Positions 1 to 32,197 of a stretch of DNA of 32,197 bases are shown piece after piece (within the stretch, counting starts at the first letter, position 1; each line of letters begins with the position of its first letter). A program made the translations under genes and the position numbers. Origin of the DNA: Candidatus Desulfatibia profunda (GTDB lineage: Bacteria; Desulfobacterota; Desulfobacteria; Desulfobacterales; UBA11574); NCBI GenBank assembly GCA_014382665.1, contig JACNJH010000102.1:1-32197 (forward strand), given 5' to 3'. The notes under the pieces were generated by a model. The model did no database searches. It had not been told where the DNA came from and saw nothing but the letters and a program-made list of their open reading frames with translations.

Positions 1-49
1 CACCAAAAAATATGGAAAAATTTTAAACTTATATTCTTATGTACGTCCC

Positions 50-205
50 CTATAACGGGTTTTTGACATCAGGGAATAGCTCTTTCTTCAATTTTTCGAT
101 TACGTTGTCATCAGCGATTTTGCAAATGTAATTTAGGGCTTTTTTTGTACACCATAATATCCCTGAGGCTTTTAGCAAAAATATAAAGTCCGGTGTCATT
201 TCCAT
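50..205 (-). CDS. possible 51-aa cassette ORF
   Basis: A 51-codon reading frame starts at ATG 205 with a purine-rich GGAAGGGAA directly upstream and ends with TAG at 50-52. The product starts MEMTPDFIFLLKASG and contains two cysteines and a lysine-rich C-terminal half. It lies immediately after the attC-like site at 228-288 in the orientation expected for the next cassette of the minus-strand array. I do not recognise the family. No attC could be made out to its left, so the cassette end is either degenerate or outside the window. Small unknown ORFs are common in integron cassettes; that it is translated is inference. Confidence 0.35.
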   Translation of the reverse strand: MEMTPDFIFLLKASGILWCTKKALNYICKIADDNVIEKLKKELFPDVKNPL

Positions 206-227
206 TTCCCTTCCATTTTTCTCAGGA

Positions 228-288
228 ACACAACGTTGCTAATCAGCCGCGCGGTTCTTTTGTGTCGGCTGAATTAGCCTTGTTAGGC
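228..288 (-). other. attC-like recombination site 1
   Basis: Reading the minus strand, GCCTAAC (282-288) begins the site and an imperfect GTTGTGT core (228-234) ends it. Between them GCTAATCAGCCG (238-249) and CGGCTGAATTAGC (266-278) form a stem with one extrahelical base, the feature that directs strand choice by integron integrases. The site lies about 65 bp beyond the stop codon of the DUF2726-like gene, as expected for its cassette. The distal core departs from GTTRRRY, so confidence rests on the stem, the GCCTAAC core and the three similar sites that follow. Confidence 0.65.
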
Positions 289-352
289 GCCATTTTGTGT
301 ACCCACGATAGTTTCATTCCCCGCGTTGTGCTTCCGAGGCTTTAGCGCTCCT

Positions 353-1255
353 TTAGCCGACTCCTTTCCGCAAAGACATTATTGTCTTGAATCGACCTTC
401 GAAGTCCTTGACCCGCTCTTTGATCGACAATAGTGGAAGCGCGGGCTCCGCACCACGAACAACCGCGCTCACATTATTCTGTAGTTCGTTCAGGACTATT
501 CCCCTAATTGCGAACTGCACCCAGCTACCAAGATTCTGCTGCTGCATAGCAGTTTCAGCTATGGTGCCCAGTTGGTCGGATGTTTCGATCCAAGATATCG
601 CCCTCAGAGTTCGGTTGTTACCCTCCGCTGTAATCCAGTTCGGGACGTAGTCCGGAATCTCCCCTGATCTGAACATTCGCCCGAGTTCTGCACGGGCATG
701 CCTTTCAAGCTCCAAGGATCGAGTACCCGACTTTGTCCTCACTGATACAAACATAGGATCAAAAACTGAGTCCTCTATGGGAATTCTTCCTGCTTTAACA
801 TCCTCATCCCAGCCTCGTTTCACGAAGAAGACTGTGCAAAACCATCGAAGTAAATCCCAACTTGAAAATGCGCGAGAGAGGTACTTTCTATTAATTCGCA
901 GCAACGGTAGCTCGAAGCGGTCGCATAGCATGTTTTTCATTCCGTCACGTTTCTGATCGTCCGGCGCGGAATGACCGCTGCCATCAAACTCGACCGCGAA
1001 CAGAGATTGATCAGTGGAATCAGTTACCACAAAGTCAAAGTGGGCCTGCAGAGCATACCGATAGTGTTCGTTGTCGATCCCGCTGCACTCTATCGGAAGA
1101 ACGTCAGCAACACGGACTTTCGCGTAGACCTTTGCATTGAAGTCATCGCACACTTCTCGGAGCCGCTGATCGGTAACGGACTCGGGCAGGTTCAAGAGAC
1201 GCTTCAGCATCGTTGAATGGGTTCTCGTTCCTCTAAAGTCTGTGTCGTCTGGCAA
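353..1255 (-). CDS. DUF2726-like nuclease-fold protein (integron cassette gene)
   Basis: This 300-aa protein carries a DUF2726-like core at residues 70-121: a hydrophobic strand with D74, then FAVEFDG (E89, D91), QKRD, K107, C111 and PLLRI. The acidic and lysine spacing resembles PD-(D/E)XK nucleases, to which DUF2726 is usually linked; catalysis is inferred. The rest of the chain is unrecognised. The TTG start at 1255 is preferred because a strong AGGAGG lies a few bases upstream; an ATG at 1210 is the alternative and has no clear ribosome site. It is the sole gene of a cassette whose attC is at 228-288. No signal peptide or membrane segment is evident. It could be a defence or DNA-processing protein. 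Confidence 0.7.
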   Translation of the reverse strand: MPDDTDFRGTRTHSTMLKRLLNLPESVTDQRLREVCDDFNAKVYAKVRVADVLPIECSGIDNEHYRYALQAHFDFVVTDSTDQSLFAVEFDGSGHSAPDDQKRDGMKNMLCDRFELPLLRINRKYLSRAFSSWDLLRWFCTVFFVKRGWDEDVKAGRIPIEDSVFDPMFVSVRTKSGTRSLELERHARAELGRMFRSGEIPDYVPNWITAEGNNRTLRAISWIETSDQLGTIAETAMQQQNLGSWVQFAIRGIVLNELQNNVSAVVRGAEPALPLLSIKERVKDFEGRFKTIMSLRKGVG

Positions 1256-1285
1256 ATCGCCTCCTGCGCTCTATCAGTGCTTGAC

Positions 1286-1359
1286 GCCTAACGTGGTGCT
1301 GACCTGACTGGGGTGGAGCGCCAGCGTAACCCCAGTCAGCGTCCAGCATATGGTTAGGT
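1286..1359 (-). other. attC recombination site 2
   Basis: This is the clearest attC of the array. On the minus strand it runs from ACCTAAC (1353-1359) to GTTAGGC (1286-1292), both matching the RYYYAAC and GTTRRRY cores. An 11-bp perfect inner stem is formed by CTGACTGGGGT (1304-1314) and ACCCCAGTCAG (1329-1339), with an outer TGCTG/CAGCA stem (1297-1301/1344-1348) and unpaired bases between. Its length of 74 bp is in the usual range. It starts 7 bp past the stop of the GIY-YIG-like gene, so it closes that cassette. Confidence 0.85.
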
Positions 1360-1365
1360 AATAAA

Positions 1366-3018
1366 TTACTCTGAAATAGATCTCTCAGTGTCAGAAATAG
1401 TCTGTTCAACCGCGGCAACAATAGTAGAGAGGCTTGCGCGAAAGAACTCGCGATTTTTCTTTACTCTATATTGTTTAAGGCGAAGATGGACCTCTTTCTC
1501 CACCAAACTGCAATTAGCAACTTCCCAGCTAGCCAGTACCTCAAATGGTAGCGGCACACCCGTTGAGGTGCCAAGTTCATGTGCCCGCTCTTTCGCACTT
1601 CGTCGCGTTAGGCCAACTTTATAAATATCGTTGCCATGTGCGGCGGACCGAACAATATAGATTGCCCCAGGATCATCACCTTTTGGAGCTCCACGAATAT
1701 TTTGCATGATAAAAGATTCTGGGCTACTTGTTGAATAACTATCAACTCGTTCAACCCATGTTTTTCCTACAATTGAATTCCCGCCTTTGTCAGTTCCAAT
1801 CTTATTTGGTTCCAATGGTTTCCAGAATCCAGTAGATTCGAAAGAAAAATTGGGTGGGTCAATTATTCGCTGGCCAACTTGGACTAAATTATTAGTATCG
1901 GCGCTACTCAGACATTTGACAATTCGGTGCAAATGATATGCATCCTTTCCGAATTCTTTAGTAGCTTTCTTTATATGGTGTTTTTGCCTGTTGATGAATA
2001 ACTCGGTTACAAATTTAGAGCCTACTACTCTATCAGGTTCAGCAACAAATATGATTGGCAAATATATAATAGACATAAGTGCTGAAAACAATTGACCATA
2101 CCTGTTTAACTCACTTAAGGATTTTTCAAGAATGTCATTTCGCTTTTCCTTTGTAAGCCCCGGAAATGCTTCTTTATCATCCGTGTTTACAAGATAGCTA
2201 TAACCGATATCAATGTTAACATACCTTACATCGTGCTTTTTGGTTTCAAGGTTTAATCGGGTAAGAATTAATACCTTAGAGAATCCTGCCATACCATCTA
2301 AGTAACGATCTCGGATCGAAAGATCTGGACTTGGTGCAAGGTTTTCACGACCTTGGAAGGGTTTACCGTCTTTAAATTCTTTTTCAGCAGGTATCTTGGA
2401 ATCAGGAGGGTTTGATGGATTTTCACCTGCTATAAGAATTACAGATAATTCATTCTCGTGCCGGATTAGTGATACTCCTGCAATTGCAAGGTTTGAGCCC
2501 TCTGTTGAGATTGCAAACTCACCAGTATCACCGGCTATGTCGAACGAATATATTAATCCTTCCTCCATTATATCTACTAATATTTTAGGATCATCAGGTA
2601 TTTTGTGTTCAGCTGTATACCAGTCAAAATAATCGTGCAACCTCAACAAATGTTCACGTTCTTCCCTTATATCGAATACCTTAAATTCATTATTAAAGGA
2701 GAGGAAGGCTTCAACTACATTGAATGATGACGGGAGAGAATGAGGGCCATAGCTAGTAAGGCGGTTTAGATATTCTAAGAAATAATGACGTAGAACGGTA
2801 CTCATTCGAAAACCAGAACAGCCCTCCATACGTAATAAAACAAAAAGGGGAAGACGTCTATTCAACTCACGAATTTTTTGCCGAATTCCTATGTCCATTT
2901 CGGCCAATCGAGAGAGATATGCTTGACCTATCGGATCAGCTTTAGGGTGCCATGGTGGTAGCGGCATCCTCGAAGATAAATCTCTCATTCGGCGTTTATG
3001 TGGCATTCCAAGACTCAT
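1366..3018 (-). CDS. large cassette protein with C-terminal GIY-YIG/T5orf172-like domain
   Basis: The 550-aa product has a long N-terminal region (1-440) that I do not recognise and a C-terminal domain at about residues 450-535. That domain shows AIYIV (452-456), YKVGLTRR (466-473), VPLPFEV and a conserved-looking E507 followed by a basic helix, the layout of the GIY-YIG-related T5orf172/MUG113 domain, which binds or cuts DNA. At 1.65 kb it is large for an integron cassette gene. The ATG at 3018 is kept; a second ATG at 3006 is possible, and neither has a good ribosome site (AAGGA is about 16 bp upstream). No membrane segment is seen. A defence or nucleic-acid-processing role is inferred from the domain and the neighbouring DUF2726 and DUF6602 genes. 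Confidence 0.7.
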   Translation of the reverse strand: MSLGMPHKRRMRDLSSRMPLPPWHPKADPIGQAYLSRLAEMDIGIRQKIRELNRRLPLFVLLRMEGCSGFRMSTVLRHYFLEYLNRLTSYGPHSLPSSFNVVEAFLSFNNEFKVFDIREEREHLLRLHDYFDWYTAEHKIPDDPKILVDIMEEGLIYSFDIAGDTGEFAISTEGSNLAIAGVSLIRHENELSVILIAGENPSNPPDSKIPAEKEFKDGKPFQGRENLAPSPDLSIRDRYLDGMAGFSKVLILTRLNLETKKHDVRYVNIDIGYSYLVNTDDKEAFPGLTKEKRNDILEKSLSELNRYGQLFSALMSIIYLPIIFVAEPDRVVGSKFVTELFINRQKHHIKKATKEFGKDAYHLHRIVKCLSSADTNNLVQVGQRIIDPPNFSFESTGFWKPLEPNKIGTDKGGNSIVGKTWVERVDSYSTSSPESFIMQNIRGAPKGDDPGAIYIVRSAAHGNDIYKVGLTRRSAKERAHELGTSTGVPLPFEVLASWEVANCSLVEKEVHLRLKQYRVKKNREFFRASLSTIVAAVEQTISDTERSISE

Positions 3019-3058
3019 CTATCGTTTCATTCCTTCATGAACAAAAATCTAATAGAAA

Positions 3059-3124
3059 ACCTAACGGCGCGCCTGACCAGCGGGCGCGCTTTTTAGCCCG
3101 TCTGCGTCCAGGCGCAGGTTAGAG
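3059..3124 (-). other. attC recombination site 3
   Basis: On the minus strand the site runs from CTCTAAC (3118-3124) to GTTAGGT (3059-3065). The halves GCGCCTG and CAGGCGC, and GCGGGC and GCCCG, pair to give a long interrupted stem. The 66-bp site begins about 20 bp after the stop of the two-TM coiled-coil gene. The first core has C where a purine is expected, which is within known variation. Confidence 0.75.
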
Positions 3125-3145
3125 GGATTTCGCATCAGCGATCCC

Positions 3146-3988
3146 TTACGTGAACTTGACCGTAGAGACGAGCCTTTGAAAGACCTCCCGAGATTCATTA
3201 ATCAACTCCTCACACTCATGCAGAGCAAAAATAAAGAGCCGGGCCTGATCCTCGTGGAAGACCGAAATGCCTTCCATGATGTTAAACTTCCCCTGAACGT
3301 CCTTATGGGGATAGCGAGCGACGCAATGGATTCCGCGGGCATTGTCGACGAATGTGGGCTCGAACCTAAGACCGCTAGCTTGAAGATGGGTCTTCACAGG
3401 TAAGAAAGGGCTTTTCAAAAACTCATCGTCAGGCTCAAAGGCGCCATCTTGTCCTTTGGCTCCCCTCTGTTCAAGAAGGACTTGGAATTCTGGACTGGTT
3501 ACGTGAATAGCAGTTATGTTTATGTTGCCTTGAAAATACAACCGGTCCATTTCACCTGGCTCCAGAGGCCTCATGTACATTCCAACTTGTGTTTCCGGAT
3601 TTAAGATCCAGGTTTTGGGCCGCGCAAACCCAAGTCGAAGGTCCGATGAATATACAAGCTCGAAGCCTTCAGGACAACGGATCTCTGGGAACTGTGCGGA
3701 CTTGAGGCGCTGATTCTCCGCCTCAAGCTCCTTAATCCTCAGATTGGTTTCCTTCACCGTTTCGTCCCGTTCCGCTTGATCCGCATTCTTCTTTATCGAC
3801 AGGAAGACTCGGGAAGAAACTAGAAGAAATATGACGAATCCGGCAGCAGCACCTCCAAGCCTCATCTTCTGACTTTCGAACGTGCCCGTTGACTCCAGTG
3901 CCCCATAGAGAAGAATCGCTGCCAAGAGGTTGCAGCCGAAGAGAAGTAAGAACACGGTAATGGGTAGCGTTGACCAATTTCTCGTCAT
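3146..3988 (-). CDS. two-TM coiled-coil membrane protein of unknown function (cassette gene)
   Basis: The start is placed at ATG 3988 because AGGAGGG lies 10 bp upstream and because a longer frame would run through the attC and into the preceding gene. The 280-aa product has two N-terminal membrane segments (about residues 8-31 and 44-64), a charged heptad-like stretch rich in E, K and L (about 68-98) likely to form a coiled coil, and a soluble C-terminal domain of about 180 residues that I do not recognise. It is probably anchored in the inner membrane with the large domain in the cytoplasm, though topology is inferred. It is one cassette of the array, with attC at 3059-3124. No function is assigned. 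Confidence 0.65.
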   Translation of the reverse strand: MTRNWSTLPITVFLLLFGCNLLAAILLYGALESTGTFESQKMRLGGAAAGFVIFLLVSSRVFLSIKKNADQAERDETVKETNLRIKELEAENQRLKSAQFPEIRCPEGFELVYSSDLRLGFARPKTWILNPETQVGMYMRPLEPGEMDRLYFQGNINITAIHVTSPEFQVLLEQRGAKGQDGAFEPDDEFLKSPFLPVKTHLQASGLRFEPTFVDNARGIHCVARYPHKDVQGKFNIMEGISVFHEDQARLFIFALHECEELINESREVFQRLVSTVKFT

Positions 3989-4026
3989 GTAGTCATGCCC
4001 TCCTAGGTAAGGTTCTATACTGAGCC

Positions 4027-4088
4027 CTCTAACGTTGAGTTGAGGGGCGGCGAGGTACGAGCCGTCCCTCTCGAATGATTTGTTATAT
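4027..4088 (-). other. attC-like recombination site 4
   Basis: GAGGGGCGGC (4042-4051) and GCCGTCCCTC (4061-4070) form a ten-position stem with one G-T mismatch around a 9-base loop. On the minus strand the outer cores are ATATAAC (4082-4088, one mismatch to RYYYAAC) and GTTAGAG (4027-4033). The first core overlaps the TAA stop of the DUF6602-like gene, a common arrangement in cassettes. It is degenerate in the outer boxes and therefore less certain than site 2. Confidence 0.6.
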
Positions 4089-4820
4089 TTTACCTGGTCC
4101 AACAATGTAGGGTATCCATGATCTTTCGAAACCCTTGCCTTCGGTGATTTTTTCTTTGTGTGTAATATTGTCATAGCAAACATTAATTAATACAGAGAAA
4201 TACGTGAGAGTTTCAAGATATTCGGGGCCTTCAATCAGATCCACTTTGTTGGAATTGTCATATCCTTTTCTTTTAAGAGTGAATTTCCCGATTATACAGA
4301 TAGTCATCAGATGAGGTATCTCTTGAAACCATTCCGAAAGCGTTTCTTTCCCAACTTTTGTTTCAAGCCCAATCAGACTGAATAGTATTGGAAGTGATTG
4401 CCTTGTTTGCTTCGCTACATCGTTTGGTTTCCGCACGGCAACAGGCCTAAGTTTTTGGCATTCAATAAACTGATTTTTTAGCTGGTCCAAGGTTTCTGAA
4501 TCAACGGTCGATTTCATCTCTATCGCTGCCAACGCTGTCTCTACTGGAACCAGAGCTACATCTTTCATGAGGGCGATAGAAGGTATTCTCTTTCTTTCAG
4601 CTAGAATAAAATCTATTTGAGGGGAGATGCTTCCAAAACAGTCACAGATAAACCCAGAGCCCACAGATATGTCAGGAGGCATGATATCGCCTAAAAAGGC
4701 TCGAAGATAGGATTCACGAAGAGCCCCCTTTGTTGCGCTGTGAGAGATTGATGAAGATTCGCTTATAGAGTCGGACAGTCGTCGAAGCCTTGAAACCAGG
4801 ACCTGCTGTATTCTACTCAT
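4083..4820 (-). CDS. DUF6602-like protein, possible PD-(D/E)XK fold (cassette gene)
   Basis: The ATG at 4820 follows GAGG by about 8 bp and is preferred over an upstream ATG at 4868. The 245-aa product has an N-terminal helical part (SHSATKGALRESYLRAFL, about 26-43), then ISVGSGFICD (51-60), PQIDFIL with D70, and AAIEMKS with E101-x-K103. This order matches what I recall of DUF6602 proteins, and the D...ExK arrangement resembles a restriction-endonuclease-like core; nuclease activity is inference. It is the most upstream recognisable cassette gene, closed by the attC-like site at 4027-4088. No second partner gene or integrase is found upstream. There is no signal peptide or membrane segment. 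Confidence 0.65.
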   Translation of the reverse strand: MSRIQQVLVSRLRRLSDSISESSSISHSATKGALRESYLRAFLGDIMPPDISVGSGFICDCFGSISPQIDFILAERKRIPSIALMKDVALVPVETALAAIEMKSTVDSETLDQLKNQFIECQKLRPVAVRKPNDVAKQTRQSLPILFSLIGLETKVGKETLSEWFQEIPHLMTICIIGKFTLKRKGYDNSNKVDLIEGPEYLETLTYFSVLINVCYDNITHKEKITEGKGFERSWIPYIVGPGKI

Positions 4821-5066
4821 CTTTTGTCCTCGAAATATAACTAGTGAGTGGATAGAAAAAACGCGCAATATTGCCGCATAACTAAAAGAGCAACTTGCTG
4901 TCTAATTCAAGTAAATTCAATTTGTTATAATGCTTCCAAAGGGATATTGAAACCGGAAAAACGAGAATTTTTTCTTCAATATTCCAATATGCGAGAAAAA
5001 CTTCTTAATATTCCTGATATTACGGGTGTTTTATAGAAAAAAGCTAAAATTTTAAAAAAGGAAACT

Positions 5067-5155
5067 TTGGGAACGTCCTTGAAGAATTGGTGTGCTATGA
5101 AGTGACAGCAAGAGATAGTCGATATAGGTACAGGAGAGCCAGGGGGCGTTCCCAA
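5067..5155. repeat. 89-bp element bounded by 12-bp inverted repeats
   Basis: TTGGGAACGTCC at 5067-5078 is matched by GGGCGTTCCCAA at 5144-5155, identical as inverted repeats except for one position. The 65 bp between them has no obvious further symmetry. The layout suits a small non-autonomous element or a structured transcript; GGGAACGTCC-type ends are reminiscent of REP-associated transposase elements, but no transposase is present and that link is weak. Confidence 0.4.
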
Positions 5156-5516
5156 TATCCTCCCTCCTCCAGGGTAGATTATCCATAATTGAATATTGTT
5201 TATAAATCAAGGGAAAATATTAGATGTTACAATATGTTACAAAAGAGGGGGAGCGGCAGCAAAATTGTGTAGTTATTACACACCCCAAAAGGCACTAATT
5301 TTAATATATGCTAAATATCAAATGGTTATCAATTTGCTTTATGATTTAAAAGACTTCAACGACTTTTCGACCGTATTGAAAAGCAGCGGTGTTGACTTAT
5401 TTATGGATATTCCAGATAGAAATGTCCTAGGAGTTGCGTCCTGTGAGGTCAAGTTGGGTGATGCCCGCAAATTTTATGCAACTGAAGCGTTCATTTGCCC
5501 CGGTAACGGGATTTAC

Positions 5517-5573
5517 GCCTAAGGCGCACAAGCATGCCTGAGGCGCACAAGTCCACCCGAGGCGGATAAATCC
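5517..5573. repeat. three imperfect 19-bp tandem repeats
   Basis: Units start at 5517, 5536 and 5555, sharing the pattern GCCTRAGGCGCACAAG. The third is more diverged and runs into a small hairpin GCGGA-TAAA-TCCGC at 5562-5575. The array overlaps the end of the weak ORF and precedes the vapC-like stop by about 20 bp. Confidence 0.6.
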
Positions 5574-5592
5574 GCTTCGCTCCAACAAGCAT

Positions 5593-5985
5593 TCACGAGG
5601 TCTTCCATCCCCTCTGTGCGTTTACTTCAGGCATGAGATAGTGTTTGGTATTTAGCGTAAAGATTGATCCGCCGGATTTGATGACAGTGGCCGCAAGGAT
5701 TGCATCGTTAATATCCGTTCCATGGCGCGGATTCCATTGGCGATAAATTTTCCCGGCCATATCAATAACGCCTTGGTCCACAGGGGCCGTCTGAAATTGT
5801 GATAAAAACAGCAAGGTTGCCTCTTCCTCCTCCGGTCGCATGAAAAAGACCACCTCTGCACGTTGCATGGCACCGGTCCATAGATCAAACTTATCCTTAT
5901 CACGCAGCCTTTTCAAAAGATTCAAAGCCTTACATTCCCCGCGCAGATGCCAAATGAGAATGTCCGAATCGATGTACGCCTTCAC
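5593..5985 (-). CDS. vapC: VapC-like PIN-domain ribonuclease toxin
   Basis: This 130-aa PIN domain is expected to cleave RNA with Mg2+ and to be neutralised by the upstream antitoxin. The acidic residues of the family are in place: D6 (YIDSD), E44 (RAEVV), D91 and D94 (GTDINDAILA), with TLNTKHY (110-116) in the C-terminal motif. The length is normal for VapC. Translation starts at GTG 5985, overlapping the antitoxin stop codon (GTGA), so the two are translationally coupled. Whether it is active is not shown, but no key residue is missing. The module sits between the cassette array and the proC-AOR operon, a typical stabiliser or accessory position. Confidence 0.9.
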   Translation of the reverse strand: MKAYIDSDILIWHLRGECKALNLLKRLRDKDKFDLWTGAMQRAEVVFFMRPEEEEATLLFLSQFQTAPVDQGVIDMAGKIYRQWNPRHGTDINDAILAATVIKSGGSIFTLNTKHYLMPEVNAQRGWKTS

Positions 5986-6239
5986 CGTTTATACCTTTCC
6001 TGCGATCGGCGCATGGCGGTTTTAATGCGCTCGACCGTTTTGGCGGCCGGTTCATCGCGTTGCCAGCAACCCAATGTGTGGGCAAAAATATCGAACTTAT
6101 GCTCCAGATCGACTTTTTGAGCATAGTGCCGAATGGCATTTTCAATCACGGCTTTTTTTGACGTGCCCAACTTTTTTGCCAGCAGGTCAATTCGCCGGAC
6201 CACAGCTTCATCAATGCGGGTTGACATGATTTTGTCCAT
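5982..6239 (-). CDS. ribbon-helix-helix (CopG-like) antitoxin of the VapC pair
   Basis: The 85-aa product begins with a short basic strand and STRIDEAVVRRIDLLAKKLG, the ribbon-helix-helix DNA-binding pattern, followed by KKAVIENAIRHYA and a C-terminal tail that would wrap the toxin. The ATG at 6239 is chosen because GGAGGTGTCA immediately precedes it; the ATG at 6251 would lie upstream of that ribosome site. The antitoxin precedes the toxin gene and overlaps it by four bases. RHH antitoxins normally repress their own promoter together with the toxin, and the direct repeat at 6258-6281 is a possible operator. Confidence 0.85.
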   Translation of the reverse strand: MDKIMSTRIDEAVVRRIDLLAKKLGTSKKAVIENAIRHYAQKVDLEHKFDIFAHTLGCWQRDEPAAKTVERIKTAMRRSQERYKR

Positions 6240-6257
6240 TGACACCTCCAATTACAT

Positions 6258-6281
6258 ACGTAAGAAAGATAACGTAAGAAA
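6258..6281 (-). promoter_or_regulatory. candidate operator of the vapBC-like pair
   Basis: The 10-mer ACGTAAGAAA occurs at 6258-6267 and again at 6272-6281, a 14-bp period, about 20-40 bp upstream of the antitoxin start. RHH proteins bind short direct or inverted repeats of this kind. The role is inferred from position. Confidence 0.45.
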
Positions 6282-6356
6282 TTGAGATTGTCAATGGAAA
6301 TGAGTCGGAGGAATTATCGTATTCCCAGTGCATTGATAGTAAAGCAGAATTCTTTT

Positions 6357-6378
6357 TAAAAGCCCCGCCTGCGGCGAG
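6357..6378 (-). terminator. possible Rho-independent terminator of the proC-AOR-ccdA operon
   Basis: On the minus strand CTCGCC (6373-6378), a GCA loop and GGCGGG (6364-6369) form a six-pair hairpin that runs into GGCTTTTA. It lies about 36 bp beyond the ccdA-like stop. The T tract is short, so termination efficiency is doubtful. Confidence 0.4.
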
Positions 6379-6413
6379 AGACAGGTTCGGAAGGCGAAGC
6401 TTCGGTAGCTTTG

Positions 6414-7112
6414 TTAGGAACCACTGAATACATACAGCTTGTTTGTGAGCAGGGCCAGCCCTACCAGAATCAACAAAACTCCGGCGGCAGCATTGACGTA
6501 TTTTACAATTCGAGAAGCCCTTTGAATAAAAACCAGTAAGAAATTAATAAAAACGGAAATGATAACAAAAGGCAAAGCCAGTCCGGCCGAATAGACCCCT
6601 AGCAGCACAATTCCATGCCCAACCGTTTTCTGGCTGCCGGCGACGATAAGTATCGATCCCAGCAAGGGGCCGATGCAAGGGCTCCAGCCGGCGCCAAAAG
6701 CCATGCCAATGATAAATGTTCCCAAAAAATGCAAGGGCTTTTTCTTTATCTGAATCCGTTTTTCAAAATAAAGACTGCGGATATGAAGCACACCGGTTAA
6801 ATGGATACCCAGGATAATAATTAAAAGCCCACCGGCAATTCTTATAACATCCCTGTATTTATATATAAAACCGCCAAGATAAGATGCTGAAGCACCCATT
6901 AGAATAAATACAAAGGAGAAACCTGAAACATAAAACAGCGTTGAAAGAATGACTTTTCTTCTGATTTCGATCTTACCTTCGGTCAGTTCCTCTAAAGAAT
7001 AACCGGTAATAAAGGTAAAATATGCGGGTATCAGCGGCAGGACGCACGGAGAAAGGAAAGAGAGAAGCCCTGCCAGAAATGCGGCCGGAAATGAGATGGT
7101 TTCAAAAAACAT
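6414..7112 (-). CDS. ccdA: CcdA/DsbD-type thiol-disulfide transmembrane protein
   Basis: The 232-aa product is a six-helix membrane protein of the CcdA family, which passes electrons from cytoplasmic thioredoxin across the inner membrane to periplasmic thiol proteins. The two redox cysteines are seen in LSPCVLPL (C23) and GWSPCIGPLLG (C146), each in the proline-flanked context of the family. The length equals that of stand-alone CcdA. It starts 14 bp after the moaD-like gene and closes the proC-AOR-moaD operon. No thioredoxin-like or cytochrome gene is adjacent, so its client is unknown; cytochrome c maturation or maintenance of periplasmic thiols are the usual roles. Confidence 0.88.
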   Translation of the reverse strand: MFFETISFPAAFLAGLLSFLSPCVLPLIPAYFTFITGYSLEELTEGKIEIRRKVILSTLFYVSGFSFVFILMGASASYLGGFIYKYRDVIRIAGGLLIIILGIHLTGVLHIRSLYFEKRIQIKKKPLHFLGTFIIGMAFGAGWSPCIGPLLGSILIVAGSQKTVGHGIVLLGVYSAGLALPFVIISVFINFLLVFIQRASRIVKYVNAAAGVLLILVGLALLTNKLYVFSGS

Positions 7113-7126
7113 AAATGCCCTTTTGT

Positions 7127-7324
7127 TTATCCTCCCGCAATCATGGGCAGCAGAAACACATCGGAGTCATCCGGAATCGGAGTTTTTTCAAAATAAGGCT
7201 TGGAGATGTGTTTATCATTGATACGAACGACGGCATAGTGATGGGCGTCTTCCAGATCTTCGAGCAGGTCTGCAACGGTTATCCCTTCACGCCAGGGATG
7301 CGGTTTTCCATTGACCCGGATCAT
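7127..7324 (-). CDS. MoaD/ThiS-like sulfur carrier linked to AOR
   Basis: This 65-aa beta-grasp protein ends in GG, the tail that MoaD and ThiS proteins need for adenylation and thiocarboxylation. The core MIRVNGKPHPW, VADLLEDL and AVVRIND fits the ubiquitin-like fold. The ATG overlaps the AOR stop codon (ATGA), so the pair is translationally coupled. MoaD-like proteins encoded next to AOR-family enzymes are thought to supply the dithiolene sulfur of the tungsten or molybdenum pterin cofactor. ThiS of thiamine synthesis is the alternative, but no thi gene is nearby. Confidence 0.85.
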   Translation of the reverse strand: MIRVNGKPHPWREGITVADLLEDLEDAHHYAVVRINDKHISKPYFEKTPIPDDSDVFLLPMIAGG

Positions 7325-9462
7325 TCCTCAACACCGTGCGCCTTGAGCAATTCCAATACTTCCTGAAAGTCAATCCCCAGCCGTTTTACGGTTGCAACCG
7401 TGGGAATGCCGTTTGGGGTCCATCCCCTGCGTTTGTACACGGCATCCTTTAGTTTTTCATACAGCCCCTCACGAAACTGTCGCAGCAGCGCAATTTTTTC
7501 TTCGGTCGACTTGCCTTCGATATCGACCTTGTGCTGCTCGACGAGCTGTTTATCGTAACGCTCGCGCCGGGATTCATATTCAACCGCTTTGACCGGACCG
7601 ACGGCACGATAGGGAATCGTGTCATGCTCGCGTCGGCCAAACCCCATTTTCAGGTTGAAGATGCGCTGGAAATTATAAACGGCTTCGCTCATGCGAATCA
7701 GGTCATCGGGCGTTGTCTGCCTCCCGGTCACCGCGCTGAAATACTCTGCATACCACTGAACATGTTTCATGACTTTGGCCGGCTCCGGCGTGTTTTTGTT
7801 GTCTTCAGGCACGATATCGTTCCACGGCAGTTTGCACAGGCCGCACAAACCAAACCAGGTCCTGAACATTGGGAACCAGTGCAGGGCTTCGGCCTTTTGT
7901 TCAAAGGTCGGCATAAAATTGTGCACCATATCGAGAAAGATCAGCCAGGCCTCGTCATGCTGCGGCCCTTTGAGCGCAAGGCCGTAGCCCCCCTGCTGGG
8001 CCAGCGACTCTTTGGTCATGTATTCGGAGAATTCAAGGCCCTTTGCTTCCATGCCGATATCGTGCAGAATGTCGGGATCGGCGCCATAGTCTTTTGAAAA
8101 AATGGATTTCATCTTGCGGACGCCCTGGCCCACGGTGCGGCCAAAACCCTCACCGGTAGCCATTTGATGGAGCATCTCAAGGGCGGCCAGCCGGTTGCCG
8201 AAAGAAAGGTCGATGCCGCCGGTATGGGTTTTGTTAATCAAACTCATTTCAAAGCATTCCATGGCAAAGGCCATGCTCGTTCCCACCGAGATCGTGTCAA
8301 GTCCATAGGTGTCGCAGTAAAAATTCATTTCGATGATGGTGTGAGGGTCAAAGATGCCCAGATTTGAGCCGCAGCCCGCGATGGTTTCGTACTCGGGTCC
8401 GTCGACAAAAACCTTGGAGCCTTTATAGGGGCCTGTGATGGGAACAAAATCTTTGACCCCATGGGAGCAGGCCACCGAACAGCCCATCCAGCATCCGTCA
8501 AAGCCGGCGTCAAAGATGCGCCCGTAAACCTCCTGACCGATATTGGCCGCTTCGGGATGTCGGCCGTACTGAAAATTGTTGACAGGAAGCAGGTCAAAAT
8601 CATTCATGATCGTCACCAGGTGGGTTGTACCGATGGTTGCCATTTGGTTCTGTTTGGGGTCAAGCTCGACAATTTCCCGGGAGTGCCGGCGACCAACCTC
8701 TTTTAAGGCCGCTACATCCGCCGGGTGATTCGTGTCGATCGTAATCGTATCCCAGCGTGCCACGATGGCCTTTATGCGCTTGTCAGCCAGAACAGTGCCG
8801 ATTCCGCCGCGTCCGGCCTGCTTATATCTGGCGCGCTTGCGCTTTAAATCATACCAGGTAAAGTTCAGACATCCGATCAGCGTGTTTTTGGCGCCGGGGC
8901 CGGTGGATACCACTGAAATATTGCGAGGCTTTCCCTGGCCGAAGTATTCCGTCAATATTGCTGAAAGATCATAGGATTCCTCCGGCAGTCCGACGGCTTC
9001 TAACAGTTGAACCTTGGCGTTGATCCCGTCAATGAAAATAACGACATCCGTTGATGCTTTGCCCTTGACTTCAATGGCATCAAACCCGGAAAACTTCAAA
9101 TAAGGGCCAAAATATCCGCCCACATTGGAGTCGATCACAGATCCTGTTAAAGGAGAAATCGTTGTCACAATGCTTTTTCCGGATCCGGGATAGATGGGTG
9201 TCCCGCCCATGGGCCCGGAGGCAATACAAATGGCGTTTTCAGGATCGTTCCACTTGGTGGTGCCGCTGACAGCATGCCACAGCAGCCAGAGATCAAAGCC
9301 TTTGCCGCCGGTAAAGACCGTTTTGATTTTATCCGTCACCGGCTTTATAAAAATAGCTGCAATAGAAACATCGATGCAAAGTGTCTGGCCGGCATAACCT
9401 TTTTCAATCGCCGGTTTGTCATAATCAATTGTTTTTATTGGTTTTACTTTAAATTTGGTCAT
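7321..9462 (-). CDS. aor: aldehyde:ferredoxin oxidoreductase family tungstoenzyme
   Basis: The 713-aa protein has the AOR layout: an N-terminal cofactor-binding domain with IASGPMGGTPIYPGSGKSI-type Gly-rich loops (81-98) and RGGIGTVLADK (218-228), then the helical domains 2 and 3 to the end. Members oxidise aldehydes to acids, or in the BamB branch take part in aromatic-ring reduction, using a tungsten bis-pterin and one [4Fe-4S] cluster. Cysteines in the cluster region are C324, C328 and C332 with C540/C543 distally. The spacing is CX3CX3C rather than the CX2CX3C of classical AOR, which is unusual but may be normal for its subgroup. The gene starts 16 bp after proC with AGGA upstream. The substrate cannot be told from sequence; no benzoyl-CoA genes are nearby. 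Confidence 0.9.
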   Translation of the reverse strand: MTKFKVKPIKTIDYDKPAIEKGYAGQTLCIDVSIAAIFIKPVTDKIKTVFTGGKGFDLWLLWHAVSGTTKWNDPENAICIASGPMGGTPIYPGSGKSIVTTISPLTGSVIDSNVGGYFGPYLKFSGFDAIEVKGKASTDVVIFIDGINAKVQLLEAVGLPEESYDLSAILTEYFGQGKPRNISVVSTGPGAKNTLIGCLNFTWYDLKRKRARYKQAGRGGIGTVLADKRIKAIVARWDTITIDTNHPADVAALKEVGRRHSREIVELDPKQNQMATIGTTHLVTIMNDFDLLPVNNFQYGRHPEAANIGQEVYGRIFDAGFDGCWMGCSVACSHGVKDFVPITGPYKGSKVFVDGPEYETIAGCGSNLGIFDPHTIIEMNFYCDTYGLDTISVGTSMAFAMECFEMSLINKTHTGGIDLSFGNRLAALEMLHQMATGEGFGRTVGQGVRKMKSIFSKDYGADPDILHDIGMEAKGLEFSEYMTKESLAQQGGYGLALKGPQHDEAWLIFLDMVHNFMPTFEQKAEALHWFPMFRTWFGLCGLCKLPWNDIVPEDNKNTPEPAKVMKHVQWYAEYFSAVTGRQTTPDDLIRMSEAVYNFQRIFNLKMGFGRREHDTIPYRAVGPVKAVEYESRRERYDKQLVEQHKVDIEGKSTEEKIALLRQFREGLYEKLKDAVYKRRGWTPNGIPTVATVKRLGIDFQEVLELLKAHGVEE

Positions 9463-9477
9463 TATTTTATCCTGCTG

Positions 9478-10335
9478 TTATTTTCCGTTGTAATTGTCAT
9501 CGGCAAAACTTTTGGTGATGATTTCGCCCAGTTCTTTGGATCGTTGGGTGGCAACCTCAACGGCATTGATCAGGGTGGTTCGAAGCCCGCCCTTTTCCAG
9601 GGTATGAATGCCGGCAATGGCGGTTCCGCCAGGGGAAGTGACCATATCCTTTAGTTTGCCGGGGTGTTCCTTTGTTTCCATCAGCAATTTGGCCGCACCC
9701 AAAACCGTTTGGGTTGAAAGAAACAGAGCGTCCTGGCGTGACAGCCCCATCTTTACGCCGGCATCAGCCAAGGCCTCGACAATCAAAAAGATGTAAGCGG
9801 GTCCACTGCCGCTTAGCCCCGTGATGGCATCCATGAGGATATTCTCTTTAAGAAATATGGTTTTCCCCATGGAATCGAAGATGGCCATAGCCAGCTTGAC
9901 ATCTTCTTTGGTAGCATTTTTTCCGGCCGCTATCACCGTAGCACTTTCCTTAACAAAGGCAGCAATGTTGGGCATGGCCCGAATAAGACGTAATTTTTTG
10001 TTCAGGCACGATTCTATCGCGGCCAAAGGAACACCGGCGGCAATGGAGATGATGAGTTTGGACATGTCCAGGCCGGAAGCAGTTTCCCGCAGTACCGAGG
10101 CGATGATTTGAGGTTTGACCGCATAGATGATGATTTCGGCCGCTTTGACCGCATCAAGGTTGTTTGCCGTCGTAGCAACCCCATATTTTTCTTTGACGGA
10201 ATCGAGTTGATTTTCCCGAATATCCGTGCAGATAATATTTTCAGGATCGGTTGACCCCGAAGAAATGAGGCCGCTGACAAGGGCTTCCCCCATGTTCCCG
10301 GTTCCAATAATACTAATTTTCTTATCTTTTAACAT
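9478..10335 (-). CDS. proC: pyrroline-5-carboxylate reductase
   Basis: ProC reduces 1-pyrroline-5-carboxylate to proline with NAD(P)H in the cytoplasm, the last step of proline synthesis. The 285-aa product has the N-terminal Rossmann motif GTGNMG (11-16), AVKPQ and AGVPL in the dinucleotide domain, MPNIAAFV, and the C-terminal dimer domain with GLSGSGPAYIFL and SPGGTAIAG. Length and order are standard. AAGGGGGAA precedes the ATG. It heads an operon with AOR, moaD-like and ccdA; the metabolic link to AOR is not obvious and may be only positional. Confidence 0.95.
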   Translation of the reverse strand: MLKDKKISIIGTGNMGEALVSGLISSGSTDPENIICTDIRENQLDSVKEKYGVATTANNLDAVKAAEIIIYAVKPQIIASVLRETASGLDMSKLIISIAAGVPLAAIESCLNKKLRLIRAMPNIAAFVKESATVIAAGKNATKEDVKLAMAIFDSMGKTIFLKENILMDAITGLSGSGPAYIFLIVEALADAGVKMGLSRQDALFLSTQTVLGAAKLLMETKEHPGKLKDMVTSPGGTAIAGIHTLEKGGLRTTLINAVEVATQRSKELGEIITKSFADDNYNGK

Positions 10336-10665
10336 AAGTTCGATTCCCCCTTAACAACATTATCAGTAATAGCGTATTACAGATATGGTTTATTGGTTAA
10401 ATGGTTAAGTGGTCAAATGGTCAAAGAGGTCCCCAAAATCCGCCATCGGACATGCGGCCTTGCGATCAGACCTATTTTTATCTTTTGAATACACCGGCTG
10501 TCAATGATTTTGCCTGAAATATCTTGACTTATCTGCAAGAATATAATTAGTTTTTACAATAAAAATCGTTTTCACGCTAAAAATTTTAGCCCGGACAAGC
10601 CGGGACCAATTTAAGAATTGTGAATCGAAGGATTGAGGTACTAAATACGGAAGGTTTTTTTCCAG
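10336..10665. other. divergent intergenic region between proC and yggT
   Basis: This 330-bp region must hold the promoters of both operons. It contains the five-unit 8-bp tandem repeat at 10387-10426 and then AT-rich sequence. A TTGACT (10524) and a TATAAT (10542) are both present but only 12 bp apart, too close to act together with the usual sigma factor. No RNA gene was recognised. Confidence 0.5.
10387..10426 (+). repeat. five-unit 8-bp tandem repeat (GGTYAART-like)
   Basis: Units GGTTTATT, GGTTAAAT, GGTTAAGT, GGTCAAAT and GGTCAAAG follow one another without gaps. ATTACAGATAT lies just upstream. A related four-unit copy, with the same ATTACAGATAT flank, lies on the opposite strand at 23653-23684, so this is a dispersed intergenic repeat rather than a local slippage product. 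Confidence 0.8.
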
Positions 10666-10965
10666 ATGTATATTCTTGGCAATTTTTTAAGGGCCTTTGC
10701 CATCATTCTTAATTATCTGCTGACGTTCTATATGTGGGTCGTCATCGCGCGGGCCGTGCTGTCGTGGGTGAACCCGGATCCGTATAACCCCATTGTTCGT
10801 TTTATCCATAACTTTACGGAACCGGTTTTAAATCCTATCCGCATGCGGATGCCGGTCAGTTTCGGCGGCATTGATATTTCTCCGATAATTGTTATTCTGG
10901 GCATTGTTTTTCTGCAAAACTTTGTTGTCAATAGCCTTCTGAGGCTGTCGATGTCTCTGATGTAA
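10666..10965 (+). CDS. yggT: YggT-family membrane protein
   Basis: The 99-aa product has two hydrophobic segments (about residues 8-30 and 68-92) separated by VLSWVNPDPYNPIVRFIHNF, the hallmark loop of the YggT/CCB3 family of inner-membrane proteins. Its role is poorly defined; relatives are linked to cell-division or photosystem assembly factors. In many bacteria yggT lies beside proC and divIVA-like genes, and here it is divergent from proC and 23 bp upstream of the DivIVA-like gene, which supports both calls. Confidence 0.9.
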   Translation: MYILGNFLRAFAIILNYLLTFYMWVVIARAVLSWVNPDPYNPIVRFIHNFTEPVLNPIRMRMPVSFGGIDISPIIVILGIVFLQNFVVNSLLRLSMSLM

Positions 10966-10988
10966 CCAATGAAAGCGCAGGTGATACC

Positions 10989-11489
10989 ATGAAATTCACA
11001 CCCCTTGATATTCAACAGCAGCAGTTTAAAATCAAGTTTAGAGGTTTTGATGTCCGTGAGGTGGACGCATTTCTCGAACATCTGGCGGATGCTGTTGAAT
11101 CTTTGCAGCGTGAAAACGAGAGCTTGCAGACAGAAGTCCGCAGGCTCAAGCTTGAATGCCAGGGATACCAGGAGCGCGAAGAAACCTTTAAACGCGCCAT
11201 GCTCAATTCCCAGACGGTTTTGGAGCAGATGAAACAGAATGCGCAAAAATCGGCCGAACTGATTATTGCCGACGCTGAAGTTAAGGCCGAGAAAATTCTC
11301 AACAGAGCCCACAACCGGCTGGCCCAGCTTCATGAAGATATTGCCGAACTCAAACGCCAGCGCATGCAGATCGAGGTCCAAATCCGCTCAATTTTGGAAA
11401 GCCATACCACACTTCTTAACATCGGCACCGAAGAAACCAGGACCATGGACGAGGAAGATGCCAAATTGAAAGTGTTAAAACAACCTTAA
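10989..11489 (+). CDS. divIVA: DivIVA-domain coiled-coil protein
   Basis: The N-terminus has the DivIVA lipid-binding pattern: FTPLDIQQQQFKIKFRGF (residues 3-20) followed by DVREVDAFLEHLA, then a long coiled coil (about 30-145) rich in E, K, L and Q. DivIVA-type proteins recognise negatively curved membrane and recruit partners at poles or septa. At 166 aa it is a normal length. It is in a run with yggT upstream and pilT 18 bp downstream, so a link with polar placement of type IV pili is plausible inference. AGG lies about 8 bp before the ATG. Confidence 0.88.
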   Translation: MKFTPLDIQQQQFKIKFRGFDVREVDAFLEHLADAVESLQRENESLQTEVRRLKLECQGYQEREETFKRAMLNSQTVLEQMKQNAQKSAELIIADAEVKAEKILNRAHNRLAQLHEDIAELKRQRMQIEVQIRSILESHTTLLNIGTEETRTMDEEDAKLKVLKQP

Positions 11490-11507
11490 GATAATTGGGA
11501 GCTTAAC

Positions 11508-12590
11508 ATGGCAAGAATAGACGCGTTTTTTAAATTAATGCACGATCAGGGTGCTTCGGACCTTCATCTTGTTTCCGGACAGCCGCCGGCACTCAGGCTG
11601 AGAGGCGATGTTGAAAGGATCAAATACAAGGTCCTGGAAAATGACGACCTGAAAAGCATGCTTTATGAAATTGCACCGGAAGACAAGGTCAAGGTTTTTG
11701 AAGAAACCGGCGATGTTGATTTCGGCTATGAAATCCCCGGATTGGCCCGCTACCGGGCAAATTTCTTTATGCAGAAATATGGGGTGGCGGCGGTTTTCAG
11801 ACAAATTCCCGAACAAATCATGACCGCCGAGCAACTTGGCCTGCCGCCGGTGGTTTCCAAGCTGGCTTCTTTGCCGCGAGGTCTGGTGCTGGTGACCGGT
11901 CCTACCGGTAGCGGTAAATCGACCACCCTGGCCGCCATCATCGACCAGGCCAATAGAAACCGCAAGGACCACATCATCACGGTCGAAGATCCCGTCGAAT
12001 TTGTTCACAAAAGCCAGGGCTGTATCGTCAACCATCGCGAGGTCGGTTTGCACACCAAATCGTTTAAAGCCGCCTTGAAAGGAGCCTTGCGCGAAGATCC
12101 GGATATCATTCTGGTGGGTGAAATGCGAGACCTGGAAACCATCTCGCTGGCCATCGAAGCCGCCTCCACCGGGCATCTGGTTTTTGGCACCCTGCATACA
12201 TCCAGTGCCCCCAAAACCGTTGACCGCGTGATCGAGGTTTTTCCCGCCAGCGAACAGTCCCAGATTCGCTCGACCCTGTCCGACGGACTGCGGGCGGTTA
12301 TCGCCCAGGTTTTGTTTAAACGCATCGATAAAAAGGGACGCTGTGCCGCTCTGGAAATCCTGATTGCCAATCCGGCGGTCCGCAACCTGATCCGGGAAGC
12401 CAAAACCCACCAGATCAATTCCATGATTCAGACCGGCAGAAAATACGGCATGCAGCTTTTAGACGATGCCATCATGGAACTTTTAAACAAGGGATGGATC
12501 AGCGGCGAAGAAGCCTATATGAAGGCAAATGAAAAGAGCAAATTCAGGCCGTTTTTGAAAACTCCGCCTTCAGATTTCACGGACGCATAA
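11508..12590 (+). CDS. pilT: type IV pilus retraction ATPase PilT
   Basis: PilT is a hexameric cytoplasmic ATPase that depolymerises type IV pili and powers twitching. The 360-aa product has all motifs: Walker A GPTGSGKST (131-139), the Asp box ITVEDPVEF (157-165), Walker B DIILVGEMRD (199-208), the His box GHLVFGTLHT (222-231), and a C-terminal NPAVRNLIRE close to the AIRNLIRE motif required for retraction. The length is typical. GGGAG lies 8 bp before the start. The other pilus assembly genes are not in the window. Confidence 0.95.
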   Translation: MARIDAFFKLMHDQGASDLHLVSGQPPALRLRGDVERIKYKVLENDDLKSMLYEIAPEDKVKVFEETGDVDFGYEIPGLARYRANFFMQKYGVAAVFRQIPEQIMTAEQLGLPPVVSKLASLPRGLVLVTGPTGSGKSTTLAAIIDQANRNRKDHIITVEDPVEFVHKSQGCIVNHREVGLHTKSFKAALKGALREDPDIILVGEMRDLETISLAIEAASTGHLVFGTLHTSSAPKTVDRVIEVFPASEQSQIRSTLSDGLRAVIAQVLFKRIDKKGRCAALEILIANPAVRNLIREAKTHQINSMIQTGRKYGMQLLDDAIMELLNKGWISGEEAYMKANEKSKFRPFLKTPPSDFTDA

Positions 12591-12742
12591 TAATTTAAAC
12601 GTTTCGGAATTTTCACAACGCATTGAAGTCAACAATTTATTGTGGCTACTATTTTTCCCCTGGAGCCGGAATGATGGAGTTTTGGAGTGATGGACCAACA
12701 GGAATAAAAGCCTATAGTAAACCAATCTGTTGAGGTGGTGTG

Positions 12743-13924
12743 ATGAAAAAACAGGAAATCGATTATATCCTGGCAAGAATGCTTGATGCCTACAACAATG
12801 TTTCCGATCTGAATATCACCGTAGGCAAACCCTTTCAGGTCGAAACTTCGGGCCAGCTTACCGGCGTGGAGATCGATCCGCCGTTTGCAGAACTGACCCC
12901 GTTTCAAACTGAAATTTTTGCCCTCAACCTGATCAATCAGGACCGGCGCCTGACCGAGATTCTTTTGAGGGAGGGGTCCTGCGACTCATCCTACGAGCTT
13001 CCCGGCAAGGCGCGTTTCCGGGTGAACATTTTTTCCCAGCGCAGTAACTACTCCGTTGTTTTGCGGAAGTTGGAAACCAAAATTCCCTCCTGCCAGGAAA
13101 TGAATCTGCCGGAAGCCTTTTATAAGATGTCCCAGGAAAAAAACGGCATTATTCTGGTCACCGGTGCCACCGGCAGCGGCAAATCGACCTCTCTGGCCGC
13201 GGTCCTCAATGAATTCAACGAACAGAAATCGATTCATATCGTCACCTTGGAGGATCCGGTGGAATACCAGCATCCGCACAAGAAAGCCACCTTTAACCAG
13301 CGCGAAATGGGCAGCGATTTCGATGCCTTTTCCAGCGGCCTCAGGGCAGCTTTGCGCCAGGCGCCCAAGGTGATCCTGGTGGGTGAGATGCGTGACCGCG
13401 AAACAGTGGAAATCGGCCTCAGCGCGGCCGAAACCGGTCACCTGGTAATGAGCACCCTCCACACCGTGGACGCCGGGCAGACCATCAACCGCATCCTGGG
13501 CATGTTTACGAGCGAGGAAGAGCAGCAGATTCGCATTCGGCTGGCCGATACGGTTCGTTGGATCGTATGCCAGCGACTTCTTCCCAAGATCGGAGGGGGA
13601 CGGGTGGCGGCTTTTGAAATTCTGGGAACCAACATGAGGATCAAGGACACGATTCTGCACGGGGAATCCGAAGGCAAAACCTATTATGAAATCATTCAGG
13701 CCGGTACAGCCTTCGGCATGACCACCTTTGACGATTACATCGTGGGATTATATAAAAAGGGCCTGATTACCGAAGAAACGGCCATGGCGTATTCTTCCCG
13801 CAAAGGCATCGTGGGCCGCGGTATCGACTCGGTCAAGAGCGCCCGCGGTGAAGCCACCACCGATATTGAGGGGTTGAAAATCGACATTGATTACGGCCGG
13901 GAAAAACCGCGCAAGCCCCGCTGA
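12743..13924 (+). CDS. PilT/PilU-type retraction ATPase paralogue
   Basis: This second PilT-family ATPase (393 aa) carries Walker A GATGSGKST, the Asp box VTLEDPVEY, Walker B KVILVGEMRD and the His box GHLVMSTLHT. It has a longer C-terminal tail than PilT and a diverged region (ILGTNMRIKDTILHG) in place of the exact AIRNLIRE motif, which fits a PilU-like accessory motor. ATG 12743 is preferred to GTG 12740 because GAGGTGG lies at the right distance. It follows pilT after about 150 bp, in which I see no gene. A twin motor pair lets pilus retraction work under higher load in other bacteria. Confidence 0.88.
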   Translation: MKKQEIDYILARMLDAYNNVSDLNITVGKPFQVETSGQLTGVEIDPPFAELTPFQTEIFALNLINQDRRLTEILLREGSCDSSYELPGKARFRVNIFSQRSNYSVVLRKLETKIPSCQEMNLPEAFYKMSQEKNGIILVTGATGSGKSTSLAAVLNEFNEQKSIHIVTLEDPVEYQHPHKKATFNQREMGSDFDAFSSGLRAALRQAPKVILVGEMRDRETVEIGLSAAETGHLVMSTLHTVDAGQTINRILGMFTSEEEQQIRIRLADTVRWIVCQRLLPKIGGGRVAAFEILGTNMRIKDTILHGESEGKTYYEIIQAGTAFGMTTFDDYIVGLYKKGLITEETAMAYSSRKGIVGRGIDSVKSARGEATTDIEGLKIDIDYGREKPRKPR

Positions 13925-14002
13925 CCCTTTATGTTAAGCTTGAAAATCTGGTCTTCTGGGTCAGGATTCTTTACTAAGTGGATATGGATTGAGGAGAAAA
14001 TC

Positions 14003-14677
14003 ATGGATGTTGTCTGTGATAAATGCCAAGGCAAGTTCAAAATTCCGGATGAAAAAGTTCCAAAAGGGCAGGTGTTTTCCGTGGCCTGCCCCAAGTGCCA
14101 GAATAAAATCTCCATCGACACGCGAACCGATGCGCCCCCGGCACCGGCTGCCGGACCGAAACCTCCATCGGAAAAAACCCTCCTCGACGAAGTCGGCGCC
14201 GGCTCTTATGACGCCGATGAAAAGCCGTTTGATTTTTTGGAAGAGGGGGCCAAAACAGCGCTTTTGTGTGAACAGGACGCCGGTCTCCAAGCCAAAATCA
14301 GAACAGCTTTGCAAAATATGGGGTACAGTACCACCGTACCGGCTTCAGCCAGGGATGTCCTCAAACAGATGCGTTTTCATGTCTTTGACATTGTAATGCT
14401 CAACGAGCGCTTCGACAGCCCGAATCCGGATATGAACAATGTGCTAAGATACCTGGACCAGCTTCCCATGTCTACCCGGCGCCATATTTTTGTGGCCCTT
14501 TTTACCGAACGTTTCCGCACCATGGACAACATGGTAGCCTTTAACAAGAGCGTCAATATTGTCGTCAACCTGAAAAACATTGATGATTTTGAAAAGATTC
14601 TAAGGCGCGGTGTGGCCGACTATGAGGCCTTTTACCGGGTCTTCAAACAAAGTTTAACCAAAATCGGCAAGATCTAA
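14003..14677 (+). CDS. MJ0042 zinc-finger protein with degenerate receiver-like domain
   Basis: The ATG at 14003 follows GAGGAG and opens directly into the zinc ribbon CDKCQGKFKIP...ACPKCQNK (about residues 5-36), the MJ0042 pattern common in Desulfobacterota. After a Pro/Ala-rich linker, residues 80-210 resemble a CheY-like receiver (KTALLCEQDAGLQAKIRTAL and FDIVMLNERF). The position normally held by the phosphorylated Asp reads MLNERFD, so the domain is probably not phosphorylated. It directly follows the pilT paralogue (about 80 bp) and may be a regulator or localisation factor of the pilus motor. Function is not established. Confidence 0.7.
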   Translation: MDVVCDKCQGKFKIPDEKVPKGQVFSVACPKCQNKISIDTRTDAPPAPAAGPKPPSEKTLLDEVGAGSYDADEKPFDFLEEGAKTALLCEQDAGLQAKIRTALQNMGYSTTVPASARDVLKQMRFHVFDIVMLNERFDSPNPDMNNVLRYLDQLPMSTRRHIFVALFTERFRTMDNMVAFNKSVNIVVNLKNIDDFEKILRRGVADYEAFYRVFKQSLTKIGKI

Positions 14678-14688
14678 AACGCCAGCCC

Positions 14689-14838
14689 ATGGAATATACC
14701 TGTGCTGATTACCGGATCGAAATGATGCTTTTAAGCCTCAAGCGGCGTCTGGAGCACGAAAATCTGAGCCCGGAGGAAAAAAAAGACATCCTCGCGCACA
14801 TTAAAAGACTCGAGGCAGCCATGGGGCTGAACGAATAA
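14689..14838 (+). CDS. 49-aa helical protein
   Basis: A short frame starts at ATG 14689, 11 bp after the previous stop, and ends with TAA 3 bp before the MBL-fold gene. The product has ADYRIEMMLLSLKRRLEHE, then LSPEEKKDILAHIKRLE, a charged two-helix pattern. The tight packing between two genes and protein-like composition argue for a real gene. No family is recognised and there is no clear ribosome site. Confidence 0.5.
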   Translation: MEYTCADYRIEMMLLSLKRRLEHENLSPEEKKDILAHIKRLEAAMGLNE

Positions 14839-14841
14839 GCC

Positions 14842-15756
14842 ATGGGTCCCGTTGAAGTTGCGCCACAACTTTATCTTGTTCCCCTGGACCAAAACCTGCC
14901 CGGATTCACCGCATTTATAGGTGCCTGGATCTTTAAAGGCAGCCATACCTTTTTGGTGGATGTCGGCCCTGCGGCCACGGTCCCCATACTGCTGAAATCA
15001 ATAAAGGCCTTAAAGATCCGGCATCTTGACGCCATTTTATTAACCCACATCCATATCGACCATGCCGGCGGCACCGGCGATCTTGTCGCTCATTTCCCCG
15101 ACACGCCCGTTGTTTGCCACGAATCCGGAATCCGGCACCTGGCGGACCCTGCCCGCCTGTGGGAGGGAAGTCTCAAAACGCTCGGCCGGCCGGCCGAGGC
15201 TTATGGGCCGATCCGCCCCGTTGCGGGCAAACTGCTGTACGATGCGGCCCAATACCGACAACAGGATGTCGAACCGATCCCGACGCCCGGCCATGCTCCT
15301 CATCATGTGAGCTTTCTATTGGGGCCCTATCTTTTTGCCGGAGAGGCCGGCGGTGTCTTTATCGATCTTGGCGGCAAAGACGTTTACCTGAGACCGGCCA
15401 CACCTCCCAAATTTCACTTTGAAACTTACCTTCAAAGCATCGATAGCCTGCTTGCAAAAAAACCGACGATACTATGTTACGGTCACTATGGGATCAGTCA
15501 AGACGCCGTGGGCATGCTGACCATCCACCGAAAACAGCTCTTGCTATGGAAACAAATTATTACCCAAGAATTTGGCAGGGCTGCCGAGAAGGACTTCCTT
15601 GAGGTCTGTTTCGACAGGCTTATCAGCGCAGACCCCTGCCTTAAAAGCTTTTCGCGGATGGATGCACCGGTTCAAGACCGGGAAAAAGGCTTCATGCAGA
15701 ACAGTATCAGAGGATTTGCAGGCTATTTGTGCGACATGCTAGCTGACGCCGTTTGA
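14842..15756 (+). CDS. MBL-fold metallohydrolase
   Basis: The 304-aa protein has the metallo-beta-lactamase fold signature LLTHIHIDHAGG (H69, H71, D73, H74), followed by TPGHAPHH, a metal-bridging acidic position in FAGEAGG, and CYGHYG for the last histidine. These are the ligands of a di-metal hydrolase. The family includes glyoxalase II, lactonases and other thioester or phosphodiester hydrolases, so the substrate is open. It begins 3 bp after the 49-aa ORF with no own ribosome site, so translation coupling is likely. No signal peptide is present; it is cytoplasmic. Confidence 0.88.
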   Translation: MGPVEVAPQLYLVPLDQNLPGFTAFIGAWIFKGSHTFLVDVGPAATVPILLKSIKALKIRHLDAILLTHIHIDHAGGTGDLVAHFPDTPVVCHESGIRHLADPARLWEGSLKTLGRPAEAYGPIRPVAGKLLYDAAQYRQQDVEPIPTPGHAPHHVSFLLGPYLFAGEAGGVFIDLGGKDVYLRPATPPKFHFETYLQSIDSLLAKKPTILCYGHYGISQDAVGMLTIHRKQLLLWKQIITQEFGRAAEKDFLEVCFDRLISADPCLKSFSRMDAPVQDREKGFMQNSIRGFAGYLCDMLADAV

Positions 15757-15772
15757 TATTCCTTCTTAATAT

Positions 15773-15803
15773 GTTAGCCACAAAGACACTAAGGCACCAA
15801 GAT
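15773..15803. repeat. dispersed intergenic repeat fragment
   Basis: GCCACAAAGACACTAAGGCACC (starting near 15776) belongs to a phrase I recognise from many intergenic regions of Desulfobacterota and related genomes. A second phrase of this kind lies at 22618-22647. Their function is unknown. Confidence 0.4.
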
Positions 15804-15813
15804 TATACCCTGT

Positions 15814-15829
15814 TCGAGTCGGAACTCGA
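15814..15829. repeat. short perfect hairpin
   Basis: TCGAGT-CGGA-ACTCGA forms a six-pair stem with a four-base loop in the gap after the MBL-fold gene. No T tract follows on the plus strand, so it is not a classical terminator. Confidence 0.4.
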
Positions 15830-15902
15830 TTAAGCATCCGTGGTCAGTAGTTTTCCAGGTTCAAAAGGCCTCTTTTTGTATTACACAAATATCAACTCCC
15901 TT

Positions 15903-15938
15903 TTGATTGCTTATCAACGTTTAACATATAGCAATCAA
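15903..15938. promoter_or_regulatory. 9-bp inverted repeat upstream of the DUF6516 module
   Basis: TTGATTGCT (15903-15911) and AGCAATCAA (15930-15938) are perfect inverted copies 18 bp apart. They end about 22 bp before the -35 box of the module's predicted promoter. They could be a binding site for an activator or the module's own antitoxin. Confidence 0.4.
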
Positions 15939-15960
15939 CGGACATTACCGAAATTTTAGG

Positions 15961-15999
15961 TTTACTTTTAGTCTGCCATATGGTATAAAATACCATATG
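15961..15999 (+). promoter_or_regulatory. promoter with palindromic operator overlapping -10 and start codon
   Basis: TTTACT (15961-15966) and TATAAA (15984-15989) stand 17 bp apart and read as -35 and -10 boxes. A perfect palindrome, CATATGGTAT-AAA-ATACCATATG (15977-15999), covers the -10 box and ends with the ATG of the DUF6516 gene. Initiation about 7 bp beyond the -10 would fall on or next to that ATG, and no ribosome site exists, so the transcript may be leaderless. The palindrome is the obvious operator, most likely for the HTH partner. Confidence 0.65.
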
Positions 16000-16284
16000 A
16001 AGGCCAAGCTGATCTATCATGAGAAATTTATCTATGCTGATGGTGCTATTCGGGACATGGTTCTCTGGCAACTACCCAAAAAGTCTTCTGATAGACCGTA
16101 TGGATTGAAGTACCGTCTTTATTACGGGATCGCCGATGGAACCGGCATAATTCGTTACGACAACGAGTCGGGCAAAGGAGATCACAGACACATTAAAGGC
16201 AAGGAAGAACCCTATCAGTTTAAAGATGTGGAAACATTGGTAGCAGATTTCCTTGAAGACATCGAAAAAGCAAGGAAGGGATAA
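15997..16284 (+). CDS. DUF6516-family protein, probable toxin of a two-gene module
   Basis: The 95-aa product has the features I associate with DUF6516: an N-terminal strand KAKLIYHEKFIYADGA, DMVLWQLPK, RLYYGIADGTGIIRYDNE, then KGDHRHIKGKEEPY and a helical FKDVETLVADFLEDI end. Such proteins are paired with a small HTH protein, and the pair is regarded as toxin-antitoxin-like; biochemical function is not known to me. The stop is 2 bp before the HTH gene. The start codon forms one arm of the upstream palindrome, so repressor binding would block both polymerase and start codon. Confidence 0.75.
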   Translation: MKAKLIYHEKFIYADGAIRDMVLWQLPKKSSDRPYGLKYRLYYGIADGTGIIRYDNESGKGDHRHIKGKEEPYQFKDVETLVADFLEDIEKARKG

Positions 16285-16286
16285 AA

Positions 16287-16646
16287 ATGAAAAAACAAAT
16301 TCAGATCGGGGTAGGCGATGCCGCAAGCACAGCTAAAGGTTTTATTGATGCTTGGAGGCGCGCCGAACGCGACGAAAAAGGAAAAACTGAGCACAGGCTA
16401 TACTTCGAAAGCCTGGAGAAGCTTCTTAAGACGCTTACTTCAGGACGGTGGGTCTTGCTGAAAATACTGCGTAGAAAAGGTCCCATGAGCATACGTGCGT
16501 TAGCGAATGCTCTCGGGCGCGATTACAAAAACGTTTATACGGATGTGCGGCAACTGGAGAATATCGGACTGATTGGCCGGACTGAAGATGAAAAAATCAA
16601 GGTGCCCTGGGATATTGTGGAAGCGCGGTTCAGACTGGCGGCCTAA
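16287..16646 (+). CDS. winged-helix HTH partner (HVO_A0114/MarR-like), probable antitoxin
   Basis: The 119-aa protein has a winged-helix domain at about residues 50-115: WVLLKILRRKGPMSIRALA, then NALGRDYKNVYTDVRQLEN as the recognition helix and LIGRTEDEKIKV as the wing. This is the pattern of the HVO_A0114/MarR-type regulators found with DUF6516. GGAAGGGA precedes the ATG. It probably binds the palindrome at 15977-15999 and autorepresses the pair. The order toxin first, antitoxin second is the reverse of most type II modules. Confidence 0.78.
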   Translation: MKKQIQIGVGDAASTAKGFIDAWRRAERDEKGKTEHRLYFESLEKLLKTLTSGRWVLLKILRRKGPMSIRALANALGRDYKNVYTDVRQLENIGLIGRTEDEKIKVPWDIVEARFRLAA

Positions 16647-17002
16647 CCAGGCCTTTTGCTGCAAAAGACGCGATCGTCCGCCCAGGAGCGGTGCCGAAAC
16701 TCTACGGCCAGGGATAGGCCGTAGAGCCTGTCGATAAGCACCGCCAGGTACTTGCGGTTGGAGAGGGTGCGGGCGAAGGAGGGGGGCATCTGGTACCAGG
16801 TGTAGTTGAGTTCGGTAATCGCAAAGCAGCGGGCATACAGCGGCAACATCCCGCCCGTCTTGGTACCGGGCGGATAAAACCCGGCATCAACCCATTCGGT
16901 ATAGGAAAACCCGCTGGTTCCGACCAGCAGGCGGCAGTCGCCGGTTTTGGATGATTCTTTTGCGCTTATGTTCATATGGTAAGACGGTTGCGGATATTGC
17001 AT
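16643..17002 (-). pseudogene. DUF72-family gene with internal deletion and truncated end
   Basis: The frame starts at ATG 17002, which overlaps the lexA stop (TAATG), and encodes 119 aa against about 240-280 for intact DUF72 (YecE-like) proteins. RLLVGTSGFSYTEWVDAGFY and ELNYTWYQMPPS match the family's N-terminal strands. The chain then jumps, after FARTLSNRKYLAVLIDRLYG, to LAVEFRHRSWAD, a motif normally about 100 residues further on, and ends soon after. I read this as an in-frame deletion plus loss of the C-terminus. The lexA-DUF72 pair is probably an ancestral operon. Confidence 0.75.
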
Positions 17003-17640
17003 TAAAGCTTTTTCATGACGTCCGGACCCCGTTGCACGCCGACGACTTTGCCCTGAACCAGCACCTCGTCGAACGTATAGGTTTTGGGCGTGTGAGCCGA
17101 ATTTTCAGGACAAAGTTCAATATGTTTTTCTCTGCGGAAAAAGCGCTTGACGGTCGCTTCTTCCTGGTTGATCAGGGCGACGATGATTTCGCCGTTTTCG
17201 GCAAACTGGCGGGGTTCACAGATCGCCAGATCCCCGTCCAGAATAGCGGCACCTTTCATCGAGTCGCCCTTGACTCTTAGTGCAAACAGGTTGAGGCCGC
17301 GAAATACGGCGGCGTCAACCACTACGCTGCCGTCCCACTCCTGCTGGGCGTATAAGGGCAGCCCGGCGGCAATGCTGCCGATAATCGGCACTTCCCGCCA
17401 GCGCATAACGCCCGACGTCTCGCGAGCACGGTTCAAAAGATGGATGGTACGGCTGTAGCGGCCGTCGCGCCTGATCGTTCCTTTGTCTTCAAGTGCTCTG
17501 ACCATTTGAGATACCGCCGCGTGGCTCACCCCCATATCGGCTGCGGCCCGGCGCAAGCTGGGCGCTTTACCGGTCCGCAGGATCTCACGCTCGAGATAGC
17601 CTAAAAATTGTTGTTGTTTGGCCGTCAGTTCGGGTTGCAT
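17002..17640 (-). CDS. lexA: LexA-type SOS repressor
   Basis: LexA represses DNA-damage genes and cleaves itself when RecA is activated. The protein has a winged HTH (PSLRRAAADMGVSHAAVSQM, about residues 27-46), the Ala-Gly cleavage site in GSIAAGLP, the catalytic Ser in VKGDSM and Lys in EATVKRF. The ATG at 17640 follows GGAGAAG and is preferred to the ATG at 17655. At 212 aa it is a normal length. It is divergent from the CheY operon. The usual LexA boxes could not be identified with confidence; a half-match CTGT lies at 17715. Confidence 0.93.
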   Translation of the reverse strand: MQPELTAKQQQFLGYLEREILRTGKAPSLRRAAADMGVSHAAVSQMVRALEDKGTIRRDGRYSRTIHLLNRARETSGVMRWREVPIIGSIAAGLPLYAQQEWDGSVVVDAAVFRGLNLFALRVKGDSMKGAAILDGDLAICEPRQFAENGEIIVALINQEEATVKRFFRREKHIELCPENSAHTPKTYTFDEVLVQGKVVGVQRGPDVMKKL

Positions 17641-17669
17641 CGGATGCTTCTCCATTTAAAGTTAATTAT

Positions 17670-17697
17670 ATTTTATGCTAATATGGCAGAATGTCAA
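17670..17697 (-). promoter_or_regulatory. lexA promoter
   Basis: On the minus strand TTGACA (17692-17697) and TAAAAT (17670-17675) are 16 bp apart, giving a start near 17662 and a leader of about 22 bp. TTGACA is repeated directly upstream (17698-17703). Confidence 0.6.
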
Positions 17698-17754
17698 TGT
17701 CAATGTAAATATTACTGTATGTTTTGTATACCATCGGTAAGAACCATCTTTTTA

Positions 17755-17783
17755 TTGACATCCAAGCCGTATTTCCCTAAACT
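17755..17783 (+). promoter_or_regulatory. promoter of the CheY-CheC-DGC operon
   Basis: TTGACA (17755-17760) and TAAACT (17778-17783) are exactly 17 bp apart. Transcription would begin near 17790, after the first in-frame start at 17787, which supports ATG 17829 as the start of the CheY-like gene. Confidence 0.6.
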
Positions 17784-17828
17784 TCCTTGAAAAAAGGAAA
17801 TTCTCATCATGTGCAAGGGGCGCAGATT

Positions 17829-18218
17829 ATGATTAAAAAAATATTGATCGTGGACGATTCCAAGGTGGCTCGCATCATGTTGAAAAAATGCCTTCCCAAG
17901 GACAAAGCCTATGAAATCATTGAAGCGGTCGACGGGCAGGATGGCGTGAATAAATACCGGGAGTTTACGCCGGATGTAACGTTTATGGATCTTACGATGC
18001 CTGTGCTTGACGGTTTTAAGGCCACCGCGGAAATCATGAAACTGGATAAAAATGCCGTTGTAATTATCGCAACTGCCGACATTCAACGTAAATCCGCTGA
18101 ACACGTCACGGCACTGGGCGCGTTTACACTGATTAAAAAACCGGTTAAATCGGAACTGATGCAAGAGGTGCTGGCCGCCGCCGAACTGAAACTGTCCAAA
18201 CTGCCTGGAGTAAAATGA
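17829..18218 (+). CDS. CheY-like single-domain response regulator
   Basis: The 129-aa receiver has the acidic pocket D9/D10, the phosphoacceptor D54 in TFMDLTMP, T82 in IIATAD and K104 in LIKKPV, so phosphorylation should be possible. It has no output domain. The stop overlaps the start of the CheC-like gene (ATGA). A receiver paired with a CheC-type phosphatase suggests that CheC removes its phosphate or is controlled by it. No kinase is encoded nearby. Confidence 0.92.
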   Translation: MIKKILIVDDSKVARIMLKKCLPKDKAYEIIEAVDGQDGVNKYREFTPDVTFMDLTMPVLDGFKATAEIMKLDKNAVVIIATADIQRKSAEHVTALGAFTLIKKPVKSELMQEVLAAAELKLSKLPGVK

Positions 18219-18859
18219 TGAGTTCCGAAACAAACGATATTTTTTCTGATGAGGAAAAAGATATCTTGCAGGAAATTATGAACATCGCTTTCGGTAGCGC
18301 CACGGCCGATCTTGCTGAAGTGATCGACATTTTTGTGGAACTGAGCGTTCCGCAAATCCATCTGATTCCTGTCGGGGAATTGCCGGATTTTTTAAAAAAC
18401 ACGATCCATGCCTATGATGAAACCGTTATCGTAGACCAAAAATTCTGGGGGGATTTCAGCGGTTCGGGCTTGTTGGTTCTTCCCTCCAGAGCAACAAAAG
18501 AAATGTTGATGCTGCTTGCCGATAAGGAGCCTGAAGTTTCGTTCACCAAAACAATGGCAACGCTTGAAAAAGAATCACTGGTGGAAATCGGCAACATCCT
18601 GATAGGGGCTTGCGTGGGAAAGCTTTCTGAATTATTGAAAACGTTTGCCACTTACTCTCCGCCCCGGATCATAAATGGATCCAACGTTCAAAACGCTTTT
18701 ATCAAATCGTTTGACCCATCACAAACCGCCATCGTGCTAAAAACGATATTTAAATTTGAGCATAAAGATCTCAGCGGGCTGTTGTTGCTGCTCGCAAATC
18801 AAGAATCGATCGGATGGCTGAGAAAAGCCCTGCACGAATTTCTGGAGTCTTACGAATGA
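18215..18859 (+). CDS. CheC-family phosphatase-like protein
   Basis: The 214-aa protein carries two copies of the E-x2-N signature of CheC/CheX/FliY phosphatases: E20-I-M-N23 in LQEIMNIAFG and E124-I-G-N127 in LVEIGNILIG. CheC dephosphorylates CheY~P and, with CheD, tunes chemoreceptors. Here no cheA, cheW, cheD or receptor is adjacent, so the target is more likely the receiver encoded immediately upstream. The start and stop codons overlap those of both neighbours, giving three coupled genes. Confidence 0.88.
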   Translation: MMSSETNDIFSDEEKDILQEIMNIAFGSATADLAEVIDIFVELSVPQIHLIPVGELPDFLKNTIHAYDETVIVDQKFWGDFSGSGLLVLPSRATKEMLMLLADKEPEVSFTKTMATLEKESLVEIGNILIGACVGKLSELLKTFATYSPPRIINGSNVQNAFIKSFDPSQTAIVLKTIFKFEHKDLSGLLLLLANQESIGWLRKALHEFLESYE

Positions 18860-19758
18860 TTTTTTCCCAGATATTCGAAATGGTCAATGTCGGGATCGTG
18901 ATTCTCGACAAAGAGTTTAAGGTTTACAAGTGGAACCGCTGGATGGAAACCTACGGTAAAATCCCGGCCGAAAAAATCGTCGGGGCATCTCTTTTTACTT
19001 TTTTCCCTGATCTGAATACGCCCTCGTTCAGGCGAAATTTCAAGGCGGTGACGACTTTCGGCAACTTTGCTTTTTTTTCCCAGAATTTGCACGGTCATCT
19101 ATTTCCGTTCAAGGCGACAAACACCCTGGGCACAGACATTAAATATATGCAGCAAAACTGCACCATGGGCCCCATCCGCGATGAAAACAACATCATCAAT
19201 TATGTTTATATTATGGTCCATGATGTCACCGAAATCGCCGTTTACGAACAGAAGCTTCTTGAAATGAATATCAAGGATCCCATGACCGGAGTCTATAATC
19301 GAAGATATCTGGAATCCTGTCTTGAAAGAGAGTTCGAAATCCATAAACGCTATAAAAAACCACTGAGCCTGATTATGCTGGATATAGATTTTTTCAAGAG
19401 GGTAAACGATACTTGCGGCCATCAATGCGGGGATTCGATCTTAATAGAATGTGCATCTTTTATCGATTCAAATATAAGAACGGTGGATATACTTGCCCGG
19501 TATGGTGGTGAGGAATTTTGCTGCCTGCTTCCGGAAACAAGAATCGAGTCTGCGCTATCGACGGCCGAGCGTATTCGTAAAAAAATTGAAGACCATACGT
19601 TCCATGTTAATAAAACAAAAATTAAGATCACCGTCAGCCAGGGGGTTGCGGTCCTAAGCCCAGAAATAACCTCTCCTGAAACCCTGCTTAAAATAGCCGA
19701 CAGTGCCCTTTATAAGGCCAAAGAGGACGGACGAAACAGAACGGTCACGATATCCTAG
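18856..19758 (+). CDS. PAS-GGDEF diguanylate cyclase
   Basis: The ATG at 18856 overlaps the CheC stop. The 300-aa product has an N-terminal PAS domain (about 1-125, with VNVGIVILDKEFKVYKWN) and a GGDEF domain (about 138-300). The active-site motif is RYGGEEF (GGEEF at 217-221), and an intact RxxD inhibitory site, RTVD, lies five residues before it, so it should make c-di-GMP and be product-inhibited. No membrane segment is present, so it senses a cytoplasmic cue. Coupling with CheY and CheC suggests the phosphorelay sets its activity. Confidence 0.93.
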   Translation: MIFSQIFEMVNVGIVILDKEFKVYKWNRWMETYGKIPAEKIVGASLFTFFPDLNTPSFRRNFKAVTTFGNFAFFSQNLHGHLFPFKATNTLGTDIKYMQQNCTMGPIRDENNIINYVYIMVHDVTEIAVYEQKLLEMNIKDPMTGVYNRRYLESCLEREFEIHKRYKKPLSLIMLDIDFFKRVNDTCGHQCGDSILIECASFIDSNIRTVDILARYGGEEFCCLLPETRIESALSTAERIRKKIEDHTFHVNKTKIKITVSQGVAVLSPEITSPETLLKIADSALYKAKEDGRNRTVTIS

Positions 19759-19778
19759 CCGTCGGAGGACGAAGCGTT

Positions 19779-21068
19779 TTATTTTTGCAGAAACACCAGA
19801 CTCAGACTCGGCCAGTAGGTAATGACGAGGACCGCTGCGAACAGTACGATCATAAACGGTAGTGCGGCCCGGTAGAGTTCTGCGATTGGTTTGTTGAAAC
19901 GGTAACTGGCGATAAACAAATTCATGCCGACCGGCGGCGTAACATACCCGATTTGCATGTTGGCCAGAAAAATAATGCCCAAATGCACCGGGTCGATGCC
20001 GTAGCTGACGGCGACCGGAAGAATGATCGGAACCATAATGACCAATGCCGAAAAAATATCCAGGATAGCGCCCAAGATCAACAGCAATATATTCAGCAGA
20101 ATCAAAAACACGATTTTATTGGTAACCTGAGCTTGAATCAGATCAAATAAGCGCATGGGTACTTCGGCATCGATCAAAAAATTGGTCGATGCCAGTGATA
20201 CGCCCAGTATCAGCAGAATCCCGCCGACCATCACCATGGAGTCCCGCATGATAGCCGGAAGCTTTGAAAGACTAATCTCCTTGTAGATAAAAACTTCGAC
20301 TACCAGCACATACATGGCGGTGGCCGCGGCTGCTTCTGAAATGGCAAAATAGCCGCCGTAGATTCCGCCCAGCACGAAAAACGGCAGCGGTATTTCCCAG
20401 ATGGCCTCCTTAAATGCACTAACGGCTTCCGCTGATGAGAATGCCGTGCGGGTTATGGTGGGATTTAGGCGGTTTTCCCAAAGACTGTATAAAGACAGTA
20501 ACACCACCATAAGCAATCCGGGCAGCAGTCCCGCCAGAAACAGATCGTTGATGGCGACCTTTTTACCGACGCTCATCTGCTGGGCGATGATGCCGTAAAG
20601 AATCAGCGGCAGCGAAGGCGGAAACAGCAGTCCCAGGCTGCCGGAGGTCGTCACCAGGCCGAGGCTGAATTTATCTTTGTATCCGTCCTGGATCAAGGCC
20701 GGGTACAACAGGGCCCCCAAAGCAACGATGGTTACCCCCGAGGCACCGGTAAAGGCGGTAAACAGCGCGCAGGCAATGAACGCTACGATGGCCAAGCCGC
20801 CCGGCATCCAGCACAGAAACGCCCGGGTCAAGCGGACCAGGCGGTGGGACGTTTTGCTTTCTCCCAAAATGTAACCGGCAAAGGTGAACAGCGGCAGCGC
20901 CAGCAATAACGGCGTGTTGGCAATGCGGTAAATTTCAATGGCGATTACCGACAGGCTGACATCCAGATAATGAAAGCCGAGCATTGCTACCGCCAGAATG
21001 ACGGCGAACAGCGGCGTACCCAAAAGGGCCAGTAGAATCAATATCAGCGCGAAAATATATATGGTCAC
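19779..21068 (-). CDS. dctM: TRAP transporter large permease DctM
   Basis: The 429-aa protein is a multi-spanning membrane subunit of a tripartite ATP-independent transporter, which drives uptake with the ion gradient. Features include alternating hydrophobic helices throughout, GASGVTIVALGALLYPAL, the FLAGLLPG segment and a C-terminal IGYVTPPVGMNLF motif typical of DctM. Translation begins with GTG at 21068, overlapping the dctQ stop (GTGA). It converges with the diguanylate cyclase gene, leaving only 20 bp between them. Confidence 0.95.
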   Translation of the reverse strand: MTIYIFALILILLALLGTPLFAVILAVAMLGFHYLDVSLSVIAIEIYRIANTPLLLALPLFTFAGYILGESKTSHRLVRLTRAFLCWMPGGLAIVAFIACALFTAFTGASGVTIVALGALLYPALIQDGYKDKFSLGLVTTSGSLGLLFPPSLPLILYGIIAQQMSVGKKVAINDLFLAGLLPGLLMVVLLSLYSLWENRLNPTITRTAFSSAEAVSAFKEAIWEIPLPFFVLGGIYGGYFAISEAAAATAMYVLVVEVFIYKEISLSKLPAIMRDSMVMVGGILLILGVSLASTNFLIDAEVPMRLFDLIQAQVTNKIVFLILLNILLLILGAILDIFSALVIMVPIILPVAVSYGIDPVHLGIIFLANMQIGYVTPPVGMNLFIASYRFNKPIAELYRAALPFMIVLFAAVLVITYWPSLSLVFLQK

Positions 21069-21574
21069 GATCGGAGCGTAAACATTCGTTTGAAGTTCAT
21101 AATCGACAGCATGAAATATCGAATGGCGATCACCGCTAAGGCAAAGGGGATAATGGATTCACATACCCAGGCCGGAACGTTTGCAAACACGATGCCGCCG
21201 TCGGCATATTCCACCTGCACGAATCGCAGGCTGTAATAGACCATGAGCGTACAAATCAGGGCGGTAAACAATTCCACGACGGCGTTGACGGCGGGTTTGA
21301 AACGTTCCGGCATGAAACGGTTAAGGATGTCGATATTAATATGGTTTCCATGGCGGCTGGCCACCATCGCCCCTACCAGACCGACCCACAGCACCAGGAC
21401 GCGAACCAGAATGTCGCTCCAGACAATGGCGGTTTCGAACAGATTGCGCAGAAAAATCTGGGTCACGGCCAGGCCGATCATCAGTGACAGCAACCCCACC
21501 AGGATCCCGTCTTCGATTCGGTACAGAATCGTCCGAACCCGTTCGATAAAAGGCTTGTGCGGGTTGTTATTCAT
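21065..21574 (-). CDS. dctQ: TRAP transporter small permease DctQ
   Basis: This 169-aa four-helix membrane protein shows the DctQ pattern: LVGLLSLMIGLAVTQIFLRN, IVWSDILVRVLVLWVGLVGA and SRHGNHINIDIL. It forms the membrane complex with DctM. It overlaps the end of dctP by 8 bp with GGAG just upstream, so the three structural genes are one operon. Confidence 0.93.
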   Translation of the reverse strand: MNNNPHKPFIERVRTILYRIEDGILVGLLSLMIGLAVTQIFLRNLFETAIVWSDILVRVLVLWVGLVGAMVASRHGNHINIDILNRFMPERFKPAVNAVVELFTALICTLMVYYSLRFVQVEYADGGIVFANVPAWVCESIIPFALAVIAIRYFMLSIMNFKRMFTLRS

Positions 21575-22586
21575 TGGCTCCAGGATGCTTGGATCGATAG
21601 TCTTTGAGAAGGCTTTCCAGTGTGTCGACCATTTTGCGGGATAATCTGCCGGCCTGAATCAGCCGTGCGGGAATCGCTTCGGCGTCGGCGTACCATTTTT
21701 TCAGCGCTTCGGCGTTCGGTTTGATAAATTCGATACCCTGTTTTCGAAGCACTTCCATGGCGTTGACGTTGTCTTTACGGTTCAGACGGTCCAGTTCCTT
21801 GAACACCCCGCCCATAACTTCTCGCAGGAGGCGCTGGTCATCCGCTGACAGCTTTTCAAATACATCGCGGTCCACCGCCAAGACACCGTAGATATACAGA
21901 AAGGGTTCGTCCATGAGGTATTTGATCTGGGTATGCCATTGCAGGGCAATGGCGCCGATAGGCGGGGTGGTTACCGTATTGATCAACCCGGTTTGCAGGC
22001 CGGCCCGCACGTCGGCGATCGACAGCGGCATCGGATTGATGTCGAATGCCTTGACCGCTTCAAGGGTGGTTTCATCGTTATCCGGCGCCCAGACCTTCTG
22101 CTGGCGCATCTCTGCGACCGTGCGGATCGGCACGGCGGACATCACATAGGCAAAGCCGCCCTCGGCGATGCCGAAGGTCACAAATCCGCCTTTTTCAAGC
22201 CCTGCAACAATGCGCTGATCCAGGTGTCGACGCACGTAATCGATTTCCTCGAAGGACCTGAACTTCAGCGGCAGGCCGTAAATCTGATTGTCCGGATAAA
22301 ACCGCGCCAGGCTGTTGCTGACAACGGCGCCGCCATGAAGCTGGCCGACGCGGATTTTTCGCAACACCGCATTGTCGTCGCCCATAACGCCGCCGGGATA
22401 GAATTTAATCTTGACGCGGTTGCTGGTTTTGCGGGCCACCTCTTCGGCGCCCTCCCGCATTTTCTGCATCCAGACAGACCCTTCCGGCGACAAGGTTGCA
22501 ATCTTGAGGGTTAAACCCAAAGCCTGGCCGGGAAGCATCACCAACGCAACGGCCGCAGCCAATCCTATGATCGTAGACACTCGCAT
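21567..22586 (-). CDS. dctP: TRAP transporter periplasmic solute-binding protein DctP
   Basis: The ATG at 22586, with AGGAG six bases upstream, is preferred to the TTG at 22589. The product begins with a signal peptide (about residues 1-24, ending near GQALG) and continues with LTLKIATLSPEGSVWMQKMRE, FYPGGVMGDDNAVLRKIRVG and the C-terminal helices of the DctP family. It binds the substrate in the periplasm and delivers it to DctQM. The ligand cannot be predicted; the presence of a TatT-like partner places it with the TatP group rather than classical C4-dicarboxylate binders. Confidence 0.93.
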   Translation of the reverse strand: MRVSTIIGLAAAVALVMLPGQALGLTLKIATLSPEGSVWMQKMREGAEEVARKTSNRVKIKFYPGGVMGDDNAVLRKIRVGQLHGGAVVSNSLARFYPDNQIYGLPLKFRSFEEIDYVRRHLDQRIVAGLEKGGFVTFGIAEGGFAYVMSAVPIRTVAEMRQQKVWAPDNDETTLEAVKAFDINPMPLSIADVRAGLQTGLINTVTTPPIGAIALQWHTQIKYLMDEPFLYIYGVLAVDRDVFEKLSADDQRLLREVMGGVFKELDRLNRKDNVNAMEVLRKQGIEFIKPNAEALKKWYADAEAIPARLIQAGRLSRKMVDTLESLLKDYRSKHPGANE

Positions 22587-22617
22587 CAATCTCTCCTGTT
22601 TGAATTTTTATTACTTA

Positions 22618-22647
22618 ACCACAGATTCACGCAGATGAACACAGATC
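22618..22647. repeat. dispersed intergenic repeat fragment
   Basis: The phrase ACCACAGATTCACGCAGATG followed by AACACAGAT sits in the gap between dctP and the TatT-like gene. It resembles the ACCACAGATGAACACAGAT phrase scattered through intergenic DNA of Desulfobacterota. No function is assigned. Confidence 0.4.
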
Positions 22648-22768
22648 TTTTCTTGGCCAACATGGCCGAAAAAAAGCCTAAGCTCTTAAAAGCATTAATA
22701 TCTTTACCTAATATATTTCACGAGGCGAGATTGCCCCTTTAATTGTTTTCGGCTTTGTTCATGAAATA

Positions 22769-23662
22769 TTAGAAATAGTCGTCGGCACTCTCAAGAAGTT
22801 CCCGGGCGTGCTGCTGTGCAAGGGTATTGGACAGGGCATACCCCGGAACATCGGGATCGGCCGCCAGAACCGCGTTCAGCAGCCGGTCATGCAGCGCCCG
22901 GTCAAACGTCAAGCGGGCATAATACCGGGCATACATCACTTTAACCATTAAATTCCTGTTGCCGGAAATTTCAAGAGCACGCTCAAAGTGCCCGCGACCG
23001 GTTTCCGGTTTTCCGCCCAGAGCCGTTGGAATCAAAGCAGAGAGTACCCCCAGATACAAATGGGCGGTGCCGTCCTGATAAGATTCATTTAGTTCGACCA
23101 CCCGCTTCATAATGGTTTCGACCCGGGCAATTTCAGCCACTGCGTTCCAGTCCTGGCGGCGAACCTGAATCCAGGCGGCCCAGGCCGATCCCAGCGCAAA
23201 CAAAGACGGTACATCCTTCGACGTCAGCATGGAAACAACGTTTTCAAACTCCTGAAAACTTATCTGCCGCAGCGAGCAGGCCTCTTTGCGCCCGGCACAA
23301 ACAGCCCTTAAGGCGTAACCGAGTGCTTTATCGGTGAGTTTTTGGGCCCTGGCGGCATCCTTGACGAACACGTCGGTATAGGCGGTATAGATGGATGCGG
23401 CCGCCCGCAGCAGGGGCTCGCTTTCCGGATCACGGTAAAGCAGGCTGTCGACCATCAACAGGTAAGCCGGCCCGCCGGCTTCAACCGTTGCCAGGTCATT
23501 GTTGTTCAGGATGGCCTGAGTCAGATTTTCGGTCATATCGCGGGTGGCCGACGAGATCAGGACACTGCATCCGGACAAAAGCAGCGCACACAGCAGGACC
23601 GCCAGCACGCCGGCAAAAGCGCAAAGCCGCCGGGGTCCGTTATTTGTGATATTTATAACCAT
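22769..23662 (-). CDS. TatT-like lipoprotein of the TRAP transporter
   Basis: The product has a lipoprotein signal: RRLCAFAGVLAVLLC followed by the lipobox LLSGC. After it comes an all-helical TPR-like domain with AILNNNDLATVEAGGPAYLL and YLGVLSALIPTALGG, the features of the TRAP transporter T-component (TatT of Treponema). TatT forms a complex with the binding protein and may present hydrophobic ligands. ATG 23662 is taken as the start; a start at 23686 is possible. Both lie inside an 8-bp repeat array and neither has a ribosome site. It is separated from dctP by 180 bp but reads in the same direction. Confidence 0.85.
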   Translation of the reverse strand: MVINITNNGPRRLCAFAGVLAVLLCALLLSGCSVLISSATRDMTENLTQAILNNNDLATVEAGGPAYLLMVDSLLYRDPESEPLLRAAASIYTAYTDVFVKDAARAQKLTDKALGYALRAVCAGRKEACSLRQISFQEFENVVSMLTSKDVPSLFALGSAWAAWIQVRRQDWNAVAEIARVETIMKRVVELNESYQDGTAHLYLGVLSALIPTALGGKPETGRGHFERALEISGNRNLMVKVMYARYYARLTFDRALHDRLLNAVLAADPDVPGYALSNTLAQQHARELLESADDYF

Positions 23663-23684
23663 TTGACTATTTAACCAATAAACC
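23653..23684 (-). repeat. four-unit copy of the 8-bp tandem repeat
   Basis: On the minus strand the units read GGTTTATT, GGTTAAAT, AGTCAAAT and GGTTATAA. ATTACAGATAT lies on the 5' side, as in the copy at 10387-10426. The array supplies the TatT-like start codons, so the 5' end of that gene was shaped by repeat insertion or is misplaced. Confidence 0.75.
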
Positions 23685-23760
23685 AATTAACGATATCTGT
23701 AATCTGATTTTGGATAATCTTTCTACCATAAAAAGTCAATAAGCACCCCTTAAAGTTGCT

Positions 23761-23997
23761 TCAGCAATCGGGAATTTTTATTCGCCTTCGCCTGAATACC
23801 CTACCCAAGGGTTCATAATAGATACGTCGCTTCATCATATGCTCGTAAGCGAATACAAGCGCGCGGCTTGTGGCCGGTTTCAATTCTACCGGACGTCTGG
23901 ATTTCATTTCGGCTTCATCGATAAGTTCAGCAGGCGGAGAATTACGGTAAATAAAATCATCGGAGTTTACGACCTTTCGATTAATCAGTCCCAGGAC
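23761..23997 (-). pseudogene. C-terminal fragment of CRISPR-associated Cas1
   Basis: This minus-strand frame of 78 codons was found by translating the gap. It reads VLGLINRKVVNSDDFIYR, then PPAELIDEAEM, VELKPATSRALVFAYEH and RRIYYEPLGR. LINR, DF and the L-P-x-S/T-R...AYE...PLG series are the C-terminal Cas1 pattern. The frame after PLGRV switches to RRRRIKIPDC and stops, where intact proteins continue with a YRRLI-type helix, so there is a frameshift. The 5' side is lost within about 45 bp of the direct repeat at 24038. No cas2, other cas gene or CRISPR array is visible. Confidence 0.65.
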
Positions 23998-24037
23998 GCA
24001 ACAAAAGCTATTGTGAGAAACTTAGTTTACCCATATG

Positions 24038-24058
24038 TCAGACTTATCACAGGTTTTC
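24038..24058 (+). repeat. dispersed direct repeat, copy A
   Basis: GTCAGACTTATCACAGGTTTT differs from copies B (26248) and C (31924) at one base. It stands at the broken side of the cas1 fragment and upstream of the AbiE module. Similarity to the other copies fades to the right, whereas B and C stay similar for about 60 bp. Confidence 0.75.
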
Positions 24059-24112
24059 TGCCTGGCCAATATCTTGAGGGTCCCTCTCAATATTCCCCAT
24101 AACACCCCTTTC

Positions 24113-24176
24113 ATGGTTTAGAAACTACCATGATTTGATGACTATGAGTTATGGAACAGGAATATATCTAAACCAT
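24113..24176 (+). promoter_or_regulatory. inverted repeats upstream of abiEi, candidate operator
   Basis: ATGGTTTAGA (24113-24122) and TCTAAACCAT (24167-24176) are perfect inverted copies 44 bp apart; the first also pairs with the nearby ACCAT at 24127-24131. They end about 35 bp before the AbiEi start. AbiEi antitoxins are known to bind inverted repeats upstream of their own operon, so an autoregulatory operator is likely. Confidence 0.55.
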
Positions 24177-24209
24177 TTCTTGACTTTAGTTTAAAAAAAT
24201 GGTTGTTTA

Positions 24210-24998
24210 ATGACTATGCGTAATGAAACAAAATCAAAAATAAACCGCCTTATCAGTCAGTGGCCGAGAGGGACGCCCGCTACCGCATTCTACTTGAACA
24301 CAGAGGGCTTCAGCCATGATCTCCTTACGAAATACAAAAAGAGCGGCTGGGTTCAGTCCTTCGGAAGAGGTGCCTATATCCTCTACGGAGACAAAGTGGA
24401 ATGGCCCGGAGCCCTTTATGCCCTTCAAACCCAACTGGGCCTGAACGTACACCCCGGGGGAAAGACTGCCCTTGAGCTAAAAGGATATGCCCATTACCTG
24501 ACCACTGGTAAAAGAAAGGTATTTCTGTACGGAAAACAAGGTCAGGTTCTGCCGAACTGGTTCAAAGGGGAGCGTTTAGGGGTAGATATCGTCATGACCC
24601 GGACCAATCTTTTCCCGGAGGACAGTCAGGAGGGTCTATCCGAATTCAAGGAAAGGGACTTTTCCATAAAGATATCTTCCCCCGAAAGGGCAGCCATGGA
24701 GATGCTTCACCTGGTGCCGGGAAAGGTCGGTTTTGACGAAGCATTTCTGATCATGGAAAACCTTGCTACCCTCCGATCGGAAATAGTCCAGAGACTGTTG
24801 GTCATGTGCCGGTCCATCAAGGTCAGGAGGCTTTTCATGTTTATGGCGGAAAAGCATGACCATCCATGGGTATCCGACTTGGACGTTGCACGGCTTGATC
24901 TGGGCAAAGGAAAGCGAATGATCGTCCCAAAGGGGAGGTTTGATAAAAAATACCAGATCACCGTCCCCAGAGACTATTACGAAGAGGGGGAGGGATGA
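24210..24998 (+). CDS. abiEi: AbiEi-type antitoxin/repressor of a type IV TA system
   Basis: The 262-aa protein begins with a winged-helix domain (about 1-75: KINRLISQWPRGTPATAFYL and GWVQSFGRGAYILYGD) followed by the larger C-terminal antitoxin domain (LSEFKERDFSIKISSPERAAMEML). This matches AbiEi, which represses the operon and counteracts AbiEii without binding it stably. The start at 24210 could also be 24216. The gene overlaps abiEii by four bases. Other AbiEi-like proteins have the same layout, so the family call is firm and the subfamily is not. Confidence 0.88.
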   Translation: MTMRNETKSKINRLISQWPRGTPATAFYLNTEGFSHDLLTKYKKSGWVQSFGRGAYILYGDKVEWPGALYALQTQLGLNVHPGGKTALELKGYAHYLTTGKRKVFLYGKQGQVLPNWFKGERLGVDIVMTRTNLFPEDSQEGLSEFKERDFSIKISSPERAAMEMLHLVPGKVGFDEAFLIMENLATLRSEIVQRLLVMCRSIKVRRLFMFMAEKHDHPWVSDLDVARLDLGKGKRMIVPKGRFDKKYQITVPRDYYEEGEG

Positions 24999-25912
24999 AA
25001 GACACGGTCTTCTTCAAACAGGCGGAATTGCTTTTAAGAATTCTGCCGTTGATATACAAAGAAGAAGTGTTTGCCTTGAAAGGAGGTACTGCAATCAACT
25101 TTTTCGTACGGGACCTCCCTCGCCTATCCGTGGACATCGATCTGACGTACCTTCCTGTAAATGACAGGGATTTTGCCCTGAATGAAATCCGTAGCATTTT
25201 GTTACTGATATCCGAGGGAATCAAGAAGAGGATACCGGGTACAGGAGTCATCCCGAAGAGAATTCATGGGACCGAGATCGTAAGAGGCCTGATTGTCGAC
25301 CGCGAGGGTGTAACAGTTAAGATAGAGCCAAACCTGGTTCTCAGGGGGTCTGTGTACCCGTCCGAAATAAAAACGCTATCGAAAAAGGCTCAAGATCTCT
25401 TCGAGTTGTCTCTTCAAAGCCGTACCCTTTCACCATATGATTTGTATGCCAGCAAGATCTGTGCCGCCCTTGATCGCCAGCACCCGAGGGATCTTTTCGA
25501 TGTTCATTTGCTTCTAAAAAGCCAAGGTCTTAAGCCCGAAACAAGGAAGGCTTTCGTTATTTATCTTGTCAGCCATCCAAGGCCCATGGTTGAGATCCTA
25601 AGTCCTCAGCAGAAAGACATAAGAGATATCTTTGAAAAGGAATTCAAGGGTATGATAGCCGAAAGCATCACATTTGAGGCACTGGAAACGACAAGAAATG
25701 AACTGGTTGCGATACTTCGAGAAGAGTTGACACCTGATGAAAGGAGCTTCATTGTATCAATAAAGCAGGGCCAACCCCTTTGGGACCTTCTCGAACTTGA
25801 AGGGATTAAGGACTTGCCGGCCGTCAAATGGAAGCTCTTGAATATCTCAAAAATGGACCCCGCAAAACATCGAAAGGCCGTTCACAAACTTAGAGATTAT
25901 CTGGGTGTTTGA
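24995..25912 (+). CDS. abiEii: AbiEii-type nucleotidyltransferase toxin
   Basis: The 305-aa product has the nucleotidyltransferase signature ALKGGTAINFF (about 27-37) and LPRLSVDIDLTYL with D47 and D49 as metal ligands. This is the AbiEii/AbiGii toxin family, which adds nucleotides to tRNA acceptor ends or otherwise uses NTPs to stop growth and gives phage-abortive infection. No motif residue is missing. It is co-translated with AbiEi through an ATGA overlap. The module lies between two direct-repeat copies (24038 and 26248), which suggests it arrived as a unit. Confidence 0.9.
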   Translation: MKDTVFFKQAELLLRILPLIYKEEVFALKGGTAINFFVRDLPRLSVDIDLTYLPVNDRDFALNEIRSILLLISEGIKKRIPGTGVIPKRIHGTEIVRGLIVDREGVTVKIEPNLVLRGSVYPSEIKTLSKKAQDLFELSLQSRTLSPYDLYASKICAALDRQHPRDLFDVHLLLKSQGLKPETRKAFVIYLVSHPRPMVEILSPQQKDIRDIFEKEFKGMIAESITFEALETTRNELVAILREELTPDERSFIVSIKQGQPLWDLLELEGIKDLPAVKWKLLNISKMDPAKHRKAVHKLRDYLGV

Positions 25913-25925
25913 CTGATATCATCGT

Positions 25926-26171
25926 TTACAATTCCCGCATTGAAAAAGGAACTGCACCAACAGCATTGTAAAGGATGGTCATGTGTCCGTCCATAGGGTT
26001 TTTTTCCGTCAAAATGCGCCCTTCATATCGATTGGCCATCCGCTCCATCTCCACTCTGATTTCCTGCCTCAAAGACTCCGGCTCAAGGACCAGCGAGTGG
26101 CATCCACAGCTCATGATCCAGAACTTGATCTCGTCTGTTCCAGCCGCCTTCGCCGCGCTTCGGCGGGACAC
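25926..26171 (-). pseudogene. C-terminal fragment of a WYL-domain transcription regulator
   Basis: The fragment encodes EIKFWIMSCGCHSLVLEPES then LRQEIRVEMERMANRYE, the C-terminal end of WYL/YafY-type regulators (EI..W...G..A.VLEPE.LR.EI). The HTH and most of the WYL domain are missing: a stop (TGA) lies just upstream of the GTG at 26171 and no matching frame continues. The trailing part ends VPFSMREL. The upstream loss falls within about 100 bp of direct repeat copy B. WYL proteins often control CRISPR or other defence loci, which fits the nearby cas1 fragment. Confidence 0.65.
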
Positions 26172-26247
26172 GTATCACAACAATTTTGAGGCTCTGATAT
26201 TTACCAAACCACAGCAGGTATCTGCAATCAGTGCCAAGCTCGGATCT

Positions 26248-26268
26248 GTCAGACATATCACAGGTTTT
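26248..26268 (+). repeat. dispersed direct repeat, copy B
   Basis: GTCAGACATATCACAGGTTTT is identical to copy C at 31924. The match continues imperfectly to about 26305 through GGATGATATT, TCATCT and TGGATGGCTATC. It stands 5' of the WYL fragment. Confidence 0.75.
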
Positions 26269-26315
26269 GCATACGGATGATATTTTCATCTTTTGGATGG
26301 CTATCTGAATATTCA

Positions 26316-26347
26316 TCAGGGTGAAAACGCTGTTCGCCTCACCCTGA
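26316..26347. repeat. 9-bp perfect inverted repeat
   Basis: TCAGGGTGA (26316-26324) and TCACCCTGA (26339-26347) flank a 14-base loop. The hairpin sits between the WYL fragment and the archaemetzincin gene. It is not followed by a T tract, so an operator or element end is more likely than a terminator. Confidence 0.5.
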
Positions 26348-26357
26348 CTCCTTCTAT

Positions 26358-26489
26358 CTATCCGTACAGATCATCGATCCATTTCATGGCCAGCTCTATC
26401 AGGTATACAGCCTCTTTATGTTTTATGTGTGATTTGGTATTATTCACAGGGATTCGAGGTATCTTTTTTTTTGCAAATACCAGATCCAA
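26358..26489 (-). pseudogene. possible short coding remnant, 43 codons
   Basis: A minus-strand frame ending at TAG 26358 reads AKKKIPRIPVNNTKSHIKHK and then EAVYLIELAMKWIDDLYG, with protein-like composition. A TTG at 26489 could start it, but the frame is open further back and no ribosome site is seen. It looks like the C-terminal end of an unrecognised gene lost when the archaemetzincin gene arrived. Confidence 0.3.
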
Positions 26490-26499
26490 TCTGAAATGA

Positions 26500-27444
26500 A
26501 TGAAAAGGACCATCTATCTTATCATCTCACTATCATTTACCTTATGCGTAGCCATGGCGTTTACACCACCTAATCAAGGAGAAACCCTGCAAGCTATAGG
26601 GAATATAAAAGATCTTCCAATCACTTTACAGAGGGCATTGAACCCGAGCAATGACTTTGAAACCGTGTCTGTTCCGAACAGTGGCGATTGGCTGGCCGAA
26701 CATTTTGAGCCCGGCCAAAGTTTTGACAATTTTATAAGCATCACGCCGGCCAAACCGGACAGGCATCGAAATAAAATCTACCTCCAACCTTTGGGCGACT
26801 TTATTGATGGTCAAAGCCCTTCCCTTGAAAAGCTGAAAGCATACACAGCCTCTTATTTTATGATGGATACGAATATCCTCCCGGTATTGCCTATCATGGG
26901 ATCTAAGCTAACTATCCGCAGAAATCCCTATACCCGAAATCGGCAGATATTAACCCACGATGTATTGATATTGCTCAAGAAAAGACGGCCCCTTGATGCA
27001 TTTTGTGTCTTGGCAATTACCATGGAAGACCTGTACCCGGATCCTTCCTGGAATTTTGTTTTCGGGCAGGCTTCCCCTCAAGACCGTGTTGGAGTTTTTA
27101 GTTTTGCACGTTATGACCCGGTGTTCTATGGTGAAAAAAGAAGAAAAAATTTTCAAGGGGTTTTGCTTCGGAGAAGCTGCAAAGTCCTGGCGCATGAAAC
27201 AGGTCATATGTTTTCACTGGCGCATTGCATATACTTTCAATGCCTGATGAACGGCTCCAACCATTTGCAGGAGAGTGATGCGCGGCCATTCTCCCTTTGC
27301 CCTGTTTGTCTGCGCAAGCTTCAGTTCAGTATCGGATTCGATGTGGTTGATCGTTATCAGAAACTCCTTGATTTTTATAAAAGGGTGGGTTTTGAGAATG
27401 AAGCCGGATGGGTATCAAAACGTTTGAAATGGATCTTGAACTAA
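26500..27444 (+). CDS. secreted archaemetzincin-type metalloprotease
   Basis: Residues 1-20 form a signal peptide. The zinc site reads AHETGHMFSLAHC (H232, E233, H236, H242, C243), followed by C248-L-M250 and, 16 residues later, C267-P-V-C270. This is the archaemetzincin signature, in which the HExxHxxxxxH zinc site is joined by a four-cysteine second zinc site. The usual Gly of the motif is Ser here. At 314 aa it is longer than the archaeal proteins (about 180 aa) because of about 100 extra N-terminal residues. Family members are peptidases of unclear natural substrate; most lack a signal peptide. No ribosome site is visible upstream. Confidence 0.85.
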   Translation: MKRTIYLIISLSFTLCVAMAFTPPNQGETLQAIGNIKDLPITLQRALNPSNDFETVSVPNSGDWLAEHFEPGQSFDNFISITPAKPDRHRNKIYLQPLGDFIDGQSPSLEKLKAYTASYFMMDTNILPVLPIMGSKLTIRRNPYTRNRQILTHDVLILLKKRRPLDAFCVLAITMEDLYPDPSWNFVFGQASPQDRVGVFSFARYDPVFYGEKRRKNFQGVLLRRSCKVLAHETGHMFSLAHCIYFQCLMNGSNHLQESDARPFSLCPVCLRKLQFSIGFDVVDRYQKLLDFYKRVGFENEAGWVSKRLKWILN

Positions 27445-27508
27445 AATGGCTGTTACTTACTTTGCTTCCCGTTTCCTATAAAGTGCCCGCTCATTAGGGG
27501 GAGATGGC

Positions 27509-28528
27509 TTAAAAATAACCCGTTATAGGGTGGCCGCAATAACCGCAGCAGATTCCGTCTAAATGGTACTGAATGATCCGATAATTCACCCGTTCTATGA
27601 GCAGCTTACCGCATGCCGGGCAGTGAGTGTTCTCGGCAGGATGGCCCGGAACATTACCCAGATAGACATATTCCAGGCCGGCCTCGAGGCCGATCGCTCT
27701 GGCCTGTTCCAATTTGGCCACTGGAGTGGGGGTAAGATGAGCTAGCCTGAAGTGGGGTACAAACCGGGTCACATGCCAGGGTGTCTCTGAACCCAGGCAA
27801 TCACAGATCCATTTTGCCATCTCTTTTAACTCTAACTTTTGATCGTTAATTCCCGGTATGAGATTGGTGATAATCTCCACATGCATGCCCCAGAAATGCT
27901 TGGCGCGCTCCAAAATTTTCAGGATCCCGTCGAATCCATTAATATTTGCGATACGTTTGTAGGTTTTGTCCGAAAACCCTTTCAGGTCAGCACAAAAGGC
28001 ATCCAAATAGGGACCAATGAGGTCAAGCGCCTCCACCGTTATGTATGCGTTGGTCACATAGTTTGTGAGAAACCCAGCCTCATGCGCCATCCTTGCAGAA
28101 TCCAATGTATACTCGAACCACAGGGTCGGCTCGTTGTATGTCCAGGAAATTCCTTTACAATGGCCGTCACGTGCAAGCTGGACGGATTCCTCTGGAGTGA
28201 CGAACCGCAGAGAAGGCAGCTCTTTTTTCACGTTAGCATGGGCAATCTCCCAGTTCTGGCATCCGGGACAGAGGAAGTTGCAGCCTAGGCTTCCCATCGA
28301 AAGCCACTGACTCCCTGGATAAAAATGAAAAAGCGGCTTGATTTCAATGGGTGATATTCTCAAGGAGGACACCCGGCCGTATATGAGGGAGAAAAGCTTG
28401 CCGTCCAGGTTCTTCCGCGTCCTGCAGTAACCGCTCTTGCCAGAGGCAATTTTGCACCGCCGTTGGCACAAGTCACACTGAACGGCATGATTGTCCAAAG
28501 GTTTGTAAAGAAAAGCTGGGTGCATCAT
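27509..28528 (-). CDS. amrS: AmrS-like radical SAM enzyme (AmmeMemoRadiSam type)
   Basis: The 339-aa protein has an N-terminal cysteine cluster (C18, C21, C25, C35: CDLCQRRC...GYC), then the radical SAM site GCNFLCPGCQNW (C83, C87, C90) and a C-terminal zinc ribbon (CPACGKLLI and CCGYCG). This is the architecture of the AmmeMemoRadiSam radical SAM enzyme, related to PflA. Its chemistry is not settled. The Memo and AMMECR1 partner genes are not next to it. It follows another radical SAM gene by 20 bp in the same direction, so the two form an operon. The ATG at 28525 is an equal choice of start. Confidence 0.85.
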   Translation of the reverse strand: MMHPAFLYKPLDNHAVQCDLCQRRCKIASGKSGYCRTRKNLDGKLFSLIYGRVSSLRISPIEIKPLFHFYPGSQWLSMGSLGCNFLCPGCQNWEIAHANVKKELPSLRFVTPEESVQLARDGHCKGISWTYNEPTLWFEYTLDSARMAHEAGFLTNYVTNAYITVEALDLIGPYLDAFCADLKGFSDKTYKRIANINGFDGILKILERAKHFWGMHVEIITNLIPGINDQKLELKEMAKWICDCLGSETPWHVTRFVPHFRLAHLTPTPVAKLEQARAIGLEAGLEYVYLGNVPGHPAENTHCPACGKLLIERVNYRIIQYHLDGICCGYCGHPITGYF

Positions 28529-28547
28529 TCCCTAAAAAGGATCAATG

Positions 28548-29348
28548 TTAGGGGTTACTGTTTTTGTGCCCTGGGAAAACAAAATATTTGAGAACAAAAT
28601 TGTATGAAAGGCCTGCCTTTATCAATCGTTCCTTCACCGTTCCGTAAAGCACGAGCTCTTCCACCTCGAATTCTTCGAATTCTTCATGGATCTCTCTGAG
28701 CCTCCTCCTGAAAGCTTTGATGTTTTCAGGACTCGAGAAACTGACCATAACCGCTGGATGCGTGGTCACATTGAAGCGGGCCAGATTTTCCAGGGCCCCC
28801 AATTGTAGTCCGAAGCCTGATGAATCTGCTCCGGTCAACCGGGAAAATTCTGCCTCTCCGGTCCCCTTCACGCTCACCCGAACGTAGAGGTTCCCAAACC
28901 TGGATAGATCCCGGGCATAGGTTGAGTCATGCCCAATCAGGATACCATTGGTCTCAAGAATGAAGCGGATATCTCCCGGAATCTGCTCAAGGACATGGAG
29001 AAGATGATCCCTCGCTAGGGTCGGCTCGTTCCCGCTGATCCTGACCTGTCTGAACCTCTTTTTGTAGGCAATGGTTGTTAGCTTCCCGGCCACCTGCTGT
29101 GGCGAATAAAACTTGCCGTATCGGCCAGGCCTCACGACCTTGTCCCAAGACCAGCAGAACAGACAGCGGAGACAGCACCCGAGGCAGTCTGCGGTTCCGA
29201 TCCCTCCATAGAATCTGGCCGGCCGGAAACGGTAATACTTTCTCTGATTGCCCCTGCACACGATCTGGGCTGTCTCTTCAGCTCGCTCTATTGGATCGTA
29301 AAATTTTTTGATTCCATTCCCAATATGGCCTGAATCCGCGTTTAACAT
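28548..29348 (-). CDS. radical SAM protein of unknown function
   Basis: The 266-aa product carries CCLRCLFCW (C58, C62, C65), the CX3CX2C motif for the SAM-binding [4Fe-4S] cluster, followed by ISGNEPTLAR (the GGE-like motif) and FILETNGIL. An extra cysteine (C55) precedes the motif. The C-terminal part has charged helices (HEEFEEFEVEEL). AAGGGA lies 8 bp before the ATG. It heads a two-gene operon with the AmrS-like gene. It resembles the stand-alone radical SAM proteins of archaea and anaerobes whose substrates are unknown to me. Confidence 0.8.
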   Translation of the reverse strand: MLNADSGHIGNGIKKFYDPIERAEETAQIVCRGNQRKYYRFRPARFYGGIGTADCLGCCLRCLFCWSWDKVVRPGRYGKFYSPQQVAGKLTTIAYKKRFRQVRISGNEPTLARDHLLHVLEQIPGDIRFILETNGILIGHDSTYARDLSRFGNLYVRVSVKGTGEAEFSRLTGADSSGFGLQLGALENLARFNVTTHPAVMVSFSSPENIKAFRRRLREIHEEFEEFEVEELVLYGTVKERLIKAGLSYNFVLKYFVFPGHKNSNP

Positions 29349-29486
29349 GATCGAATTCCCTTATAAGTCATTTTACATCGATTCGGATTTGTGATCAAAT
29401 AGAGAAAATAAATCTTTTGCGCTTTCATTCATTAAGGGGGGCACTTAGATTAATTTTCATATTATAGAAAAATTATTTTCTTTGAA
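29349..29486. promoter_or_regulatory. divergent promoter region of the radical SAM genes
   Basis: This 138-bp AT-rich gap separates the two minus-strand radical SAM genes from the plus-strand fusion gene and must hold both promoters. ATATTATAG (29459-29467) could be a -10 region for the plus-strand gene. No firm -35 or ribosome site was found. Confidence 0.4.
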
Positions 29487-30539
29487 ATGGCCGAAGAAAT
29501 CACAATTCAATTAAATGATGAAAGCTTGAAAGTCCCTTCTGGCATAACGGTCAAGAAGGCTCTCCAATTGAGCGGATATAAAGTAACAAAGTTCCCTGAA
29601 AAAGAAGCGCTATTTGTACCTTGTGAAGTGGGTGGATGCTGGAGCTGCGCTGTTCTCATTGACGGAGAACCCAAACCGGCTTGCAAAACTCTCGTAAGAG
29701 ATGGACTTCACATAAATACATCATTACCGGAAAAACATCAGCCGAGAAGGATCATTCATGGCTTCACAGGGCACCCGGTCGGTGGCGTGGGGACACCCTG
29801 GAGGTTGAAGCGTGTCCACACATACATTGAGGTCGCCTGCTTTGCCGCAGGGTGCAATTTCCGCTGCCCTCAATGTCAAAACTGGGACATCACATATAAT
29901 GGCAAGAGCAGGCCCATGACCCCTTCTGAGGCCGCCCGGAGGATGACAGCTGCAAGAAAGGAATTTGGTGTTGATCGAATGGCCATTTCTGGTGGTGAAA
30001 GTACATTGAACAGGGCGTGGCTCATCGGGTATGTGAATGCACTCAAAAGTCTTAATCCCGATGCGGATGCCGGCATTCATATCGACACGAACGGCTCCAT
30101 CCTCACAAAGGATTACATTGATGAACTTATTGATGCGGGCATGACGGATATAGGAATCGATCTGAAAGGCTGCACTACGGAAACATTTATGCGAATTACC
30201 GCTGTCAAAGAGAGAGGGTTGGCCGCGCTTTATCTCTCAACGGCATGGAAAGCTGTGAGATATCTGGCCGAGCGCTATAAGGATTTAATATTCACAGGTG
30301 TGGGGATCCCTTATAATGCAAAGTTGATTTCGCTGGATGAGATCGGCCTTATAGGCAAGAAATTATATGAGATAGATCCTAAGATCCAAGTCTGCGCACT
30401 GGATTACAGACCCGAATTTGAGAGGTTCGATCTTCAAAAGCCCTCTTATGACGAAATGGTGGAAGTACACAATGTACTTAAAGATGCGGGACTCAAAACC
30501 GTTATCTGCCAGACCGATCGCGGCCACATCGGCCCTTGA
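29487..30539 (+). CDS. [2Fe-2S] ferredoxin-radical SAM fusion protein
   Basis: The N-terminal 80 residues form a plant-type ferredoxin domain with cysteines C46, C51, C54 and C66 (PCEVGGCWSC and PKPAC), as in the N-termini of NuoG and formate dehydrogenases. Residues from about 110 on are a radical SAM domain: GCNFRCPQCQNWD (C123, C127, C130), ISGGESTLNR and IDTNGS. The site is close to that of AmrS and PflA. A built-in ferredoxin could deliver the electron for SAM cleavage. The fused order is unusual. The start has no clear ribosome site. The gene is divergent from the other two radical SAM genes. Confidence 0.85.
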   Translation: MAEEITIQLNDESLKVPSGITVKKALQLSGYKVTKFPEKEALFVPCEVGGCWSCAVLIDGEPKPACKTLVRDGLHINTSLPEKHQPRRIIHGFTGHPVGGVGTPWRLKRVHTYIEVACFAAGCNFRCPQCQNWDITYNGKSRPMTPSEAARRMTAARKEFGVDRMAISGGESTLNRAWLIGYVNALKSLNPDADAGIHIDTNGSILTKDYIDELIDAGMTDIGIDLKGCTTETFMRITAVKERGLAALYLSTAWKAVRYLAERYKDLIFTGVGIPYNAKLISLDEIGLIGKKLYEIDPKIQVCALDYRPEFERFDLQKPSYDEMVEVHNVLKDAGLKTVICQTDRGHIGP

Positions 30540-30543
30540 GAAC

Positions 30544-30594
30544 ATGAACCGACGAAAATTCATCGATGTAGTTCGTATAATTGGCAATATTTGA
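30544..30594 (+). pseudogene. possible 5' stub of a Tat-exported protein gene
   Basis: A frame of 16 codons beginning 5 bp after the fusion gene reads MNRRKFIDVVRIIGNI. NRRKFI at the N-terminus is typical of twin-arginine signal peptides. The frame stops at once and no continuation was found, so it may be the remaining start of a gene that followed in the operon. Chance cannot be excluded. Confidence 0.3.
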
Positions 30595-30633
30595 TTCATA
30601 AATTACTTGGAGCATAAATCATTGAAATGCAGC

Positions 30634-31803
30634 CTACAATTTCAAATAGCCGTCCGGGGCTAGGCTGGTTGCCAACATCACGCTGTTAATATCCAGATGC
30701 TCTGTCCAGCTTTTAGCTATCCTATTTGGGGGATTAAGCCAAAATTTCTCAATTGCTTCACCCAAACGGGCAAAACGCCTAAGGTGTTTAATCTGCGAAT
30801 AGATGGGATGATTTTTATCGAACACATCCGGTTTTTCCTCAATCAATCCCTCGATCCTTTCAACCGCGTGCAATCCTATGGCCATTCCTAATTCCCGGAA
30901 TGGCAGTCGGTGGTCAGCAGGAAAATTTAAGAAATGACTTAATGTGTAAGCATCCAAACCCGCCAGCGAAGATTCCAACAAATCCTTCAATAAGCCGGTA
31001 TCGGTAAATCGATCTTGTACTATTAATTGCAAAATTGTGTATGCATGGCACAGAAGACCGCTGATGCCGAGGGGATCATCCGTAGCCCAATTTTTTCCTT
31101 TGCAGAGCATTTCAATATCGGCGATTTCTGAATCGAGGTCCGGCCCGGATGCATCAGAAAGCTCAACTGCCGTCGCCTGAATCTGATTGTAAGTGATTAA
31201 ACCATCAAGTGGATCATGATGTCCCATGGAGGATACCAAAGGATAGGAAAGATCAATGCTCATCTTCCAGTACATCCGTTTCGATCCGGAACTTAAAACA
31301 TGGACAAAGCCGGCATGGGCGGCTTTTGCAAGCTCTATGGCCCAGAGGTTGAAGATTGAGTTTCCAGTAGACCGGCTCACTCTGTTGAGAGTATGCATCC
31401 ATTTGGTCAAATAATGATAGTATTGCCCGTCTCGATTCCATTCCAGATGGTCGTCGTATGGATCATCAGGCTTACGTTCGTTCATCTGCTTACCAATTCG
31501 TAATCCACCGATTGTAGGATGCTTTCTGCCTTCTTCCTCGGTGTGGCCGCTGATTCAGCCGGTTCGAGGGTCGTCTTCACGATGCCGCCCAAGTATGTAA
31601 TGAACCTGATCGACCAAGCTCAAGGCTAAATTCTGCCAGCTTTCATCCCCTGTCTGTTGGTAAAGCTCAAGAAAGTTGCAAACGGCAAAAGCATCCGTCC
31701 AGAGATATCGCCGTGGGGACTTTTCAACTGTTGAAAGGCCGGTTGAATCGGAAAATTCGGTCATGATCCCTTTAACAATAGAAATGTTTGCATGTTGTTT
31801 CAT
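30634..31803 (-). pseudogene. alpha/alpha-toroid-like protein gene interrupted by an in-frame TGA
   Basis: Two frames, 31803-31555 and 31485-30634, are in the same phase and are joined by readable sequence (ISGHTEEEGRKHPTIGGLR), separated only by a TGA at 31555-31557. The full product would be 389 aa. Helical segments rich in aromatic residues (WTDAFAVCNFLELYQQTGDE, HYLTKWMHTLNRVS) suggest a six-hairpin (alpha/alpha) fold as in N-acylglucosamine 2-epimerase-like or glycosidase-like proteins. A tryptophan would fit at the stop, so TGG to TGA is the simplest event. Restart at ATG 31485 could give a 283-aa piece. Function is unknown. Confidence 0.6.
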
Positions 31804-31923
31804 ATCAAATTAGATCCAAACCCCTTTCCTGCGCCTTTACGCCCCTGGCTTCATTAAATACTCCTAAACTTGACTTAAATCAACGCAAGATAAATGAAAA
31901 GCCACCATTCAAGCGATTAGGTC

Positions 31924-31944
31924 AGTCAGACATATCACAGGTTT
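31924..31944 (+). repeat. dispersed direct repeat, copy C
   Basis: GTCAGACATATCACAGGTTTT is identical to copy B, and the similarity runs on through GGATGATATT, TCACCT and TGGATGCTATC to about 31983. A second ATCACAGGT follows at 31980-31988. It lies about 120 bp upstream of the broken alpha/alpha-toroid gene and about 55 bp before the IS21 end repeats. Confidence 0.75.
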
Positions 31945-32037
31945 TTGAGGTGGATGATATTCTCACCTGAATGGATGCTATCACAGGTCCTAAAAATAGC
32001 CCTCGAACGGGTTTATAGCTAACCAAATTTAACGTTC

Positions 32038-32197
32038 TGATGGACGACAATTATATTTAAGGTTCAGCGACAATTAAAATTGCGGTCCGACGACAATTAG
32101 AATTGAGGTTTCCGAACGAACAATAGATGATCCTGTGTTCTGAAAAAAATGACAAAGGAGGACACAGGGTGGTCACAGATCAACAAGTGAGGAGACT
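32038..32197 (+). mobile_element. left end of an IS21-family insertion sequence
   Basis: Three copies of CGACAATTA-headed repeats start at 32045, 32068 and 32091, an exact 23-bp period, with AATTG-type tails. Multiple terminal repeats of this kind are characteristic of IS21-family ends, where they bind the transposase. The outer tip is near TGATGG at 32038 but the exact boundary cannot be fixed without the other end. The element continues out of the window. Confidence 0.8.
32169..32197 (+). CDS. istA: IS21-family transposase IstA, N-terminus only
   Basis: From GTG 32169 the frame reads VVTDQQVRR, matching the MVTDQQVRRL start of many IS21-family IstA transposases. AAAGGAGG lies 7 bp upstream of the GTG. 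Only nine codons are inside the window. The position just inside the terminal repeats is as expected. Confidence 0.8.

Follow-up and report, generated by a model that had tools for sequence, protein, structure and literature searches.

Nuclease-like integron cassettes that probably collected on a solo, repeated attI-like leader in Candidatus Desulfatibia profunda

In the integron model a single attI lies beside intI, and there is therefore one well-expressed first position. How, then, might a cassette array arise where no integrase gene adjoins it? We address this question at a locus of Candidatus Desulfatibia profunda; the window analysed is an entire contig (C102; 32,197 nucleotides) of a draft assembly in 293 contigs. 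A sequence-only reading had described the locus as a CALIN with nuclease-like cargo. Passages of PMC12444791 and PMC9024848 describe CALINs as two or more attC sites in the same orientation with no adjacent intI, which IntI can mobilise in trans.

We searched the window with a covariance model trained on 12 unrelated attC sites, all of them class 1 plasmid or cyanobacterial ones. The four proposed sites took ranks 1 to 4 (25.0–31.4 bits, E 1.5e-5 to 5.1e-4); all lie on the minus strand, each just after a minus-strand gene (Table 1). The next match was the reverse strand of one of the four (site 1) at 15.9 bits, followed by unrelated noise at 8.5. An independent scan for R''/L''/L'/R' boxes recovered the same four sites, three of them at thresholds that gave 0.04–0.2 hits per 4.9 kb in shuffled sequence; the attC of cassette 1 meets only a looser threshold (0.74 hits per 4.9 kb in shuffles). 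Both methods bear out the earlier description of four attC-like hairpins in one orientation behind minus-strand genes. The attC of cassette 2 is near-identical to one on another contig (C169:1028-1093).

Cassette boundaries were examined by comparing the first seven bases of each cassette with its own R'' box. In the window the two are exact reverse complements in 4/4 cases, and over six arrays the match holds for 13 of 17 cassettes, as against a mean of 1.0 and a maximum of 7 in 200,000 shuffled pairings. This exact complementarity shows that the window genes are discrete, genuine integron gene cassettes joined at G|TT: each of the four consists of one gene and its own attC, is bounded by G|TT, and in circular form has complementary R'' and R' boxes (7/7). 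Hairpins after genes are common, and neither Rfam, which returned no match in the window, nor a terminator scan tests for attC, but the covariance-model scores, the shared orientation, the own-R-box test and the conserved R and L boxes with extrahelical bases rule out, to a negligible residue of doubt, that unrelated genes are followed here by transcription terminators or by inverted repeats that arose by chance.

Table 1. Coordinates of the array, its leader and the neighbouring repeats in the window
Feature	Position	Strand	Evidence or remark
MITE-like repeat end (GGGACGTACAT ... ATGTACGTCCC)	1..55	-	contig breaks within; several genome copies, full ones on other contigs
Start of a fifth cassette, 51-aa ORF	50..233	-	sequence reading; no attC of its own seen
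attC of cassette 4	228..288	-	CM 31.4 bits, E 1.5e-5; own R-box 7/7
Cassette 4 gene: DUF2726 (restriction-endonuclease-like), 300 aa from TTG	353..1255	-	Pfam DUF2726 4.5e-14
attC of cassette 3	1286..1359	-	CM 26.0 bits, E 3.0e-4; own R-box 7/7
Cassette 3 gene: 550 aa, C-terminal GIY-YIG (T5orf172/MUG113) domain	1366..3018	-	Pfam about 5e-15
attC of cassette 2	3059..3124	-	CM 25.0 bits, E 5.1e-4; own R-box 7/7
Cassette 2 gene: coiled-coil protein with two predicted TM segments and a soluble C-terminal domain	3146..3988	-	sequence reading
attC of cassette 1	4027..4088	-	CM 25.9 bits, E 3.1e-4; R'' ATATAAC vs own 5' end GTTATAT, 7/7
Cassette 1 gene: DUF6602, NucC-like PD-(D/E)xK nuclease, 245 aa from ATG 4820	4083..4820	-	Pfam 5.7e-19
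230-bp leader, attI-like landing platform	4832..5061	-	crossover G|TT between 4841 and 4840
Second genome-wide repeat, about 273 bp	5058..5330	-	upstream of leader; not specific to arrays

Pfam confirmed the DUF2726, T5orf172 and DUF6602 identities first read from the translations. NucC is a cA3-activated endonuclease of CBASS and type III CRISPR systems, which passes from trimer to hexamer on activation. The cassette 1 protein, whose stop codon overlaps R'', scored against PADLOC PD_DExK (1.4e-26) and NucC (2.3e-17) and matched Serratia NucC in the PDB (E 4.1e-11), its D and ExK residues being intact. Residues 14–154 align with the Serratia protein, and D73, E104 and K106 of E. coli NucC are retained; in contrast, the C-terminal third does not align, and the window cassettes hold no cyclase or CRISPR gene. 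In cassette 3 the GIY-YIG/T5orf172 domain scored 56 bits (Pfam cut-off 20), and the resemblance to PADLOC PDC-S57 (1.7e-22) and PD-Lambda-1 (5.4e-13) is confined to this C-terminal domain, whereas the N-terminal 450 residues match neither and have their counterpart in GIY-YIG proteins encoded on rhizobial plasmids. The start of the cassette 4 gene possibly lies further in than the TTG. Cassette 2 has no Pfam family. Single-sequence AlphaFold2 models of cassettes 1 and 2 (pLDDT 32.7 and 49.0) were too poor for conclusions to be drawn. Based on the Pfam assignments, the conserved catalytic residues and the match of DUF6602 to NucC structures, three of the four window cassettes encode predicted nuclease-like proteins, as the earlier reading had held.

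Close-relative searches found no full-length relatives of cassette 1 in viral contigs, none of cassette 3 in genome_contigs or viral contigs, and none of cassette 2 in genome_contigs; plasmids likewise held none of cassette 2, and phages none of the cassette 3 N-terminal region. Across the order, homologues of the cargo have an attC directly downstream in 11/42 cases. Those in other families precede different attC sites and have different neighbours, so these are not fixed operons that carry the same hairpins along. Elsewhere in the genome, which has about 24 attC sites across ten contigs, arrays carry an Mrr type IV restriction enzyme, a CAP12/Pycsar-type TIR protein, an FRG protein and toxin-antitoxin pairs. 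A defence role for the cargo is likely, and the earlier proposal that the set may be a phage- or plasmid-defence reservoir is a plausible one, in keeping with these other arrays.

The claim that the array lacks a visible integrase is true of the window but not of the genome. No intI was found in 27 kb on the leader side, and the opposite side is the contig end; two intI genes do occur in the genome, both on other contigs, one full-length (C120) and one interrupted (C26). Since the left end of the contig falls inside a repeated MITE-like element, the array may continue past base 1.

What heads the array is a 230-bp leader with four copies in the genome (C102, C171, C169 and C141), 96–99% identical, every one of which leads straight into an attC array. 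Among the copies, identity stops at CTCACTA(G)|TT, the recombination point, and by the R-box test the first cassettes begin at the leader's G|TT; the junctions on C102, C171 and C141 have matching first cassettes, and C169 has a 4-nt deletion. Two copies are certainly without intI within 21–27 kb upstream, there being none on C102 or C171, while those on C141 and C169 lie at or near contig ends, where the assembly may have missed an intI. The leader receives first cassettes at G|TT with one conserved side, as an attI does, and on C102 and C171 it does not adjoin intI; it appears to behave as a repeated attI. It lies just outside the stretch that the sequence-only reading covered, which missed this most unusual part of the locus.

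No cognate intI-linked copy of the leader was found, nor any copy in 24 genomes of the family; its exact 33-base core was not found in viral contigs, and no promoter inside it rose above chance. We rejected the idea that the leader is the attI belonging to either intI gene of this genome: their flanks show no similarity to it, and the upstream sequences differ. Also rejected was the idea that a sigma-54 box is conserved ahead of intI throughout the family; it was present only at the C120 intI and weakly at that of C26.

Could the leader be a repeat of some other kind that contains a good attG-type secondary site only by accident? IntI insertion at chromosomal attG sites is established (Loot et al. 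2024, as cited in passages of PMC12901181) and likewise places cassettes away from any canonical integron; elsewhere in this genome, arrays such as that on C125 after pyrF begin without the leader. The target here, in contrast, is a conserved repeated sequence rather than scattered unrelated sites, and arrays stand on 4/4 leader copies. A second, independent case comes from G286, a complete genome from a different family within the order. Here attI lies next to intI three times (3.59, 5.89 and 7.25 Mb), and a further, intI-free copy stands alone at 7.1355 Mb; over 149 bp this solo copy shares 98.7% identity with that at 5.89 Mb, and it heads its own used array (cassette R'' match 7/7). The solo-attI pattern was seen in two genomes from different families of the order, one of them complete. 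Because the sequence that stands alone in G286 is also the attI of an integron with intI, a duplicated attI is the better model, and we consider attG insertion quite improbable.

An ordinary CALIN deserves more weight, and still appears unlikely. The array would then be a piece of a single earlier chromosomal integron that had lost its intI or had it shifted away by rearrangement, the leader an old attI duplicated by chance with its flanking repeats, and the arrays inert remnants. Parts of PMC9024848 state that the usual reading of a CALIN is a degraded integron and that draft assemblies inflate their counts; here the C26 intI is interrupted and two leader copies are flanked by repeats. However, the four copies carry entirely different cassettes, so that each must have been used on its own; in addition, the 7/7 R-box matches are intact in most cassettes, and the C120 intI is full-length.

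We therefore favour, as the probable account, an array of integron cassettes (by definition a CALIN) that grew on a solo, repeated attI-like platform. A trans-acting integron integrase would have folded the bottom strand of each attC and added cassettes in circular form at the leader's G|TT (CTCACTAG|TT), newest first, leaving the NucC-like cassette 1 best placed for expression. Leader copies would have spread round the chromosome by duplication, each seeding its own array, and the cargo would most likely be an interchangeable stock of single-gene anti-phage or anti-plasmid nucleases. This suggests one bacterium running several gene-collecting platforms off an integrase encoded elsewhere.

Like other CALINs, the array has same-orientation attC sites, and no intI lies in the 27 kb on its leader side; it differs in being headed by an attI-like platform repeated at four genome sites. 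According to passages of PMC12409362, sedentary chromosomal integrons have been proposed as defence biobanks (Darracq 2025; for mobile integrons, Kieffer 2025; for V. parahaemolyticus, Getz et al.). The arrays described here share with these the short single-gene defence-like and toxin-antitoxin cassettes, but they are several, short and dispersed rather than one long array, and they belong to another lineage. The idea of an integron defence biobank is already published; the repeated attI-like leader is the new part. A literature search found nothing relevant on repeated or solo attI, which is weak evidence, given that few subscription papers were covered.

Single-gene nucleases of the NucC-like DUF6602, GIY-YIG and DUF2726 types emerge as recurrent integron cargo in this order. 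More tentatively, solo attI copies may serve as repeated landing platforms on one chromosome, on each of which a trans-acting integrase builds an independent, expressed array. If true, several integrase-free attI copies with their own arrays would multiply the first position for defence genes, and some of the many CALINs would be explained as used platforms rather than debris.

The four attC sites that a sequence-only reading had placed in the array, all in one orientation, were recovered in a structure scan of the window (contig C102 of the 293-contig, 3.85-Mb draft genome) for the boxes R″ (RYYYAAC), L″, L′ and R′ (GTTRRRY). At the thresholds met by three of them, dinucleotide shuffles gave 0.04–0.2 matches per 4.9 kb; the site at 4027–4088 meets a looser threshold only, at which shuffles gave 0.74 per 4.9 kb. 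A covariance model trained on class 1 plasmid and cyanobacterial attC sites only ranked the same four first in the window (31.4, 26.0, 25.9 and 25.0 bits), followed by the reverse strand of site 1 and then by a match of 8.5 bits. A covariance-model test of this kind had been proposed in the sequence-only reading.

Coordinates of integron-related and neighbouring features (C, contigs of the draft genome; L, extracted loci)
Feature	Location	Strand	Remark
attC	window 228-288	minus	
attC	window 1286-1359	minus	
attC	window 3059-3124	minus	
attC	window 4027-4088	minus	looser threshold
Leader	window 4832-5061	minus	230 bp
intI	C120:18885-19826		TIGR02249; full-length
intI	C26:806-1681		TIGR02249; interrupted near codon 26
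Sigma-54 type box	L001:1396-1411 (C120)		TGGCACGCCCTTTGCA
attI copy	L141:5492-5640 (genome G286)		149 bp
IS91-like transposase gene	L011:2065-3321 (C141)		by reading
Toxin-antitoxin-rich array	L090:147-3562 (C125)		
MITE-like element	window 1-55; C154:4864; C90:20090; C11:122; C96:4938		~150 bp; ends GGGACGTACAT/ATGTACGTCCC
Genome-wide repeat	window 5058-5330		~273 bp
PIN toxin/RHH antitoxin	window 5593-6251		no attC
AbiEi/AbiEii	window 24210-25912		type IV toxin-antitoxin
Radical-SAM-like genes	window 27509-30539	two minus, one plus	translations read

In a circular cassette R″ pairs with R′, and within an array the R′ of a cassette is moved to the 5′ end of that same cassette, so that its first 7 bases should complement its own R″. 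All four cassettes of the window do so (GTTATAT/ATATAAC, GTTAGAG/CTCTAAC, GTTAGGT/ACCTAAC and GTTAGGC/GCCTAAC); boxes that are neighbours in the DNA agree at only 4–6 of 7 positions. Across six arrays of the genome the match was perfect in 13 of 17 testable cassettes, and shuffling the pairing 200,000 times gave a mean of 1.0 perfect matches and never more than 7. These pairings mark the cassettes as real units.

The nuclease-like identities proposed for three of the cargos held up in domain and PADLOC searches. Cassette 1, nearest the leader, encodes a DUF6602-family protein that matches the PADLOC PD_DExK and NucC models and aligns with Serratia NucC (E 4.1e-11); D, E and K are kept at the positions of E. 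coli NucC D73, E104 and K106, which we take to be catalytic. In cassette 3 the GIY-YIG domain is C-terminal, and the N-terminal 450 residues recur in GIY-YIG proteins encoded by Agrobacterium and Sinorhizobium plasmids, whose neighbours are HEPN proteins, integrases and, in one of the plasmids, a TIR protein. Cassette 4 belongs to the DUF2726 family, and cassette 2, for which searches of genome contigs and plasmids gave no relative, reads as a protein with a coiled coil and two hydrophobic stretches.

Homologues of the cargo also lie beside attC elsewhere. In a search of 291 genomes of the order the three nuclease-like proteins had 42 homologues, mostly domain-level matches, and 11 of these (3 T5orf172, 6 DUF6602 and 2 DUF2726, with a weaker twelfth case) have a same-strand attC within −47 to +32 nt of the stop codon, called by the covariance model in 7 cases and by R/L-box scan in 4. 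Ten of the homologue genomes hold ~98 model matches in ~49 Mb, and a random gene therefore has a ~0.2% chance of an attC there; even with a base rate of 2%, P for 11 of 42 is <1e-9. By this excess over chance all three families are recurrent cassette cargo, not members of fixed operons with the same hairpins.

Four copies of the leader 5′ of cassette 1, 96–99% identical, are present in the draft genome (C102, C171, C169 and C141), each with an attC array directly behind it, and the cassettes differ from array to array. The copies agree as far as CTCACTA(G)|TT; the bases beyond belong to the first cassette, whose start is confirmed by its own R″ on C102, C171 and C141; at the C169 junction GTTA is lost. 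Copies and junctions match attI behaviour, and we treat the leader as a putative attI. It was not found in 23 further genomes from the family, as would be expected for an attI, and a promoter search inside it gave nothing above chance. No intI was found on C102 (27 kb upstream of the leader) or C171 (21 kb upstream); on C141 and C169 the leader sits close to a contig end, and absence of intI is supported for C102 and C171 only.

The earlier statement that no integrase is visible thus stands for this contig but not for the genome, in which two intI genes exceed the curated cut-off. Neither has attC nearby, and ~24 attC sites are spread over ten contigs, which makes the genome a case of 'intI here, arrays there'. 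By definition the window array classes as a CALIN, an attC array without adjoining intI, with one caveat: on its left the contig breaks off within a MITE-like repeat. In the usual description integron integrases are under SOS control. The full-length intI has a perfect sigma-54 type promoter box ~70 nt 5′ of its likely ATG, and a weaker one (TGGCACGAAAAGTGCG) is similarly placed at the interrupted gene; no such box was seen at the family's other intI genes.

A second case comes from G286, a complete genome (one contig, 7.63 Mb) of another family of the order with five intI genes. Over 2,262 bp, intI included, its intI-linked attI sites at 3.59 and 7.25 Mb are 98.4% identical; the attI at 5.89 Mb is related. 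At 7.1355 Mb, with lut-type genes on one side and an array opening with a HicAB-like pair on the other, an attI copy 98.7% identical to the 5.89-Mb site stands without adjoining intI. The first cassette there begins GTTGTGT and has its own R″, ACACAAC, 681 nt further on (7/7), so that a used, integrase-free attI is present in a finished genome too. No prior report of one was found in the literature searched, in which coverage of subscription journals was poor.

Other arrays of the draft genome gave PADLOC matches to an Mrr type IV restriction enzyme (4.8e-55), a CAP12/Pycsar-type TIR protein (2.4e-50) and an FRG protein (1.4e-35), and also hold HicA, a zeta-like kinase and, by reading, ORFs resembling BrnTA and other toxin-antitoxin pairs. 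The IS91-like gene lies within an array, between two attC. The C125 array, read as holding several BrnT-like and RHH genes, directly follows pyrF, lacks the 230-bp leader and is possibly an attG-type insertion. The MITE-like element comes after the last cassette seen in both C154 and the window, and the ~273-bp repeat recurs in ~ten other places, including beside the interrupted intI. The PIN/RHH pair lies between leader and core genes; AbiEi/AbiEii, a known abortive infection system, lies outside the array, and the three radical-SAM-like genes are consecutive.

The view of integrons as reservoirs of anti-phage genes is already published (Darracq, Kieffer, Getz; PMC12409362), and CALINs and their mobilisation in trans (PMC12444791) are known, as is cassette insertion at attG sites (PMC12901181). 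The attC structure, cassette boundaries, repeated leader, used junctions and intI on other contigs can be read from the sequence; the insertions would have been made by IntI in trans, front cassettes may be expressed, and the cassette nucleases would act on invading DNA. What appears to be new, as far as could be seen, is an attI whose copies reached several sites without the integrase, each copy seeding an array.
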